In this document: positions 1-64,000 of the stretch, piece after piece
Layout of the letters: each line of letters starts with the position of its first letter
Position numbering within the stretch: position 1 is the first letter of the stretch
Origin: Pseudonocardia nigra
Lineage (GTDB): Bacteria > Actinomycetota > Actinomycetes > Mycobacteriales > Pseudonocardiaceae
Length of the DNA: 64,000 bases
Reading direction: 5' to 3'
Assembly: GCF_019396355.1 (NCBI RefSeq)
Contig: NZ_JAHKRK010000018.1
Coordinates: forward strand, 1 to 64,000
Made by a program: the position numbers and the translations under genes
Notes under the pieces: model-generated
What the model saw: the letters and a program-made list of their open reading frames with translations, nothing else
Told to the model about the DNA's origin: nothing
Databases searched by the model: none

Positions 1-983
1 ACCAGCAGATCGGCATTCTGGCGCCGATCCTCCTGGTCGTCTTCCGCCTGCTGCAGGGGCTGTCCGCCGCGGGCGAGACGATCGGCTCCAACTCGTTCGT
101 GGCCGAGCACTCGCCCCAGCCGAAGCGAGGCCGGTTCGTGGCCACCGTCTACACGTGGTCGAACCTGCCCCCGGTCCTCGCGGCACTGTTGGTCCTGGCA
201 CTCACCCACTCGATGAGCACGGCGACCTACGAGTCCTGGGGTTGGCGGGTGCCGTTCCTGCTGGGCGCCCCGCTCGCGCTGGTCGGCCTGTACATCCGGA
301 CCCGCGTGCACGAGACACCGGCCTTCACGGCGCTGAGGGAGACGAAGCAAGTCGAATCCTCCCCGATCCGGACCGTACTGCGCGAACACCGGCGCGCCAT
401 GGCAACCTGCTTCAGCATCGCCGCCATCGCCAGCCTCGGCTACTACTCCCTGACCGGGTACTTCTTCACCTACATGACGGTGACCATCGGACTGAGCGAA
501 TCCGCAGCCCTGATCTCCAACAGCATCGCACTGACGATCACCTTCGTCACCGTCCCGCTCGCCGGGGCGCTGTCGGACCGGATCGGTCGGCGCCGCGCAC
601 TGCAGATCGCGGCGATCATGAACGCCGCGTTCGCGGTGCCGGCGTACCTGCTCGCCGCGCAGGGCAGCCTGGTCACCGCAACCATCAGCCAGGGACTGCT
701 CGCGTTCAGCCTCGGCATGTTCTTCGGTCCGGCCGGCGCGGCGTTCGTCGAGCTGTTCCCCGCGCGCACCCGCTACACCGGCGCCTCGATCAGCTACAAC
801 CTGGCCTTCACCCTCTTCGGCGGCACCGCTCCGCTGCTGTCGATCTACCTGATCGAGGCGAGCGGCAGCCGGATCGCCCCCGCCTGGTACGTCGTCGCCG
901 TCTCGCTGGCCGCCCTCGTGATGATCGCGCGGATGCCGGAGACCAGCACCAGGTCCCCGCATCCGGACGCTGCCCACGGGTGA
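1..983 (+). CDS. MFS transporter of the metabolite:H+ symporter (MHS) type, 5' end outside window
   Basis: The open frame enters from the left edge (codons begin at base 3) and stops at 983, so only the C-terminal two thirds is visible. The first residues read QQIGILAPILLVVFRLLQG followed by GLSAAGE, which matches the helix 4 region of MHS permeases, a family importing organic acids or osmolytes with protons. A cytoplasmic loop with PKRGRF and later the conserved LSDRIGRRRAL loop are visible, with about seven hydrophobic helices remaining. The substrate cannot be told from sequence. It ends 23 bases before the convergent purU remnant. Confidence 0.85.
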   Translation, partial: QQIGILAPILLVVFRLLQGLSAAGETIGSNSFVAEHSPQPKRGRFVATVYTWSNLPPVLAALLVLALTHSMSTATYESWGWRVPFLLGAPLALVGLYIRTRVHETPAFTALRETKQVESSPIRTVLREHRRAMATCFSIAAIASLGYYSLTGYFFTYMTVTIGLSESAALISNSIALTITFVTVPLAGALSDRIGRRRALQIAAIMNAAFAVPAYLLAAQGSLVTATISQGLLAFSLGMFFGPAGAAFVELFPARTRYTGASISYNLAFTLFGGTAPLLSIYLIEASGSRIAPAWYVVAVSLAALVMIARMPETSTRSPHPDAAHG

Positions 984-1006
984 GCGATCTCAGTGCCTAC
1001 GGGTGA

Positions 1007-1690
1007 TCAGAAGACGATCGTCGTCCGGTCGTGGACGAGCACGCGGTCCTCGCAATGCCAGGCGACCGCGCGGGCGAGGACCGTGCGCTCGATGTCCGCG
1101 CTGCCGCGGGTGAGCTCGGCGACGGTCTGCCGATGCGAGACCCGCACGACGTCCTGCTCGATGATGGCCCCTCGTCGAGGTCCTCGGTGGCGTAGTGCGC
1201 CGTCGCGCCGATGAGCTTGACTCCGCGCTCCTTGGCCCGCTCGTACGGTCCGGCGCCGGCGAACGCCGTGAGGAACGAGCGGTGGACGTTGATCACCGGG
1301 GCATCGGCGCGGCGCAGGAAGTCGCCCGACAGGATCGGCATGTAGCGCGCCAGCACGACGAGGGCGACCCGCCCGGCGATGAGCTCCAGCTGGCGCTGCT
1401 CAACCGCGGCCTTCGTCTCGCGACTCATCGGGATTTGCGCGTACGGCACGCCGACGACGCGACATCGGCGGCCGGGTCGGGGTGGGTTGGAGACGACCTG
1501 CACGATCTCAACCGGCAGCTCGCCGCGCCGCCATCGCCACAGCAGGTCGAGCAGGCAGTGGTCGTGGCGGGAGACGAACACCGCGACGGGGGTCGACACC
1601 GACACGTCCCGCATCCGGAACGCCATGCCGAACCGGGCGGCGACGTCGGCGGCGAACCCGCGCTCCAGCTCCGGCAGCCCGTCGGCTGCG
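1007..1690 (-). pseudogene. purU: Broken formyltetrahydrofolate deformylase (purU)
   Basis: PurU hydrolyses 10-formyl-tetrahydrofolate to formate and tetrahydrofolate. The reading frame shows the catalytic domain, including the conserved stretches HRSFLTAF and GVKLIGATAHYATEDLDEG. Directly after DEG the frame slips by one missing base near 1165. The continuation (AIIEQDVVRVSHRQ...ERTVLARAVAWHCEDRVLVHD) is intact in the next frame and stops at 1007. Upstream, homology ends near 1690 where IS110-like sequence begins, so the N-terminal ACT domain is missing. Frameshift plus truncation make this a pseudogene. Confidence 0.85.
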
Positions 1691-1890
1691 GGACGTGGCC
1701 CGCTACCGGGTGGACCTGGTCGAAGCGCGGACCGCGGAGAAGCAGCGGGCGGAGAAGCTGCTCGAGGACGCGCAGATCAAGCTGTCGGTGGTGGCCAGCG
1801 ACCTCTTCGGGGTGGTCCCGGCGGGAGATGATGGCCGCGTTGATCGCCGGGCGGCGTGACCCGGGCGCGGCAGGAGGTCACAGTGACCCT
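1691..1890 (+). mobile_element. IS110-family transposase fragment
   Basis: The plus strand reads DVARYRVDLVEARTAEKQ, then RAEKLLEDAQIKLSVVASD and LFGV. This is the middle of an IS110-type DEDD transposase, just before the C-terminal transposase_20 region. A frameshift near 1825 moves the continuation MMAALIAGRRDP into another frame, and homology then stops. The fragment begins exactly where the purU homology ends, so insertion or recombination of this element probably truncated purU. No IS ends are recognisable. Confidence 0.6.
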
Positions 1891-2098
1891 TACCGGGTGC
1901 GTCGAGCAGCGGCAATGGGACGTCGAGGTGATCGACGCCGCCGGTCCCTGGCTGCTGGTCGCGATCCCCGGCGACCGGCGATGCCCAGGAAGTCGGCGGG
2001 TCGCTGCAGCCCGAGGAGCTGATCTGGTAGCTGCACCGCGTCGGCCAGTGCCGGATATCCCGCGACGTGCCGTCGCGCACCGGCCGCTGCTGGGTCGT

Positions 2099-2166
2099 CG
2101 GTACGGGTACGCGTACGGGTAGGGTACGGGTACGGGTACGGGTACGGGTACGGGTACCGGTACCGG
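2099..2166. repeat. GGGTAC hexamer tandem repeat
   Basis: About eleven copies of a GGGTAC-like hexamer lie head to tail, with single-base variants at the left (GCGTAC, GGGTAG) and CGGTAC variants at the right. Each unit carries the palindrome GTAC. It lies between the IS110 and IS1380 fragments, in no convincing gene. Confidence 0.8.
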
Positions 2167-2172
2167 TGCCCG

Positions 2173-2640
2173 CCGACGCGACCGAGCCGGGTCATCACCG
2201 GGATGCGGCGGCGCTCGACCTCGGAATGTTTCTGCGCGCGTGCACCTTCGGTCACGTCCGCCAGCTCGACGCCCTCGCCGGGCTGCTGGCCCGACTGACC
2301 GCGAGCGTGCCGCTGCTCCCGGACGCGGACCGGCAGGCCTGCCTCGGCATCGACGACACCGTCCGCAGCGGCTCCGGCTACACCAAGCAGGCCCCGGAGG
2401 CGGCTACAGCGGGGTGAACGAGCTCAACGCCCTGCTGGCGGTCTGCCGCCCCCGGTTCGGCCCCGGTCATCGTCGGCACGCGTCTGCGACGCGGGCAGCG
2501 GCATCGGTCCGCGGCGCGGGCAACTCACTCGCCGACGCCCCGCGCGACCGCCCGCCGCGCCGGAGCACAGGGGCAGCTGGTGGAGCGCGGTGATTCGGTG
2601 TTCTACGGCCACGAGATCGTCGCCGCCTGCGGCTGAGCCG
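2173..2640 (+). mobile_element. IS1380-family transposase fragments
   Basis: The plus strand encodes LGMFLRACTFGHVRQLDALA followed by LLPDADRQACLGIDDTVRSG, which resemble the N-terminal part of IS1380 transposases, including the Asp-rich DDT motif. The continuation is spread over other frames: GYSGVNELNALLAV at about 2400, APVIVGTRLRRGQ at about 2460, and DSVFYGHEIVAAC at about 2600. Several frameshifts and a stop mean the element is dead. From 2640 to 2890 I see no recognisable gene, only short open frames without family features. Confidence 0.65.
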
Positions 2641-2890
2641 GACCCGATACTCGTCGTTGACCGTCCGCCACTTCCCAGCAGTCCCGCTGCCCCCGTTTCG
2701 CGAACGAGCTCACCGACGCCGAGCGCACGGCCTGCATCGAGCAGCCACCGGAGCTCGTCGACCGCGGTCAGGGCCACCCGGCGGCCTGCACTACGCGGAG
2801 CGCAAGAGCCTGCTCTGACCCTCGGCCCGTGTTGGGCCGCTTTCCATGTTCCGTCTTGACGAGGGCCAGTGGTGCGTGTCACGGTTCTAT

Positions 2891-2905
2891 CGACTAATCA
2901 GTTGG
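2891..2905. promoter_or_regulatory. Candidate type B TetR operator upstream of the SDR gene
   Basis: CGACTAATCAGTTGG is an imperfect palindrome with CGACT and AGTTG arms around AATC, lying 22 bases before the SDR start. Similar palindromes occur at 28095, 39556, 25456 and 13011. Only sequence similarity supports it. Confidence 0.45.
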
Positions 2906-2927
2906 CCCCGTAGAAGGAGCTCGCAGC

Positions 2928-3761
2928 ATGAGTAGACTCAAGGGCAAGGTCGCCCTGGTTACAGGAGCCGCCCGGGGCCAGGGGCGTTCACACGTTCTGC
3001 GGCTGGCGTCGGAGGGAGTGCACATCATCGCGATCGACCGGTGCGCGTCGTACGACACCGTTCCGTACCCGATGGCGACGCCGGCCGACCTCAAGAACGT
3101 TGCCGAGGAGGCACGCGCACTGGGCGTGCAGGTGGTCTCTCACCAGACGGACATCACGAACCGGGCTGAGCTGACCGCGGCTGTCGACGACGCTCGTGCT
3201 CAGCTCGGTCCCATCGAGATCGTGGTGGCCAACGCGGGCATCATTCAGTGGGGGAAGAAGTTCTGGGAGTGGGACGATCAGTCCTGGGACGACACGATGG
3301 ACGTCAACCTGCGTGGTGCCTGGCACACCTGTGCGGCAGTGGCCCCCTCGATGATCGAGGCCGGGCGGGGTGGTTCGATCATCGTCACCGCGTCGGTGGC
3401 TGGCCTCGAAGCGTCCCCCGGCCTCCTGCCCTACACGGTCGCCAAGCACGGAGTGATCGGTCTCGTTCGGTGCATGGCCGCCGAGCTGGGTGAGTACTCC
3501 ATCCGGGTCAACGCGATCGCCCCGAGCACCGTGGACACGGACATGATCAACAACCCGTCGCTGTTCAACCTGTTCCGTCCGGACCTCGAGGAGCCGACGC
3601 GGGAGGACACGGTGGAGATCTTCCGGTCGCTCGTCGTGCTCCCACGGCCGTGGCTCGAAGCCTCGGAGGTCAGCGACATGGTGGCGTACCTGGCATCCGA
3701 CTCGGCCCGATCAATCACCGGCACCACCATTCCGATCGACCTCGGGAAGGCACTCAAGTGA
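2928..3761 (+). CDS. Mycofactocin-coupled SDR family oxidoreductase
   Basis: This 277-aa short-chain dehydrogenase would oxidise an alcohol or reduce a ketone. The Rossmann motif TGAARGQG is at about residues 12-19, NAG at about 104, the catalytic Ser in TASVAG, and the YxxxK pair in YTVAKHG. After the second strand there is a roughly 20-residue insertion (DRCASYDTVPYPMATPADL). That insertion is typical of the carveol-dehydrogenase-like, mycofactocin-associated SDRs, in which NAD stays bound and is re-oxidised by the mycofactocin system. A GAAGGAGC ribosome site precedes the ATG. An aldehyde dehydrogenase follows 106 bases downstream, suggesting alcohol to aldehyde to acid steps. The mycofactocin genes are not in this window. 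Confidence 0.87.
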   Translation: MSRLKGKVALVTGAARGQGRSHVLRLASEGVHIIAIDRCASYDTVPYPMATPADLKNVAEEARALGVQVVSHQTDITNRAELTAAVDDARAQLGPIEIVVANAGIIQWGKKFWEWDDQSWDDTMDVNLRGAWHTCAAVAPSMIEAGRGGSIIVTASVAGLEASPGLLPYTVAKHGVIGLVRCMAAELGEYSIRVNAIAPSTVDTDMINNPSLFNLFRPDLEEPTREDTVEIFRSLVVLPRPWLEASEVSDMVAYLASDSARSITGTTIPIDLGKALK

Positions 3762-3867
3762 ACCCCGACCTGAGCAACGACCGCGCTCGAACCGCGAGGA
3801 ACCCGGTCGCCACCGTTGGCTTCACCGCGTCCAGCGAGATTGTCTCGGACAGTAGAGAGGAGGCCTC

Positions 3868-5355
3868 ATGACCACCTCCGCCCGGTCGCGCCCCAGCTCA
3901 CTGGACCGATCCGACACCTTCTACATCGACGGCGGCTGGCAGCAGCCGTCGACCACGGCCTCATTCGACGTGATCGAGCCGACGACCGAAGAGCTCTACT
4001 TCCGCGCCGCCGCGGCCACGGCAGAGGATATGGACCGTGCGGTTACGGCCGCCCGCAGAGCCTTCGACGCAGGCTCCTGGCCAAAGCTGAGCCACAAAGA
4101 GCGTGCCGACTACCTGCGCGCCATCGGCCAGCGCCTCCACGAGCGACGGTCGGAAGTGGCCAGTGTCTGGACGTCGGAGGTCGGCATATTGATAGGTGTG
4201 GCGGAGGCGATCGCCGCCGGCTTCGGCGGCACCTACGCCTACTATGCGGACCTCGCCGAGGACTTCCCGTTCGTGGAGCGGCACACGCCGACGGCCGGCG
4301 GAGAGATCGGGCTGCTCGCGCGGGAGCCGGTGGGCGTCGTCGGCGCGATCGTCCCCTGGAACGCGCCCATGTCCGAGATCGGGTGGAAGCTTGCGCCGGC
4401 CCTGCTCGCGGGTTGCACGATGGTCGTCAAGTCGGCGCCGGAAGCGCCGGGGTCGTCCTATCTCCTGGCCGAGATCTGTGACGAGGTCGGCCTGCCGCCC
4501 GGGGTGGTCAACTTCGTCACGGCGGACCGTGAGGTCAGCGAGCTGCTGGTGCGGGACCCTCGCATCGACAAGATCAGTTTCACCGGGTCCACCGCCGCGG
4601 GAAGGCGCATCGCGTCGCTATGTGGAGAGCGCATCGCCCGGGCGACCCTCGAGCTGGGTGGCAAGTCGGCAGCCATCGTCCTCGACGACTACGACATCGC
4701 GACCGCCGCCGAGGTCATCTCCCAGACGTCACGGGTGCTGACCGGCCAGGTCTGCGCGGCGTTGACCCGCATCATCGTGGGACGCGACCGACACGACGAC
4801 TTGGTCGAGGCGCTGAGCAGCTCGTTCGCGAAGGTGCGCCTGGGCAACCCGTTCGAGGAGGGCACCGAGATGGGCCCGCTCGTGTCGGAGCGCCAACTGC
4901 ACCGGGTGCTGGGCTACATCCCCCAGGGCCGCAGCTCCGGCGCCTCACTGGTCACCGGTGGCGGCCGCGCCGAGGAGTTCGAGAGGGGCTACTTCGTCCA
5001 GCCCACAGTCTTCGCAGGCGTCGACAACTCCTCGGCGATCGCCCAGGAGGAGATCTTCGGTCCTGTGCTCAGCGTCATCCCCGTTGACAGCGAGGCGGAG
5101 GCCGTCGCGGTGGCCAACGACACCATCTACGGCCTCAACGCCACGGTGTTCTCCGACGATGTCGACCGAGCGCTCCAGGTAGCTCGGCTGATCCGGTCCG
5201 GAACGGTCGGCCACAACGCCGTCCGGAACGACTTCGGCATCGCGTTCGGCGGTTTCAAGCAGTCGGGCGTGGGACGAGAGGGCGGCCAGGAGGGACTGCG
5301 ACCCTACCTCGAGGCGAAGACGATCGTCCTCGACGGCGTACCGAGAAGTATCTGA
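3868..5355 (+). CDS. NAD(P)-dependent aldehyde dehydrogenase
   Basis: This 495-aa aldehyde dehydrogenase oxidises an aldehyde to the acid. The catalytic Glu lies in LELGGKSAAIV (about residue 262) and the nucleophilic Cys in GQVCAALTR (about 295). The cofactor-binding VVGAIVPWNAP segment and the C-terminal GGFKQSGVGREGG are present, so it looks functional. GAGGAGG lies 6 bases before the ATG. It sits just downstream of the mycofactocin-type SDR and upstream of a CoA ligase, so the three could turn an alcohol into an acyl-CoA; that order is inference. Confidence 0.9.
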   Translation: MTTSARSRPSSLDRSDTFYIDGGWQQPSTTASFDVIEPTTEELYFRAAAATAEDMDRAVTAARRAFDAGSWPKLSHKERADYLRAIGQRLHERRSEVASVWTSEVGILIGVAEAIAAGFGGTYAYYADLAEDFPFVERHTPTAGGEIGLLAREPVGVVGAIVPWNAPMSEIGWKLAPALLAGCTMVVKSAPEAPGSSYLLAEICDEVGLPPGVVNFVTADREVSELLVRDPRIDKISFTGSTAAGRRIASLCGERIARATLELGGKSAAIVLDDYDIATAAEVISQTSRVLTGQVCAALTRIIVGRDRHDDLVEALSSSFAKVRLGNPFEEGTEMGPLVSERQLHRVLGYIPQGRSSGASLVTGGGRAEEFERGYFVQPTVFAGVDNSSAIAQEEIFGPVLSVIPVDSEAEAVAVANDTIYGLNATVFSDDVDRALQVARLIRSGTVGHNAVRNDFGIAFGGFKQSGVGREGGQEGLRPYLEAKTIVLDGVPRSI

Positions 5356-5482
5356 AGGACTAGTTGCCGCGCGGGCTGCGCGGAAGTGGGCCTCGACCGC
5401 TGCCATCAGTCGCGACTCCTTGAGCCGCAACGAAGGATTGCAGAGGATCCCAGGTATCGTTCCGATTGCTACAGCGCTTGCC

Positions 5483-5520
5483 GGGCGCTCCGTCTGCCTT
5501 TTCAATCAGACGGAGCGCCC
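5483..5520. terminator. Perfect 14-bp hairpin, likely transcription terminator
   Basis: GGGCGCTCCGTCTG pairs perfectly with CAGACGGAGCGCCC across a 10-base loop (CCTTTTCAAT). It lies 128 bases after the aldehyde dehydrogenase stop and before the next promoter. There is no T-tract, which is common for terminators of high-GC actinomycetes. Confidence 0.7.
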
Positions 5521-5710
5521 ACGTGTTGCCGCTCGGCGGAAGCCGTGAGGGTGTCGGGGAGTCGAGTGGCTACTTGGCGGCGGTGGTGGTGGTGGTGTGA
5601 TTACCGCGGAACACGGTTGCCGCAGGTTTCCACCCTGCTGAATCGTGCCGCTCGTCGCCTGATTGACGTAGCCGAGGACCTGATCGTCGGCGCGATCGCG
5701 CTCTAGACTC

Positions 5711-5739
5711 TTGACGTTCTACTGTACGGTTAGTAGCAT
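5711..5739 (+). promoter_or_regulatory. Promoter with type A operator for the CoA ligase at 5854
   Basis: TTGACG (5711-5716) and TAGCAT (5734-5739) are separated by 17 bases. The near-palindrome CTACTGTACGGTTAGTAG (5719-5736) fills the spacer and overlaps the -10, so a bound repressor would block RNA polymerase. The same layout recurs at 13026-13065, 25486-25514, 27910-27945 and 39781-39809. Confidence 0.75.
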
Positions 5740-5853
5740 GAATACCCGACCTGCGATCAGCCTGCACGCGGAAGGGCCGTCGAAGAGCGGATAATGAAGG
5801 TGCCAAGCGGAGGGTGCTCGTCGATTACGACTTCACCACGAAGGGCGGACGGC

Positions 5854-7443
5854 ATGGAACAGCGTCACGTACTGCCGCAGCTCCTCGCCGAGCGAGCGAA
5901 GACACATCCAGACCGCATCTTCATCCACGAAGCCGGTGGTGAGTCGCTCACCTACGCGGAGCTGCACTCACGCATCCTTCGCTGGTCCGACGCGTTCCGT
6001 CGCCACGGCGTGAAAGAGGGTGACGTCGTCTCGGTCATGCTGCCGAACACGCCGACGACGCTCCTCGCATGGATCGGCCTGGCGTGGCTGAGGGCAACCG
6101 AGTTGCCCGTCAACACGTCGTTCATCGGCAAGATGCTCGAGGACGTCCTTCGGACCGCCGCGTCGAGGTTGATCGTCGTCGACGAGCAGTTCGCGGAGCA
6201 GGTCATCAACGTCGCGCCGCTGCTCCCGGCGCTGGAGACGATTGTGGTGATCGGCGCCGTCCCGAGGGCGCAGCCGGACGGTATCGAGGTCGTCGCCGTC
6301 GAGCAGTTCCTCGAGGACGCGACGCCATCGGAGGACACGCTGCTTCGCGCGGAGCCCTACGACACCGCATGCATCGTGTGGACGTCGGGGACCACCGGGC
6401 CGTCCAAGGGGACGCTCCTGTCGTGGTCTCAGCTCCTCGCGATGGGGACCGGAGCGTTCCCGCCCGAGGAGATGGGTGAGCAAGACGCGCTGTACTCGCC
6501 GTACCCCATGTACTACGTGGCCGGCAAGCTTTACGTTTATGTAGCGGCGTTCGTCAACGCGCGATACGTCATGCGCGAGAGGTTCAGCACGAGCAACTTC
6601 TGGCGGGAAATCAGGGAGTACGGCTGCACCTACGCGCCGTTCAGCCCGGCGACGATGCGCTTTCTCCTCACCCAGCCCCCGACGCCGGAGGATGCCGACA
6701 CCCCACTCCACAGCGTTCTCGTGGCGCCGCTGCCCCCGGAGAGCGACGACTTCTGCAAACGGTTCGGCGTTCGGGTGCGGACCGCCTACAACAGCACCGA
6801 GCTCAGCTGCCCCATCGTCTCGGAGTGGAATCCGGAGAACAAGAGGTCCTGCGGGCGTGTTCGACCCGGGTACCAGGTCCGGGTCGTCGACGAGCACGAC
6901 CAGCAGGTGGCGGCGGGCGAGATCGGCGAGCTGGTCGTCCGCGCCGACGAGCCGTGGAAGCTCATGACGGAGTACTTCAGTCGCCCGGACGCGACGGTCG
7001 CCGCCTGGCGGAACCTGTGGTTCCACACCGGTGACGCGTTCACCTATGACGAGGCAGGCAACTACTACTTCGTCGACCGGATCAAGGACGCAATCCGGCG
7101 ACGCGGGCAGAACATCTCCTCGGCCGAGGTCGAGGCGGCCATCAACGAACACCCGGCGGTACTCGAGTGCGCGGTGATCGCCGCGCCGTCGGAGTGGGGC
7201 GAGGACGAGGTACGGGCCGTTCTCACGCTTCGTGGGGTCTTCGACATCTCGCCCGAGCAGATCTTTCAGTTCTGCGTGCAGCGACTCCCGCACTTCATGG
7301 TGCCGAGGTACATCGACATCGTCGATGAGCTGCCCAAGACGCCGACGGAGAAGATCCAGAAGAGCGAGCTGCGCCGGACCGGGGTCACGGCCACAACCTG
7401 GGATCGGGAAGCCGCTGGCTTGTCCGTCAAACCCGGGTCCTGA
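5854..7443 (+). CDS. Acyl-CoA synthetase / CoA ligase (AMP-forming)
   Basis: This 529-aa enzyme activates a carboxylic acid through an acyl-adenylate to its CoA thioester. The ATP-binding loop TSGTTGPSKGT is at about residues 175-185, YNSTE in the middle, and the ligase lysine in PTEKIQKSEL near the end; the C-terminal VDRIKDAIRRRGQNIS hinge is intact. Overall it resembles crotonobetaine/carnitine-CoA ligases (CaiC-like), but the substrate is unknown. An in-frame ATG exists at 5794. I prefer 5854 because a partial copy at 28206 begins with the same MEQR codons and does not match upstream. It is driven by a type A promoter and followed 57 bases later by a binding-protein gene. Confidence 0.87.
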   Translation: MEQRHVLPQLLAERAKTHPDRIFIHEAGGESLTYAELHSRILRWSDAFRRHGVKEGDVVSVMLPNTPTTLLAWIGLAWLRATELPVNTSFIGKMLEDVLRTAASRLIVVDEQFAEQVINVAPLLPALETIVVIGAVPRAQPDGIEVVAVEQFLEDATPSEDTLLRAEPYDTACIVWTSGTTGPSKGTLLSWSQLLAMGTGAFPPEEMGEQDALYSPYPMYYVAGKLYVYVAAFVNARYVMRERFSTSNFWREIREYGCTYAPFSPATMRFLLTQPPTPEDADTPLHSVLVAPLPPESDDFCKRFGVRVRTAYNSTELSCPIVSEWNPENKRSCGRVRPGYQVRVVDEHDQQVAAGEIGELVVRADEPWKLMTEYFSRPDATVAAWRNLWFHTGDAFTYDEAGNYYFVDRIKDAIRRRGQNISSAEVEAAINEHPAVLECAVIAAPSEWGEDEVRAVLTLRGVFDISPEQIFQFCVQRLPHFMVPRYIDIVDELPKTPTEKIQKSELRRTGVTATTWDREAAGLSVKPGS

Positions 7444-7500
7444 ACGTCCGGGCCGACCACTCATCATCCCCGCTACACCACTACCTCGGAAGGAAAAGCA

Positions 7501-8712
7501 ATGGACATGAGGCGACGCCGACGGGCGGGAACGGGACTGGGCGTCGCCATGCTGCTGCTACTGGCGGCATGCGGCGGCGGCGACGACACCGGAGCAGGGA
7601 ACGCCGACCCGTACGTCATCGGCTTCCAAGGTCCACTGTCCGGGCCGCTCGGCCCGATCTTCGGCCCTGCCGAGGACGGGATGACCGACTACTTCGAGTA
7701 CTTGAACGAGCAAGGCGGCGTCAACGGTCGCCCCGTCGAGTTCCGGTCGACGGACGCCGGCACCGAGGTCGCGCGGGCGCTGGCCGCGACCCGCGAGTTC
7801 TCCCTGGACGACGATGTGCTCCTGGTCACCGGCTTGGGACTCAGCGTACAGATGGTGTCGGTCCTGCCGATGCTCGAAGAGGAGGAGCTCCCCGGGATCT
7901 CGATCACGTCGTCGCTCGCCGAGGCGCTGCCGTACAGCAGGTGGTACTTCAGCTGGGGCGACGACCTGCCCGGATCCGCCAATTCGACCCTCGACTTCAT
8001 CCTCGGGGAGAAGCCGGACGCCAAGATCGGCTACATGGCATACGATACGCCGCTTATCCGGGCGCAGCGCGACGCCGTGCGGAGCCGCATCGAGCAGTCC
8101 GACGCCACGCTCGTGGCGGACCACCTACCGCCGGCAACCGCGACCGACGTTTCCGCCGAGATGCGCGATCTCATCGACAAGGGCGCGGAATACATCTTCT
8201 TCGGTGGTGCCACCGCCGGAATCTTCTCGTCGGCGATGACGACGGCGCAGGTCGCCGGCTTCGGCGGAACCATCGTCGTGGCAGCGGCGGGGGGCGACGT
8301 CGCGGAGTTCGAACTCGCCGGCAGCGAGACCTACGAGTACGTCGGCGCCCGTTACTTCCACTCCCCGATGGAGGAGGATCACGCGGGCGTCCAGAAGATG
8401 CTGCAGCTCAGTGGCGCGTCGCCGACGAGCTTCTACTACACGTCCGGCTGGAGCCTGGCGCAGTACATCGGCAAGGCCCTCGAGGGCTGCGGCGCCGACT
8501 GTGACAGGGCACGCCTGCGCGATGCGCTCGAGCAGGTGCCGCCGGAAAACCCGGACGACCTGGCCGGCGGTCCCCTCGGCTTCGACGACAAGTGCCACCA
8601 GGGCCACCGGTCCACGATGTTCTTCCGCTGGGACGCCCAGTCGAAGAAGCCGGTTTACGACACGACGCTCCCGTACTGGAGCGACCCGAGCCACCCGTGC
8701 GCGAGGGAGTAG
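7501..8712 (+). CDS. ABC transporter substrate-binding lipoprotein, branched-chain amino acid type
   Basis: This 403-aa protein should sit on the outer face of the membrane and deliver a small acid or amino-acid-like ligand to an ABC importer. It has a basic N-terminus, a hydrophobic stretch and a lipobox LLAAC with the lipidated Cys at residue 24, followed by a Gly/Asp linker. The body fits the periplasmic-binding fold type I (Peripla_BP_6): YVIGFQGPLSGPLG near the start and VNGRPVEFRSTD in the first lobe. The matching permeases and ATPases are about 14 kb away (21846-25432). It lies between two CoA ligases in the same direction, so the ligand is likely also their substrate. GGAAGG precedes the ATG. 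Confidence 0.87.
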   Translation: MDMRRRRRAGTGLGVAMLLLLAACGGGDDTGAGNADPYVIGFQGPLSGPLGPIFGPAEDGMTDYFEYLNEQGGVNGRPVEFRSTDAGTEVARALAATREFSLDDDVLLVTGLGLSVQMVSVLPMLEEEELPGISITSSLAEALPYSRWYFSWGDDLPGSANSTLDFILGEKPDAKIGYMAYDTPLIRAQRDAVRSRIEQSDATLVADHLPPATATDVSAEMRDLIDKGAEYIFFGGATAGIFSSAMTTAQVAGFGGTIVVAAAGGDVAEFELAGSETYEYVGARYFHSPMEEDHAGVQKMLQLSGASPTSFYYTSGWSLAQYIGKALEGCGADCDRARLRDALEQVPPENPDDLAGGPLGFDDKCHQGHRSTMFFRWDAQSKKPVYDTTLPYWSDPSHPCARE

Positions 8713-8874
8713 GCCGAACGTACTGGTGACGCTCCGTCGCTCCCGTCAGGTCACCTCGGGCCCGACGGCACGACGCTGGGTCTGCATGCCACGTCGAGCT
8801 CGACGAGCGGTCAGGACGAGGAGCAGGAGCCGTAACCCCGTCGTGGACCGGTACCGTACACGAGGGAGACCCGG

Positions 8875-10575
8875 ATGAAGGACGTTTACCCCCGCTACGA
8901 CAACATCCCCGACGGCTGGCTGGTGGCACCGGACGAGCAGCCGGAGTACCTCGAGACCCCACTGTCGTCGTCGGTGGGACCGGCCCTCGACCTCACCGAC
9001 GCCCTGCTCGACCGGCACGTGCGCGAGGGCCGCGGTGACCACGTCGCCCTGTCGCTGGCCGACGACGGTTCCCGCTACACCTACGCGGACCTCGCTCGGG
9101 CCAGTTCGCAGCTGGCGCATGCGCTGCGGCGGCTGGGCGTCGGGCCCGGCGACCGCGTCGCGGTGCGGTCCCCCAACCGTCCCGAGGCGCTGATCGCGTT
9201 CCTTGCCGCGTGGCGGCTCGGCGCCATCTCGGTGTTGACGCCCCCGCAGGCGCGTCGCGAGGAGATCCGGTTCTTCCTGCAGGACACGAGGGCCAAGGTC
9301 GTCGTCGTGGCCAGGAAGGACCCGTATCTCAGCGGACTGGACGCCGTGGACCGTGCCGAGGTCCCCTCGGTCGAGCACGTCATCGCCTTCCCCGATGCGG
9401 ACGGTGCCGAGCACCTCTCGTGGAATGCGCTCATGCGCGAGGAGCAGGACAGCTTCCCGGCGCAGCCGCACCCGGCCGATGCGGTTGCGGTCATCTGGCA
9501 CACCGCAGGTACAACGGGCGTCCCCAAGGCCTGCTACCACACCGCTCGTCGGCTCCTGCTCGCGGCGCACTGCAACATCGCCGCCTACGACGTCTCCCCG
9601 GACGACGTCCACATGTTCCCGGCACCCATCGGCCATGCCGCGGGGTGGCTGTCCCGCGCCATGTTCTCCCTCCTAGCGGGCATCACGTTCGTGGAGCTCG
9701 AGGACTTCGGCAACCCGGAGAAGGTGCTCCGGGCGATCGGTGAGCACCGGGTCACCTGGATCATCGCCGCGGGCACGACCTGGGTACAGATGTTGCCCAT
9801 CTTCGAGAAGGACCCGCGCGCCTACGACGTGTCGTCCCTCCGGCGCACCTACGCCCCCACCATCACGAGCAATGGGCGGTGGCTGTACGACGCGTGGCGA
9901 ACGTACGGACTTGATCTGCTCAACCCGTTCGGCAGTACCGCGTTCGCGGGCTGGTTCTTCGTGCCGCCCCAGGACGCGGACGTCCCACCGCTCAGCATGG
10001 GGGGCCCGATCGACGGTTACGAAGCCCGGATCGTGCAGCCCTACACCGCACCCCTGACCGACGTGGCACCGCTCGAGATCGGGCAGCTCGCGGTGCGCGG
10101 CCCGTCGGGGCTGACCTACTGGAACCGGCCCGAGCTGCAGAGACGGGACGTCCGAGAGGGATGGACCGTCGTCGACGACCTGTTCCGCGTCGACGAGGAC
10201 GGCCACTACTGGTACATGGGCCGATCGGACATGATGATCGCTACGGGGGGCTACAAGGTCGCCCCGGTCGAGGCCGAGCAGGCCCTCTTGGCCCACCCCG
10301 CCGTGGCCGAGGTTGCCGTCACCGCGGCGCCTGACACCGAACGTGGCCAGGTCGTGATGGCCTGGGTCGTCCCCGCCGCGGGAGTCAACCCGGACGCGGC
10401 GCTGCGGGCGGAGCTGCAGGGGTTCGTGAAGGCCCGGATAGCGCCGTACAAGTACCCGCGGCGCCTCGTCTTTCTGAGACAACTCCCCCGCGACCCGCTC
10501 GGCAAGATCGTCGCCAAGACGCTGGCCGGCTGGGCCCAGCGCGGCGAGATCCCGGCCGACGCTTACGACGTATGA
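8875..10575 (+). CDS. AMP-dependent CoA ligase, benzoate/aminobenzoate-CoA-ligase-like
   Basis: This 566-aa adenylating enzyme has the phosphate loop TAGTTGVPKA at about residues 209-219, LNPFGSTAFAGW in the substrate region, the hinge YMGRSDMMIATGGYKV, and the catalytic lysine in PRDPLGKIVAKTL at about 540. The extended N-terminus and the RIAPYKYPRRLVF block resemble 2-aminobenzoate- and benzoate-CoA ligases, hinting at an aromatic or cyclic acid; that substrate is inference. GAGGGAGA lies 7 bases before the ATG. Only 25 bases separate it from the metallo-hydrolase gene, so the two are probably co-transcribed. Confidence 0.87.
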   Translation: MKDVYPRYDNIPDGWLVAPDEQPEYLETPLSSSVGPALDLTDALLDRHVREGRGDHVALSLADDGSRYTYADLARASSQLAHALRRLGVGPGDRVAVRSPNRPEALIAFLAAWRLGAISVLTPPQARREEIRFFLQDTRAKVVVVARKDPYLSGLDAVDRAEVPSVEHVIAFPDADGAEHLSWNALMREEQDSFPAQPHPADAVAVIWHTAGTTGVPKACYHTARRLLLAAHCNIAAYDVSPDDVHMFPAPIGHAAGWLSRAMFSLLAGITFVELEDFGNPEKVLRAIGEHRVTWIIAAGTTWVQMLPIFEKDPRAYDVSSLRRTYAPTITSNGRWLYDAWRTYGLDLLNPFGSTAFAGWFFVPPQDADVPPLSMGGPIDGYEARIVQPYTAPLTDVAPLEIGQLAVRGPSGLTYWNRPELQRRDVREGWTVVDDLFRVDEDGHYWYMGRSDMMIATGGYKVAPVEAEQALLAHPAVAEVAVTAAPDTERGQVVMAWVVPAAGVNPDAALRAELQGFVKARIAPYKYPRRLVFLRQLPRDPLGKIVAKTLAGWAQRGEIPADAYDV

Positions 10576-10600
10576 CCCTCGTGCCGACAGGAGAAGCGCA

Positions 10601-11641
10601 ATGACCGCCGCTGCTGCCGAGTGGACCGAGCCGGGCGCCTTCGCCGTCGCGCCCGGTATCCATCGGATACCGCTGCCGCTGCCGACCGACGGGCTGCGGG
10701 CCGTCAACGTCTACGCGATCGAGGACGGCGACGCTCTCGTCCTCGTCGACAGCGGGTGGGCACTCGAGGAATCCCGGGCGGCGCTCTCGAGCGCGCTGCG
10801 GGTGTTGGGCTGCGGGCTCGGTGACGTGCGTCGATTCCTCGTCACCCACATTCATCGAGATCACTACACCCAGGCCGTCACGGTGCGCCGCGACTTCGGG
10901 GCGCGGGTGAGCGTCGGCCTCGGCGAGAAGCCCGCCCTCGATGCGCTCGTCAGCGGTGTGGCCAACCTGGAGCCGCAGCTCGTGGAGCTCCGGGCGAGTG
11001 GGGCTGCGGAGCTGGCCGAGCAGCTCGGCGCCTTCGATCCCGAATCCGGGGAACGAATGATCTGGGAGGGGCCCGACGACTGGTTGACCGAGCAGCCGGA
11101 GATCGAGCTCGCCACCCGAACGTTGCGGGTGCTTCCCACCCCTGGCCACACCCAGGGGCATGTGGTGTTCGCGGACAGCGACGCCGGGCTGCTGTTCGCC
11201 GGGGACCACGTGCTCCCGCACATCACGCCGTCGATCGGCTTCGAGCCGTTTCCCGGCGAGCTGCCCCTCGGGGACTACCTCCAGTCCCTGCGGGTCGTTC
11301 GAGGGCTGCCCGACATGCGGCTGCTGCCGGCGCACGGTCCCGTGGCCGGTAGCAGTCACGACCGCATCGATGAACTCCTCGCCCATCATCGGGCGCGACT
11401 GTTGCGTTCCGAGGAGGCGGTCGTGAAGGGGGCCAGCACGGCCCACGACGTGGCGCGTTGCCTCCGGTGGACCCGCCGAGAGCGTCAGCTGAGCGAGCTC
11501 GATCCGTTCAACCAGATGCTCGCGGTGATCGAGACACGGGCACACCTGGAGCTGCTCGCGGCGCAGGGACGGCTGCGGTCGTCGGTCGTCGCCGGAGTCG
11601 TGCACTACGAGCAGGGGCTTGCGCCCGCATCCATCCCGTAG
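10601..11641 (+). CDS. MBL-fold metallo-hydrolase
   Basis: This 346-aa metallo-beta-lactamase-fold protein has the zinc motif HxHxDH (THIHRDHYTQ, about residues 82-91), the later metal ligands in PTPGHTQGHVV and FAGDHV, and an extended helical C-terminus. Such enzymes hydrolyse thioesters, lactones or similar bonds. Next to a CoA ligase, an acyl-CoA thioesterase or lactone hydrolase role is plausible but unproven. An AGGAG site precedes the ATG. The gene ends at a strong hairpin before the convergent transporter gene. Confidence 0.87.
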   Translation: MTAAAAEWTEPGAFAVAPGIHRIPLPLPTDGLRAVNVYAIEDGDALVLVDSGWALEESRAALSSALRVLGCGLGDVRRFLVTHIHRDHYTQAVTVRRDFGARVSVGLGEKPALDALVSGVANLEPQLVELRASGAAELAEQLGAFDPESGERMIWEGPDDWLTEQPEIELATRTLRVLPTPGHTQGHVVFADSDAGLLFAGDHVLPHITPSIGFEPFPGELPLGDYLQSLRVVRGLPDMRLLPAHGPVAGSSHDRIDELLAHHRARLLRSEEAVVKGASTAHDVARCLRWTRRERQLSELDPFNQMLAVIETRAHLELLAAQGRLRSSVVAGVVHYEQGLAPASIP

Positions 11642-11667
11642 CCCGTCGGGAGCCGGAGGACGGCCGC

Positions 11668-11696
11668 CGGGGCACCGTGTATCGGCCGGTGCCCCG
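11668..11696. terminator. Hairpin terminator between convergent genes
   Basis: CGGGGCACCG pairs perfectly with CGGTGCCCCG across a 9-base loop. It lies 27 bases after the metallo-hydrolase stop and 40 bases before the stop of the convergent MFS gene, so it could end transcription from both sides. Confidence 0.7.
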
Positions 11697-11736
11697 CGGC
11701 TTCTCGATGTCTCGCTCGATAGCGAGCCGGCGCCGG

Positions 11737-12989
11737 CTACCTGCCGACGACGTCGGCGCCGGTCCGGGCACCGGCCTTGTGGCGCCAGAGGACGGTGGCA
11801 CAGAGAACGCCCACGACGACCGGGAGCGCGGTCAGGAAGATGATGTCGCGCGCCGGCAGCGAGAAGGCAAGCAGGATTCCCGCGATCGCCGGGCCGACGA
11901 TCGACCCGATCCGACCCAGGGCGGCGGCCCAGCCAACGCCGGTGGTGCGGGTGCCGATGGAGTACAGCGACACCGCCAAGGCGAGCTGACCGATCCCGCT
12001 GGCGTACAAGCCCATTCCCGCGCCGCCGAGCAGGAGCAGCAGCAGCATGTTGCCGAGTTCGAACCGCGAGGCGATGACCATGCAGATCACGGAGAACGTC
12101 GTGGCGAGAACGAGGGCCCGCGCAACCCCCAGCCGGGCGGCGAGCGGGATCAGCAGGACCCCGCCGAGGATCCCGCCGAGGCTGACGTACGCCAGCCCCA
12201 GCGGCGCCTCGGTTGCGCTGAACCCGTACTCGATCAGCATCGTCGGCGTCCAGGACGTCAGGATGTAGGCGGCGACGAACACCAGGAACGCGAACGCCCA
12301 CAGCAGGAGCGTGCTGGTACGGAGGTCGGCGACGAACAGCCGTCCGACCTTCGACTCGGCTCGCGCCGCCGCACCGCCGTCGACCTGGGGCGGCTCGGTC
12401 AGCCCCCACACCATGACGATCGCCAGCGCCATCGGCAGCAGCCCACCGAGAACACCCCGGTGACCCCGACACTCTGGATCAGCGCGCCGCCGGTGAACCC
12501 GCCGAGCGTGAGGCCGGACGGCAGGCCGAGGGTGACGGCGACGGAGACGGCCTCCCGGCGGCGGACGGGACTGTGCGACGTCGACAGCGAGACGGCGATG
12601 GGCAGGACGACGCCGAGACCAAGTCCGGTGATCAGCCGGACGACGCTCAGGATCGCGATGGACTCGAGCGGGATCACCAGCGCCGCCGCGATCGCGCCGA
12701 GGCCGTAGAGCACGACGCCGCCGATCAGCACCCGGCGCCGCCCCAGCCGAGCTCCCAGCCAGCCGCAGGTCAGGTAGCCCACCACCACACCGGCGTTCGT
12801 GAGAACCAGCGGCAGTGTGAACGCCGCCGGAACGGTCTCCCACGCCGTCGCCAGCGTGGGAACGGCGAAGGCGAGCGCGGCCGTGTCGAAGCCGTCGAGC
12901 AAGAGCGCGAGAAAGGCCAGGATGATCACTCGCCAGCGGATGGCGCTCGGCTCCTGGTGGGCGAGCTGGGCACTGGGCTCACTGCTCAT
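11737..12989 (-). pseudogene. AAHS-type MFS transporter with a one-base frameshift
   Basis: Two overlapping frames together make a 12-helix MFS permease of about 417 residues. The N-terminal half begins MSSEPSAQ and has LLDGFDTAALAF, typical of aromatic-acid:H+ symporters, plus the GARLGRRRVL loop. Near 12455 the frame slips by one missing base between FSVG and LLPMALAIV; the rest is intact to 11737. It may be a real inactivating mutation or a sequencing error in a GC tract. GGGGAGG lies 7 bases before the ATG at 12989. A type A promoter and a type B palindrome lie upstream, so it belongs to the island's control circuit. Confidence 0.8.
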
Positions 12990-13010
12990 CGAGGCCTCCC
13001 CGGATCGTAT

Positions 13011-13027
13011 GACTGATTAATCGATCG
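13011..13027. promoter_or_regulatory. Candidate type B operator upstream of the MFS gene
   Basis: GACTGATTAATCGATCG has inverted half-sites around ATTAAT and lies in the leader region, 22 bases from the MFS start and downstream of the type A promoter. It resembles the palindromes at 2891 and 39556. Confidence 0.4.
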
Positions 13028-13065
13028 ACGGGGATTCTACTAAGTGGTCAGTATAATCACAAGGA
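13026..13065 (-). promoter_or_regulatory. Promoter with type A operator for the MFS gene
   Basis: Read on the minus strand, TTGTGA and TAGAAT are separated by 17 bases (TTATACTGACCACTTAG). The operator-like sequence occupies plus-strand 13037-13054 and overlaps the -10. It points toward the MFS start at 12989 and has the same geometry as the other four type A promoters. Confidence 0.65.
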
Positions 13066-13243
13066 CGGGAACAGGCCGTGCAGCTGTCACTGCCGTACAG
13101 GCAAGTGCCCGCGGCAGAGCGTCGAACCGGACTGCAGCGGGTCGGCCAGCGCGCCGAGGTGAAACGGCACCCTGCCGGCGAGGTGGTCCTGGTGCAGACG
13201 CGCGCGCGCAAGGCGCGTCCTCCACGTCGTGATGGGACCTGGT

Positions 13244-13666
13244 TCAGCTCATCTGTCGGACGGCGAAGGTGCCTTCGCCCACGCGGGTTCCGGCTTCGTC
13301 GTCCACCACCACGTGGACGGTGAGGTTGCCGTTGTCGTCGCGCCCGGTCACGGACCCTGACGCCCTCAGCGTCACGCCCGGAAACAGCGGGGCAAACATG
13401 CGGGTGCTCCCACTGGTGACGGCCTCCAGCCCAGCCCACGCCGTCACCACGTCGGTCAGGACGCCGGTCACGATGCCACCGGACCCGATGACGTGGGGGA
13501 AGCCCGCCGCCGCTGCGACCTCCTCCTCGACGTGGACGCGGTTCGGATCGTCGGTCGCGACCGAGAAGCGGGCGAAGTCCATCCGGGTGAGCGGGCCGAC
13601 CACCCGGCCCGGGAGCTCATCGCCGGCCTTGGCCGCCGCCGCGGCGGCCACATCGATGCGCGCCAT
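13244..13666 (-). CDS. MaoC-fold (R)-specific enoyl-CoA hydratase-like protein, small subunit
   Basis: This 140-aa hot-dog-fold protein would add water to an enoyl-CoA. The MaoC hydratase motif is visible around residue 32: FARFSVATDDPNRVHVE, containing the Asp and His pair (DxNxxH), with a later GFPHVIGSGG. Its ATG overlaps the stop of the upstream gene (TGATG), indicating translational coupling and probably a two-subunit hydratase. GTG or ATG starts further upstream belong to the other gene's region. Together with the upstream MaoC partner and DUF35 protein it resembles ChsH1/ChsH2-type hydratases of steroid side-chain degradation. Confidence 0.82.
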   Translation of the reverse strand: MARIDVAAAAAAKAGDELPGRVVGPLTRMDFARFSVATDDPNRVHVEEEVAAAAGFPHVIGSGGIVTGVLTDVVTAWAGLEAVTSGSTRMFAPLFPGVTLRASGSVTGRDDNGNLTVHVVVDDEAGTRVGEGTFAVRQMS

Positions 13667-14115
13667 CAGGCGGCCTTCTCGATGAACGTGATGCGCTGTC
13701 GACTCACCAGCTCGCCCTCCTTGGTGTGGAACTCCGTGAGCAGCACGAGGAACTGTCGCTTCGTCCCGTCCCGGCCGACGCACTCGTAGGCATCGGCGAC
13801 GCGGGTCTGACCGACGAGCGGCTCGACCTCGGTGGCGACGGTCCCCCACTCGAACTCGGTGCCGGTGTAGAGGGTCTTGCCGTAGACGATCCCGAGTACG
13901 TCCTGCACGTCCGACTCGTCGATGGTGTTGAAGAACGTCAGCATCGCGAGTGGAAGCGGCCGCGCCGCGTACCCGCGACTGCGTGCAGTTTCAGTCCTCG
14001 AGTACGTTGCGTCGGTCGCGCCGACCGTACGCGCGTAGGTGGGCACCGAAACCCGCTCCTCCGGAACCAGTTCCCGAGGCGAAAAGGCCAGGCCCTGCAC
14101 ACCATCGATGTTCAC
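13666..14115 (-). CDS. MaoC-dehydratase N-terminal-domain protein, hydratase partner subunit
   Basis: This 149-aa hot-dog-fold protein starts with GTG at 14115, preceded by GAGGA eight bases away. Characteristic segments are SRTETARSRGYAARPLPLAM and YGKTLYTGTEFEWGTVATEV, which fit the N-terminal domain of FAS1/MaoC hydratases (usually lacking catalytic Asp/His). It probably pairs with the catalytic MaoC protein encoded next, with which it overlaps by one base. The DUF35 gene lies 71 bases upstream in the same direction. Confidence 0.8.
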   Translation of the reverse strand: MNIDGVQGLAFSPRELVPEERVSVPTYARTVGATDATYSRTETARSRGYAARPLPLAMLTFFNTIDESDVQDVLGIVYGKTLYTGTEFEWGTVATEVEPLVGQTRVADAYECVGRDGTKRQFLVLLTEFHTKEGELVSRQRITFIEKAA

Positions 14116-14186
14116 GTCGGCATTCCTCGGATTCTGTTCGTCGGGTAAGCACCGAGTATGGGTGGCGTTGCTTCCGGGAGGGCATC

Positions 14187-14576
14187 TCACGCGGGCACGA
14201 ACCGGTAGCCGATGACCTCTTCGCCGGAGGGGTCGACGCGGACGGCCCCGGTTTCGAGCACGACCTGGGAGCCCGCGGCTACAGCGCTCGGATCCTCGAC
14301 GCCGGCGAGCTGGCCCACGACGCGGACGCCCTCGGGGAAGTCGACCTGGGCCAGCGCGTACGGCGCACTGAATCCCGGTAGCGCGGAGTGCACCACGGTG
14401 CACGCGTGCACCCTCCCCCGCTGCGACAGGGCCACGCGTTCCACCGACTCACCGAAGCAGTCGGGGCAGCCTCCCTTCGGTGGGAAGTGCGTCGTGCCGC
14501 ACGTCGCGCAGCGGGACCCGTAGAGGGTGCCGCTCTCGGTGTCGTAGACATCTGCGGGGAGCATCGGCTTGCTCAT
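14187..14576 (-). CDS. DUF35 / OB-fold zinc-ribbon acyl-CoA-associated protein
   Basis: This 129-aa protein carries a rubredoxin-like zinc ribbon, with CATC and CPDC at about residues 23-40, then an OB-fold (GRVHACTVVHSALPGF, VRVVGQLAG). DUF35 proteins bind acyl-CoA and partner with MaoC hydratases or SCP-x-type thiolases/aldolases, as known for ChsH2-Ltp2 in steroid side-chain degradation. Here MaoC genes lie next door and an SCP-x-type thiolase at 26772. It overlaps the aldehyde dehydrogenase stop by four bases (ATGA), so the two are translationally coupled. Confidence 0.85.
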   Translation of the reverse strand: MSKPMLPADVYDTESGTLYGSRCATCGTTHFPPKGGCPDCFGESVERVALSQRGRVHACTVVHSALPGFSAPYALAQVDFPEGVRVVGQLAGVEDPSAVAAGSQVVLETGAVRVDPSGEEVIGYRFVPA

Positions 14577-16039
14577 GGGTTCCTCCCGGCGATGGAGTCG
14601 GGCACGTCGGAGCCCGGTTCGGCGAGTGGTGGGGCCGCCTGCGCCCGATCGATCGGCGCGCTGGTGCCGGGCCCGATGACATAGGTGTGGTCCTCCAGGT
14701 ACGACTCGAGGACCTCGACGCCGTGCTCGCGGCCGAATCCGGACGCCTTGACGCCGCCGAAGGGGAGTTCGTCGTAGACGCGGCCGAGGGCGTTGACCCA
14801 GGTGTAGCCGGCCGCGATCTGGCGGGCGACCGAGAGCGCGCGGTCGCGGTCAGCGCTCCAGACCGAGGCGCCGAGGCCGTACGGCGTCTGGTTGGAGATG
14901 CGCACCGCCTCGTCGTCCGAGCCGACCCGGAGCACCGTGAGCACGGGGCCGAAGGTCTCCTCCGTACGCACCCGCGCCGACTCGGGCGGGGCGAGCAGGA
15001 GGGCCGGCTGCACGAAGGACCCACGCTCGGTGTCGGCGCGGTCCGGGCGGCCACCGCCGACGATCTCGGCCCCGTGATCGAGGGCGTCGGCCACCTGCTC
15101 CTCGAGACGTTGTCGGGCGGCCTCGGTGTGCAGCGGCCCCATGGTGCTGTCCGGCGCCTGGCCCGGCCCGACGCGGATGCGCGCCATACGCTGGGTGACC
15201 ATGTCGATCATCTTGTCGGCCACGGCGTCGTGGACGATCAACCGCTTGGGCGCCACGCAGACCTGGCCGGCGTTGTAGAAGCGGGTACCCATGAGGGACC
15301 GCACGGCACGGGTCAGGTCGGCGTCGTCGAGAACCACGAAGGGGTCGCAGCCGCCGAGCTCCAGGCTCAGGCGCTTCAGCGCGACACCCGCGGTGGCCGC
15401 GATCGCCTGACCGACCGGCGTCGACCCCGTGAACGTGACACGGGCGATGCCGGGATGCGACACGAGGTAGCTCCCCACCTCCGGACCGCCGACGACGACG
15501 TCCAGGAGGCCGGGCGGAAGGAACCGTTGAGCGATGGCCGCGAGCTCCCGGGTGATGAGGCTCGTCGTCTCCGCCGGCTTGATCAGGAACGCGCAGCCGG
15601 CGGCGAGCGCGGGAGCGAGCTTCGAGACGAACAGCGACACCGGGAAGTTCCAGGGCACGACGCCGACGACGACGCCGACCGGCTCGCGCTCGACCACCCC
15701 CTCGACGCCGTCACCCAGGGCCACGTGGCGGCCGCCGATGTTCATGGCAAGCCCGGCGTACTGCACGTACGGTCCGATCGAGCGCTCGAGCTCGAGCGTC
15801 GCTTCCTTCATGGTCTTGCCCTGCTCGAGACTGAGCGCCTGCGCGAGCCGCGGCACTTCCGGGCGCATGGCCTCGACGATGCGCAGGAGCGTCTCGGCCC
15901 GCGCCATCGGGCTCGTCGCGGCCCACTTCGTCATGGCGGCGGCCGCTGCCTCGACCTTGGCGTCGATCGCCGCCTCGTCGTCCGCCTCGATCTCGCCGAT
16001 GACGGACCGGTCGTGCGGCGCGGTGACCGGCAGTCGCAT
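14573..16039 (-). CDS. Aldehyde dehydrogenase family protein
   Basis: This 488-aa aldehyde dehydrogenase keeps the catalytic Glu in LELGGCDPFVVLDD and the catalytic Cys in NAGQVCVAPKR, the cofactor segment VVGVVPWNFP, and the C-terminal PFGGVKASGFGREHG. It resembles succinate-semialdehyde/short-chain semialdehyde dehydrogenases, but the substrate is unknown. The frame is open to 16072. I choose the ATG at 16039 because GGGAGG lies six bases upstream and the farther start would place the operator-like repeat inside the gene. It leads an operon with DUF35 and two MaoC genes. Confidence 0.85.
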   Translation of the reverse strand: MRLPVTAPHDRSVIGEIEADDEAAIDAKVEAAAAAMTKWAATSPMARAETLLRIVEAMRPEVPRLAQALSLEQGKTMKEATLELERSIGPYVQYAGLAMNIGGRHVALGDGVEGVVEREPVGVVVGVVPWNFPVSLFVSKLAPALAAGCAFLIKPAETTSLITRELAAIAQRFLPPGLLDVVVGGPEVGSYLVSHPGIARVTFTGSTPVGQAIAATAGVALKRLSLELGGCDPFVVLDDADLTRAVRSLMGTRFYNAGQVCVAPKRLIVHDAVADKMIDMVTQRMARIRVGPGQAPDSTMGPLHTEAARQRLEEQVADALDHGAEIVGGGRPDRADTERGSFVQPALLLAPPESARVRTEETFGPVLTVLRVGSDDEAVRISNQTPYGLGASVWSADRDRALSVARQIAAGYTWVNALGRVYDELPFGGVKASGFGREHGVEVLESYLEDHTYVIGPGTSAPIDRAQAAPPLAEPGSDVPDSIAGRNP

Positions 16040-16057
16040 CACGGCCTCCCATTTGAT

Positions 16058-16075
16058 TGATTGATCTACCAAAGC
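16058..16075. promoter_or_regulatory. Possible operator half-related to the paaA site
   Basis: TGATTGATCTACCAAAGC resembles the palindrome before paaA (19869-19890) in its left arm and centre, but the right arm is degenerate. It lies directly upstream of the aldehyde dehydrogenase ribosome site. Confidence 0.3.
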
Positions 16076-16113
16076 ATACGAGTCACCGGCTCGAGCTAGC
16101 CAGGTACCAGGGA

Positions 16114-16725
16114 TCAGCCTGGAATTCCGATCAGGGCAGTAAAGTGTCGGGCGATGTCTCTCGCCTCGAGGGGCCCGTCAGGCCGGAACCACCGGTGCGT
16201 CCAACTCACCATGCCGAGGATCGCTTCGGTGAGCACCATAGGCGAGAGCTCGGCCGGCAGCCCGCCGTCTCGTTGCACCTCTTGGACGATACCCCGAACC
16301 TCGGCGACGAACTCCCGCTCCGTATCCTGGAGCGCTCGGCGAATCTCTACATCGATCCTGCCGAACTCCTTGTAATACACCGTAAACGGAACGCGTTGCT
16401 TCGCGACCACCAGCGTCATCTGCTCGATCACCTGCGCCAGCACGTCCCGCGAGCTCGCGCCATTCGAACGCGCTTGCCGCAAAGCAGCTGTCAAGTCATT
16501 GACAACCGCCAGCATGATCTCCTTGAGCAAGCCTTCCTTGGACCCGAAGTAGTAGTAGATGGATGGTTGACTCAGGCCGATCCTGGTGGCAATCTCCTTG
16601 GTGGTGCCGGCATCGAAACCCTTCTCCGCGAAGACCTCTGCGGCCACCTCGAGGATCCTCTGCCGCATGCGGTCATAGGTCGACCCAACCGATTCATCAC
16701 CAGTCCCGATGTTAGCTATCGACAT
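16114..16725 (-). CDS. TetR/AcrR family transcriptional regulator
   Basis: This 203-aa DNA-binding repressor has the helix-turn-helix at about residues 25-65 (VFAEKGFDAGTTKEIATRIG, then LSQPSIYYYFGSKEGLL), followed by a ligand domain with the TetR_C signature MVSWTHRWFRPDGPL near the end, as in KstR2-like proteins. The frame is open to 16833, but GGAG six bases before the ATG at 16725 supports that start. It lies immediately upstream of the aldehyde dehydrogenase/MaoC operon on the same strand and downstream of the paa cluster. It is a candidate reader of the type B palindromes. Confidence 0.87.
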   Translation of the reverse strand: MSIANIGTGDESVGSTYDRMRQRILEVAAEVFAEKGFDAGTTKEIATRIGLSQPSIYYYFGSKEGLLKEIMLAVVNDLTAALRQARSNGASSRDVLAQVIEQMTLVVAKQRVPFTVYYKEFGRIDVEIRRALQDTEREFVAEVRGIVQEVQRDGGLPAELSPMVLTEAILGMVSWTHRWFRPDGPLEARDIARHFTALIGIPG

Positions 16726-17221
16726 GAGTTCTCCACGCTGAAGCCACAGCTCGTCCGTCTCCTCGGTCCTCGACGTGCGCTTGCGCGGCGAGCCACGGTC
16801 GCGCTCGCACCCGTGATCGGCATGGCCGCTCACCCTGACGAGCCCTCATGGCTCCTCACCGGATCCGATCCTAGCCCCTGATCGATGAGACAGTCAGACG
16901 CAGGAGCAAACGACGCGGCCACATCGCGATGAGGTCCGACACCGGGGCGAGCCAGGCGAGCGCTTCCCACGGCTGCGCGACGAGGACGGCTCGCGGCGCG
17001 CGTCCGTCGTTTCGCCGGTATGCCGCGGCGGACTGCACGAACGGTGCCGGGACCGGGTGCCGCGCTGGACGAGCCCCCGCCCGCCGCCGAGGAGGGGCCG
17101 GCGACGCCGACCTGGGATCCTTGGTGGTCTTCCTGCTCCCCCGTGCTGACGAGCCCAGCCGCCGACCAGCGCCGCCGGCTGGACCCGGGCTCACGGTCGG
17201 CAAGGGGGCGGTATCAACGGG
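16726..17221. other. Intergenic region without recognisable gene
   Basis: In 496 bases between the paaD-like stop and the TetR start I see only low-complexity open frames rich in Arg, Ser and Pro. A possible regulatory stretch lies at about 16880-16905. No terminator-grade hairpin was found by eye. Confidence 0.5.
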
Positions 17222-17755
17222 TCAGACGATCCGCAGCAATGGTCGTCCTTCGGCGTGGGGCGGCTTCGGCCCACCAGCGGTTGCGGGCAGATCGCTCATC
17301 ACCGAACTCTTGAGCATCTCGAAGGTAGAGCCACACGCACGGCAACTGAATGGCACCTTGCAGATGCTGCCACCAAAGGAGCCATGCTGCTTCACGTCGG
17401 ACCCGGCGCAGTAAGGACACCGCCGCTGCGCTTCTACCCCAGCGTCGTACCCATGCGAGCGGAGCATCTCGCGGCCGTGTTCGCTGATGTCGTCCTGGGT
17501 CCATCGATCGCCCCGCCAGATCACCTCCACCGTCAATGACGGAGCCACGCCCCGCACGGCCGCCCGAACCCGACGCTCCATCTCACCCTTGGCCGGACAC
17601 CCCAGCCGAGTAGGCACCAGGACAACTCTCAGTCGACTCCCCTGTATCGACGACTCCCTGAGCACCCCGAGGTCCTGCAGGGAAATCGGGATCTCCGGAT
17701 CCTCGACCGCGGCGAGCGCCTTCCGGATCGCGTCTAATGGTGCTGTGTCAGTCAT
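17222..17755 (-). CDS. paaD: PaaD-like Fe-S assembly protein of a CoA-ester epoxidase
   Basis: This 177-aa protein has an N-terminal MIP18 domain (AVEDPEIPISLQDLGVLRES and PTRLGCPAKGEMERRVRAA) and a C-terminal four-cysteine zinc-ribbon-like segment, with CPYC and CRAC at about residues 120-150. PaaD/PaaJ proteins help mature the phenylacetyl-CoA 1,2-epoxidase. Its ATG overlaps the paaC stop by eight bases. The tail after the cysteine motif is longer than usual and ends near 17222. It is the last gene of an A-B-C-D order, with no PaaE reductase following. Confidence 0.85.
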   Translation of the reverse strand: MTDTAPLDAIRKALAAVEDPEIPISLQDLGVLRESSIQGSRLRVVLVPTRLGCPAKGEMERRVRAAVRGVAPSLTVEVIWRGDRWTQDDISEHGREMLRSHGYDAGVEAQRRCPYCAGSDVKQHGSFGGSICKVPFSCRACGSTFEMLKSSVMSDLPATAGGPKPPHAEGRPLLRIV

Positions 17756-18533
17756 AGATCTCGTACCTCCACTCCGGGTGCTTGCTGCGCACCTCGCGGA
17801 TCCGCCCGAACAACCGAGCGAGCGCGTCGCCGTCGCTGATGGGGCGACGGGCCCCGTCGACGGCAGCGGCCGGTGCACCCGATCTGGCCACCGCCGCATC
17901 GCCGATGCGCATCTGCGCTTCGCGCAGATGAGCCGACCACGAGTTCAGGAGGTTCTCGTCGGCTCCCTGTCGCACCGACTCGGCGGGCAGCACCGGCTGC
18001 AGCAAATCTGAGGTCGACGCCAGCCGATTAGTGAGGCTCTCCACCAGCTCCGGCCGCGTGCGCTGGTCTCCGAGCAGCATCTCCACCCACCGTTGCCAGT
18101 GTCGAACATGCAGGGTTTGCTCAGCGACCATGACGTCGAAGACGCTATCGGTCTGGTCGTTCTGAGAACCGAGGTACTCCGCGACGCAGCAGCATGCCTG
18201 GGAGAACAGCCACCCTTGCGCCACGAGGTCGGGCCAGATGGTGGCGGGTTCCGCGACAAGGGCCGCAGGGTGCCAATCGCTCAGCGGGTCCGTGAAGACA
18301 TGTCGATCACGTTCCTCGGCGCTCATCCCTGCGCGCTTCCACAGCGCCACGGCGTGCGCGAGGCACTCTTGCGACATCGATCCGACGGCGAGCGACTCTT
18401 CCATGTCCACATAGTCGGTGATCCACGACGAGAGACTGTGTCCGAAGACGAACAAGTCGTCGGCCCAGGCCGTGGCGGCCAGCTTCGTCGCGTTCACATC
18501 GGCACCTTTCGCGGGTGTCTTCGCGTGTGTCAT
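17748..18533 (-). CDS. paaC: PaaC-like subunit of a ring epoxidase
   Basis: This 261-aa protein is helical and ferritin-like, with PaaC landmarks: an N-terminal GHSLSSWITDYVDMEESLA segment, SQECLAHAVALWKRAG, and a central AEQTLHVRHWQRWVEMLLGD. PaaC is the non-catalytic partner that forms the heterodimer with PaaA. The sequence is clearly diverged from classical phenylacetate enzymes. It overlaps paaB by four bases (ATGA) and paaD by eight, so the genes form one tight operon. Confidence 0.83.
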   Translation of the reverse strand: MTHAKTPAKGADVNATKLAATAWADDLFVFGHSLSSWITDYVDMEESLAVGSMSQECLAHAVALWKRAGMSAEERDRHVFTDPLSDWHPAALVAEPATIWPDLVAQGWLFSQACCCVAEYLGSQNDQTDSVFDVMVAEQTLHVRHWQRWVEMLLGDQRTRPELVESLTNRLASTSDLLQPVLPAESVRQGADENLLNSWSAHLREAQMRIGDAAVARSGAPAAAVDGARRPISDGDALARLFGRIREVRSKHPEWRYEIYD

Positions 18534-18838
18534 GGCCTCGGAGCACCGGCTGCGGTGCGGGCATTTCGATGCTTGCCAGGATACGTGGGCTGCCGGTAGT
18601 CCAGTCGGCCTCCGGTGCCCAGCGAGACTAGGTCGGTCGAGTCACTCATCAAGATGGCCGTTCGCGGCACGACCCAGAGCAGTGTGCAGGTATCACGCCG
18701 GACGTAGATTTCCTTTGCGGCATGCCAGGCAAGGTCTGGGTCGGCGCCCCGAACGCTTCCTACGTGTTGAATGGCCTTACCCACGCCAATCTGGACGAAG
18801 ACCTCATACGCCAGCGGGTCGCTTCCAAAGGTTGCCAT
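18530..18838 (-). CDS. paaB: PaaB-like subunit of a ring epoxidase
   Basis: This 102-aa protein fits the small bridging subunit PaaB. It has YEVFVQIGVGKAIQHVGSV near the start, then DLAWHAAKEIYVRRDTCTLL and WVVPRTAI, followed by a C-terminal YRQPTYPGKHR tail. It sits between paaA and paaC as in classical paaABC operons. Confidence 0.87.
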   Translation of the reverse strand: MATFGSDPLAYEVFVQIGVGKAIQHVGSVRGADPDLAWHAAKEIYVRRDTCTLLWVVPRTAILMSDSTDLVSLGTGGRLDYRQPTYPGKHRNARTAAGAPRP

Positions 18839-18896
18839 CGGTCACCCCGTTTTCCAATCGGTCATCACCCGGAGACGTGAATCAGGATGATGGGTC

Positions 18897-19799
18897 CTAC
18901 GCCGCCTGGCTCAATGCCACGTCGCGATAGACGCTGTTGCGGGCCAGCGACCTACGGATCTTCTCGACCCACAGATGGTAGGCCGGGCCGCCATTCCGAA
19001 CGAGGTTCGCAACCTCTTTCCAGTCCGGCATCGCGTAGTTCCACCGGTCGGTATCTGAATCATAGGATGCGAGAGCGGGATCCACCCGAACCCCGAGCGA
19101 CTGGAAGACTGGGACCATTTTCGCGACCCACCTCTGCCGGAGCTCGTGATTCGATGCCACCTTCAGCCCCATCTGGTACAGCGGGTTGTTCCGGATCTTC
19201 TCGGAGTCGTCCGGGCCGAAGACGGCAAGCATCCGGGGGAACCACTTCTCGAACGCCTCCTGCACCAACGTCCGCTGCTGCTCGTTCCCACTGGTCATCA
19301 TCTCGTGGGTGAGGTCCAACGCGTGATGGTAGTGGAACGACTCTTCGCGTTCGATCTTCTTCAGCGCCCGAGCGTACGGCAGGTAGGTGCCGTGCTTCAG
19401 GGACTGGAACTGCACCAGCGCGGTGGAGTTGCCCAGCAGCGCCGCGGGCCCGAACTCCTCCCACGTCTCAAACCGGTAATGGAAGGCGTTCACCAGCTTG
19501 GCCTTGCCCTCGACGAAGTCGGTGAGAATCTGATCGCGATCGCCGCCCAGGTCCTCAGCGACTCGCGCGACGATGTGGCCGTGCCCAACCTCATCTTGGA
19601 TCTTCGCGATGAGCATCTGCTTGCGGCCGACGTCCGGGGCGCGGTCGAGCCAATCCGCGTACGGCAGCAGGCCGACCAGCTCCTGCACGACCTGGTACTC
19701 GGTCAACGTCCGCACACCGGCGCGATACTCACCGGTCATCTCGCTCCAGGCCTCGAACTTGCGATCGAGACGACCGTCCACATTCTCTTCGTTCACCAT
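18897..19799 (-). CDS. paaA: PaaA-like catalytic di-iron subunit of a ring epoxidase
   Basis: This 300-aa subunit would carry the di-iron centre that epoxidises an aromatic CoA thioester using O2. Metal-ligand motifs are visible: KIQDEVGHGH (ExxH, about residues 66-75) and KIEREESFHYHHAL (ExxxH, about 146-160), with NAFHYRFETWEEFGPAAL between them. Length is close to classical PaaA (about 310). The identity is distant enough that a substrate other than phenylacetyl-CoA is likely (inference). GGAGCGAAGA precedes the ATG. A 22-base palindrome 70 bases upstream may be its operator. No PaaE-type reductase is in this operon. Confidence 0.87.
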   Translation of the reverse strand: MVNEENVDGRLDRKFEAWSEMTGEYRAGVRTLTEYQVVQELVGLLPYADWLDRAPDVGRKQMLIAKIQDEVGHGHIVARVAEDLGGDRDQILTDFVEGKAKLVNAFHYRFETWEEFGPAALLGNSTALVQFQSLKHGTYLPYARALKKIEREESFHYHHALDLTHEMMTSGNEQQRTLVQEAFEKWFPRMLAVFGPDDSEKIRNNPLYQMGLKVASNHELRQRWVAKMVPVFQSLGVRVDPALASYDSDTDRWNYAMPDWKEVANLVRNGGPAYHLWVEKIRRSLARNSVYRDVALSQAA

Positions 19800-19868
19800 T
19801 CTTCGCTCCGTTCACGCTCAAAGCTGGGCCGGGCTCGCAAGGGACGGGGGGCGGCTTCGCGTACATTT

Positions 19869-19890
19869 CCTGATTGATACACCAATCAGG
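19869..19890. promoter_or_regulatory. Palindromic operator candidate upstream of paaA
   Basis: Eight-base perfect inverted arms CCTGATTG and CAATCAGG surround a 6-base centre. It lies 70 bases before the paaA start. The half-site resembles those of type B palindromes at 28095 and 39556, consistent with a TetR protein. Confidence 0.6.
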
Positions 19891-20020
19891 CTACCACCGT
19901 GCCTCCGCGCTCGCAAGCGTCGCCGGTGACCGGCAGGTGGCCCACCGACGCGGGTCGAGACCAGGTCGGGCGTGGCGTCGGTATGCCGGCCGGCCTCGAC
20001 CGCCTGCGGGCGGGGGCCGG

Positions 20021-21832
20021 CTACCCGCGGTGCCCGAGCTGATGGCGGAAGCGGGTGCGGATCTTTCGGGTCGGTGTGAGCTCGTCGTGTCCCAGTGAGC
20101 CGGGGACGATCTCGACGCGCTCGACAACCGGCCAGCCCTGCTCTCGCAGCTCGTCGTTCCGCTGCCGCACCTCGGAGTCGATCATCTCGCGGATGGCCGG
20201 CTGCCGGGGCAGATCATCGGCGGAGGTGTACGAGACGCCGTGGGCTCGGGCCCATTCGCGAACCGTGTCGCGGTCGAGCTCGACGAGGGCCCGCACGCTC
20301 GCGGCGCTGTCGACGAAGACCACCGCCTCGGCGACGTAGGCGCTGTCCTTCAGTAGCCGCTCGATGGCACCCGGGTGGAGGGTTCGCCCGTCGGCGAGCA
20401 CGACGCCGTTCTCGACGCGGTCGAGGATGCTCACCGAGCCGTCGGATGCCCGGACACCGATATCGCCGGTGTGGAACCAGCCGTCGTCGTCGAGGGCATT
20501 CGTGACAGCGCCGCGGTCCGAAAGTAGGCCCAGGCAGACGTGTGGACCCCGAACGAGGATCTCGCCATCGGGCGCGAGCATGATCTCGGTCCCCGGCACC
20601 GGAATGCCGATCGTGGACGATGACACAGTAGGCCCGGTCGCCACCGCGGCCGCGCCGGCCGTTTCCGCCATGCCGTAGAGGTCCCGAATGTCGACACCCA
20701 GCCGCTTCCAGAAGCGGCGCGTGCGTGCCGATGTCGCGCCCCATCCCACGACGCACACCCGCAGCTCGTCGTATCCGAGCATGCGCAGCACCGGACGCCG
20801 CGCAGCGAGGTAGCCGAGCAACGCCATGGGCGACCGCGACCGCTCCTTGCCGCCGGTGCCGTCGTCCTCGCGCAGCGGTGGTAAGGCGGTGTTGAACACC
20901 ATGCGCTTCACGAAGGACGATTGGGCGACAGCCGCGGTGATCTGCCTCGACGCCTTGAGCCAACGGCGAGGGGTTCCCACGGACACGGTGGGGCGCACGT
21001 TCGCGATTGCCGCCGGCACCTCTTCGACGTCCTCCACGAAGAACGAGACGCATCCCGTGAGTAGCGGGAGCACGAGTGCTGTCACGTGGCCGGCGGCATG
21101 CGCCAACGGAGCGTCGACCACGACCCGATCGCGGAAGCCGATACGCGGCAGGAGCGAGAGGGCACCGGACCAGGCGGCAACGACGTTCCGATGGGTCAGG
21201 ACGGCGCCTTTGGCCGTACCGCCGGTACCTGAGGAGTAGGCGATGCTAGCCACCTCGTCCGGGCCGATTCCGGCCGCGAGTGCCCCGAGCTCGTCGAGGT
21301 CGCACGCCGGGACTTCCGCGATCAGATCGTGCCAGCGGAGCGGGACGATCTCGACGTGCTGGATGCCGCGCGCATCCAGGATGGCGATCTCACCCACGTT
21401 CGCAGCGAGGCCGGACTGGATCAGCTTGTGCACGTCCTCGTCGTCCTCGGCGACGAACAGCCGGGGAGCGACCTGCTCGACGATCGAGCGCACCTCGTCG
21501 GAGCTGGCCGACGGGTAGAGCGCAACACAGCGCAGTCCGAGGAGCTGTCCGGCGAGCACGACCGCGACGAGCTCGGGCCGGGCATCGCCCATGACGGCGA
21601 CGTGGTCTCCCGGGGCCAACCGACGCCTGCGGAGCGCCGCAACCGCTGCGCCGACCTCCCTGCCGTACTGGTGCCAACTGACCTCCTCCCAGAGGCCGAG
21701 GTGGTGCCGGCAGTAGGCGACGCGTTCGGGGTGGCTGCGGCAGCGGGACACGAAGAGGTCGACGAGTGTCCCCGGTGAGCTGGATTCGACCTCGGGTTGC
21801 TCCCGGTCATGGCGCTCGTTCAACTGCTGCAC
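20021..21832 (-). CDS. Long-chain-type AMP-dependent acyl-CoA synthetase
   Basis: This 603-aa adenylate-forming enzyme has the phosphate loop SSGTGGTAKGAVLTHRN, the YGMAETAGAA segment, and the late motif DGWFHTGDIGVRASDGSVS with the hinge ILDRVENGVVLADG. The signature Gly-Thr loop reads GTGGT rather than GTTGT. It fits long-chain fatty-acyl/FadD-like ligases often encoded with LIV-type ABC importers in aromatic-acid and steroid clusters. I choose GTG at 21832, preceded by GAGGGGAAA. An alternative GTG at 21859 overlaps livG. It is the last gene of the ABC operon, so the imported compound is probably its substrate. Confidence 0.83.
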   Translation of the reverse strand: MQQLNERHDREQPEVESSSPGTLVDLFVSRCRSHPERVAYCRHHLGLWEEVSWHQYGREVGAAVAALRRRRLAPGDHVAVMGDARPELVAVVLAGQLLGLRCVALYPSASSDEVRSIVEQVAPRLFVAEDDEDVHKLIQSGLAANVGEIAILDARGIQHVEIVPLRWHDLIAEVPACDLDELGALAAGIGPDEVASIAYSSGTGGTAKGAVLTHRNVVAAWSGALSLLPRIGFRDRVVVDAPLAHAAGHVTALVLPLLTGCVSFFVEDVEEVPAAIANVRPTVSVGTPRRWLKASRQITAAVAQSSFVKRMVFNTALPPLREDDGTGGKERSRSPMALLGYLAARRPVLRMLGYDELRVCVVGWGATSARTRRFWKRLGVDIRDLYGMAETAGAAAVATGPTVSSSTIGIPVPGTEIMLAPDGEILVRGPHVCLGLLSDRGAVTNALDDDGWFHTGDIGVRASDGSVSILDRVENGVVLADGRTLHPGAIERLLKDSAYVAEAVVFVDSAASVRALVELDRDTVREWARAHGVSYTSADDLPRQPAIREMIDSEVRQRNDELREQGWPVVERVEIVPGSLGHDELTPTRKIRTRFRHQLGHRG

Positions 21833-21845
21833 GCTTTCCCCTCGA

Positions 21846-22622
21846 CTAGGCGTGGTCACCCAGGTACGCGCGGATGACCTGCTCGTTGTTGGCGACGTCC
21901 TTCGGCGCTCCCGTTGCCAGCTCCTCGCCGAAGTTCATGACGCAGACGCGGTCGGACAGGTCCATGACGAAGCGCATGTCATGCTCGATGAGCGCGAGCG
22001 ATATCCCGAGCTCCCGGCGGATCCGCAGGATGATGCGGGCGATGTCCTCCTTCTCCGCGCGGTTCATGCCCGCGGTCGGCTCGTCGAGCAGCAGCAGACG
22101 CGGCTCCAGCGCCAAGGCCCGGCCCATTTCGACTCGCTTCTGCACGCCGAGCGGAAGGTGCTCGACGTCGTCGTGTCGATACCGACCGATCTCCAGGAAG
22201 TCGAGGATCTCTTCGGCGCGACGTCGCTGGTGCCGCTCCTCGCGCGCGGTGAACCCCGCGAAGATGCTGGCCCGAAGGAGGCCAGACTTCATCTTCACCT
22301 GGCGTCCGACGAGGATGTTCTGCACGACGCTCATCGAGAAGAGCTCGACGCTCTGAAACGTGCGGGACACGCCGAGGCGGGCGAGTTGGTACGGCGGGAG
22401 GCCGATGACGCTCCTGCCCTCGAGCAGCACGTCTCCCCGCTCCGGCCGATAGACGCCGCTGATGCAGTTGAAAAGGCTCGTCTTCCCGGCGCCGTTGGGC
22501 CCGACGATCGAGAGCAGCTCGCCTTCGTAGAGCTCGACGCTCAACCCGTTGAGGGCGATGTTGCCACCGAAGCGCAGCGTCAGGTCGCGCACGCTCAGGA
22601 GCGGTGCTTCTACCCCCACCAC
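21846..22622 (-). CDS. livG: ABC transporter ATP-binding protein, LivG type
   Basis: This 258-aa ATPase energises import of the ligand bound by the lipoprotein at 7501 or a similar binding protein. Walker A is GPNGAGKTS (about residues 36-44), the signature region reads LPLGVQKRVEMGRAL, and Walker B is LLLLDEPTAGM. The LPLGVQ replaces the usual LSGGQ, as is common in LivG-type subunits (SYGxQR). A GTG start at 22622 with AGGAAGG upstream overlaps livF by 13 bases. The C-terminal LAxGxPxDV segment (LATGAPKDVANNEQV) is typical. Confidence 0.87.
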   Translation of the reverse strand: MVGVEAPLLSVRDLTLRFGGNIALNGLSVELYEGELLSIVGPNGAGKTSLFNCISGVYRPERGDVLLEGRSVIGLPPYQLARLGVSRTFQSVELFSMSVVQNILVGRQVKMKSGLLRASIFAGFTAREERHQRRRAEEILDFLEIGRYRHDDVEHLPLGVQKRVEMGRALALEPRLLLLDEPTAGMNRAEKEDIARIILRIRRELGISLALIEHDMRFVMDLSDRVCVMNFGEELATGAPKDVANNEQVIRAYLGDHA

Positions 22623-23476
22623 CGTGCCGCCTTCCTGTGCGGCCTGACCTCGCCGTAGCTGCGGACCTCCTGGCCGCCCATGCCGAGATAGAACTCCTGG
22701 ACGTCGGCCCGGTCTCGTAGCTCGCCCGGCGTGCCTTCCAGGACGATCCGTCCGCTCTCCATGATGTAGACGAAGTCGGAGACGTCCAGCGTTGCCGCCG
22801 CATTCTGCTCGACGACCAGGATCGAGGTGCCTTGCTCCTCGTTGATGCGTGTCATGATCTCAAGCAGATCCTCGATGATCTTCGGTGCGAGACCGAGCGA
22901 CAGCTCGTCGATCATGAGCAAGCTCGGCCGTCGCATCAAGGCCCGGGCAATCCCGAGCATCTGGCGTTCGCCGCCACTGAGGTAGCCGGCCTTCTGGGTA
23001 CCGCGTTCCCGCAGGATCGGGAAATACCCGTAGATCACCTCGAGACGTTCGCGCTTGCCGGTCCGGTTTCTCGTGCCGGCGCTGCCGATCTTGAGATTCT
23101 CGGCGACCGACAGGCCGGCGAAGACCTTGTCGCGCTCCGGTACGACCACGATGCCCTGCCGGGCCACCCAGTGCGGGGACCGCCCGACCAGCCGGACGCC
23201 TTCGCCGTAGGAGATCGTGCCGTTGGACACTGCGGCCCGCTCGGATCGCAGGAACCCGCTGATCGCGCGCAGCGTCGTGGTCTTGCCGGCGCCGTTCGAC
23301 CCGAGCAGCCCGATGATCTTGCCAGCTGGTACCCGAAGGTTCACGCCGTGAGCAGCGAGGAACACGCCCTCGTAGGTCACCTCGACGTGCTCGAGGACGA
23401 GATCCCGCGGCCGAGGGCCGGGTACGGCCGGGGTGTCGCTCACCATGGCGTCGGCGGTCGACGTCTCACTGGCCAA
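22610..23476 (-). CDS. livF: ABC transporter ATP-binding protein, LivF type
   Basis: This 288-aa ATPase has Walker A GSNGAGKTTT, the ABC signature LSGGERQML, and Walker B LLMIDELSLGLAP, with the LivF-type VVEQNAAATL loop. The Walker B carries DELS where many LivF have DEPS. Of the possible starts I choose TTG at 23476, because GGAGG lies six bases upstream and it overlaps the livM stop by 11 bases. The open frame extends to 23551 and an ATG exists at 23446 without a good ribosome site. Confidence 0.85.
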   Translation of the reverse strand: MASETSTADAMVSDTPAVPGPRPRDLVLEHVEVTYEGVFLAAHGVNLRVPAGKIIGLLGSNGAGKTTTLRAISGFLRSERAAVSNGTISYGEGVRLVGRSPHWVARQGIVVVPERDKVFAGLSVAENLKIGSAGTRNRTGKRERLEVIYGYFPILRERGTQKAGYLSGGERQMLGIARALMRRPSLLMIDELSLGLAPKIIEDLLEIMTRINEEQGTSILVVEQNAAATLDVSDFVYIMESGRIVLEGTPGELRDRADVQEFYLGMGGQEVRSYGEVRPHRKAARWWG

Positions 23477-24536
23477 AGTCCCACCTCCGTCGGAAGGGCC
23501 AGAGCGCGAAGTAGCCCTTGATCCTCCGCTGCCACAGCGCGGCGATCCCACCTGGCTCGATCAGCATGAACGCGATGATGGCGACACCGTAGATGGCCGC
23601 CTGGACCTCGAACTGCTGCCCGCCGAGCGCGCTCTCGAACGAGATACCGACGCCGCCCTCGATGAACCATTCGACGACATACGGAAGGAGGACCACGAAC
23701 ATCGTTCCGATCACCGAGCCGAGGATCGAACCGATCCCGCCGATGATGATGATCGCCAGGTACTCGATCGCCAGCGCGATCGTGAACTGCTCGGACCCGA
23801 CGTGGCCGATGAAGTAGGAATTGAGCGCCCCGGCCACGCCGAACAGGAACGATGTCCCCGCGAACGCGACGACCTTGGCGCGGAAGAGGTTGATCCCGAT
23901 CGCCTCGGCGACGATGTCCCGGTCCCGCATCGCGATCCACGAGCGACCGACACCACTGCGCATGATGTTGGCGGCGACGAGCACCGTGACGCCCGCCAGC
24001 ACAAGTGCCATGAAGTACCAGAAGGAGTCGCTCCTGCTGCTCCACGGTCCGATCTCGACCCTTGGCATCATCCAACCGGCGGACCCGACGCGGGCCACCT
24101 GGTACTGCGCCACCGCGAAGATTGCGATGAAGTGCAGGGCGAACGTCGCCATGACGACATACAGCCCGCGCAGGCGGGCGGTGAACAGCGCGACGACGGC
24201 ACCAACGAGCGCGGCGGTCAGGCCGGAGCCGAGGAGCACCAGTGCGAACGGCAGCTCGAGGTCGACCGCGAAGAAGGTCGCAGCGAAGCTTCCCACGGCC
24301 AGGAACGCGGCCGCACCGAGGGAGAGAACCCCGGCGACGCCCATGAGCAGGTTGATCGCGACGGCGCCGATGAGCGTGATGAACAGGGTGGACGCCACGA
24401 CCACGTGGAGCTCGGACAGGACGAGCGGACCGGCCAGCAGCGCGACGGCGACGGCCGCGAACCAGAACCGACGGCCGGGCGACCCCAGCAGAGCGATGTC
24501 CCTGGCGTAGCTGGTGGCGTAGGGCTTCGAAGCCAC
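23466..24536 (-). CDS. livM: ABC transporter permease, LivM type
   Basis: This 356-aa inner-membrane permease has about nine hydrophobic helices and the LivM landmarks LMGVAGVLSLGAAAFLAVGSF and the cytoplasmic ATPase-contact loop SGVGRSWIAMRDRDIVAEAI. The very long open frame upstream is not coding. GTG at 24536 has GGGGAG seven bases before it, making it the best start, overlapping nothing but lying 14 bases after the livH stop. It forms the transmembrane pore with LivH. Confidence 0.87.
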   Translation of the reverse strand: MASKPYATSYARDIALLGSPGRRFWFAAVAVALLAGPLVLSELHVVVASTLFITLIGAVAINLLMGVAGVLSLGAAAFLAVGSFAATFFAVDLELPFALVLLGSGLTAALVGAVVALFTARLRGLYVVMATFALHFIAIFAVAQYQVARVGSAGWMMPRVEIGPWSSRSDSFWYFMALVLAGVTVLVAANIMRSGVGRSWIAMRDRDIVAEAIGINLFRAKVVAFAGTSFLFGVAGALNSYFIGHVGSEQFTIALAIEYLAIIIIGGIGSILGSVIGTMFVVLLPYVVEWFIEGGVGISFESALGGQQFEVQAAIYGVAIIAFMLIEPGGIAALWQRRIKGYFALWPFRRRWDFGQ

Positions 24537-24550
24537 GATGTCGCTCCCCA

Positions 24551-25432
24551 CTAGATCCGCTTGATCTCGGGCGACCCGAGCAGTCCGCTTGGCCTGACGA
24601 GCAGAACCGCGAGCATCACGCAGAACGCAGCGATGTCGCGCGTGCTGCTCGAGATGTACTCTGCGGCAGCCACCTCGACGAACCCGACTATCAGCGCCGC
24701 GATCAGCGCCCCACTGACGCTGTCCAGCCCACCGAGGATCGCCGCCGGGATGGCGCGCAGACCGATGGCACCGAGTTCGGCAGTGACGATCCCGCCGACT
24801 CCAACGGCGACGCCGGCCAATGCGGCCGCGAACCCGGCGATCGCCCACGCACCGGCGAACAGCGCCATGACGTTGACCCCCGACCAGCTGGCGAGGCGCG
24901 GGTTCTCGGCGGCCGCGCGCATCTGCCGGCCGAGGCCGACGTAGCGGAAGAACGCGATCAGCAGCGCGAAGAAGACGCCGGCAATGACGATCGTCGCCAG
25001 CACGTAGTTCGACACCAGGATGTCCGCGCCTGGGATGTGGACGCCGGTGCGGGGCCAGGGCGGTCGGAGGATCTCCGGATTGCCGTGCCAAATGATCTTG
25101 ATGACGGACTGCGCGACCACGGTCAGGCCGATCGTCACCATGACCGGGGCCCAGAGTGCCTCTCCGAGCAGCGGCCTCATCAGCAGCGCGAACACGAGGA
25201 CCCCGATAACCGCGGTGACCACGACCGCGACGCCCACCGCCGCCACGAACGGGAGGGCCAGGACCGAGAGGGTGAGCGTCACCGAGAGGTAGGCGGCAAC
25301 GGTCATGAACTCGCCGTGCGCGAAGTTGAGGACGCGCGTCGCGCGAAAGATGATCACGAACCCGACGGCGACGAGCGCGTAGATCATGCCGACCGACGCC
25401 CCGTTGACCAGCAACGATAGGAAGTCGCTCAC
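24551..25432 (-). CDS. livH: ABC transporter permease, LivH type
   Basis: This 293-aa permease has eight or so hydrophobic helices and LivH landmarks: VNGASVGMIYALVAVGFVII near the start, NFAHGEFMTV, and the contact loop GLGRQMRAAAENPRLASWSG. I place the start at the GTG at 25432, where homology begins. The ATG at 25501 lies inside the type A promoter and cannot be used. It is the first gene of livHMFG plus a CoA synthetase, and it has both a type A promoter and a type B palindrome upstream. Confidence 0.87.
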   Translation of the reverse strand: MSDFLSLLVNGASVGMIYALVAVGFVIIFRATRVLNFAHGEFMTVAAYLSVTLTLSVLALPFVAAVGVAVVVTAVIGVLVFALLMRPLLGEALWAPVMVTIGLTVVAQSVIKIIWHGNPEILRPPWPRTGVHIPGADILVSNYVLATIVIAGVFFALLIAFFRYVGLGRQMRAAAENPRLASWSGVNVMALFAGAWAIAGFAAALAGVAVGVGGIVTAELGAIGLRAIPAAILGGLDSVSGALIAALIVGFVEVAAAEYISSSTRDIAAFCVMLAVLLVRPSGLLGSPEIKRI

Positions 25433-25455
25433 GGGCCCCCATCTCGAGATGCTCC

Positions 25456-25469
25456 CGACCGATCGGTCG
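25456..25469. promoter_or_regulatory. Type B palindrome in the livH leader
   Basis: CGACCGATCGGTCG is a perfect 14-bp palindrome, 24 bases upstream of the livH GTG and downstream of the type A promoter, where a bound protein would block elongation. Confidence 0.55.
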
Positions 25470-25485
25470 AGTGACAGCGCCCGGA

Positions 25486-25514
25486 ACTTTACTAACCGCA
25501 TAGTAGATAGTCAA
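25486..25514 (-). promoter_or_regulatory. Promoter with type A operator for the liv operon
   Basis: On the minus strand TTGACT and TAAAGT are separated by 17 bases. The operator TTACTAACCGCATAGTAG (plus-strand 25489-25506) fills the spacer. The layout is base-for-base equivalent to that at 5711-5739. It lies just downstream of the tandem TetR gene. Confidence 0.78.
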
Positions 25515-25567
25515 CGCGCGCTTCGGCCGAGAGGGCCTTGCTGCTGCTCGTGAGGGCCTGCGGGGCC

Positions 25568-26770
25568 TCAGGGACTGGCGGGTGCGTAGCCGTGGTACAC
25601 CAGGTCCGCGACCACGGCGCCGAGGTCATCGACGCTGAGCGGACCCTCGTGGAACCACCGCAAGGTGGCGTTCATCCCGCCGAGGAGTGCGGGCAGCACG
25701 ACGCGCGAGTCGACCGGCCGGAACACGCCTTCCTTGATCCCCTGTCGAACGACGCCGCGAAAGAGCTCCGCGTAGGTGCGCTCCCCCACCCGAAGCTCCG
25801 TGAACGCCGCATCCGACAGCGACGAGCGCGACAGCAGGTAGAGGGAGTAGAGCGCACGCTGCTCGTGGACCCACCGGAGGTGGAGGCGGATGATCGCGGC
25901 GAGCACCCGGTGCGGCGGGCGGCCCTCCGCGACCGCTTCGGCGGCGCCGATCAGCGCGTATCCGACACGCCGCACGAGCTCCTCGAGCAGCTCTTGCTTC
26001 CCCGTGACGTAGTAGTACAGCGCCGCCTTCGTGAGGCCGAGCTCGTCGGCGATGTCCTGCATCGTCGTCGCCTCGTACCCCTTGGCGTGAAACAGCGACG
26101 CGGCGACCCGGACGATCTGCTCTCGTCGACCGTCGTGTCCGGTCGAGGGGCTGGGGCTCGGCGTCGGGAGCGCCGTCTTCGACACGGTCCGCGGGGCCGC
26201 CCGCCCGGTGGCAAGTCCACGGAGGAAAAGGTCGACGATCACGTCGGCCACGTCCTCCGGCGGGAGGCCGGCGTCAGGGCGGTACCAGTCGACGGCGGAG
26301 GCGAGCATGCCGAGCAGGAGATGAGTCGCCACCGACGGCGCCGGCCGGGAGCGCCGGCGCGACGGAAGCTTTGCCACCAGCTCGGTCAGACGGCCGACGT
26401 ACAGTCGCTCCATGTCTTCGAGCTCGCCCAGGACCTCGGGCGACAGCTCGGACCGTTCTCTCAAGGTGACCGACAGCACGGCACGGTTGGCCACGACTGC
26501 CGCCACGTGCTGCCGAGCGAACGCGCGCAGGGCCCCCGAGGCGCTGCCCGCGCCGTCGAAGTCCTTCGCCGCCGCCGCGAGGAGCTCCCGGCCGATCTGC
26601 CGCGCGAGCTCCTCGAGGAGCTCCTGCTTGGAGCGGACGTAGTAATAGAGCGCGGCCTTGGTGAATCCCATCTCGCTCGTGAGGTCCTCGATCGACGTGG
26701 AGCGATAGCCCTTCTCCTGGAACAGGCGCGCTGAGACCGCGAGCACCTCCTCCCGACGGCCGCTCCCCAT
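25568..26770 (-). CDS. Tandem TetR regulator: two TetR repressors in one chain
   Basis: This 400-aa protein contains two complete TetR units. Unit 1 (residues about 1-190) has its helix-turn-helix at RLFQEKGYRSTSIEDLTSEM then GFTKAALYYYVRSKQELLEE. Unit 2 (about 212-400) has SLFHAKGYEATTMQDIADEL then GLTKAALYYYVTGKQELLEE. A Pro/Ser/Thr-rich linker joins them. Both recognition helices (GFTKAALYYYV and GLTKAALYYYV) are nearly identical, so one polypeptide may bind both half-sites of a palindrome as a pseudo-dimer. The ATG lies one base after the thiolase stop, so the two are coupled and share the type A promoter at 27910. It is the best candidate for reading type A operators (inference). Confidence 0.88.
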   Translation of the reverse strand: MGSGRREEVLAVSARLFQEKGYRSTSIEDLTSEMGFTKAALYYYVRSKQELLEELARQIGRELLAAAAKDFDGAGSASGALRAFARQHVAAVVANRAVLSVTLRERSELSPEVLGELEDMERLYVGRLTELVAKLPSRRRSRPAPSVATHLLLGMLASAVDWYRPDAGLPPEDVADVIVDLFLRGLATGRAAPRTVSKTALPTPSPSPSTGHDGRREQIVRVAASLFHAKGYEATTMQDIADELGLTKAALYYYVTGKQELLEELVRRVGYALIGAAEAVAEGRPPHRVLAAIIRLHLRWVHEQRALYSLYLLSRSSLSDAAFTELRVGERTYAELFRGVVRQGIKEGVFRPVDSRVVLPALLGGMNATLRWFHEGPLSVDDLGAVVADLVYHGYAPASP

Positions 26771-26771
26771 G

Positions 26772-27908
26772 TCAGACCTTCAGCACGTGCACGGCGCAGA
26801 CGTTGGTCTCGAGCTCGTACACGGTGCCACCCATGGTGTGTGAGACGGCCACCCGGGCCCCTTCGACCTGGCGATCCCCCGCCTCCCGCCGCAGCTGCCA
26901 CGACAGCTCGGCGATCTGCGCGGTGCCGGTTGCGCCGAGCGGATGACCGCGGGAGAGGAGGCCGCCGCTGGGGTTCACGACGACGCCGCCGCCGCCGAGG
27001 GCGGACTTCCCGGCCTCGACGTACCGGCCGCCCGCACCGGCCGCACAGAACCCGAGCGACTCGCAGTGCAAGATCTCGCCGATGGTGAAGGCGTCGTGCA
27101 CCTCGCACACGTCGACGTCCTCGGGACCGATGCCGGCCCGCTCGTATGCCAGGCGCGACGTGCGCACCGTCGCATCGGAGGCGCGCTCGACCTGGTCGTT
27201 GAGCACGCCCGAGTTCAGGGCAGAGCCGGCCAGTCGAACGATGGGTCGGCCGTTCGCGAGCTCGCGTCCGCGCGTCAGTGTCGTGAGCACGACTGCCGAT
27301 GCGCCGTCGGAGCGCGGGCAGCACTGCAGGAGCGTGATCGGGTCGGCAACGGGGCGGCTGGCGAGCACGTCGGAGACGCTGATCGGGGTGCGGAAGTGGG
27401 CGTAGGGGTTCGCCATCGCGTGCCTGCGGTTCTTCACCGCCACGAGGGCGAGCTGCTCGACGGTGAGACCCTGCTCCATCTTCGCTCGCGCCTTGAGTGC
27501 GTACATCGCAGGCCATGCCGCGCCCATGCCACTGATCGGGTCGTCGAGGTTCAGGCCGACGACGCCCTCGTGCCGGCTCAGCGATTCGACACCGACGACG
27601 AGAACGGTCTCGGCCATGCCGGCGTGGATCCACATGGCGGCCTCGTTGAGCGCAGTCGTGCTGCTGGCGCACGCGTTCTCGACGTTGATGACCGGCGGAC
27701 CGGTGAGCCCGAGATCCTTCAGCACCCGCTGGCCGGTGCCGGCCGTCAGCTGGACGTTGCCGACGAAGGAAGCCTGGATCTCGTCGCGGGCGACACCCGC
27801 ATCGCGCAGGGCGGCGCGGACCGCCTCGCCGACGAGCGACTCCGGCGACCGCTCGGGCTGCTTGGTGAAGCGCGTCATTCCGACGCCTGCGACGGCAAGC
27901 TCTTCCAT
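26772..27908 (-). CDS. SCP-x/lipid-transfer-type thiolase
   Basis: This 378-aa thiolase-fold enzyme has the nucleophilic Cys80 in VENACASSTTA, HDAFTIGE in the third quarter, and the C-terminal GHPLGATGTAQI. It belongs to the thiolase branch that lacks the second canonical Cys motif and often needs a DUF35 partner, as for Ltp2 retro-aldolases. A DUF35 gene lies at 14187. It could cleave a beta-keto- or beta-hydroxy-acyl-CoA in the island's pathway. The gene is led by a type A promoter at 27910-27945 and is coupled to the tandem TetR gene. Confidence 0.85.
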   Translation of the reverse strand: MEELAVAGVGMTRFTKQPERSPESLVGEAVRAALRDAGVARDEIQASFVGNVQLTAGTGQRVLKDLGLTGPPVINVENACASSTTALNEAAMWIHAGMAETVLVVGVESLSRHEGVVGLNLDDPISGMGAAWPAMYALKARAKMEQGLTVEQLALVAVKNRRHAMANPYAHFRTPISVSDVLASRPVADPITLLQCCPRSDGASAVVLTTLTRGRELANGRPIVRLAGSALNSGVLNDQVERASDATVRTSRLAYERAGIGPEDVDVCEVHDAFTIGEILHCESLGFCAAGAGGRYVEAGKSALGGGGVVVNPSGGLLSRGHPLGATGTAQIAELSWQLRREAGDRQVEGARVAVSHTMGGTVYELETNVCAVHVLKV

Positions 27909-27909
27909 G

Positions 27910-27945
27910 GGCCCTCCACTACTGAGCGGTCAGTAGAACTGTAGC
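27910..27945 (-). promoter_or_regulatory. Type A operator and promoter for thiolase and tandem TetR
   Basis: On the minus strand CTACAG and TAGTGG are separated by 17 bases (TTCTACTGACCGCTCAG). The operator CTACTGAGCGGTCAGTAG occupies plus-strand 27919-27936 and overlaps the -10. The hexamers are weaker than in the other copies, but the positions are identical. Since it drives the tandem TetR gene it suggests autoregulation. Confidence 0.65.
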
Positions 27946-28058
27946 CCCACGCCCCAGCCCACGCCAGCGCGCGCGGCGCGCGTCGGGTCCTGCCGGCAGG
28001 CGCCGCACACTCGAGCCGACCTGCCGCCCGTCCTGACGCGACGGTCGCGGAGGCGCCC

Positions 28059-28087
28059 TTGACATGGGACGACGGCCCCCATATCGT
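28059..28087 (+). promoter_or_regulatory. Sigma-70-type promoter for the acyl-CoA dehydrogenase operon
   Basis: TTGACA (28059-28064) and TATCGT (28082-28087) are separated by 17 bases. The type B palindrome at 28095-28108 would cover the start point. The nearest downstream intact gene is the acyl-CoA dehydrogenase at 28366. Confidence 0.65.
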
Positions 28088-28094
28088 CGCTGAT

Positions 28095-28108
28095 CGACCA
28101 ATCGGTCG
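28095..28108. promoter_or_regulatory. Type B palindrome at the start point of the 28059 promoter
   Basis: CGACCAATCGGTCG has perfect CGACC/GGTCG arms around AATC. Its place just after the -10 fits a repressor operator. Confidence 0.6.
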
Positions 28109-28205
28109 ACTAGCTCTGAGAAGCAGTCGTGGAAGCGTTTTCGCTTGCCCGCGCGATTCAAGGCCACTCGTTCACCATGGGCGTAACGACGACGGAGGAG
28201 CAGGC

Positions 28206-28320
28206 ATGGAACAGCGCTCCGCACTCCCGCAGGCTCCTCGCGGAGCCGGCGCAGACACCTTTCGGCCGGCATCCCGAGCGACAATTTCCACCTGCCCCGA
28301 TCGCGAGTTCCGTCGTCCGC
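28206..28320 (+). pseudogene. Relic of a CoA ligase 5' end
   Basis: ATGGAACAGCG...CTGCCGCAG of the ligase at 5854 is matched here: MEQRSALPQ, then after a one-base insertion LLAEPAQTPFGRHPERQF, against LLAERAKTHPDRIFIHE. Homology fades by about 28320, so only the first 30 or so codons remain. The leader TTCACCA also resembles that before 5854. It lies between the type B promoter and the acyl-CoA dehydrogenase. Confidence 0.65.
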
Positions 28321-28365
28321 CGTGTCGTGTGGTAGCGGCCTTCAACTGAGAAGAGGAGCACGCTC

Positions 28366-29544
28366 GTGAGGATCGCGTTGACGGCGGAGCAGGAGCAGCT
28401 GCACGACGAGTTGCGGGAGTACTTCGCCAAGCTCATGACGCCGGACATCAAGCAGGCGTTGGCCTCGTCCGACGAGGGCGATCACGGCAATCCCGGCGTC
28501 TACAAGAAGGTCCTCCGCCAGATCGGCAGCGACGGGTGGCTCGGGATCGGATGGCCCAAGGAATACGGCGGCCAGGGGCGATCGACGCTCGATCAACTGA
28601 TCTTTTCCGACGAGGCCGACGTCGCTGGTATGGGTCCGATCCCGTGGCTTGCGCTCAGTGCCGTGGGGCCGACGATCATGGCCTACGGAACCGAGGAGCA
28701 GAAGAAGCGCTTCTTGCCACGGATCGTCAACGGCGAGGTGATCGTGTCGATCGGCTACTCCGAGCCGGATGCGGGGACCGACCTGGCGATGCTCAAGACC
28801 CGGGCGGTGCGCGACGGGGACGACTACGTCATCAACGGCCAGAAGATGTGGGTGACCTTCGCCGAGTACGCGGACTACCTGTGGCTGGCGGCGCGTACCG
28901 ACCCCGACGCGCAGCGGCACAACGGCATCTCCGTGTTCCTCGTCCCGACCGACACGCCTGGCCTCAGGTGGAGCCGGGTGAACACGATGGGGGAACGGAC
29001 GACCGTCGCGTATTTCGACGATGCCCGGGTCCCGGCCGAGAACCTGGTGGGCGGCGAGAACCAGGGTTGGCGGCTCGTGACCAACCAGCTCAATCACGAG
29101 CGGGCGATGATCGGTTCACCCGCCGAGCTGCAGAGCCTGCTGCGGCGGGTCGTGCAGTGGGCGGCCGACAAGCGGCTGCCCGACGGCACCCGGGTCATCG
29201 ACCAGCAGTGGGTCCGGATGAACCTGGCCCGCATTCACGCCGGCGCCGAGTTTCTCAAGCTGATCACCTGGGAGATCGCCACGAGCGAGGCGGTGAACCC
29301 GGCCAAGTCGTCGGTGGCGAAGGTCTACGCAAGCGAGTTCACGGTGGAGGCCCATCGACTGGCGATGGAGGTGCTCGGCGCGGGTGCCGTCATCCAGGAG
29401 GACTCGGTCGGCGCCGAGTTGCGAGGTCATCTCGAGTTCACGTACCGCCTGGCGCTCGTCCGCACCTTCGGTGGCGGCACCAACGAGATTCAGCGGGACA
29501 TCATCGTCACGGCGGCCCTGGGTATGCCCAGGGCCCCGAGGTAG
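28366..29544 (+). CDS. Acyl-CoA dehydrogenase, FadE-type
   Basis: This 392-aa FAD enzyme introduces a double bond into an acyl-CoA. Landmarks are IGYSEPDAGTDLAMLKTRAV, the FAD-contact stretch INGQKMWVTFAEYADYLWLA, and the C-terminal RTFGGGTNEIQRDIIVTAAL. It resembles the alpha subunit of the heteromeric (alpha2beta2) dehydrogenases of steroid and aromatic catabolism. GTG start with GAGGAG nine bases upstream. It is followed 12 bases later by a second dehydrogenase, probably its partner. Confidence 0.88.
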   Translation: MRIALTAEQEQLHDELREYFAKLMTPDIKQALASSDEGDHGNPGVYKKVLRQIGSDGWLGIGWPKEYGGQGRSTLDQLIFSDEADVAGMGPIPWLALSAVGPTIMAYGTEEQKKRFLPRIVNGEVIVSIGYSEPDAGTDLAMLKTRAVRDGDDYVINGQKMWVTFAEYADYLWLAARTDPDAQRHNGISVFLVPTDTPGLRWSRVNTMGERTTVAYFDDARVPAENLVGGENQGWRLVTNQLNHERAMIGSPAELQSLLRRVVQWAADKRLPDGTRVIDQQWVRMNLARIHAGAEFLKLITWEIATSEAVNPAKSSVAKVYASEFTVEAHRLAMEVLGAGAVIQEDSVGAELRGHLEFTYRLALVRTFGGGTNEIQRDIIVTAALGMPRAPR

Positions 29545-29556
29545 GAGAGAGCGGTC

Positions 29557-30720
29557 GTGGACTTCAGCCTGTCGGAGGAGCAGGGGGACCTCAGGGCGCT
29601 GGCCCGCGAGATCCTCGAGGACAAGGTCACCGACGTGCGGCTGCGCGAGGTCGAGGCAGCCGAGGACCGGTTCGATCCCGAAACGTGGCGCGTGCTGGGC
29701 GAGGCCAACCTGCTCGGCATCGGTCTCCCCGAGGAGGTGGGCGGCAGCGGTTACGGCTTCATCGAGCAGTGCCTGGTGCTCGAGGAGGTCGGTCGCACCG
29801 TCGCGCCCGTGCCCGTGTGGGCGTCGTGTGTGTTGGGCGCCCTGCCGGTGGCGACGTTCGGGACCGCGGAGCAGAAGGCGACGTGGGCAACACCGGCCGC
29901 GACCGGGCAGAGAATCCTCACCGCGGCGCTGACCGAGCCGGACAACCCCCACTCGATTCCGCTGCGCACCCGGGCGGAGCGTACGGATGCGGGCTGGACC
30001 GTGACCGGTGTGAAGACCCGCGTCCCCGCCGGCCCGCTCGCGTCGGCCGTGCTCGTTCCCGCGGTCGTGGAATCCGGCCCGGCCATCGGCGTGTTCATTG
30101 TCGACACGGCCGCGCCCGGCGTCACGATGCAGCGACAGCGCACCACCGACAAGGACAGCGAGGGCCACCTCGAGCTCGACGGCGTGACCGTCCGCGACGA
30201 TCAGCTGCTCGGGTCTGTCGACGACGGCGGCGAGATCCTCGACTGGCTCCTCGAGCGGGCAACGGTGGGCCTGTGCGCGATGCAGCTCGGCGTGTGCTCG
30301 CGGGCATTGGAGATGACGGCGCAGTACGCGACGACACGGGTCGCGTTCGGCCGGCCCATCGCGACGTTCCAGGCCGTGGGCCAGCGGGCCGCGGACGCCT
30401 ACATCGACGTGGAGGGCATCCGCCTCTCGCTCTGGCAGGCAGCGTGGCGGCTCTCTGAGGGTCTGCCGGCCCGCACGGAAGTGGAGACGGCCAAGTTCTG
30501 GGCCGCCGACGCCGGCCACCGCGTCGGGCACGCCGCAGTTCACCTGCACGGCGGTGTCGGAATCGACTACGACTACCCGCTCCACCGGTACTTCCTGGCG
30601 ACCAAACAGAACGAACTCACCCTCGGCGGCGCCACCGACCAGCTCCTTCGCATCGGTGATGAGCTGGCGACGTCGGCAGCCAGCACGAGCGCAGATCGAG
30701 GGGGAGACATTGCGAGGTGA
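29557..30720 (+). CDS. Acyl-CoA dehydrogenase, second subunit
   Basis: This 387-aa acyl-CoA-dehydrogenase-fold protein has MDFSLSEEQGDLRALAREIL at the start and a late VHLHGGVGIDYDYPLHRYF block. It lacks the RTxxGGTNEIQ motif of its neighbour, as expected for the beta subunit of heteromeric dehydrogenases. GTG start with TAGGAGAG upstream. Pairing with the gene at 28366 is inferred from the 12-base spacing and complementary motifs. Confidence 0.85.
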   Translation: MDFSLSEEQGDLRALAREILEDKVTDVRLREVEAAEDRFDPETWRVLGEANLLGIGLPEEVGGSGYGFIEQCLVLEEVGRTVAPVPVWASCVLGALPVATFGTAEQKATWATPAATGQRILTAALTEPDNPHSIPLRTRAERTDAGWTVTGVKTRVPAGPLASAVLVPAVVESGPAIGVFIVDTAAPGVTMQRQRTTDKDSEGHLELDGVTVRDDQLLGSVDDGGEILDWLLERATVGLCAMQLGVCSRALEMTAQYATTRVAFGRPIATFQAVGQRAADAYIDVEGIRLSLWQAAWRLSEGLPARTEVETAKFWAADAGHRVGHAAVHLHGGVGIDYDYPLHRYFLATKQNELTLGGATDQLLRIGDELATSAASTSADRGGDIAR

Positions 30721-30819
30721 TAGCTGGTCGAGCCGAGGTGATCGCCGCATGGTCACTCATGCTGCTGTGAGAACCGATTCCGGCGACCGGCTGGAGATCC
30801 TCGTTCAGGAAGTGGCGGC

Positions 30820-32217
30820 ATGAGCGAGACCACCGTCGACGTCGTCCTGCCGACGATGGGTTCATCGGTCACCGAAGCAACCGTCACGACGTGGCTGAAA
30901 TCCGTGGGTGACACCGTCACAGATGGCGAACCGCTGTGCGAAGTCAGCACCGACAAGGTGGACACGGAGATACCGGCACCCGCTGGCGGAGTGCTCAGCG
31001 AGATCCTGGTCGCCGAAGGCGACACCGTGCAGCTCGGCCAACCCTTGGCGCGCCTGTCACATGAGCAGCCGGGATCCCCCGCACCAATCAGGCCGGTGGC
31101 GGCGACGGGACCCCGAACACCATCGACCACGCAACCGAGTCAGGGTCTGCGAGCCCAGCCGTCCGCACCACCGGTGTCGGCTGTCCTGCCGGCTCCCGGC
31201 ATCGTGGTGCGCTTCGATCCGGAGGCAAGCGCGGACGAGGTACTTCGGCGCGCCACGCGCTCGCCGATCGCGTCACCTGCAGCGCGTCAGCTCACCGCCG
31301 CGCACGACGTCACCCTCGACGACGTCACCGGAACGGGGCGGCAGGGACGGGTTCGGGTCGACGATGTGCGCCTGCACGTGGAAGCGCACCTCCCGGCACA
31401 GGCCCCTGCCCCACAGGCCCCTGCCCCACAGGTCTCCCCGTCGACATCCCCGCCGGTATCCCCGGCAACATCCGGCGAGGGGCAAGTCCCCTCCGGCTAC
31501 TCCACCGTCCCGTACACCGCGGTGCGCCTGTCACCCCGGCGCCGAGCGATCGCCGAGCACATGCTGCGTTCGCGCGCCACCTCCGCCCACGCCTCCGTCG
31601 AGGCGGAGATCGACCTCGGCCGGCTCAGTGCCATCCGGGACGAGCTCAACGAGGCGCGTCGGATCCGCCAGCGCAAGACCATGTCCTTCCTCCCCCTCAT
31701 CGCCCGCGCGACCGTCGTCGCATTGCGGACACACCGGGAGCTCAACGCCAGCGTGGCGGGGAACCAGCTCCTGCAATGGACCTCGGTCAACCTGGGCTTT
31801 GCGGTCGACACGCCCGAGGGGTTGCTCGTACCGGTCGTACGCGAGGCCGACGAACTGACGGCGGAGTCGATCGCCGATCGCATCGCCGACGCGTCGGGGC
31901 GGGCGCGTGAACGTCGAATCACGGCCGACGAGCTGACCGGTGGCACCTTCACCATCAGCAATCTGGGCTCGGTGCGGTCGGTATCCGGCATTCCGGTGAT
32001 CAACCAGCCGCAGGTCGCCATCCTGGTGACCGGAGCGGTCGTACGCCGCCCCTGGGTGCAGACGCTGGCCGACGGGACCGAGAGCATCGGTATCCGACCG
32101 ATCATGCGTGCCAATCTGACGTTCGATCACCGGGTGATAGACGGGGCCGAAGCCGGACGTTGCCTCAACCTCATCCGTGAGCATCTGGAGAGCTGGCCGA
32201 CCGACGCCTACCAGTAA
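30820..32217 (+). CDS. Dihydrolipoamide acyltransferase (E2) of a 2-oxoacid dehydrogenase
   Basis: This 465-aa E2 has a lipoyl domain with the lipoylated Lys46 in EVSTDKVDTEI, an E3-binding domain at about 148-185 (ASPAARQLTAAHDVTLDDVT), a Pro/Ala linker repeating QAPAP, and the catalytic domain ending in FDHRVIDGAEAG with active-site His437 and Asp441. It transfers an acyl group from lipoate to CoA. The matching E1 alpha and beta genes lie at 33940-35942 on the other strand; no E3 gene is in this window. The partner set most resembles branched-chain or acetoin dehydrogenases. CAGGAAG precedes the ATG. Confidence 0.88.
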   Translation: MSETTVDVVLPTMGSSVTEATVTTWLKSVGDTVTDGEPLCEVSTDKVDTEIPAPAGGVLSEILVAEGDTVQLGQPLARLSHEQPGSPAPIRPVAATGPRTPSTTQPSQGLRAQPSAPPVSAVLPAPGIVVRFDPEASADEVLRRATRSPIASPAARQLTAAHDVTLDDVTGTGRQGRVRVDDVRLHVEAHLPAQAPAPQAPAPQVSPSTSPPVSPATSGEGQVPSGYSTVPYTAVRLSPRRRAIAEHMLRSRATSAHASVEAEIDLGRLSAIRDELNEARRIRQRKTMSFLPLIARATVVALRTHRELNASVAGNQLLQWTSVNLGFAVDTPEGLLVPVVREADELTAESIADRIADASGRARERRITADELTGGTFTISNLGSVRSVSGIPVINQPQVAILVTGAVVRRPWVQTLADGTESIGIRPIMRANLTFDHRVIDGAEAGRCLNLIREHLESWPTDAYQ

Positions 32218-32270
32218 GGCGCCGACTGATCGCGCCCGTGAGCATTACCCCTCAACAAGGAGGCAAGTAG

Positions 32271-33437
32271 ATGTCAGGACCCGTCAAGTTCGCCGTCCCG
32301 TTCGACCACCACCGCAGCACGCCGATATCGGCGATCGCTTCGTTCACGTCGGCCATGCAGGCCAGCGGAGTGGATTTCCTCTGGCTGTATGACGAGTTCT
32401 CCTGGTGGTTCCCCGGCAAGCTCTGGTCGAAGGAGAACACGCCGTTCGCAGAGATCATCGATGGCCACTCGACACATGATCCCTTCGTCCACGCGGCCTT
32501 CGCGTTGTCCGCCAACCCCACGGCGAGCGTCAGGCTGACTACCGACGCCGTGCGCGCGTCACCGGTGGAGCTGCTGCGGAAGATGCTGACCCTCGCACAC
32601 GGCACGGAGGGCGATGTTATCTGTGCGATCGGCGCGGGCGAGCAGCGGCACGCCAAGCCTTTCGGATACAAGCGGTCCGAGGGGCTGAAGCGTCTCGAGG
32701 ACGTGTTCGTCCTGCTGAACAAGCTGTGGGACGCGGATGAGCCCGTGTCCTACGAAGGGAACTTCTGGAACTACCAGAACGCGTTCATCGGCACTACCCG
32801 GCCGGCGAAGCGGCCGGAGTTCTGGGCGCTCGGCGGCGGTCCCAAGCTCCTGGAGATCGCAGCGAAGTATGCGGACGGCTTCGAGGCCGCGACCCCCCAG
32901 GCCATCGCCAATGTCGCCAAGTTCGCCGCGCAGGTCACCTCATTGCGTCAGCAGGTCGAAAGCCACGGCCGGGACCCCGAGGCGTTCGGGTTCGGGATCT
33001 GGAACATCTGCATCTGCCACGACGATCCCGACGTTATCGAGCAGGTGCTGCAGAATCCGATCGCCAAGTACTACGCCGCCCAGTTCGGGCGGCTCAACGG
33101 AGCCGACTGGGCCGAGGAGGGGATCCAGCCGGTGATGCCCAAAAGCTGGCACTACGCGCTGCACTGGCTGCCGTTCGAGCAGACCGACGCGGAGCTCGAC
33201 GCCATCACGTCGAGCGTGAGCACCGATATGGTTCGCAAATCGTTCAACGTCGGTTCCCCGCAGGAGATCGCGGCGATCAACTCGCAGTTCATCGACGCCG
33301 GCGCGCGTTTCGTCGGACACCTGGACATGACTCCTTTGATCGTCGGGCCAAGCGACGCCGAGGACTCGATCCGGCGGGCATTGGAGGTCAACAAGGCAGT
33401 GAAGGCCCATGCTGGGACGAAGGCCCAGAGCAGTTGA
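32271..33437 (+). CDS. LLM-class flavin/F420-dependent oxidoreductase
   Basis: This 388-aa luciferase-like TIM-barrel protein has FDHHRSTPISAIASFTSAM at the start, a central ICAIGAGEQRHAKPFGYKRS and RPEFWALGGGPKLLEIAAKY. Family members reduce or oxygenate substrates with F420 or FMN. The F420-type is more likely in an actinomycete but cofactor residues cannot be assigned by eye. AAGGAGG lies eight bases before the ATG. It is followed by a small epoxide-hydrolase-like gene. Confidence 0.84.
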   Translation: MSGPVKFAVPFDHHRSTPISAIASFTSAMQASGVDFLWLYDEFSWWFPGKLWSKENTPFAEIIDGHSTHDPFVHAAFALSANPTASVRLTTDAVRASPVELLRKMLTLAHGTEGDVICAIGAGEQRHAKPFGYKRSEGLKRLEDVFVLLNKLWDADEPVSYEGNFWNYQNAFIGTTRPAKRPEFWALGGGPKLLEIAAKYADGFEAATPQAIANVAKFAAQVTSLRQQVESHGRDPEAFGFGIWNICICHDDPDVIEQVLQNPIAKYYAAQFGRLNGADWAEEGIQPVMPKSWHYALHWLPFEQTDAELDAITSSVSTDMVRKSFNVGSPQEIAAINSQFIDAGARFVGHLDMTPLIVGPSDAEDSIRRALEVNKAVKAHAGTKAQSS

Positions 33438-33473
33438 CAGTCGTCTATCATCCGTCATCGGGAGGTGCCGAAG

Positions 33474-33881
33474 TTGACCCAAGCAACGTTGACTCCAGAA
33501 GAGGTGGTTCGTGAGTTCTTCAACTCGATGGGCCCCACGTTCGACGACACGCTGAACGCACTGCACACGTTTTGCGCCGAGGACTGTGCCTGGCATAACA
33601 CCGGCTACCCCACCGCACACGGCACAGCGGAAATGATTGCCTTTCTGACGAAGTTCAGGGAAGGGCTCGGCTTCGCGGCCTTCAGGGTGGACTGGGGTCC
33701 GGTACTGTCGAACGGCTCGCTCGTCATGGCCGAGCGGATGGATTACATCTACAACGAAGCGGGCGAGGAACTCATGTCGCTCAAGGCGATGGGCGCCTTC
33801 GAAGTCCGCGAGGGCAAGATCGTCTACTGGAGCGATTATTGGGACACTGCGCCGTTCAAGTGTCCTGAGCAAGCGTCCTGA
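33474..33881 (+). CDS. Limonene-epoxide-hydrolase-like SnoaL-fold protein
   Basis: This 135-aa cone-fold protein matches the limonene-1,2-epoxide hydrolase family. It has VVREFFNSMGPTFDDTLNAL at the start, AERMDYIY with the Arg-x-Asp pair, and VYWSDYWDTAPF with the second Asp. In characterised enzymes an Asp-Arg-Asp triad activates water to open an epoxide; all three residues appear present. The open frame begins with GTG at 33465, but GGAGG touches it, so TTG at 33474 is the better start. In an island with a ring epoxidase it could open the epoxide product (inference). Confidence 0.8.
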   Translation: MTQATLTPEEVVREFFNSMGPTFDDTLNALHTFCAEDCAWHNTGYPTAHGTAEMIAFLTKFREGLGFAAFRVDWGPVLSNGSLVMAERMDYIYNEAGEELMSLKAMGAFEVREGKIVYWSDYWDTAPFKCPEQAS

Positions 33882-33884
33882 GGA

Positions 33885-33923
33885 CCGAGACGGTGAGGTG
33901 ACATGGTCACCTCACCGTCTCGG
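33885..33923. terminator. Perfect 18-bp bidirectional hairpin terminator
   Basis: An 18-base arm beginning CCGAGACGG (33885-33902) pairs perfectly with 33906-33923 across a 3-base ATG loop. It lies between the converging ends of the hydrolase gene and the E1 beta gene, 3 bases after one stop and 17 bases before the other. Confidence 0.85.
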
Positions 33924-33939
33924 TTTCGGCGGCCACGCC

Positions 33940-34977
33940 TCACAAGGCAACCAGCTCACGTACAGCTCGCTCTATCTCGTCGACGCTGGGCACACAATGC
34001 TGCTCGAGCGCGGCATCCTGCGGGATCGGGGCGTCGAGCGCACCGAGTCGCCAGACCGGTGCGTCGAGCGCGAAGAACGCACGTTCTTGGATCTGTGCGG
34101 CGATCTCCGCGCCGGCTCCACCGGTGCGGACGGCTTCGTGCACGACCAAGGCCCTGCCGGTGCGCTGCACCGACTCGATGATGGTATCGATGTCCAGCGG
34201 CACCAGCGTCCTCGGATCGATCACCTCAACCTCGAGGCCCGAACCCGCGACCCGCTCCGCGGCCTCGACCGCGCGATGCACCATCAAACCGGTGGCCACC
34301 ACGGTGAGGTGCCGGCCCTGGCGGCGTACCGTGGCGCTGCCGAACGGGACCAAGTGCGTGTCGGCTACCGGGACCGGTCCCTTCTCCTTGTAGAGCATCT
34401 TGTGCTCGAAGAACACCACGGGGTTGTCGTCGCGGATAGCCGTCTTGAGCAGGCCCTTGGCATCCGAGCCCGTGGCCGGCATCGCCACCCGCAGGCCGGG
34501 GGTGTGCAGGCACATGGCCTCGAGGCTGGCGGAGTGCTCGGCGCCGGCACCGCCCATGATCCCGGTCGGGCAGCGCAGGACCATCGGGACAGTGAACTGT
34601 CCGCCGTGGATATAGCGCCATTTTGCCATCTTCAGGAAGATCTCGTCGGCGGCGCAGAAGAGGAAGTCGGCGAACTGGAGCTCCGCAACCGGCCGAGCGC
34701 CGGCCAATGCCGCGCCGACCGCGCCGCCAACGACGAAGGTCTCGTTGATCGCGGTGTCCCGTACCCGCTTGGGCCCGAACTCCTTGAGCAAGCGCCGGGT
34801 CACGCCGAACACCCCGCCCATCGTGCCGACGTCCTGCCCCATGAGGAACACGCGGTCGTCCCGGCGCATCTCCTCGGCGAGCGCCTGGTTGATCGCGAGA
34901 CTGTAGGAGACCTGCTTCGTCTCGGCTCGCCGATCAGCATCGAGCAGGACGCCCTGCCCCTCGGTGGAACCACTCAT
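33940..34977 (-). CDS. 2-oxoacid dehydrogenase E1 beta subunit
   Basis: This 345-aa transketolase-like protein has VSYSLAINQALAEEMRRDD at the start, the MGQDVGTMGGVFGVT segment, INETFVVGGAVGAAL, and LHTPGLRVAMPATGSDAKGL. It is the pyrimidine-binding E1 half of a thiamine-dependent 2-oxoacid dehydrogenase. The ATG at 34977 overlaps the E1 alpha stop by four bases (ATGA), with GAGG upstream. It ends at the shared 18-bp hairpin. Confidence 0.88.
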   Translation of the reverse strand: MSGSTEGQGVLLDADRRAETKQVSYSLAINQALAEEMRRDDRVFLMGQDVGTMGGVFGVTRRLLKEFGPKRVRDTAINETFVVGGAVGAALAGARPVAELQFADFLFCAADEIFLKMAKWRYIHGGQFTVPMVLRCPTGIMGGAGAEHSASLEAMCLHTPGLRVAMPATGSDAKGLLKTAIRDDNPVVFFEHKMLYKEKGPVPVADTHLVPFGSATVRRQGRHLTVVATGLMVHRAVEAAERVAGSGLEVEVIDPRTLVPLDIDTIIESVQRTGRALVVHEAVRTGGAGAEIAAQIQERAFFALDAPVWRLGALDAPIPQDAALEQHCVPSVDEIERAVRELVAL

Positions 34978-35942
34978 ACCCACACATCCTCATAGATCAC
35001 TTCGGCCCCGACTGTTGGTGCGGCGAGTATCGCGTCGAATGCGGCCTGCACCTCCGCCGCCGTCTCGCGATCGAGCCGGTCGGCGGTGGCGGCATCCACC
35101 CGCGACCTCATCCTGGGCAACGGATCGCGGTCGGGATCATCGAGCTGGACCTTCTCGTCCCGGTACTGCTGCTGGTCGCCCGCGTAGTGCCCGTGCATCC
35201 GGACGGTACGCAGTTCGAGCAGGCTGGGACCGCCGCCGTCGCGTGCCCGATCCACGGATTCCCGCACCGCGGCGTGCACCGCGAGCGCGTCCGCGCCGTC
35301 GACCACCGCCCCCGGCATGCCATACGCGCCGGCTCGCTCGGCGATCGTCTCGGTCGGGCAGTGCACCGCGAAAGGGGCAGAGGCCCCCCATTGATTGTTC
35401 TCACAGATCCAGACAACCGGGAGCTTCCAGGTCGATGCGGTCAGCGCCGCCTCGTGAAAGGTCCCACGGGCGGATGCGCCATCCCCGAATACCACCGCAG
35501 TGACCTCGTCGCGGCCGAGGATGGTTGCGGCAAGCGCGCTTCCGGCGCCGAGCACGAAGCTTCCGCCGAGCGTGCCGCTGAAACCCATGACGCCGACCGC
35601 CGGGTCGGCGAAATGCGGTGTTCCGGCCCCCTTGCCTCGCGCGCTGCCGAGCCGGCGAACAAGGATGTCGCCGAAAACCGCCTCCAGCGACATGCCTTTG
35701 GCCACGACATGGCCGAGGCCGCGATGCGTGGCGTACAGCCGGTCGGTGCCCCGCAGCGCGGCGGCCGTCCCGCAGGCGATCGCCTCGTGGCCCAACCCGG
35801 AGTGCCACAACCCGCCGAAGTCTCCGCCTTGTACGTGTTGCAGTACGCGCAACTCAGCGTGGCGGATCAAGCTCATCCTTCGGTAGAGATCGACACGCAG
35901 CTGCGGTGTTTCCGCGGCAGATCCCACCGTTTCGGCTACCAT
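34974..35942 (-). CDS. 2-oxoacid dehydrogenase E1 alpha subunit
   Basis: This 322-aa thiamine-diphosphate subunit has the GDG...N metal-binding motif in VVFGDGASARGTFHEAALTA running to WICENNQW, and the preceding GSALAATILGRDE. It decarboxylates a 2-oxoacid and passes the acyl group to E2. Length and motifs match acetoin/pyruvate-type E1 alpha. No ribosome site precedes the ATG at 35942. A TACGAT box lies eight bases upstream, so a leaderless message is possible. Confidence 0.87.
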   Translation of the reverse strand: MVAETVGSAAETPQLRVDLYRRMSLIRHAELRVLQHVQGGDFGGLWHSGLGHEAIACGTAAALRGTDRLYATHRGLGHVVAKGMSLEAVFGDILVRRLGSARGKGAGTPHFADPAVGVMGFSGTLGGSFVLGAGSALAATILGRDEVTAVVFGDGASARGTFHEAALTASTWKLPVVWICENNQWGASAPFAVHCPTETIAERAGAYGMPGAVVDGADALAVHAAVRESVDRARDGGGPSLLELRTVRMHGHYAGDQQQYRDEKVQLDDPDRDPLPRMRSRVDAATADRLDRETAAEVQAAFDAILAAPTVGAEVIYEDVWV

Positions 35943-36354
35943 GGCTTGAATCGTAACACCAACCGTGCGGGCGGGGATAGACCGCGAGGCAATTTCGGTG
36001 CACGGCCTTTGCGGCGACAGCGGTGGCGAGCCCGGCCTTCCAGTCGTCAGTCGCCAGTCGCCGGGATTTGTTTATCGGTGGGCTGGCGAAGTCACGGAAG
36101 CGGGACGGCCGGGCACCCTGGCAGAACGCGTGGATGCTTTGAGGTCGGCGGTCAGCGTCGATCGCTGGGCCACCGGCTCCGTCGGGTGAGCCGGGTGACC
36201 AGGGCTCATCCGCTGGTGGCGGGGGTTGTCTCGGGCGTCGGCTTTCGCGTCCTCGATCACGCGGATCGACAGGAGGGCAGGCCCATACGGCTGCACATGA
36301 CGTACGGAGGCGGTCCTCCTGGACTCCACCGGCCGGTTGGCCTACATTTTAGTG
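35943..36354. other. Divergent intergenic region
   Basis: In these 412 bases between the E1 operon and the TetR gene I see no supported gene. TACATT at 36342 could be a -10 for a leaderless TetR message. No type A or B operator was seen. Confidence 0.5.
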
Positions 36355-37062
36355 ATGAGCGAGATCTCCGGCGTCGGCGTCGGTACCGATGAAACCGCGA
36401 GCCGCGTCGCTGGCAGTGATGCTGATGAGCGCCGTAAGCAGATCATCGATCGCGCGGCTCGACTGTTCGACCGGTCCGGGTACGCCGGCGTCAAGATGGA
36501 TGATATCGCGAAGACGGTCGGCATCGCGAAGCCAACGCTCTACCACTACTTCCGGAGCAAGGATGAGATCCTCTACGGGATCCACAACACCTGCCTCGAT
36601 CTGGTCCTCGATCGCCACCAGGCCCGACTGGCCGCCGGCCTCGACGGCAAGCATCTCCTACTCGAGATCATGAGCGACATCCTGGAGCTGATGGAGACGC
36701 ACCGCGGCCATCTGCGAGCGCTCTTCGAGCATGACCGAGACTTGCCGACCGAGCAGTGGGACGTCATTCGGGGGAAGCGCGATCGGTACGAGTCCATGGT
36801 GCGCGCCGTGATTCGTGACGGGGTAGACCGTGGCGAGTTTCGAAACGTCGACCCGCGACTGGCGACGCAGGCGCTGCTCGGCATGTGTAACTGGGCCTAC
36901 CACTGGTACGGCCGAGCGGGGCAGCTGCGCCCGCGCGAGATCGCGTATTCGTTCTGGAACTTCATCATCTACGGCCTCCAGATGCCGAACGGGGACATCC
37001 CCGAGACGCCATGGGCGGCGGACGCAACGCCCCGCAAGCGCAGCACGCGCGGCAGCCTCTGA
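36355..37062 (+). CDS. TetR/AcrR family transcriptional regulator
   Basis: This 235-aa repressor has its helix-turn-helix at about residues 20-65 (RLFDRSGYAGVKMDDIAKTV, then GIAKPTLYHYFRSKDEILYG), and the KstR2-like C-terminal block MCNWAYHWYGRAGQLRPREI. The ATG at 36355 has no ribosome site; a TACATT box lies eight bases upstream, which suits leaderless translation. The open frame extends to 36337. It faces the P450 operon end to end, and its targets are unknown; type B palindromes are candidates. Confidence 0.86.
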   Translation: MSEISGVGVGTDETASRVAGSDADERRKQIIDRAARLFDRSGYAGVKMDDIAKTVGIAKPTLYHYFRSKDEILYGIHNTCLDLVLDRHQARLAAGLDGKHLLLEIMSDILELMETHRGHLRALFEHDRDLPTEQWDVIRGKRDRYESMVRAVIRDGVDRGEFRNVDPRLATQALLGMCNWAYHWYGRAGQLRPREIAYSFWNFIIYGLQMPNGDIPETPWAADATPRKRSTRGSL

Positions 37063-37107
37063 TCTGACGCCTGGTCGGTCATTACGCGATGCCGTCCCGT
37101 CAACGCA

Positions 37108-38055
37108 TCAGAGCTTCAGGACCAGCTTCGGGCACGCCGCCCGGGATACGCAGATGAACATGGTGTCCTGGGCGGCGCGCTGGTCGGCGGTGAGTAGCGA
37201 GTCCCGGTGGTCGACCGCACCCGCGAGCACGGTGGTCTCGCAGGTGCCGCAGGTGCCCTCCATGCACGACGCCAGCACCTCGACGCCGGCCTCCTCGACG
37301 ACGTCCAGCACCGAGCGGTCCGGCGGCACCGTGAGCGTCGTGCCGGTGACGGCCAGCTCGACCTCGAAGGAGTCGGTGCGGACCGGCTCACCGACCTCCT
37401 TGGGACTGAACCGCTCGACGTGCAGCGATCGGTTAGGCCAGGCCGCGCAGCATGCCTCGACGGCGTCCAGCAGCGGGCCTGGCCCGCAGCAGTAGACGAG
37501 CGTGTCCGGGGCGGGTTCGCGGAGCAGGGTGTCGAGGTCGAGCAGGCCGTGCTGGTCCTGCGGACACAGCTCGACGCGGTCGCCGTAGCCGGTCACCTCA
37601 TCGATGAACGCCATCGATGCGGTGCTGCGCCCGCCGTAGACCAACCGCCAGTCCGTCCCGGCGGCGGTGGCCACGGTGAGCATGGGCAGGATCGGGGTGA
37701 TCCCGATGCCGCCGGCGATGAACAGGTAGTGGGCGGCGGGTTCGAGAGGGAAGTGGTTGCGCGGGCCGCGGACCCGGACGGAGTCGCCGGGCAGCAGCTT
37801 GTCGTGCACGAACGCCGATCCGCCGCGCCCTTCCGGCTCGCGGAGCACCGCGACCCGCCAGCTGGTGCGGTCGCCGGGGTCGCTGCTCAGCGAGTACTGG
37901 CGGATGAGGCCGTCGGCGAGGACCAGGTCGATGTGCGCGCCCGGCGCCCAGGCCGGCAGCTCATCGCCCGCGGGGTGGCGCAGGTCGAGGGCGACGGTGC
38001 CGACGGCGACGTCCTGGCGCGCGGCGACGACGAGGTCCAGTTCGGTCTCGGTCAT
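37108..38055 (-). CDS. Phthalate-dioxygenase-reductase-type oxidoreductase, flavin and 2Fe-2S
   Basis: This 315-aa electron-transfer protein has the order flavin (RQYSLSSDP), NAD(P)H (IAGGIGITPILPML), then C-terminal plant-type 2Fe-2S with CMEGTCGTCETTVLAG and a later Cys. This order matches VanB/PDR reductases for Rieske oxygenases and also PaaE. It follows a P450 and its ferredoxin on the same strand, 73 bases downstream, so it probably feeds the P450; it could also serve the PaaABC epoxidase, which has no PaaE of its own in this window. Confidence 0.86.
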   Translation of the reverse strand: MTETELDLVVAARQDVAVGTVALDLRHPAGDELPAWAPGAHIDLVLADGLIRQYSLSSDPGDRTSWRVAVLREPEGRGGSAFVHDKLLPGDSVRVRGPRNHFPLEPAAHYLFIAGGIGITPILPMLTVATAAGTDWRLVYGGRSTASMAFIDEVTGYGDRVELCPQDQHGLLDLDTLLREPAPDTLVYCCGPGPLLDAVEACCAAWPNRSLHVERFSPKEVGEPVRTDSFEVELAVTGTTLTVPPDRSVLDVVEEAGVEVLASCMEGTCGTCETTVLAGAVDHRDSLLTADQRAAQDTMFICVSRAACPKLVLKL

Positions 38056-38127
38056 GACGGGCTCCAGCGAGGACGGGCGTGGGCAGGAGATCGCACCGGG
38101 CGGAGTCGCTGCCGAGCGGCCGTCGCA

Positions 38128-38331
38128 TCAGGCCAGAGGGGTGGCCGATATCGCCTGCTCGGGGCAGGCAGCGATCGCCCGCTCCACGGCCGCGGCGTCA
38201 TCGTCGTCCACGCGGTCGACGGTGACATACGCGAATCCTTCATCGTCGAAGTCGAAAACACTTGGGCAGATGTCCACACATCGGGCATGTCCCTGGCACC
38301 GCCCGCTGTCGACATGGGCGGAGAGTGCCAT
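38128..38331 (-). CDS. Small P450-type ferredoxin, 3Fe-4S
   Basis: This 67-aa ferredoxin has CQGHARCVDICP and a later ACPEQA, the cysteine pattern of single-cluster ferredoxins paired with actinomycete P450s; the third position of the usual 4Fe pattern is replaced, suggesting 3Fe-4S. The ATG overlaps the P450 stop by one base (TGATG), so the two are made together. Confidence 0.88.
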   Translation of the reverse strand: MALSAHVDSGRCQGHARCVDICPSVFDFDDEGFAYVTVDRVDDDDAAAVERAIAACPEQAISATPLA

Positions 38332-39530
38332 CAGCGGTCCACCGCGAACATCACATTGCGAAGCCCCCGCGCCTCTGCCCCGGGAACCCATCCGAAGTTG
38401 TGGTCGACGACCGAGAAGCCGCGGAACGTCGTCAGCATCTCCTCGAGCGCCACCCGCATCGCCACCTTGGCGATGTTCGATCCCAGGCACCGGTGCAGAC
38501 CCATGCCGAACCCGACGTGGTGGTTCGGTTGGCGATCGAGGATCACGTCATCGGCGTGCTCGAACTGGGCGGCGTCGCGATTCGCCGAGGCAATCCCGAA
38601 GAGGACCCGCTCGCCCTTGCTGACCGGACACCCCGCGATCTCGGTGTCCTGGACGCACATCCGACCCATGTGCGCGGCAGGCGACACGTACCGGACGAAC
38701 TCGTCCACTGCGAGCTTGATCCCATCAGGTTCACGCCGCAGTTGGTCCTGGTCCTCGGGATGGTCGGCGAGCCAGACGAGCGCTCCGGCGAGTGCCGCCG
38801 ACGTCGTATGGAGTCCGGCGAACAGCAGAAGCATGAGGACCGACATCTGCTCCATCTCGTCGAGCGATGCGCCGTCGACCTCGGCTTCGATCACGACAGA
38901 CAGCAGGTCCTGGCGCGGCTCCCCCGCCTTGCGCTCCGTCAACAGCTTCTGCAGGTACCCGAAGAGTCGGGCCCCCGCACCGGACTCGTCGCTGCCATCC
39001 CGGCTCGTCGTCGTCGTCAGTTCATCGACCCACGGGTCGATGACTTCCAGATCGCCGTCGGGGATCCCGATCAGTCGGCAGGCCATGAGCTTGGCAAAAG
39101 GAAGGGTGAAGGCGTCGCAGATGTCGAACGGCACGCCGTCGGCGGGAAAGCGGTCGATATATTCCCGGGCCGAGGCCCGGATCCAGGATGCATGGTTCTC
39201 GGCAACCTGCGGGGTGAAATGCGGGTTCAGGAACGCTCGGAACGCACGGTGTCTCGGAGGATCGAGCTCGATGGGCAGGAGCGCGCCCGGCATCGGCGGC
39301 ACGGCAATCCCTTGTGCGGAGGAGTACGTCTTCCAGTCGTTGAGGCCCTTGCTGACGTCCTCGTACCTGCTGACGAAGTAGAAGCCCCCGTACTTGTTGC
39401 TCCGTGTTGCGGGAGCCACCCGCCGAAGGCGGGCCCAGACGTCGTAGGGCGACACGGTCATCTTCTCGGAGAAGTGGTCGTAGTCAGGCATCGCTCCGGC
39501 AAGCGATGCAGACCTCTGGTCTTCCAGCAC
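38331..39530 (-). CDS. Cytochrome P450
   Basis: This 399-aa soluble class I P450 hydroxylates or epoxidises an unknown substrate. The heme-ligand Cys348 lies in VGFGMGLHRCLGSNIA, the I-helix oxygen-binding motif is FAGLHTTSA (His in place of the usual acidic residue), and the K-helix ExxR is EFVR. Length is normal. The operon P450-ferredoxin-reductase gives a complete electron chain. A double palindrome at 39556-39583 lies 26 bases upstream. Confidence 0.92.
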   Translation of the reverse strand: MLEDQRSASLAGAMPDYDHFSEKMTVSPYDVWARLRRVAPATRSNKYGGFYFVSRYEDVSKGLNDWKTYSSAQGIAVPPMPGALLPIELDPPRHRAFRAFLNPHFTPQVAENHASWIRASAREYIDRFPADGVPFDICDAFTLPFAKLMACRLIGIPDGDLEVIDPWVDELTTTTSRDGSDESGAGARLFGYLQKLLTERKAGEPRQDLLSVVIEAEVDGASLDEMEQMSVLMLLLFAGLHTTSAALAGALVWLADHPEDQDQLRREPDGIKLAVDEFVRYVSPAAHMGRMCVQDTEIAGCPVSKGERVLFGIASANRDAAQFEHADDVILDRQPNHHVGFGMGLHRCLGSNIAKVAMRVALEEMLTTFRGFSVVDHNFGWVPGAEARGLRNVMFAVDR

Positions 39531-39555
39531 TGGAGGGCTCCTTCCGTCCTGTGCC

Positions 39556-39583
39556 CGACTAATTGGTCGATCGATTGATCGAC
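39556..39583. promoter_or_regulatory. Type B double palindrome upstream of the P450 gene
   Basis: CGACTAATTGGTCG (39556-39569) is followed directly by a second imperfect palindrome around TCGATCGATTGATCGA. Arms match the sites at 28095 and 2891. Confidence 0.6.
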
Positions 39584-39780
39584 GACTTTAGGGTTGCCGC
39601 CGCGCCGTGTCAAGCACCGTCTCGTGTTCGACGAGCACGCCCAGAAGCTCGTTGCGTGCAGGCCCCGACGCCGCCGGCCGTGCTCGACCAGCGCGGCTCA
39701 GGCGGCCGGATGTCGACGTCGCAGCGCTGGGCCGAGGAACCGGCCAGGCCTGCGAAAGATCACGTTGAGCATCGCACCCC

Positions 39781-39809
39781 TTGCACGCTTACTGACCGTA
39801 TAGTAGAAT
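39781..39809 (+). promoter_or_regulatory. Promoter with type A operator for ferredoxin and FprA
   Basis: TTGCAC (39781-39786) and TAGAAT (39804-39809) are 17 bases apart. The operator TTACTGACCGTATAGTAG (39789-39806) fills the gap. It has the best -10 of the five type A promoters on the plus strand. Confidence 0.78.
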
Positions 39810-39848
39810 TGGAGTGTTCGTGGAACGCCCGAACGGAGGATCCAGCCC

Positions 39849-40175
39849 GTGACCTACGTGATCGCCGAGCCCTGCGTCGACCTGCTCGACAAGTCGTGCA
39901 TCGAAGAGTGTCCGGTGGACTGCATCTACGAGGGCGGGCGGATGATGTACATCCACCCCGACGAGTGCGTGGACTGCGGCGCCTGCGAGCCCGTCTGCCC
40001 GGTCGAGGCGATCTACTACGAGGACGACGTCCCCGAGCAGTGGGCCACCTACACCACGGCCAACGTCGACTTCTTCGACGAGCTGGGCTCGCCCGGCGGC
40101 GCCTCGAAGATCGGCAAGATCGACAAGGACGTCGGTCCGGCAGCGAGCCTGCCGCCCCAGTCGCATGACGAGTGA
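39849..40175 (+). CDS. fdxA: 7Fe ferredoxin
   Basis: This 108-aa ferredoxin has [17 protein letters not shown] for the 3Fe-4S cluster and [17 protein letters not shown] for the 4Fe-4S cluster, with a C-terminal extension typical of actinomycete FdxA. GTG start with GGAGG nine bases upstream. It is followed 33 bases later by FprA, its likely reductase. Confidence 0.92.
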
Positions 40176-40208
40176 GATGTACGGCGGCATCCGAGAAGGG
40201 GAAAATCA

Positions 40209-41570
40209 GTGAGCACGTACAGGGTCGCTGTCATCGGCTCCGGCCCCTCCGGATTCTACGCGGCCGGCGCGCTGCTCGACGCCGATGAGCTCGACGTCCG
40301 CGTTGACCTGTACGACAGGCTCGCGACGCCCTGGGGGCTGGTCCGCGCCGGCGTCGCCCCGGACCACCCAAAGATCAAGTCGGTGAGCGCCCAGTACGAG
40401 AAGATCGCAGCCCACGACGACTGCCGCTTCTTCGGCAATATCGAGCTGGGCCGACATGTGACTCGCGACGAGCTGCTCGAGCGCTACCACGCGATCATTT
40501 ACGCTGTAGGGTCACAGACCGACCGCTCGTTGGGTATCCCCGGCGAGCACCTGCCCGGCAGCTGGTCGGCCACCGATTTCGTCGGTTGGTACAACGGCCA
40601 CCCGGACTACGCGGAGCTCGAGTTCGACCTGTCCGGCAAGCGCGCTGTGGTCGTCGGCAACGGCAACGTCGCACTCGACGTGGCACGGATGCTCGTCCTG
40701 TCACCCAGTGAGCTGGCCCGCACCGACATCGCCGACCACGCCCTCGATGCCCTCGCCGGCAGCGACATCTCCGATGTCGTCGTGCTGGGCCGCCGTGGGG
40801 CTGCTCAGGCGGCGTTCACCACAACCGAGCTGCGGGAGCTCGACGACATCGCGGGGCTGGTCGTCGCCGTGGACCCGCAGGAGGTTCCTTCCGAAGGGGA
40901 CGTGGACGCAGGGTCGATGACCAAGGCGGTGCGCCGGAATCTCGACCTCATGCGGGAGTGGGCCACGTCCGGCCCAACGCGCGCCGCGGCCCGACAGATC
41001 GCCTTTCGGTTCCACCGCTCGCCGGTGGAGCTTCGCGGTGACGGGCGGGTCGAGGAAGTCGTGCTAGCGGTCACCGAGCTGCAGACCGACGCCGGGGGGC
41101 TGGTCCGCGCCGTCGACACCGGCAAGCGCGAGGTCGTTCCAGCAGACCTTGTGTTCCGGGCCGTCGGGTACCGCGGCGTCGCGCTGCCCGGCATCCCATT
41201 CGATGACCGCCGCGGGGTCATACCCAACCAGGCCGGCAAGATCGAGGGCCGGGAGCGTGAGTACGTCGTCGGATGGATCAGGCGAGGGCCGACCGGGATC
41301 ATCGGCACCAACCGCAAGGACGCGAACGAGACCGTGCGACACCTCTTCGCCGACCTCCCTACCCTCGCGCGGAAACCCGTCCAGGAGGCCGCCAAAATCC
41401 AAGAGTGGCTGACCGAGCGGCAGCCTGATCTCGTCACCGACGAGGGCTGGCAGGCGATCGACGTTCACGAGCGTGGACGTGGCAAGCCACACGGGCGGCC
41501 CCGGGTCAAGCTCACCTCGACAGAGGATCTCGTTGGCGTGTCTCGTTCCCGGGGGCAGCCCTCCAACTGA
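40209..41570 (+). CDS. fprA: Ferredoxin-NADP+ reductase, FprA type
   Basis: This 453-aa adrenodoxin-reductase-like flavoenzyme moves electrons from NADPH to ferredoxin. It has the FAD motif VAVIGSGPSGFYAAGALL, the TPWGLVRAGVAPDHPKIKSV segment, the NADP motif VVVGNGNVALDVARML, and GWIRRGPTGIIGTNRKDA near the end. GTG start with AAGGGGAAAA upstream. It shares the type A promoter with FdxA, suggesting that the pair powers an oxygenase of the island such as PaaABC-like or the P450. Confidence 0.92.
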   Translation: MSTYRVAVIGSGPSGFYAAGALLDADELDVRVDLYDRLATPWGLVRAGVAPDHPKIKSVSAQYEKIAAHDDCRFFGNIELGRHVTRDELLERYHAIIYAVGSQTDRSLGIPGEHLPGSWSATDFVGWYNGHPDYAELEFDLSGKRAVVVGNGNVALDVARMLVLSPSELARTDIADHALDALAGSDISDVVVLGRRGAAQAAFTTTELRELDDIAGLVVAVDPQEVPSEGDVDAGSMTKAVRRNLDLMREWATSGPTRAAARQIAFRFHRSPVELRGDGRVEEVVLAVTELQTDAGGLVRAVDTGKREVVPADLVFRAVGYRGVALPGIPFDDRRGVIPNQAGKIEGREREYVVGWIRRGPTGIIGTNRKDANETVRHLFADLPTLARKPVQEAAKIQEWLTERQPDLVTDEGWQAIDVHERGRGKPHGRPRVKLTSTEDLVGVSRSRGQPSN

Positions 41571-42467
41571 AAGTCTCCAGCTGGGTCCCGCGGCTGCGAC
41601 CTCCCCTCCCGCTGGCATCCTGGGCCAAGGCTGGACCACGCCGAAGACTCGAACTGCTCCGCGTTGCCCTCGTCGACGTCGCGCAGCTGTCCCGGCTTGA
41701 GCTGCAGGTGTCGGGGCGAGAAGGAGCAAGGCTGGCACGAAGGCACAACAAGTCAGGGTCTCTATAACGCAAAGCTGAACTGCCCTGGGTCGTGGAGCTC
41801 ACAGTACCGCGACTGGACCCGTCTGCGTGTGCATCGCCCGATCACCCACCTGTCCTCGGGACAGGACCTATCCGCGCGCGTCCGAGCCGGGGAACTGCCC
41901 GCCTACGTGGAGCGGGAGAAAGACCGCACCGAGCTGCGCCCCGCACTCGCGGCGGCCGCGAACGGTGAGCAGCCGCCGGTGCGGCTGGTGCTCATCACCG
42001 GCGCATCCCTAGCCGGCAAGACCCGCACCGCGATAGAAGCCATGCGTGCCGAGCTGCCGACCTGGCGGCTGCTCATCCCACGCAGCGCCCGCTCCCTCGC
42101 CCAACTGCTCACCGCCGGTTTCGGCCTGCGCCACATAGTGGTGTGGCTCAACGAGATCCAGGAATTCCTCCGAGAGAACGAGGGGGTTGAGCGTCTCAAC
42201 CGCCTTCTTGACCTGCCCACCGGGCCGATTGTCCTGCTCGCCACCCTCAGCTCGGACGCCGAAGAAGCCCTCCGCGACACCGCGGGCTGGTGGTTGCTGC
42301 AGCGCGCCGCGCACAGGATCATGCTGCAGCGCCGGCCGCCCCGCGACGATTTCGAGCGCGAACTCGCTCGGGGACGGTCGCTGGATGATCCATGGATTGC
42401 CGAGGCCCTCTCCAAGATCGGCGATCGGTACGGGATCGCTGAGTGGCTCGGGGCCGGACCCCAGCTA

Positions 42468-43655
42468 GTGCCTCGTCCGAGAAGGTTGGCGTTGTAACCC
42501 GGTCACGGTGATCGGCTGGGAGGCTGTCGTCGGAGGTGGGCGATGGCACGACAGCCTGAGGTGTTCGTCCGGGAGCTGGACCCGGCCGAGGCACAGCGAC
42601 TTGTGAAGATCACCCGCACGGCGCGGGATCGGGTCCGGCTACGTCGGGCGGGGATCGTGCTGGCCTCTGTCCAGGGTCGCAGCGCGACCGAGGCCGCGGC
42701 GATGTTCGCCGCGACCGCGCAGTACGCGCGGGAGGTGATCCACGCGTTCAACGACAAGGGGTTCGCGGCGCTGGACCCAAAATGGAGCGGGGGCCGTCCT
42801 CCTTAAGTTCGGCCCCCACGCTCGCGAGCTGATCTGTCGGGTCGCCCGGACCCCGCCACAGCAGGTCGGGCTGCCGTTCACCACGTGGAGCCTGTCCAAG
42901 CTGGTCGAGCACCTGCGCGAGCGGCACCGGATCGAGATCAGCACCGACACCGTGCGCCGGATCCTGCGCACTGCGGGAGTGCGCTGGCAGGCCACGAAGA
43001 CCTGGAAAGCCAGCAAGGACCCGCAGTTCGCCGAGAAGATGGCCCGGATACTCGACCTCTACGACCGCTCCGCCGCCGGGCGGCTGACCGAGGGTGCGCG
43101 GGTGGTCTGCGTGGATGAGTTCGGGCCGCTGAACCTGCAACCCCGCCCGGGCCGGGGCTGGTTCCCCAGCGGCCGTCCGGCACGGCTGCGGGCGACCTAC
43201 AACCGCTACGGCGGTGTCCGGCACATGCTCGCCGGGCTCGATCTCGCCTCCGGTCAGCTGTTCTACCGGCTGCGGGATCGCAAGCGCTGGCAGGAGTTCC
43301 TCGCGTTCCTGCGCCAGCTTCGGAGCCGGTTCCCTACCGGCCGGCTGCACGTCGTCTGCGACAACTTCTCCCCGCACCGCAAGGCCGAAGTCGCCGACTG
43401 GTGCGCGGCCAACGACGTCGAGTTGGTGTTCACCCCGACCCACGCGTCCTGGCTGAACTGGATCGAGTCGGAGTTCACCGCGCTGCGCTACTTCACCCTC
43501 GACGGCAGCGACTACCCCTCTCACGCCGCCCAGGAGGCCGCGATCGCTGGCTACATCCGCTGGGCCAACCGCCACGCCCGCCCGAAGCGACGCTTCGCTC
43601 CCGAGTCCAAGATCCGCAAGCCCGATTACCTACCGAACGTTGCCTGACGCGGCAC
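42468..43655 (+). mobile_element. IS630-family element with TA target duplication
   Basis: The ends GTGCCTCGTCCGAGAAGGTT (left) and GTGCCGCGTCAGGCAACGTT (reverse complement of the right) are imperfect inverted repeats. TA flanks both ends (42466-42467 and 43656-43657), as expected for IS630. The element is 1188 bp and split the P-loop NTPase gene. Confidence 0.85.
42543..43647 (+). CDS. IS630 transposase in two frames, likely +1 frameshifted
   Basis: The first frame (42543-42806, 87 aa) carries the N-terminal helix-turn-helix domain (MARQPEVFVRELDPAEAQRL) and stops at TAA. The DDE domain is in the +1 frame from about 42803: KFGPHARELICRVART, then VCVDEFG with the first Asp, VVCDNFSPHR with the second, NWIESEF with the Glu. 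The junction CGT CCT CCT TAA G allows a tRNA on CCT to slip to CTT. That arrangement resembles a programmed shift, so I do not call it dead. Confidence 0.75.
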
Positions 43656-44923
43656 TAGTCGACGAGCTCGAGCGCGCCCGCGCGAGCGATGACCCGGTCA
43701 AACAGACCGCGGCCGCGCTTGTGGACGCCGTGATCGGCTGCTACCGCGCCGGCTACGCCCAACCCATCCCCAAACCGTTGCTCCTCGAAGTCCACCAGCT
43801 CTACCTGCCCGAACACCTGCGACACGCCACCCCACCCCCGTCCATCATCGAGAGCCTGGCCTGGGCCCGCCAGCCCGTCGCTGGCGCCAGCCCGCTCCTC
43901 GAACATCACCGCGGATGGGGCGACCGCGCCTTCGACTACCTCCTTAGCGGAGCCACCGGCACATCGCCGCTTGTCCACACCGGAATCTGGCGGCTGCTGC
44001 CCGCACACGTCACACCCCGCACGTCCATGTCGATCGCCCGGGCGGCCGACCGCGCCGGAGAACGCGCTCTCGCGCAGGCCCTCATCCGCCGTCACCCCGC
44101 CAGGCAACGCGCTCAGCTCTATGCGGAGGTGGGGGACGCCGAAGCCCTCGTCAACCTTGCCGACGCCGGCGACCAGAGTGCCGCCCACCGGCTCGCGGAG
44201 ATGCTTGGTGAGCGCGGCGATCTCCACATCCTGGCAGCGCGGGCTGACGCGGGCGATCAGCATGCCTCCTGGAAGCTGGACGACCTGCTCGCCCTCCGTG
44301 GCGACGTCGACACTCTGGCCGCGCGCGCTGACTTCGGCAACCCGCACGCCGCGAGTGCGCTCGCCGAGTTGCTCGCCGAGCGCCGCGATCTCCACGCTCT
44401 GACCTCGCGGGCTGACGCCGGCGACTGGTTCGCCGCCAAGCGGCTCGCTTGGCTGCTTGCCGAGCGTGGCGATCTCGACACCCTGACCGCGCGGGCCGAC
44501 GCCGGCGAGCGGCACGCCGCCGAACGGCTCGCTTGGCTGCTTGCCGAGCGTGGCGATCTCGACACCCTGACCGCGCGGGCCGACGCCGGCGACCAGCACT
44601 CCGCGTGGTGGCTCGCCAAAAAACTCGTCGACCGCGGCGACATCGACGCCCTGGCCGAGCGGGCCGATGCTGGCGACCAGCATGCCGCCCGGGAGCTGGA
44701 CGACCTGCTCGCCCTCCGTGGCGACCTAGACGCCCTTGCGGGGCGCGCCGCCGCCGGGGACCGGCGTGCCGCCGAGCGGCTCATCAGCCTGCGCGGCGCC
44801 TGCGGCAAAGCTAAATAGGCACGCTTCTTTTCGTGTCGATACCAATACGTGATACAGCGCGTTATCACGTACTTGACGGACGCGGCGGGGCGGCGAACGG
44901 CCCTGGGCCGAAACCGCCGGCCG

Positions 44924-45195
44924 TCATCCGGCGGCCCGGGCCAGATCGAGTGCGATGTCGACGATAATGTCTTCCTGCCCGCCGACGAGACCGCGGCGCC
45001 CGACCTCCGACGAGGACGGCGCGGGTGTCGCGGCCGTGCTCGGCAGCCGCGCGCTCCGCGTAGCGGAGGAAGCTGGAGTACACCCCGGCATAGCCGAGGG
45101 TCAGTGTCTCGCGGTCGACGCGGGCCGGCCAGTCCTGCAGCGGCCGGACGAGGTCGTCGGCGGCGTCCTGCAGAGTTACGCCTGCACCGCCGGCG
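44924..45195 (-). pseudogene. C-terminal fragment of 4-hydroxy-2-oxovalerate aldolase (DmpG/HsaF-like)
   Basis: The minus strand reads [20 protein letters not shown] then [20 protein letters not shown], continuing after a frameshift near 45000 with [20 protein letters not shown] and ARAAG before a stop at 44924. This is the C-terminal domain of meta-cleavage pathway aldolases, which split 4-hydroxy-2-oxovalerate to pyruvate and acetaldehyde. The TIM-barrel half is missing. From 45195 to 45420 the frames are not recognisable. Confidence 0.72.
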
Positions 45196-45489
45196 ACTTG
45201 AGGCCGATCTTGCGCAAGACAAATGTGTCGACCCCTGGCCAGGGACGCCTCGGTGAGCAGGGACTGCACCGCGTAGCCTGCTGCAGCCGATCGGCGGCGG
45301 CGCGCACGCCCGCACGGTCTCCTTGGGCCACTGCGGGTGCGATGGCGGAGCGATCGGGTCCGCGGTGCGGGGCTGCGTGATCGCGTCGAATGCCATGAGG
45401 TTCCCTTCTGCGGGCAGCACGTCAGCGCGCAGCTGCTGGTGCCGGAGCGGACTGGACGGGGGTCAGCGCCACGGAGCCGTCGGTGGAGC

Positions 45490-45905
45490 CGTCAGGCGGG
45501 GCCGGGCGACGGTGCCGGGAGCCGGCCGGGTCGACGGCACGGCGGCGAAGATCGACGACCACGAGACCTTCGAGATCGTCCTGGCCCGCGTACGCGCCGC
45601 CGGGCTGCCGGTCGTCGAGGGCACCGCGGACGAGGCCGCACGCGGGGTGAAGCGGCTGTGGCGCCCCCCGGCCCCAAGGGCCTCAGCACCGAGGTCTTCA
45701 CCCGCGCCCGCACCAGCACCGCGCCGCTGCGGATGCAGAACACCGCGTTCGTCACCGGCCGCTCCGGCATGGGCCACCTCGCCATCACCACCACCAGCCC
45801 GAGCAGCTGCACACCTACTGGAACAACCTGGTCGACCTGCGCCTGGCCGACCGGATCACGGAACGGATCGCCCAGCGAAGCTCAACATCCGGTTCCTGCC
45901 CAGCC
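45490..45905 (+). pseudogene. Extradiol ring-cleavage dioxygenase fragment (BphC/HsaC-like)
   Basis: The plus strand encodes KIDDHETFEIVLARVRAAGL with PVVEGTADEAARGVKRLW, then in another frame GPKGLSTEVFTRAR, FVTGRSGMGHLAIT and EQLHTYWNNLVDLRLADRIT. The GMGH motif supplies the iron-binding His of type I extradiol dioxygenases. At least three frameshifts are needed, so the gene is dead. Confidence 0.62.
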
Positions 45906-46025
45906 GGCGGCGACGACCTCCTCGGCCGGCCCGCGGCGGACCAGGAACCGACACTTGCGGTCGCCGAGGCGCAGCCGCAGCGCGTCGCGGGTGAGCTCGT
46001 CGACGTGCTGGCCGATCGCGTCGGC
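45885..46025 (-). pseudogene. Possible second extradiol dioxygenase N-terminal fragment
   Basis: On the minus strand GADAIGQHVDELTRDALRLR followed by LGDRKCRFLVRRGPAEEVV resembles the N-terminal domain of BphC-type enzymes (LRLRLDDR...HPG...D). It is short and oriented against the other fragment, so it would be part of a scrambled relic. Confidence 0.35.
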
Positions 46026-46043
46026 GCCGAAGCGGTGCCACTA

Positions 46044-46185
46044 CTTCGTCCTCGCTGCCGACGCCGGCGCCGCCCGCTCCTACGTCTTCCAGCGCAACCC
46101 CGTCCGCGAGCACTCCGTCATCGCCGCGGCCGAGGCCGATTCCCGAGCCGCGCAGCGCGGTCTCTGGGGTGCCTGCCCCGCGTGA
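46044..46185 (+). pseudogene. Thermonuclease-family (SNase) C-terminal fragment
   Basis: AARSYVFQRNPVREHSVIAA then AEADSRAAQRGLWGACPA ends at 46185. This matches the last helices of staphylococcal-nuclease-like proteins, including the R-x-L-W-G terminus. The catalytic part is absent. Confidence 0.55.
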
Positions 46186-46691
46186 TTGCACCTTCCCCAA
46201 GAGAAGGCGCGGGTCGCTGTCGAGCCCGGTCCGCCTCCGCTGCTTTGTGGTGGGCGTGACGCGGCCGCAGCGACGCCCGACCGCACGAGCCCACTCGCCA
46301 CCTCTCGAACAAGCGTTCGCCCTTGCGGTAGCATGGGTTCGCGGTCGGCCGGGCGTTGGGGAAGAACGCACCGGCCGCCGCCCACATCGCCCGGGACCGT
46401 TGCGTGACCCCCGCCCCAGCGTTGAAGCGTGCGCGTCTGGCGCGGTCATCGCGTGGCTCATGCTCTGGGGCCGCGTCCGCGCGCGGCGGTGGCTCGGCCC
46501 GCTGCGCCGCCACCGCGACATGCCCCGCGCGCGACGGGCACGTGCCGTTCACGCTGGGCGGCCTCGTGAAGCGCGCGGGCACAATCCGGGAGCTCCCCGT
46601 CGACGGCGGCCGCGCAGGGCTCCAGCCCGGCCACGGGCCAAGCGCAACGAATAGGGCGCCCCGCCGATGCGATGAACCAAGCGGGGGTTTC

Positions 46692-47202
46692 CTATCCGGA
46701 GGAGGAGCCTGTGCGGGTTGGGCAGTCGGCGGCATGGCCCGGGTCGCCGACGAATACATCCGGCACACCAGGGCCATATGCGCGCTCGTCGTTCCGCAGG
46801 TGGTGGATGTTCGGCCGGTGGTAGGAACAGGCCGAGTCGGCCAACCCGGCGATCGCCGCGACCAGTACTTCGCCGCCCAGCCGCGGCACGCGCCGAGGAG
46901 CAGGTGAAGGGTGTCGTCACCGACCTCCGGTACGAACCGCCACACCACCGCGCCGTTGCGGCCTTCGGTGTCGTGGACGATCAGGAGGTGGCCGGGGTAG
47001 CCGCCGGGGCTGCGGCGCGGGGTTGGCGGTGACCACGACGTCGGCCGGGTCGACCCGAGCGTGGCGGCGAGCTTGCGGGCCAGCCGGGCCCGCCACCGTC
47101 GCGTGTGTGGATCAGACGCCGCGAGCGCTCCGCGGGTACTGGCCGTTGGCGGTCGTGCGCGATCGCGCGAGGGCGGTCGCGGGTGCGCTCGGCCACGCTC
47201 AT
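46692..47202 (-). pseudogene. Decayed hypothetical gene of an integrative element
   Basis: Starting MSVAERTRDRPRAIAH with a GAGGAAG site, the coding track hops frames: RWRARLARKLAATLG, YPGHLLIVHD, WRFVPEVGDDTLHLLLGAC, then NIHHLRNDERAYGPGVPDVF and GDPGHAADC. The pieces stay in order on one strand, so this is one gene with about three small indels. The product resembles conserved proteins of actinomycete integrative elements; function unknown. Confidence 0.5.
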
Positions 47203-47280
47203 CGCACACTTCCTCCCGCTCGTGTTGATGGGCGGCCGCACCGGGAACCTCGCCGAACAGTGGCGGACTCTTCATCGCGG

Positions 47281-47548
47281 TCAGCTTCTGGCTTCCCAGC
47301 CGAGGGCGTTGCACGCGCTGTCGGGCAGGCAGCCGAGGCGGCTGCCCGCACCGATCCACACCATGCGCGGTGTCTCCGCTGCCGGTGGCTGCCCCTGCAT
47401 GTCGGCACCGTCGGGGGGTGCCTACCACCGCGCCGATGGTCTCGGCGAGCGGGTAGTCGGGTTGCACCGCCAGCTGGACCGGGACGTCGTCGGGATAGCG
47501 GTCGAGATGGGCCTTCAGCTCACCGACGGTCTGGATGGCGCGGGCCAT
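47281..47548 (-). pseudogene. Small integrative-element protein with a one-base frameshift
   Basis: MARAIQTVGELKAHLDRYPD then DVPVQLAVQPDYPLAETIGA is followed after a run of six C (plus-strand G) by TPRMVWIGAGSRLGCLPDSA in another frame, stopping at 47281. One base fewer in the run restores 88 codons. The family is common next to plasmid/ICE genes; no function known. It could be a sequencing error. Confidence 0.6.
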
Positions 47549-47725
47549 GGTTGTTGTCCTTTCTCCGTTCAGACAGCTCGCTTGTGGTGCGCAGCCGGAT
47601 CGGGCCTCAGCGGTTGCGGTGTCTCCGGGCGACCCATGGTGGCGCGCCTGGAGTGGCGCACGTGGGTCGGATTCGCGACGGTCACCCGCGCCGGGCTTCC
47701 GGCCGCGATCCAGTGGTTCCTGTTA

Positions 47726-48707
47726 GAGGTCGCGCGGATAGATGAGTTGATCATGGCCTGCGGATGGGCCGGGTGTCCCAGCGGTAGAGGATCCAGGTTC
47801 GGCGGATCAGGCTACGTACCGTGATGATCGCGTCGGCGAGGTCGAAGAACGCGTCGACGACGGCTTCCCGTCGTTCGTAGCAGCGCTGCAGTCGGTTGAA
47901 GCTGTTGTGCCAGGCGTTGGTGCGCTCCACATGCCAGCGCTGCCCGGCCTGTATCGGTGCCTTCTCGCCCTTGCGCGCGATCTCGGCGTTCAGCCCGCGC
48001 GCGGCCAAGGTGTCGCGGGTCTTGCCGGAGTCGTATCCGGCGTCGAGGTGCACGGTGATCTCGTCGGGCAGCGGGCCGAGCGCGGCGAGCCGGTCCAGGG
48101 TCGGCGCCAGCAGCGGCGAGTCGTGCCGGTGCGCCCCGGCCAGCACCCGGCCCAGCGGAATGCCGTAACCCTCGACCAGCACCGAGCGTTTCATGCCCTG
48201 CTTGCGCCGATCGACCGGCGACGGTCCGGCGACCTCACCCCCGCCGGGGGCCTTGGTGATACAGCCATCGACCGAGACCTCCTCGAGCACCAGCCCGACC
48301 ATCCGGTCGTAGGCGTCACGGGCGATCTCGACGAGCGAGGCGAACACGCCGAGGGCGATCCATTCGTCGCGGCGGGTGCGCATGGTGGTGGCCGAACAGG
48401 TGGTGTCGGCGATCGCCTCATACGAGCAGCCGAACCGCAACACCTGGATCAGCTTGTCGAACACGATCCGATCGGCGATCCGGCGGCGGTGACAGCCCCA
48501 CGGATGGGTGGCCACGAACTCCTCGCGGGCCGGCAACAGCGCGGCGAACTGGTCCCACAGTGGCTCGATGAGCCAGGATGGCAGCGCGGGCACGCACCCT
48601 CCAGGTGATCACGAAGCGTCAGCAACTTCATGATCGGAAGGTTCGTGCCCGCTCCTACCTCCCGACGCGCCCGCCGCTACCGGCCTGTGATCATTCCGCG
48701 CGACCTC
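47726..48707 (-). mobile_element. IS5-family element with TTA target duplication
   Basis: Ends GAGGTCGCGCGGA (left) and TCCGCGCGACCTC (right) are perfect inverted repeats. TTA flanks both sides (47723-47725, 48708-48710). The 982-bp element carries one transposase. Confidence 0.85.
47751..48593 (-). CDS. IS5-family transposase
   Basis: This 280-aa DDE transposase has VSVDGCITKAP with the first Asp, VHLDAGYDSGKTRDTLAARG with the second, and RWHVERTNAWHNSFNRLQRC with the Glu. GTG start with GGAGG just upstream. It is full length and probably active. Confidence 0.9.
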   Translation of the reverse strand: MPALPSWLIEPLWDQFAALLPAREEFVATHPWGCHRRRIADRIVFDKLIQVLRFGCSYEAIADTTCSATTMRTRRDEWIALGVFASLVEIARDAYDRMVGLVLEEVSVDGCITKAPGGGEVAGPSPVDRRKQGMKRSVLVEGYGIPLGRVLAGAHRHDSPLLAPTLDRLAALGPLPDEITVHLDAGYDSGKTRDTLAARGLNAEIARKGEKAPIQAGQRWHVERTNAWHNSFNRLQRCYERREAVVDAFFDLADAIITVRSLIRRTWILYRWDTRPIRRP

Positions 48708-50174
48708 TTAGTTGCCCCCCGATGCACAGCTACCGCCGACGCGACCGGGCATCGCCGGCGAGGCACCGTCGGTTCGGCGCCAGCGCATCCCGGCGGCGTT
48801 GTTGTCCCTCCCCGTACCCGGGCGGCCCAACGGTCGAGGCGGCCGTCTGCCGGGAGGGCGGCGGCGCCAGAACACGAGGTAATTGGTATCCGCCCGGGCG
48901 TGCCTGGAGGGGTGAACCGGGCCTGCCCGGGCGTGCGGCTACCCGCTCCGGTTGGTTCCGAGTTCACGCGTTGCGCCCGGGTCGTCGTCGGCGCCGGTGC
49001 GGGTGGTGTCGGGTCCGGGGCGTCGCTGCTGGCCCCGTCGGCGCTGCTGGCCCCGTCGGCGGGGTCGTGCGGTGTTGCCGGGTCATCGGGCTCGGTGTAG
49101 CGGTAGCGCTTGGGCCGGTCGCTGGTTCGCTCGGCCCAGCCGTCGTCGACGAGCCGCTCGAGGGCGTTGGCGATCGCGCCGGAGGACCGTCGGAGGACCT
49201 TGGCGATGCTGACCGGGGTGTGGTCGTCGTGGTGGTGCTCGCGCAGGTGTTCCTCGACCATCCCGCGTAGCTGCCCCCCGCCCAGCCGTGTCGAGCCGAA
49301 TTGGGTGCGCCCAGCCGTCCCGCGTGGCGGCTGCCCGTGGCGGGCCGCCGCATTCCGCGGCTGGCCGTCGTCGTCGGCCGGGCCGCCGTCGGCAGCACCG
49401 CGAGGGGGTGCGGGCTCGCCCGTGGCGCCGTCACGGGCGCCCGCGTCGGGGGTGCGGTTTCTCGAGTCGCCGTCGAGGTCGTGCTCGCTCGGCGAGTCGA
49501 GGCGCCCGCGTTCGGCCGTGTCGGTGCTGTCGGCGCTGTCGGTGCCGCCGACCGGTTCGTTGGGCGCGTCGCCCTGGGTGCCGGTGTCGGAGACGGTGGC
49601 GTCGAGGCCCGGGCGCTGTGCGGCCCCGTCCTCGGCGGGACCGTCCGCGCGGGCGTCGGTACCGGGTTCGATGCCGCCGGGTGCGGACGTGGCGGCGGGC
49701 TCGGGGGCGGTGGCCGACCTGCCCGTAGGGGTAGCGGTCCAGCGTCGCGGGGCGCGTGGGCTGTCGCCGGGGGTGGAGGTGGCGCTGCCGTCGGCGGCCC
49801 ATCCGGCGAGGATCTTCATCGCCGTGGAGCGTCCGGCGTCGGCGTGGGTGGCGAGCTGCGCGGCGGTGGCGCCGGGGTGTCCGCGCAGGGCGGCCCAGAC
49901 GCGGTCCTCCACGCGATCACGGCGGGCATCGTCCGCGCTGGTGTCGGTCGCCGTCGGCGGGCTGGTGGTTGGCGGGGTGGTGGTTGTGGGCATGACAAGA
50001 CTCCTGCTCGATGGGCTGAGTGGGTTGGGGTGTCATGCCCCCGGGGGCGATGTGGTCCTTCGGCGCGCGCTGCCGTGATGCAGGGCCACACGTGTATGGA
50101 CGCTTGGTGCTGGTGCTGAAGTCAAGCTGTCAGCGGCGGGCGCGCTGGCGTGCGTGCCGCCTGGCGGTGGTCGG

Positions 50175-50366
50175 TCAGGCGCGGGTGTTGCGGCGTTGAC
50201 GCAGGACGGCGGCGAGCCGGTTGAGCGCCGCGGTACGGGCCGGGTGCGCGCCGTGCCGCTTGTTCAGCCGTCGTAGGTGGGCGAACTCGGCGTTGATCTC
50301 GGCGGTGCTGCGCTTCGCGGCCGCGGGCTGTACGGCGATCGCGTCGTCGGGTACGTCGTCGGCCAT
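50175..50366 (-). CDS. Small hypothetical protein of an integrative element
   Basis: This 63-aa protein has a hydrophilic helical sequence ending in a basic stretch (KRHGAHPARTAALNRLAAVL). AAAGGAG eight bases before the ATG makes it credible. It lies between the VWA gene and the winged-helix gene on the same strand. No family recognised. Confidence 0.6.
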   Translation of the reverse strand: MADDVPDDAIAVQPAAAKRSTAEINAEFAHLRRLNKRHGAHPARTAALNRLAAVLRQRRNTRA

Positions 50367-50454
50367 CTCGGTCTCCTTTCCTGGACGTTGCGGCGATGGG
50401 TTTCCGGTCCCGCCCGGGTCGGCGGCGCGCTCGCACGCGCCGCCGACGCGGCGG

Positions 50455-51910
50455 CTAGCGGGTGGCGCGTAGGGCGGCGGTGGCGGCGCGGCCGATGGTC
50501 TGCCCGGTCGCGGCGGGATCGGTGAGCGGGTGCACGGTGACGCCGTCCAAGGGTCTGCTGGTGCCAGGCGGGGTCAGCCAGAGCACCGCGCAGCCGTGGC
50601 GGCGCAGCCGGGTGATGCGGGTCTGGCCGTCGTCGCGGGCGGCCGCGGTGTAGAGGCCGTCGGAGACGATGACCAGCAGCCGGGCGGCACCGGGCCGGGA
50701 CAGGTCCAGCGCGCCGTCGAGGGCGTCGATCGCGGCGGGGATGTCCTCGTAGTCGTCGTCGGTGGCGAACTCGGTGACCACGGCCGGGCGGTCACCGGGC
50801 CGAGCGATCGGGCGCACGTAGTTGCCGAAGATCACGGTCGCGGTGGTGGCGGTGACCCGGGTGTGGTGGGCGGCGTGGGCGAGGATCCACGCGGCCGAGG
50901 CCACCGGTGCCGCGAACTCATACATCGAGCCGGACACGTCGCAGGCGATGCCCAGCCGCAGCGGCGGCGCCGGGGTGACCTTGCGGGTGGTGCGGATGAA
51001 CGGTTCAGCGGTGGGCATCGCCCCGGCGGCGCATTGCGCGTCCGCGGCCAGCGCGCCGCGCATCCGCAGCCGACCAGGCGGCGTCGCCGACGTGGTCGTG
51101 ATCGTGGCCCGGTCCCGCACCGCGGCGGTGGTCAGTGCCCGACCGAGCTGGCGGGCGGCGGCCCGCTCGCCATCGGTCGCCGGACGGGTACCCGCGAGTG
51201 CGGTCCGCCCGACCCGGCGCCGCCCAGGCCGCGTGGCGGGTGCGGCGGTGAACACGGCGCGGGCGGTGGATTCGGCGGCGGCACGGGCGGCGTCCTCGGT
51301 GGCCCGCGCGGTGGCGGCCGTCTCGGCCGGGTCGGCAGGCAGCGCCGCGGCCTCCACCGCGGTGGCGACCCGGCGCAGGACCTCGGAGATCGCCGCGGTC
51401 AGCTCCGACGCCCCGGCCGGGCCCTCCAACCGGCTACCGGGCGGGGTCACGGAGGTGTCGGGGGTGTCGGGCGGGGTGCCGGGGTCGGCGCCGACGGCGG
51501 TGCACCACCGGTGGCCGAGCTCGAGCATGGCCTCGGTGTCGTCGTCGGCCACCCGCTGCGCGGCCCGCCAGATCGCGCGGAGGTCGGCGAGGGTGTCGGC
51601 GCCGAGCGCGGTCTCGACGGTGCGGGCGACCGGGGTGATCTCCGCTGCGGTGAGGATCCCGGCGTCGGCCCGCGCCAGCAGCAGACCGGCCGCCTGCGCC
51701 GCCTGCGCCCGGTCGATTCCCGACCCGCCGGTGGGCATGTCGGCCAGCACCAGCGCGGTGGCCGAGGCGCGTTCCGTCGACCCGCCACACACCGTCGGCG
51801 TAGGTCAAGGTGGCAACCCGAGTGCCGCCGCATCGGATGGCCATGCGGCGGCCGCGGTCGATCGTCCACGTCCACCGGCCCGTGTCCTCACTCGTTCGCC
51901 CGACACGCAT
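50455..51910 (-). pseudogene. VWA-domain protein with an N-terminal frameshift
   Basis: The C-terminal half is a von Willebrand A domain with the MIDAS motif DVSGSMYEF and later ATDDDYEDIPAAIDALD and LLVIVSDGLY. The N-terminal half is helical and Ala-rich. The start at 51910 (MRVGRTSEDTGRWTWTIDRG) is followed near 51775 by one extra G, after which ERASATALVLADMPTGGSG continues in the next frame. Without the shift it is about 484 residues. Such proteins usually work with a MoxR ATPase, not seen here; this one looks like integrative-element cargo. Confidence 0.7.
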
Positions 51911-52872
51911 AGAACACCCCCGTGAGGAATTGTCGCTTTCCCTTGATGGCTCCGTCCGGTGCCGCTTTCCGGGCCCGGCGGGCCGTCGTTCGCTGTCACC
52001 TATTAATGTACGCGCTCTGCACCGGAATCTCAATGACGAGGGGGGCCATTTCTTCATGATTCTTCTAGCCCCCCACAGTCCGCGCCGATCGACAATCACC
52101 CGGAGCCACGTGACATTTAGCCGCGCGGAACCAGGCTGCATCGGGAAATTCAAATCGCCAGGCGCGAAAGCATAAAGCGTCAACGAGTCGGCTTTCGCAA
52201 GTGCACAATAAGCACCCACGGATCGATTAGCTTCAGAAGCGAAGCGCAGGAAAGAGTCAATAGGTTCGATGTCAAGTCGGTGGCCAGCGGGGTGCACTGC
52301 TGGCCACATCGGGCGCCGTGCCCCGCCGTGAGGTCTCAAGCTGCTCCGTTCCCCTGGCAGTGCCGCTTCTGACGGGAGTCGGGGCTGATCACGATCCTTT
52401 CGTCTGGGCGCCGACCGGGCGCCGTCTCGCCACCGGCACTGGCCTTCTAGCGCGAAGGTGGTGACGAGCATGGAGACGCGAGAGCTCACGAAGCCCGGAA
52501 CGCGATCACGGACAGCACCGTTCGGCGCGACCGGAGCCGCTGACCGCAACCCGTCGTCCCTTCCGTGCTGTCAGCATCCCCTCCGGATCATTCGCGACCC
52601 TCTGTCCCTCTTGTCGCAGCATGCCAGGGGCATCAGGGTGCTGATGCCACACCGGGTCGCGTTGTTCTCGCGTTGCCAGCACGACCGGAGCGTGTTCGGT
52701 AGGGCTGCCCGGCATAGCTGCGGATCCATCCTTCGCCCCGTGCACGCCACAGTTGTCGAGCGTAGGAAATTTCTCGTCTGTACTGGCGTGCGTCAGCTTA
52801 TTCTACGGGTTGCAGTGACGGCTCTTCCACACTAAATCAGCGACAGCCCCCGGAGTAGCCCGACTGGCCGCG
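51911..52872. other. Lower-GC region without recognisable gene
   Basis: In about 960 bases several open frames exist on both strands, but none shows ribosome sites, motifs or consistent codon use. Base composition is visibly less GC-rich than its neighbours. It divides the VWA gene from the BTAD gene, which point away from each other. Confidence 0.5.
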
Positions 52873-55800
52873 TTGCCACATACACACGTGGACGAGGAGA
52901 AGGGGCGCACGATACTCAGGACTCTTCTGCCAATTCACGTTTGCTCGACACTGAACGTACGACTGGAAGCCACGCTTACCACGCAGGGTACACGTGGCGT
53001 CGAGGACGAGGCGTTTCGAAATGACTACCCCGTCGAACTCCTCTCGGCGGTTTTTCTCGGTGCCGCGCACCTCGCGGCGATCACCCCGGCCCAAATGTGG
53101 TTCGAGTGCGGAGTGTTTCTGCCCGAACCCACTGGCAGACAAGCAACGGAGGGGTCCGCTTCCGGGCGCCGGACACGGCTTCGCTACGAATATCGGGTGA
53201 TCCCGGGTGAACCGGCCGCGCGCCGGTCCGCGGTGGACTACTCAGGATCTCGCCGCCGCGGATGGCCGTGCGGCCGACGTGCCGGGGGTGCGGCAGTGCA
53301 GCGCAGTGACGTGGAGCGCGGGGACGTGCAGCGCGGTGAAGGTCCGGGTGCGGGTTTCGCTGTCGAGCTCGAGCAGTTCGAGCTCGCCGGCGGCGAGCTG
53401 GCTGAGATCGTAGAGGGCGAGGAACGCCGCCGGCGGCGCGAGCACGACCCCCAGGGGGTTCCGCCCCCGGCCGGTTGCGGAGCCGCTGGGTTAGGGGGAC
53501 GGCCGGCGCCGCCGTGGCTGGGCCAGGCCAACACAGACTGGTGCGCCCGGCGGGACCAGCTGCTCATCGACCTCACCGACACCGCGACCGCGCTGCGCGA
53601 CACGGCGCGCAGCTACCTCCGTGGCGACGAGCAGCTCGCCGCTGTGATCATCTCGGTCGGCCGCGGGGAACACGTCATCGCGCCCGGGCATGACAACGGC
53701 GGGGTGCCGGTAGTGCCCGCTGCGGTGCAGGCCGATCCGAACCCGCCGCCACCGGACTACGATGCGATGCCACCCGTCCCGGTCTATCTGGCGCCCACGG
53801 TCACGGCATCGGCCGCGATGCCCGCCGGCATGTCGCTGGATCGGGCGTTGGTCCTGTGGCAGGCCCGCAGCGACGCTGCCCTCCAGACCAGCTTCCTGCT
53901 CAGCGTGACGGCGGTCACGGTGCCCGCCTGGCGGGGCGCGGCCGCCGACAACTACGGCCAGTGGCTCGCCGACCACCGCGACCGGTGGGCCGCCCTGCAC
54001 GCCGACGCCACCCGCATCCACCACGCCCTCACCGACCACGACGCCCCAGCGGCGGCCCGACCTCGCGGGGCCCCGCCGGTGATAGTCACCGACGTCGACA
54101 TCACCATCCACACCGCCGCACCCGATCCGCCAGCTCCCGAGGCGGCCGACCGGGCCACACCAGCGCCGCCACCGCCTCCCGCCAGCCTTCACGGACCGGC
54201 CCAGGAAGGGCAGCCACCCCCGCCACCGCCTCCGCCACCGCTGTCGCCGCCCCCCGCAACAATCGAGCCGGGCCACCAGCCCGGGCACCGACGACCAGGC
54301 CACGAGGAGCACGCGCCAGTGCCATTTGCGCCCGAACCGCTACCGGGCGGAAATCCAGATCCCGTCCCGATGCCTCCTCCCACGGCGACAGGTCTGCCTG
54401 CCGGAGCGGGAGTCGGCGCCAGCTCCGCGCACTCGCTCGACGGCCACGCCGTCCTAATCGGAGCCACCGCCACCGCAGCCGCGGCCGCCGCAGCGGCGAT
54501 GGTGCTGGCCCGCCGCGACCGGGCCCGGCAGTCTGCCCCTGCTGACCTCACCGCCGCTACCAGCCCACGATCGGCTGGCGCGACCTCCTCGACCGGCGCG
54601 CCAGCGGCCGACCCGATCACGTCGCCGCGCCAGGCCGCTGGCGAGGGGACGGACCGGGACCCCACCCCGCCCGGCGCGAGCGCGCAGCGGCCGTTTCCGG
54701 CGCCGAGTGCACCCGCGCCCCGCCCCATCCCGCCCACCTCGAGCAGTCAGCACAGAAACGGTGCCCGCGAGGGCACGCGACCACGCCGGTCGCTGCACAT
54801 CGGTGTCCACGACGGCCAGCCGGTGTTGCTCGACCTCGCCGCGACCGGCGGATTCGGCCTCACCGGCCCCGGCGCCCCGGCCATCGCCCGCACCCTGGTC
54901 CGGCTCCTCACCGACCACGCCCCGCCGGCCACCATCGTGCTGCCGGTCTCCACCGCGGCCGCGCTCCTCCAGACGCCGACCGACGACGAGCCGACCGATC
55001 TCCCGGCCGGGGGCAGTGAGCCTTCCGGTTCTGGCGTTCTCGGGAACGTGGTGCGCACGGTCCCCGACCCGTTCCTCGCACTCCAGGCCACGGAGACCGA
55101 GCTGGCCCGCCGCCGCGCCCACCCCAACCCCGCGGCCAGACCATGGCTGCTGATCGTGCCCGCACCCGCCACCACCGCCGCCCAGCATCGCTTGCGCGCC
55201 GCTCTCACCGCCGGACGCGACCACGACCTCGTCGCGGTGATCACCGGGTGGTGGCCGCCCGGCTGGAGCTGCCACGTCGACGACCAGCACCGCATCACCC
55301 GCCACACCCCGCCCCACCCCACCCCGGGCGGGATAGCAGCGAGCCTGCCCGCGCACCTCACCGGCGCCCACCTGTTCCCCACCCCGACGGCCACGCTGCG
55401 CCACACCCTCGAGCATCACGACGCCACGGCTGCGGCACCGTCGAACCAGCAGCCGCCACCACCCACCGACGACGCCGCCGAGCCCGCCCCAGCAGCCCGA
55501 CCGGCCCCACTGGCGCCGCGCCCCGCCGGCCCACCAGGACCGAGCGAGGGTCACGCCGCCGCAACGGCCGACGACCACGGGCCCGACACGCCCCGACCGC
55601 TGAGCCTGTCCATCCTCGGCCCCACCGTCCTCTGCCACAGCGGCGCCGACCACAGTCGCGGCGCTGAGTCGATCAACGACCAGCAACCCAGCCGCCCGAT
55701 CAGCGGACTCGGGCCCCGCGCCACCGAGTTACTCGTCTACCTCGCGGTGCACCCCGCCGGAGTCCACCGCGACCAAGTCGTCACCACGCTCTGGCCTGAC

Positions 55801-56397
55801 GCCAGCCCGGACCGCCCCACGAACGCGCTGCACGCCACCCTCGCCCGCCTCCGCCGCACGCTCCGCAGCACCGGCGACCCCGGCCTGGCACAGCTGGTCA
55901 CCCAACACGGCGACCGCTACCGCCTGCACCCCGACCTCGTCGCCGTCGACTACTGGACCTTCCTCGTCGCCGCCGCCGAACTCGCCCAACCCGACCCGGA
56001 CCTGCGCGTCCACGCCTGCGAAACCGTCATCGACGCCTACCAGGGACCCCTCGCAGTCGACCACACCGGGGAATGGCTCATCACCCTGCGCGAAGCCACC
56101 CGCCGCCGCTACCTCGAAGCCCTCACCACGCTGGCCCGCCTCACCATTTCCCGCGACCCCGAACGGACCCTCGGACTCCTCGAAACCGCCCGCAACCTCG
56201 AACCCCTCAACGAGGCGATCTACCGCGACATCATGCGCATCCAAGCCCAACTCGACCGACCCGACGACGCCGCCAACACCTACGCCCTCCTGCACGCACA
56301 ACTCGCCGACATCGAGGCCGAACCCGAACCCGCCACCATCCAACTCGCCGAGGCGATCCACCAGCGCGCCAACCACCGGGAACCCGTGAACAAATAA
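52873..56397 (+). CDS. Membrane-anchored BTAD regulator fused to WXG-like segments; start uncertain
   Basis: The open frame is 1174 codons; coding-like sequence begins only near 53500. Numbering by the full frame, residues about 215-265 (ANTDWCARRDQLLIDLTDTA) look like the back half of a WXG100/ESX-type helix pair. Residues about 320-385 contain VTVPAWRGAAADNYGQWLAD, a second WxG helix pair. A Pro-rich tract follows, then one transmembrane helix near 530 (LIGATATAAAAAAAAMVLAR) and a DUF-like middle (HIGVHDGQPVLLDLAATGGF). The C-terminus is a winged-helix plus BTAD domain (ATELLVYLAVHPAGVHRDQV). No start has a ribosome site. Similar membrane-anchored BTAD proteins occur on actinomycete integrative elements. 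Confidence 0.62.
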   Translation: MPHTHVDEEKGRTILRTLLPIHVCSTLNVRLEATLTTQGTRGVEDEAFRNDYPVELLSAVFLGAAHLAAITPAQMWFECGVFLPEPTGRQATEGSASGRRTRLRYEYRVIPGEPAARRSAVDYSGSRRRGWPCGRRAGGAAVQRSDVERGDVQRGEGPGAGFAVELEQFELAGGELAEIVEGEERRRRREHDPQGVPPPAGCGAAGLGGRPAPPWLGQANTDWCARRDQLLIDLTDTATALRDTARSYLRGDEQLAAVIISVGRGEHVIAPGHDNGGVPVVPAAVQADPNPPPPDYDAMPPVPVYLAPTVTASAAMPAGMSLDRALVLWQARSDAALQTSFLLSVTAVTVPAWRGAAADNYGQWLADHRDRWAALHADATRIHHALTDHDAPAAARPRGAPPVIVTDVDITIHTAAPDPPAPEAADRATPAPPPPPASLHGPAQEGQPPPPPPPPPLSPPPATIEPGHQPGHRRPGHEEHAPVPFAPEPLPGGNPDPVPMPPPTATGLPAGAGVGASSAHSLDGHAVLIGATATAAAAAAAAMVLARRDRARQSAPADLTAATSPRSAGATSSTGAPAADPITSPRQAAGEGTDRDPTPPGASAQRPFPAPSAPAPRPIPPTSSSQHRNGAREGTRPRRSLHIGVHDGQPVLLDLAATGGFGLTGPGAPAIARTLVRLLTDHAPPATIVLPVSTAAALLQTPTDDEPTDLPAGGSEPSGSGVLGNVVRTVPDPFLALQATETELARRRAHPNPAARPWLLIVPAPATTAAQHRLRAALTAGRDHDLVAVITGWWPPGWSCHVDDQHRITRHTPPHPTPGGIAASLPAHLTGAHLFPTPTATLRHTLEHHDATAAAPSNQQPPPPTDDAAEPAPAARPAPLAPRPAGPPGPSEGHAAATADDHGPDTPRPLSLSILGPTVLCHSGADHSRGAESINDQQPSRPISGLGPRATELLVYLAVHPAGVHRDQVVTTLWPDASPDRPTNALHATLARLRRTLRSTGDPGLAQLVTQHGDRYRLHPDLVAVDYWTFLVAAAELAQPDPDLRVHACETVIDAYQGPLAVDHTGEWLITLREATRRRYLEALTTLARLTISRDPERTLGLLETARNLEPLNEAIYRDIMRIQAQLDRPDDAANTYALLHAQLADIEAEPEPATIQLAEAIHQRANHREPVNK
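53242..53480 (-). other. Possible antisense gene fragment
   Basis: On the minus strand NPLGVVLAPPAAFLALYDLS followed by QLAAGELELLELDSETRTRT and FTALHVPALHVTALHCR has natural composition, unlike the plus frame here. No start or family could be assigned, so it may be a remnant. Confidence 0.25.
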
Positions 56398-57113
56398 CGG
56401 GCGTCATAAGCAACATGCGTAACTGTACCAAATGCACGATCCGAGTACCGGCATCGCGGAAACTAACGGTACCTACAGTAACGCGACTGGCGTCAATTCG
56501 CCCCTATCGCTGCCCGAGCAGACCGAACGCCTCCCCTTTGCATTTGATGCAAGCTCCTTGCCCCGACGGAAGGAGGGATCGTGGATACTGACGCCTCACA
56601 TATTCAGCACCGCGCATTCGAAGCTGGCCAGAAATGTCGCTCACTGCGCCTTGAACAGGCGGCGTGCGAAGCGATCGCGGTCGACTGAAGCGGGCAGCAG
56701 GCCAGCCGGTTCCTGTCGATTATCACGATCTCGCAGCGGCAGGCCGCGCTGGTTCGCCGGTTCACCGGGAGCCGCCGACCGCAGCTGTCCGGTCCCCGAG
56801 CTGGCTCGGCTCGGCCGCACCTTCCACGCCTGCGACCGAGCTCACCGCCCAGTTCGATCATCCGGATGTGAGCAACAGGCCAATCGTGAACCAGGACCTG
56901 AAGATCAAAAACACAAGCGAGTCGGGCCGCGGATACCGCAACTTCGCCCACTACAAGCTGCGTCTGTTGCTCAACGGCCACCGCATCCGAGAAGACCACG
57001 CACTGACACGGTCCAGAACCGCACTCCCAGGTTCGCGCATAGAGCCTCGTTTCGACAGCGCGAACAGCAACTGCTTATCGGCGTGAGCCCTTGAGCTGCT
57101 GGGAGCGGCCGAT
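56398..57113. other. Region without recognisable gene
   Basis: About 716 bases with lower GC follow the BTAD gene. Short open frames show no motifs or ribosome sites. No hairpin terminator was evident by eye. Confidence 0.5.
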
Positions 57114-57596
57114 TCAGAGTTCTCGTTCAAGGTAGTGGATGGAGCCGTTCTCGAGCGAATCGACAGCCGCCTGCAGCCTGCGTCCGATGTGCTCGCGCAG
57201 CTTGCCGCGGGCGGAATCGACGTCGAAAAAGCGCCAGTCAGCGATCTCACGATCCCGGACTTGGATGCTGGACACCTCGGTTTCGGGGATGACCCCGCCA
57301 TCGAACACGAAGACGATCTGGTCGTCCCATGGTCCGTGCGCCCCCACCCACTCGATCACGAGCGGACGTCCGAGCGTCGGCGCCAGGCCGAGCTCCTCAT
57401 CAAGTTCTCGCAGCGCGCCGCTCTGGGGAGACTCGTTAGCCTCCACCATCCCCCCTGGTAGATCCCACCCCTCCTTGTAGGTGGGGTCGACGAGCAGCAC
57501 CCGGCCGGCCCCGTCCCGGATCAGCACATCGGCTGCGACGCGCTTACGCGCTTGGCGCGCGTTTCCCTCGGCCAGGTGAGCGAAGTGCGGATCCAC
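57114..57596 (-). CDS. NUDIX hydrolase
   Basis: This 160-aa hydrolase cleaves nucleoside diphosphates linked to another group. The Nudix box is complete: GGMVEANESPQSGALRELDE followed by ELG, with Gx5Ex7REUxEExGU spacing. The substrate is unknown. GTG start; the upstream regulator ends 10 bases before it, so translation is probably coupled. Confidence 0.9.
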   Translation of the reverse strand: MDPHFAHLAEGNARQARKRVAADVLIRDGAGRVLLVDPTYKEGWDLPGGMVEANESPQSGALRELDEELGLAPTLGRPLVIEWVGAHGPWDDQIVFVFDGGVIPETEVSSIQVRDREIADWRFFDVDSARGKLREHIGRRLQAAVDSLENGSIHYLEREL

Positions 57597-57606
57597 AACA
57601 CGATGT

Positions 57607-58833
57607 CTACACCGGCCATGCGCTGATCACCTCGGGCGTGTTCCCAGCGTCCAGCATCGCCATCTCGGAGAGGAACGCCGTCGTGCCAGCCGTCTTGGGA
57701 CCTGCACGCATCGCGAGGGCGAGCTCGCCGAGCCGGGACCGGACACGCGCAGACGACAGCGTCGGCGCGATCTCGGCCACCTGCCGCCCCAGCATCGCCG
57801 CCTCATCCGTCCGGCCGCAATCGAGAAGGATCGACGCGAGGGTCAGTCGCCCGAACGCGAGAGCTCGGACCCTGTCGCCACTGCGCAGATCGAGCACCCG
57901 GCGGGCGTGTCGCTGCGCCCCTGCGAGATCGCCGAGGAGGTGCAGCGCTGTCGCGGCCTCGGCCGCCAGCGATCCCTCGTCGAAATGAGCAGCCCAGGCG
58001 GCGTGCTCATCGTCGTTCGTGCCGCCGAGCGCTCGCTCGGCCCGAGTCAACTCGTCGAGGCACTCGTCCCGGTCAGCACGCTGTGCGAGGGCCTTCGCGC
58101 GCATCGCGCGCACCCGAGCTTCGACTCGAGCCACACCATCCACCTGGCTCACTCGCTCCAGGCCGACATCGGCGATCCGCAGTGCATCGTGCACGAGACC
58201 CAGCTGACCCGCGAGATGAGACATCGACGCACACATGTTCCCAGCGAGCGCTGCGGATCCGGCGGCGAGCGCCAGACGATACGCCCCGTCGAAGTGGGTC
58301 CGCGCGTCCACGTCACGACCACTGTCGTGCGCCATCCACCCGGCGATCTCGGTCAACGACGCCGCTGCCGCGTACACCCGGGCGCCCGAGCGCGCGGCGA
58401 AGAGCGCCCGCGCAACCTCAGCCTGCAAGTACGCAATGACAGACGAGTAGAGGCCGCCTCCACCGAGCCGCCTGTCGATGACGTGAACGGACTCCGCCAT
58501 CGCCCGAATCGCTTCAACAGTCGGAGGTGGCGCACCGCGGGGGCCCGGCACCAGTCGTGAATCGATGGGGCTTTCCTCGAATCCCAGTTCCCAGTCGTGC
58601 TCCACCTCGAGGACCGCTCGCAACGCCGCACGGTAGTGATCGCTGGGCCGGCGCACGGCGCCCCGTTCCCATCGCCCGATCGCGCGCTCGTCGAGCGCGA
58701 ACACCTCGCCTGTCTCCTGGAGCAGCCAGTTGTTGACTAGGGACGCCAGCTCGTCACGAGACGTCGGACAGCCGGGTACCCGGGAGGACGGCCGGCGCTC
58801 CCGGGCCTGTCGAAGCGCGTGGTTCGGCGTCAT
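57607..58833 (-). CDS. HTH regulator with TPR-like domain
   Basis: This 408-aa protein has an N-terminal XRE-like region (RDELASLVNNWLLQETGEVF and ALDERAIGRWERGAVRRPSD, where the ERAIGRWERG helix matches). It is followed by an Ala-rich helical repeat region of about 270 residues. Such proteins are common in actinomycetes as regulators next to NUDIX or small-molecule genes. GGAG precedes the ATG. It forms a two-gene operon with the NUDIX hydrolase. Confidence 0.82.
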   Translation of the reverse strand: MTPNHALRQARERRPSSRVPGCPTSRDELASLVNNWLLQETGEVFALDERAIGRWERGAVRRPSDHYRAALRAVLEVEHDWELGFEESPIDSRLVPGPRGAPPPTVEAIRAMAESVHVIDRRLGGGGLYSSVIAYLQAEVARALFAARSGARVYAAAASLTEIAGWMAHDSGRDVDARTHFDGAYRLALAAGSAALAGNMCASMSHLAGQLGLVHDALRIADVGLERVSQVDGVARVEARVRAMRAKALAQRADRDECLDELTRAERALGGTNDDEHAAWAAHFDEGSLAAEAATALHLLGDLAGAQRHARRVLDLRSGDRVRALAFGRLTLASILLDCGRTDEAAMLGRQVAEIAPTLSSARVRSRLGELALAMRAGPKTAGTTAFLSEMAMLDAGNTPEVISAWPV

Positions 58834-59084
58834 CTAGAGCTCCGCGGTCCCTCCTCGATCTGATCGGGCAGTCAGACGCCCGACACCGGACGGTCCGACC
58901 GAACAGGCCGAACACCAAACGACCATAGCATCGGGGCATCAGCCAAAGCGTGGACACTGTCCGCGTTGCGGACAAATCCGTGGTCATTTGATCCGACCAC
59001 AGATGCCCAGGAATGCACCGTGGCGATGCCTCCTCGTTGCCGTCGTAATTGATCCCGGCAGGCGACAGACCGGCAGGAGTCACA

Positions 59085-59363
59085 GTGCAGCGAACTCAAT
59101 CACGTCAGGTATCGGCAGGAACGGCAACCACAGTGGCCCGGGCCTCGCAGGCAAGCCGCGCCACGGCCAAGCACTCGATCACGACCGAACTGGCGACGTT
59201 CCTGTCCGCGCAGCCCACCGCGACCGCGAAGCTGCTGGCCCAACACGTGGATGACGGCCACGGGTACTGCCGGGCGTGCCCGTTGGGGGCCCAGCACGGC
59301 CACCAGGTATGGCCATGCACCATCTACGCCGCCGCCGCGCGTGCTTCCCGCCCTGAAGGGTGA
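59085..59363 (+). CDS. Small cysteine-containing hypothetical protein
   Basis: This 92-aa protein ends with DDGHGYCRACPLGAQHGHQV then WPCTIYAAA, a CxxC...C pattern with His that may bind zinc. AGGAG lies six bases before the GTG at 59085. The pattern CxxC...WPC is recurrent in small actinomycete proteins of unknown role. It is divergent from the HTH regulator. Confidence 0.6.
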   Translation: MQRTQSRQVSAGTATTVARASQASRATAKHSITTELATFLSAQPTATAKLLAQHVDDGHGYCRACPLGAQHGHQVWPCTIYAAAARASRPEG

Positions 59364-59681
59364 TGACCGGCAAGCACCGGGCACGGAGGAGAAGACGCAA
59401 GACCAGTCCTGCGCTCGCTGGTTGGCCACCGCCCAGCCCGGGGCGAGATAGCTGTCCCTGGAACCGGTGGTGGCGTCGCCGAGTGCGGCGCTGGTTCCGC
59501 CGTCAGTAGAGGCCCTCGACGGACAGCACGCCCCTCAACACGATCCCCGCACAGCTCCACACGTGACCTTGAACCGCCCCTGCATGTCCGGAGAGCTAAT
59601 GGCTTGAATGGGAAGACCGGATCGGCAGGATCGAAGTCGATCGCGTCCGCGCGGAACTCCGAGCGGACCGCGCCTAGCCTA
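59364..59681. other. Intergenic region before the IS630 element
   Basis: No recognisable gene or strong hairpin is seen in these 318 bases. Confidence 0.5.
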
Positions 59682-60814
59682 GTGTCCTGAGTCAGGATTC
59701 TTGATCATATGTGTAGGGTTGTCCGGTGGCGCGGACTGGGCGGCCGAAGGCCGAGTTGACCCTGTCGGAGGAAGAGCGGGCCGCGCTGGAGGGGTGGGTG
59801 CGGCGCCGGTCCACCCCGCAGGCGTGGGCGTTGCGTTGCCGGATCATCCTGGCCTGTGCGACCGGGGCGTCGAACAAGGACGTGGCGGCTCAGCTCGGTT
59901 CGACGCCGCAGGCGGTGGGGCGGTGGCGGGCCCGGTTCGTCGAGTATCGGATCGCCGGGCTGGGCGACATGCCGCGCCCGGGTGGCCCGCGGACGGTCAC
60001 TGACGAACAGGTCGCCGCGGTGATCGCCCGGACGTTGGAGTCCACGCCGGAGGACGCCACCCACTGGTCGACCCGGGCGATGGCCCAGCAGATGGGGTTG
60101 TCGCAGTCGACGGTGTCGCGGATCTGGCGGGCGTTCGGCCTGCAGCCGCACCGGTCGGAGACGTTCACACTGTCGACCGACCCGTACTTCGTGGACAAGG
60201 TCCACGACGTGGTGGGCCTGTATCTGGATCCGCCGGAACGGGCGCTGGTGTTCTGCGTGGACGAGAAGTCGCAGATCCAGGCACTGAACCGGTCCCAGCC
60301 GGTGCTGCCGATGATGCCTGGCGTTCCGCAGCGGCTCACCCACGACTACGTGCGTGCGGGCACCACGACCTTGTTCGCGGCCCTCGAGGTCGCCACCGGC
60401 AAGGTGATCGGCTCACTGCACCGCCGACACCGGGCCGAGGAGTTCAAGAAGTTCCTCGCCCGTCTGGACCGGGAGGTGCCGCCCGACCTTGATGTCCACC
60501 TGGTGCTGGACAACTACGCGACCCACAAGACCCCGGCGATCAAGACCTGGCTGCTGACACACTCCCGCTTCCACCTGCACTTCACCCCGACCGGGTCGTC
60601 CTGGCTCAACCTCGTCGAACGATGGTTCGCCGAGCTGACCAACAAGCAGATCCGCCGCGGCGTCCACACCTCCGTCCAAGCCCTGGAAACCGACATCCGG
60701 GACTGGATCGCCAGCTGGAACACCGACCCGAAACCGTACGTCTGGACGCGAACCGCGGACGAGATCCTCGAACGCCTCGCCGGATATCTAAACAGAATTC
60801 CTGACTCACGATAC
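59682..60814 (+). mobile_element. Second IS630-family element, TA duplication
   Basis: The left end GTGTCCTGAGTCAGGATTC and the right end (reverse complement GTATCGTGAGTCAGGAATTC) are inverted repeats. TA flanks both (59680-59681, 60815-60816). The element is 1133 bp and unrelated in detail to the one at 42468. Confidence 0.83.
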
Positions 60815-60817
60815 TAG
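59726..60817 (+). CDS. IS630-family transposase
   Basis: This 363-aa transposase is in one frame. It has the N-terminal helix-turn-helix (ASNKDVAAQLGSTPQAVGRW), FCVDEKSQIQAL with the first Asp, LVLDNYATHKTP with the second, and NLVERWFAELTNK with the Glu. The stop TAG uses the TA of the target duplication, so the gene ends exactly at the element border. Confidence 0.92.
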   Translation: MARTGRPKAELTLSEEERAALEGWVRRRSTPQAWALRCRIILACATGASNKDVAAQLGSTPQAVGRWRARFVEYRIAGLGDMPRPGGPRTVTDEQVAAVIARTLESTPEDATHWSTRAMAQQMGLSQSTVSRIWRAFGLQPHRSETFTLSTDPYFVDKVHDVVGLYLDPPERALVFCVDEKSQIQALNRSQPVLPMMPGVPQRLTHDYVRAGTTTLFAALEVATGKVIGSLHRRHRAEEFKKFLARLDREVPPDLDVHLVLDNYATHKTPAIKTWLLTHSRFHLHFTPTGSSWLNLVERWFAELTNKQIRRGVHTSVQALETDIRDWIASWNTDPKPYVWTRTADEILERLAGYLNRIPDSRY

Positions 60818-60878
60818 GAGCTGTTTAGAAAGTGGATCTTCGTCTGCTCTGCTGGCGTGTCGGTGAGCGGAGATGAGT

Positions 60879-60932
60879 GAGGTCTCCGGTAGATGGATCA
60901 ACGACGAAGAAGATCATCTACCCGGAGACCTC
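60879..60932. promoter_or_regulatory. Hairpin covering the IS5 transposase ribosome site
   Basis: GAGGTCTCCGGTAGATG (60879-60895) pairs with CATCTACCCGGAGACCTC (60915-60932), with one bulged base. The right arm contains GGAG, the likely ribosome site for TTG at 60934. Such hairpins block translation of read-through transcripts in other IS elements. Confidence 0.6.
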
Positions 60933-60933
60933 G

Positions 60934-61844
60934 TTGGCTAGCGTATCGATCGGAGCCCGTAAGGACCTGACAGACCGGCAGTGGCGGATCCTGGAGCCGC
61001 TGCTGCCGATGGGCAAACGCCCTGGTCGGCCACCCAAGTGGAGCCGCCGACAGCTGCTGGACGGCATCCGATGGCGGGTTCGCGTCGGCGCGCCGTGGCG
61101 GAACGTGCCTGAGCGCTACGGGCACTGGCAGTCGATCTACGGCTTGTTTCGCCGCTGGCAACTCGACGGGGTCTGGGCCCGGATCTGGATCACCCTGCAG
61201 GGCTTCGCCGACGCGGCTGGCTTGGTCACCTGGCAGGTGTCGGTGGACTCCACGATCAACCGGGCTCACCAGCACACCGCCGGCGCCCGCCACCACCCTG
61301 ATCAGCAGGTCGAGCCACCCGGTGCGGAACCGGCCGATCATGGGTTGGGTCGCTCCCGCGGCGGCCTGACCACGAAGATTCACCTGGCGTGTGAGCAGGG
61401 CCGCAAGCCTGTCGCGCTGGTGTTCACCGCCGGGCAGCGCGCCGACAGCCCGCAGTTCATCGCGGTGCTCGAGCAGATCCGGGTCCCCCGGCCGGGCGGC
61501 CCGGGCGCCCGCGTACCCGCCCGGACCGCGTCATCGCCGACAAGGCCTACTCCGCGCGCGCCAACCGCGCCTACCTGCGCCGCCGCCACATCAAGGCGAC
61601 CATGCCCGTCAAGGCCGACCAAGCCGTGAACCGGATCAAGAAGGGCTCGCGCGGCGGCCGGCCGCCGGTGTTCGACCCGGGCACCTACCGCGACCGCCAC
61701 GCCGTGGAGTGCGGCATCAACCTGCTCAAGCACCACCGGGCAGTCGCCACGCGCTACGACAAACTCCTGCTGCGCTACGCCGCAACCGTGCAGGTCGCCA
61801 CCACCGACATCTGGCTGCGCCGCCTGGCCCACACGACTTCCTAA
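60934..61844 (+). CDS. IS5-family transposase in two frames
   Basis: The frame from TTG at 60934 encodes [38 protein letters not shown] with the first Asp, and [20 protein letters not shown]. Near 61500, in a GC run, the frame slips by minus one. The continuation is [20 protein letters not shown] with the second Asp and [20 protein letters not shown] with the Glu, ending at 61844. Whether this is a programmed shift or decay is unclear; the slip is later than in two-frame IS5 elements I know. Confidence 0.7.
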
Positions 61845-61921
61845 ACAGCTCCCAGAGAGGCTTCGCCTCGGACCGCCGAGGTGGTGGCTGGTCACGCGGG
61901 TGAGCTGCGGTCAGGCTGTCC

Positions 61922-62511
61922 ATGGCCAAGACGGTGACCGTGAATGACGTCCTCGACGGGCAGGTGGCGCTGGATCTGCAATGCCTGGACCGGATCTACC
62001 TCAACGCCTACGTGCCCAACCTGCAGGTCGGCGGGCAGGTCGTGTCCTTCTTGCCGACGTTGAGCTGCGGAAGGACCAGCCCATCAGCGACGCGCAGCCC
62101 GAGCTTCAGACCGAAGATCGCCGCGTGTTCCACCCCGCCGCGCACCCGGTGTGGGCTGCGTGGCGAATCGGCCTGATGCACGGGCACGGCCTCGTGGTCG
62201 GCTGGGTCCGCGATTCGGCGGAGCCGTGGCAGTGGCAGTGGCATCCCGTCGTCGCCGGCGCAGGTCGCGAAGGAGCGGCCAGCGCGCCATCCACGCATCC
62301 GCAGACGCACCGGCGCGGCGTGCGCGAAATTGGCGGCCGGCTGCTGCCGGTCGTCGTCGAGCTGCACGCCCACGAGCAGACGGCACGCGTCCGCGACGGC
62401 GAGCTGCACCACGAGTACGACAGCGCATTCAGCCAGCAGGTGGACGCGGAGCCGAAGTCCCCGGAGGGCGTCCCGGACGACGAGGGGCCGTACTCGGGTC
62501 TCCGGGCGTAG
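61922..62511 (+). pseudogene. Fused relics of two accessory proteins
   Basis: MAKTVTVNDVLDGQVALDLQ then CLDRIYLNAYVPNLQVGGQV is the N-terminus of a conserved actinomycete protein; homology stops near 62050. A second frame then gives HPAAHPVWAAWRIGLMHGHG and LVVGWVRDSAEPWQWQWHPV, ending at 62511, which looks like another conserved gene's end. They appear joined by deletion. Functions unknown. Confidence 0.45.
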
Positions 62512-62758
62512 CCAGCTACCGCAATTCAGGTAGATCCGGACGAGTCGGAGGACTGCCAATTCATAGGCGTGGCGCGTACCGCATCTACACATTCCGCACT
62601 GCAGATCAGCGGCTACATTGCGGGATTCCAGAGGAATCGACGTCGCTCATGGTACCCGGTGCGGCGCGTCGCTGGGATAGGCCGAAGCGGCCACGGTCAA
62701 GCTGGTCTGGTCTCGTGAGGGCTCGACCCTGCAGCTCCAGGCCCTATATGACGCCACA

Positions 62759-64000
62759 TCAGTCGACCGGCTGACTGACCCTTCCAGGTGCAGATGAGAC
62801 GTTGCGCTCGGCCGCGGCGAGCTGGAGCGCCTCCGCGACGGCGGCGAACTCGTTGAGCGCGATCTGGAGATCCTCGACGATCTCCTGGGCGATGACCTCC
62901 GGCGGTGGCAGCTCGTCGCCATCCTCGTCGGGGTCACGGAGCCAGGTGATGTCAAGGTTGACCTTGTCGCGAGCCATCAATTCGTCGTAGGTGAAGCACC
63001 TGAACCGCTCGTCGTTGACCTCGTGCCGGTCGGGCGCCAGGTAGGCGCTGACGAAGTCGTCGAGGTGGTGCGCGGCCAGCTTGTTCTGGCGGAGCGTGAA
63101 GTGTTGGCCGGTGCGGAAGTCATATACCCACAGCTTCGACGTCCATGGCGTCTCGGGCCGAGCCCGCTTGGCATCAAAGAACAGCACGTTCGCCTTTACC
63201 CCGCCCGCGTAGAATATGCCGGTCGGGAGGCGCAGAAGGGTGTGCACGTCGCACTCTTGGAGCAACCGTCGCCGCAGCGTCTCGCCCTGACCGCCTTCAA
63301 ACAGGACGTTGTCGGGCACGACCACGGCTGCGCGGCCGTTAATCGTGAGTTGCTTGGCGATGTGCTGGACGAAGTTGAGCTGCTTGTTGCTGGTGGTCAC
63401 CCAGAAGTCGGTCCGGACGTAGCTGACGTCCTCACGGGTGACCTTGCCGAACTCGTCGACGCTGCTGAAACCCGACTTTCGACCGAACGGGGGGTTGGCC
63501 AGCACCAGCGTGGCGCGCTTGCCCGGCTTCGCCAGGGCGTCGGTGACCTCGATGAGCGCGTCGCCACCCGGCTCGCCGATGCCGTGCAGAAGCAGGTTCA
63601 TCTGCGCCAGCCGGGCGGTGTCGTGCACCAGCTCGGTGCCGGAGATGCCGCCGTTGCGGAGGTGTTCGGCGTCCTCTTTGGTCAGCTCGTTCTCGTAGTT
63701 CCGCTGGATGTACTCGTGCGCAGCCAGGAGGAAACCGCCGGTGCCGCATGCCGGGTCGACGATCGTGTCGTCGGGACGGGGCCGCATGCAGCGGACCATC
63801 GCGTCGATAAGCGGCCGCGGCGTGAAGTACTGTCCGGCACCGGACTTGACGTCCTCGGCGCCCTTCTCTAGCAGAGCCTCATACGCGTCGCCCTTGATGT
63901 CGACGCCGGTGCTAGACCAGTCGACCTTGTCGATCAGGTCAACGATCAGTTTCCTGAGCGTGGATGCATTGCGGATCTTGTTCTCGGCGCCGTGGTAAAT
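62759..64000 (-). CDS. hsdM: Type I restriction-modification DNA methylase (HsdM), 5' end outside window
   Basis: The frame runs from the right edge to a stop at 62759 and encodes an N6-adenine methylase. AdoMet motif I is DPACGTGGF, the catalytic motif is NPPF (LVLANPPFGRKS), and GQYFTPRPLIDAMV precedes motif I. The N-terminal helical domain begins before the window. No specificity (hsdS) or restriction (hsdR) gene is visible downstream within the 248 bases to the next relic. Confidence 0.93.
   Translation of the reverse strand: MYHGAENKIRNASTLRKLIVDLIDKVDWSSTGVDIKGDAYEALLEKGAEDVKSGAGQYFTPRPLIDAMVRCMRPRPDDTIVDPACGTGGFLLAAHEYIQRNYENELTKEDAEHLRNGGISGTELVHDTARLAQMNLLLHGIGEPGGDALIEVTDALAKPGKRATLVLANPPFGRKSGFSSVDEFGKVTREDVSYVRTDFWVTTSNKQLNFVQHIAKQLTINGRAAVVVPDNVLFEGGQGETLRRRLLQECDVHTLLRLPTGIFYAGGVKANVLFFDAKRARPETPWTSKLWVYDFRTGQHFTLRQNKLAAHHLDDFVSAYLAPDRHEVNDERFRCFTYDELMARDKVNLDITWLRDPDEDGDELPPPEVIAQEIVEDLQIALNEFAAVAEALQLAAAERNVSSAPGRVSQPVD

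Follow-up and report, generated by a model that had tools for sequence, protein, structure and literature searches.

A double TetR regulator predicted to read quasi-palindromic operators in an acyl-CoA catabolic gene cluster

A stretch of 64,000 nucleotides of Pseudonocardia nigra, referred to here as the window, encodes a protein in which two complete TetR units are joined in one chain. Repressors of this type ordinarily function as dimers. The question raised by this locus is how such a fused regulator would read DNA: which sites it recognises, whether the two halves of a site are equivalent to it, and where the fusion came from. Here, we focus on an 18-bp site termed the type A operator, and set out the proposal, which as a whole we consider fairly probable, that the protein is a single-chain, autoregulated repressor acting on quasi-palindromic type A sites of an acyl-CoA catabolic cluster.

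The regulator is read from an ATG start as 400 aa with no internal stops, and a Pfam search of the protein gives TetR_N (E 4.7e-30) and TetR_C_24 (E 1.6e-39), each in two stretches. One open frame without a stop and two strong domain matches rule out a frame artefact or a chance ORF. The protein has the make-up of the TetR family, with an N-terminal TetR_N helix-turn-helix (HTH) and an all-helical C-terminal ligand domain, and that of a double TFR, a single polypeptide that contains two complete TFR units. The original prediction had described two full TetR units, covalently joined, whose recognition helices are almost the same, and both points are borne out: the units are identical at 9/10 positions of the recognition helix, 34/60 of the first 60 residues and 72/192 aligned columns over their whole length. 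The linker between them (table 1) has an AlphaFold2 mean pLDDT of 58 in the block 191–200 and 57 in the block 201–210. The possibility that one unit lacks DNA contact was also considered. The DNA contacts of the double TFR Mce3R include T47, Y52 and K58, according to the accessible part of PMC11667970, and in an alignment by eye these T, Y and K residues are kept in both window units (T37/T247, Y42/Y252 and K48/K258); there is therefore no sign of either unit being without DNA contact.

Table 1. Regulator, neighbouring genes and candidate operators (window positions).
Feature	Position	Strand	Remark
Double TetR regulator, 400 aa	25568..26770	-	Single ORF, two TetR units
N-unit HTH, residues 7–52, GFTKAALYYYV	26615..26752	-	Profile match, E 1e-17
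Linker, about residues 189–212	26135..26206	-	Sequence and model pLDDT
C-unit HTH, residues 217–262, GLTKAALYYYV	25985..26122	-	Profile match, E 7e-22; Pfam
C-unit ligand domain TetR_C_24, residues 285–394	25589..25918	-	Pfam
Thiolase gene, first of the regulator's operon	26772..27908	-	Stop and regulator ATG one base apart
livH-type permease ORF	24551..25501	-	livM/F/G, then AMP-ligase, come next
Ferredoxin, 108 aa, Fer4; first gene downstream of the 39789 site	39849..40175	+	In-frame domain search
Candidate type A operator, thiolase-regulator operon	27919..27936	-	Oriented CTACTGACCGCTCAGTAG
Candidate type A operator within livH promoter spacer	25489..25506	+	Oriented TTACTAACCGCATAGTAG; first spotted by eye
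Candidate type A operator, AMP-ligase/binding-protein genes	5719..5736	-	Oriented CTACTAACCGTACAGTAG
Candidate type A operator, MFS transporter	13037..13054	-	Oriented ATACTGACCACTTAGTAG
Candidate type A operator, ferredoxin and reductase genes	39789..39806	+	Oriented TTACTGACCGTATAGTAG
Candidate type B operator, CCGACCGATCGGTCGA, downstream of livH -10	25455..25470		Probably for another TetR

The fold was modelled with AlphaFold2 from 36 alignment rows, no templates and a single chain as input, so that an interchain dimer lies outside its reach. The best model has a pLDDT of 86.2 and a pTM of 0.77, and the five models span pLDDT 68.5 to 86.2. The best Foldseek match is Mce3R (PDB 9b7y; TM 0.71/0.73, rmsd 6.8), and VIA-align aligns 361 residues of the 385-residue Mce3R chain with residues 1–397 of the model (Z 28.4, rmsd 4.7 Å), the next chains being single units at Z 19. 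The window protein is thus predicted to fold as an intrachain pseudo-dimer like Mce3R; the single-chain reading offered earlier agrees with this match to the whole Mce3R chain, obtained from single-chain model input.

Mce3R (Rv1963c) of M. tuberculosis is the only double TFR that we found with both a structure and a mapped operator, a non-palindrome. In its solved structure, as described in the accessible part of PMC11667970, one chain forms a pseudo-dimer on an asymmetric operator and has one composite ligand domain. That composite domain, together with a G-x-F-R-x-x-D-like stretch that is missing from the N unit and present in the C unit (alignment of double TFRs), suggests that the window double TetR would respond to one effector, where integration of two had been proposed. 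The same source gives 204 putative double TFRs predicted earlier in Actinomycetes, and the idea that the two-domain architecture might be new has accordingly been dropped; the window protein joins a known group, with an apparently independent origin and a predicted quasi-palindromic operator. The two proteins share a single chain of about 400 aa, two TFR units and the fold of the whole chain. Mce3R is autoregulated and controls lipid/CoA catabolic genes (accessible part of PMC11667970), properties whose counterparts in the window are predicted. They differ in that Mce3R reads 25-bp non-palindromic sites with non-identical HTHs and has units reported in distinct TFR subgroups, whereas the window protein has near-identical helices, units that are sisters in trees and a predicted 18-bp quasi-palindrome whose outer arms match. 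The traits listed for Mce3R also include homodimerisation through alpha-15. Sequence scores of the window protein are higher against the single TetRs 3dcf, 3vpr and 2ibd (C unit) than against Mce3R, of which it is probably not an orthologue.

The gene order and the site positions confirm the arrangement first described for this locus, in which thiolase and regulator form an operon with a type A site ahead of it and a second such site lies between regulator and livH. The regulator would thus be autoregulated, if the position of the candidate site ahead of its own operon is a guide. The pattern TACTRACCNNNYAGTA is the likely operator of the double TetR. The site ahead of thiolase matches CTACTGANNNNTCAGTAG exactly, and at up to three mismatches CTACTGANNNNTCAGTAG gives five sites in the window, this one included, against 0.75 expected and a largest shuffle of 4. 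One of these five, 2887–2904, was dropped, as it fits the asymmetric pattern poorly and is absent from the TACTRACCNNNYAGTA matches at up to one mismatch, and the livH site at 25489–25506, spotted by eye, was added. Each of the resulting five type A sites ranks first in the window under a leave-one-out matrix, and with a matrix of all five their scores are at least 22.9, the best other place reaching 10.6. Exact TACTRACCNNNYAGTA occurs five times in the 8.49-Mb genome, always in this contig, where composition predicts 0.06–0.14; allowing one mismatch adds two places and the flipped 27919 site, giving 8 against 7 for the backwards control. Within the window, type A has six places and the backwards pattern none at up to one mismatch, and 21 against 25 at three mismatches; for the palindromic form at three mismatches, the genome holds 74 places against 272 for the backwards control (37 against 136 per strand). 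The type A signal is one of exact, clustered sites and not of a genome-wide excess. All five sites are intergenic by the gene list, given a livH start near 25432, and intergenic DNA makes up 12.5% of the first 41.6 kb. The annotated livH start at 25501 falls inside the type A operator, and for this reason the true start is probably at about 25432.

Every type A site fills the 17-bp gap between a -35-like and a -10-like hexamer in one common register, and the TAG of one arm (TAA at livH) begins the -10-like hexamer. The hexamers are good at the ferredoxin (TTGCAC-17-TAGAAT, plus strand), MFS (TTGTGA-17-TAGAAT, minus strand), AMP-ligase/binding-protein (TTGACG-17-TAGCAT, plus strand) and livH genes (TTGACT-17-TAAAGT, minus strand, 25514 to 25486), and weak at thiolase (CTACAG-17-TAGTGG). 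A promoter scan of 25000–28500 independently recovered the livH promoter and did not recover that of thiolase. Since the site fills the spacer, a bound repressor would exclude RNA polymerase.

A group of single-TetR relatives carries a palindromic version of type A, with the halves TACTNACC and GGTNAGTA. The best BLAST matches of the double TetR units fall within a set of 15 loci (L016–L030) whose single-unit relatives belong to other classes in the phylum and mostly have a TKPALYYY helix. The pattern TACTNACCGGTNAGTA is found at up to two mismatches in 13/15 of these loci, compared with 0.12 on average and 5 at most for 200 scrambled half-sites, and several of the palindromes immediately precede the TetR gene. 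Sites like ACTGACCGGTCAGT are frequent directly ahead of haloarchaeal single TetRs with LHYHY helices: 60 candidates, a count that includes chance matches, lie close to 51 of 197 single-TetR ORFs.

Are the two halves of the window sites equivalent? An asymmetric operator had been proposed, and this description holds for the core and fails for the outer arms, which match each other (TACTR/YAGTA). On one side the core reads ACC in 5/5 sites, on the other in 0/5 (AGC, TAC, AGT, TAC and TGC). By one criterion applied to both sets, 11/13 single-TetR sites and 0/5 window sites have A[AC]C as the core triplet on each side (Fisher p 0.0025, with related sites counted as independent). The asymmetry does not come solely from overlap with the -10 hexamer, as the ACC half is proximal to -35 in three promoters and to -10 in two; lying at either end of the spacer, it makes the asymmetry independent of promoter direction. 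For the five window sites alone, a symmetric model has p 0.008 by parametric simulation and 0.12 by re-pairing, and with so few sites and two such values the claim of core asymmetry is a moderate one. A left-left symmetrised type A site has the halves TACTGACC and GGTCAGTA. In Tn10 TetR, the helix that precedes the recognition helix reportedly contacts an inner base through Arg28; at the aligned position the N unit has E28 and the C unit Q238, a difference that would be consistent with matching arms and differing cores.

It is also conceivable, if rather unlikely in our view, that type A is read by an ordinary symmetric reader, with equivalent HTHs, core differences that are tolerated drift and a fusion that merely fixes the dimer (for example, by effective concentration). 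The recognition helices identical at 9/10 positions and the re-pairing value speak for this, as do alphaproteobacterial double TFRs with similar units: eight of their loci have a common palindrome ahead of the double TFR, CTAACA-NN-TGTTAG, exact in six and with one arm base changed in two, which we infer to be their operator. An asymmetric site is thus not obligatory ahead of a double TFR. The L206-derived pattern ATTAGAATCTAAT had one match in L206 and none in L204, L205 or L209 with two mismatches allowed. Equivalent HTHs are harder to reconcile with the one-sided ACC of the window sites and the A[AC]C triplets on both sides in most sites of the single-unit relatives. Turning from the form of the site to the identity of its reader, two more TetR genes lie in the window, at 16114 and 36337, and type A might belong to one of these, the double TetR then reading type B or another sequence. 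Type B (GACC-N4-GGTC) is in excess, with 20 matches at up to three mismatches, strands counted apart, against 5.9 expected, some of them outside promoters; an exact copy at 28094–28109 shares the stretch between the thiolase and acyl-CoA dehydrogenase genes with the type A site, 157 bases past it. Moreover, no type A-like site (best match, five mismatches) is present in the locus of L150, on the nearest branch of a 78-row tree, or in those of L114 and L002, which lie close to the double TetR in a 49-row tree. Against such an exchange of readers, which we judge improbable, type A adjoins the regulator's own operon, and the 28094 site adjoins a TTGACA-17-TATCGT promoter directed towards the divergent acyl-CoA dehydrogenase; the L016–L030 relatives carry the type A-like palindrome; and L153, whose helix AKPTLYHYF resembles that of the 36337 TetR, has the type B-like CCGACCGGCTGGTCGG upstream, its neighbour L152 having no equally clear site. 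Type B would fit the 36337 TetR better. Finally, two chains might associate through N:N and C:C contacts, so that one assembly would contain two symmetric TetR dimers and have two operators and two effectors. This was an alternative model of Mce3R before its structure (accessible part of PMC11667970), and the model input here was one chain; it is nonetheless very improbable, as the single-chain model matches the intrachain arrangement of Mce3R over its whole length and one quasi-palindromic operator class covers the proposed regulon.

In the single-chain mechanism that we favour, the gene of an acyl-CoA-responsive TetR would have been duplicated in tandem and the copies then fused. The chain would fold as an intramolecular pseudo-dimer with both HTHs on one 18-bp site, the near-identical recognition helices reading the outer arms and the diverged contacts of the preceding helix, E28 and Q238, reading the core triplets ACC and WRY. 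Repression would extend to five promoters, those of the thiolase-regulator operon, the liv transporter, the AMP-ligase/binding-protein genes, the MFS transporter and the ferredoxin, and an acyl-CoA of the pathway would release the repressor. Binding, the assignment of units to half-sites, repression and the effector are all deduced here from sequence and comparison. The livH and MFS promoters carry type B downstream of type A, more weakly at MFS, and two repressors may therefore meet on one promoter. TCGACCNATCGGTCGA-like type B sites are also seen ahead of livH, acyl-CoA dehydrogenase, P450 (39555–39582) and, weakly, MFS (about 13005–13030).

The origin of the fusion was approached with half-domain trees of 78 of 205 rows and of 49 rows, Mce3R being absent from both. 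L143 and L205, being near-copies, were omitted; the second tree was also built without L207_p2, L208_p2 and both halves of L203, most for long branches. The two window units (WIN_N and WIN_C) are sisters, with support 95* in the first tree and 96/87* in the second, and the best BLAST matches of each are single TetRs and not the partner unit. In the 49-row tree, the N labels need five changes, all forced by starred branches, and a single clade of the nine sampled N-halves is rejected (p-AU 0.0012). As the N-halves do not form one clade, fusions giving double TFRs seem to have arisen repeatedly, and that of the window seems to have arisen on its own; gene conversion between the halves could also yield sister units. 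At L207 and at L208, a pair of unlike TetR genes lies side by side near paa-like genes, the second member being very divergent (branch 3.3 in the 78-row tree).

Other double TFRs occur in two genomes of the same genus, G285 and G1077 (3/62 with the window's own, in a looser genus search; divergent), in four other genomes of the class (5/296 with its own, five candidates being scored in each) and on plasmids of Rhodococcus and alphaproteobacteria. The window protein is 25–29% identical to six of them, and those whose surroundings were read lie among acyl-CoA genes. Full-length relatives were confined to the own genome in searches of the family (1/297, E <= 1e-60), the class (1/394, 1e-40) and a phylum sample (1/296, 1e-55, profile), with four to six candidates scored per genome, and these searches thus gave no whole-protein orthologue for footprinting. 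A named-orthologue search found a double TFR in 0/80 loci kept, the best segment identity being 25–52%. The best identity to the thiolase in the genus is 52%, with 30/62 genus genomes at 1e-80 and 4/129 of a phylum sample positive, its own included in both; 14 loci of about 4 kb around related thiolases have neither a TetR nor TACT-N8-AGTA. Literature word searches on double or tandem TetR did not retrieve this particular fusion among the matches listed, and the accessible part of PMC3511530 contains nothing on fusions.

Among known systems, KstR2, AibR and Fad35R, acyl-CoA-responsive TetRs, have the same fold in one unit. AibR is said to be a homodimer of single units. KstR2 and Fad35R differ from the window protein likewise in being homodimers of single units, as given in the accessible part of PMC11667970. 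PfmR (TTHB023) of Thermus thermophilus (PDB 3vpr) is a relative of the C unit with 34% identity; it regulates fatty-acid genes through operator halves of the CTGACC type (accessible part of PMC7022988), and differs in being a single unit whose palindrome has a 4-base gap between ACC and GGT. The R. pyridinivorans plasmid pRJH2 (L141:5905-7193) has the gene order thiolase-TetR-TetR with a TetR pair 74% identical, but these TetRs are unfused and on another branch of the tree, and the thiolases share just 27% identity.

As a tentative generalisation, repeated tandem duplication and fusion of acyl-CoA TetRs may be a route to broken operator symmetry, in which the HTHs diverge after fusion and the orientation of the repressor on the promoter becomes fixed. 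Operators would range from a palindrome (alphaproteobacterial) through an asymmetric core (window) to a non-palindrome (Mce3R), the window protein being an intermediate with a nearly unchanged recognition helix and a change in the preceding helix alone. If binding holds, the locus offers a direct test of the passage from a homodimeric repressor to a single-chain reader of unequal half-sites, with nearly symmetric predicted natural sites and single-unit relatives with the symmetric version as test material, and also a fused repressor of compact size, with an operator that fits into a promoter spacer.

Several minor observations concern the window itself. Its GC content is 0.687, compared with 0.700–0.758 for 11 further stretches of this assembly, and the best BLAST matches of the regulator halves lie outside the class, tree neighbours within the class also existing; the contig may have been acquired horizontally as an island, or may have been placed here by an error in binning (the assembly has 5.58% contamination). 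The MFS gene at 11737–12989 lies in two overlapping frames (12399–12989 and 11737–12843), both MFS_1, as if from a frameshift or sequencing error. Phenylacetyl-CoA-epoxidase-like genes (two PaaA_PaaC and one PaaD-like) and an aldehyde dehydrogenase are found at 14573–19799, with MaoC-like genes just ahead and the TetR gene 16114–16833 beside them.
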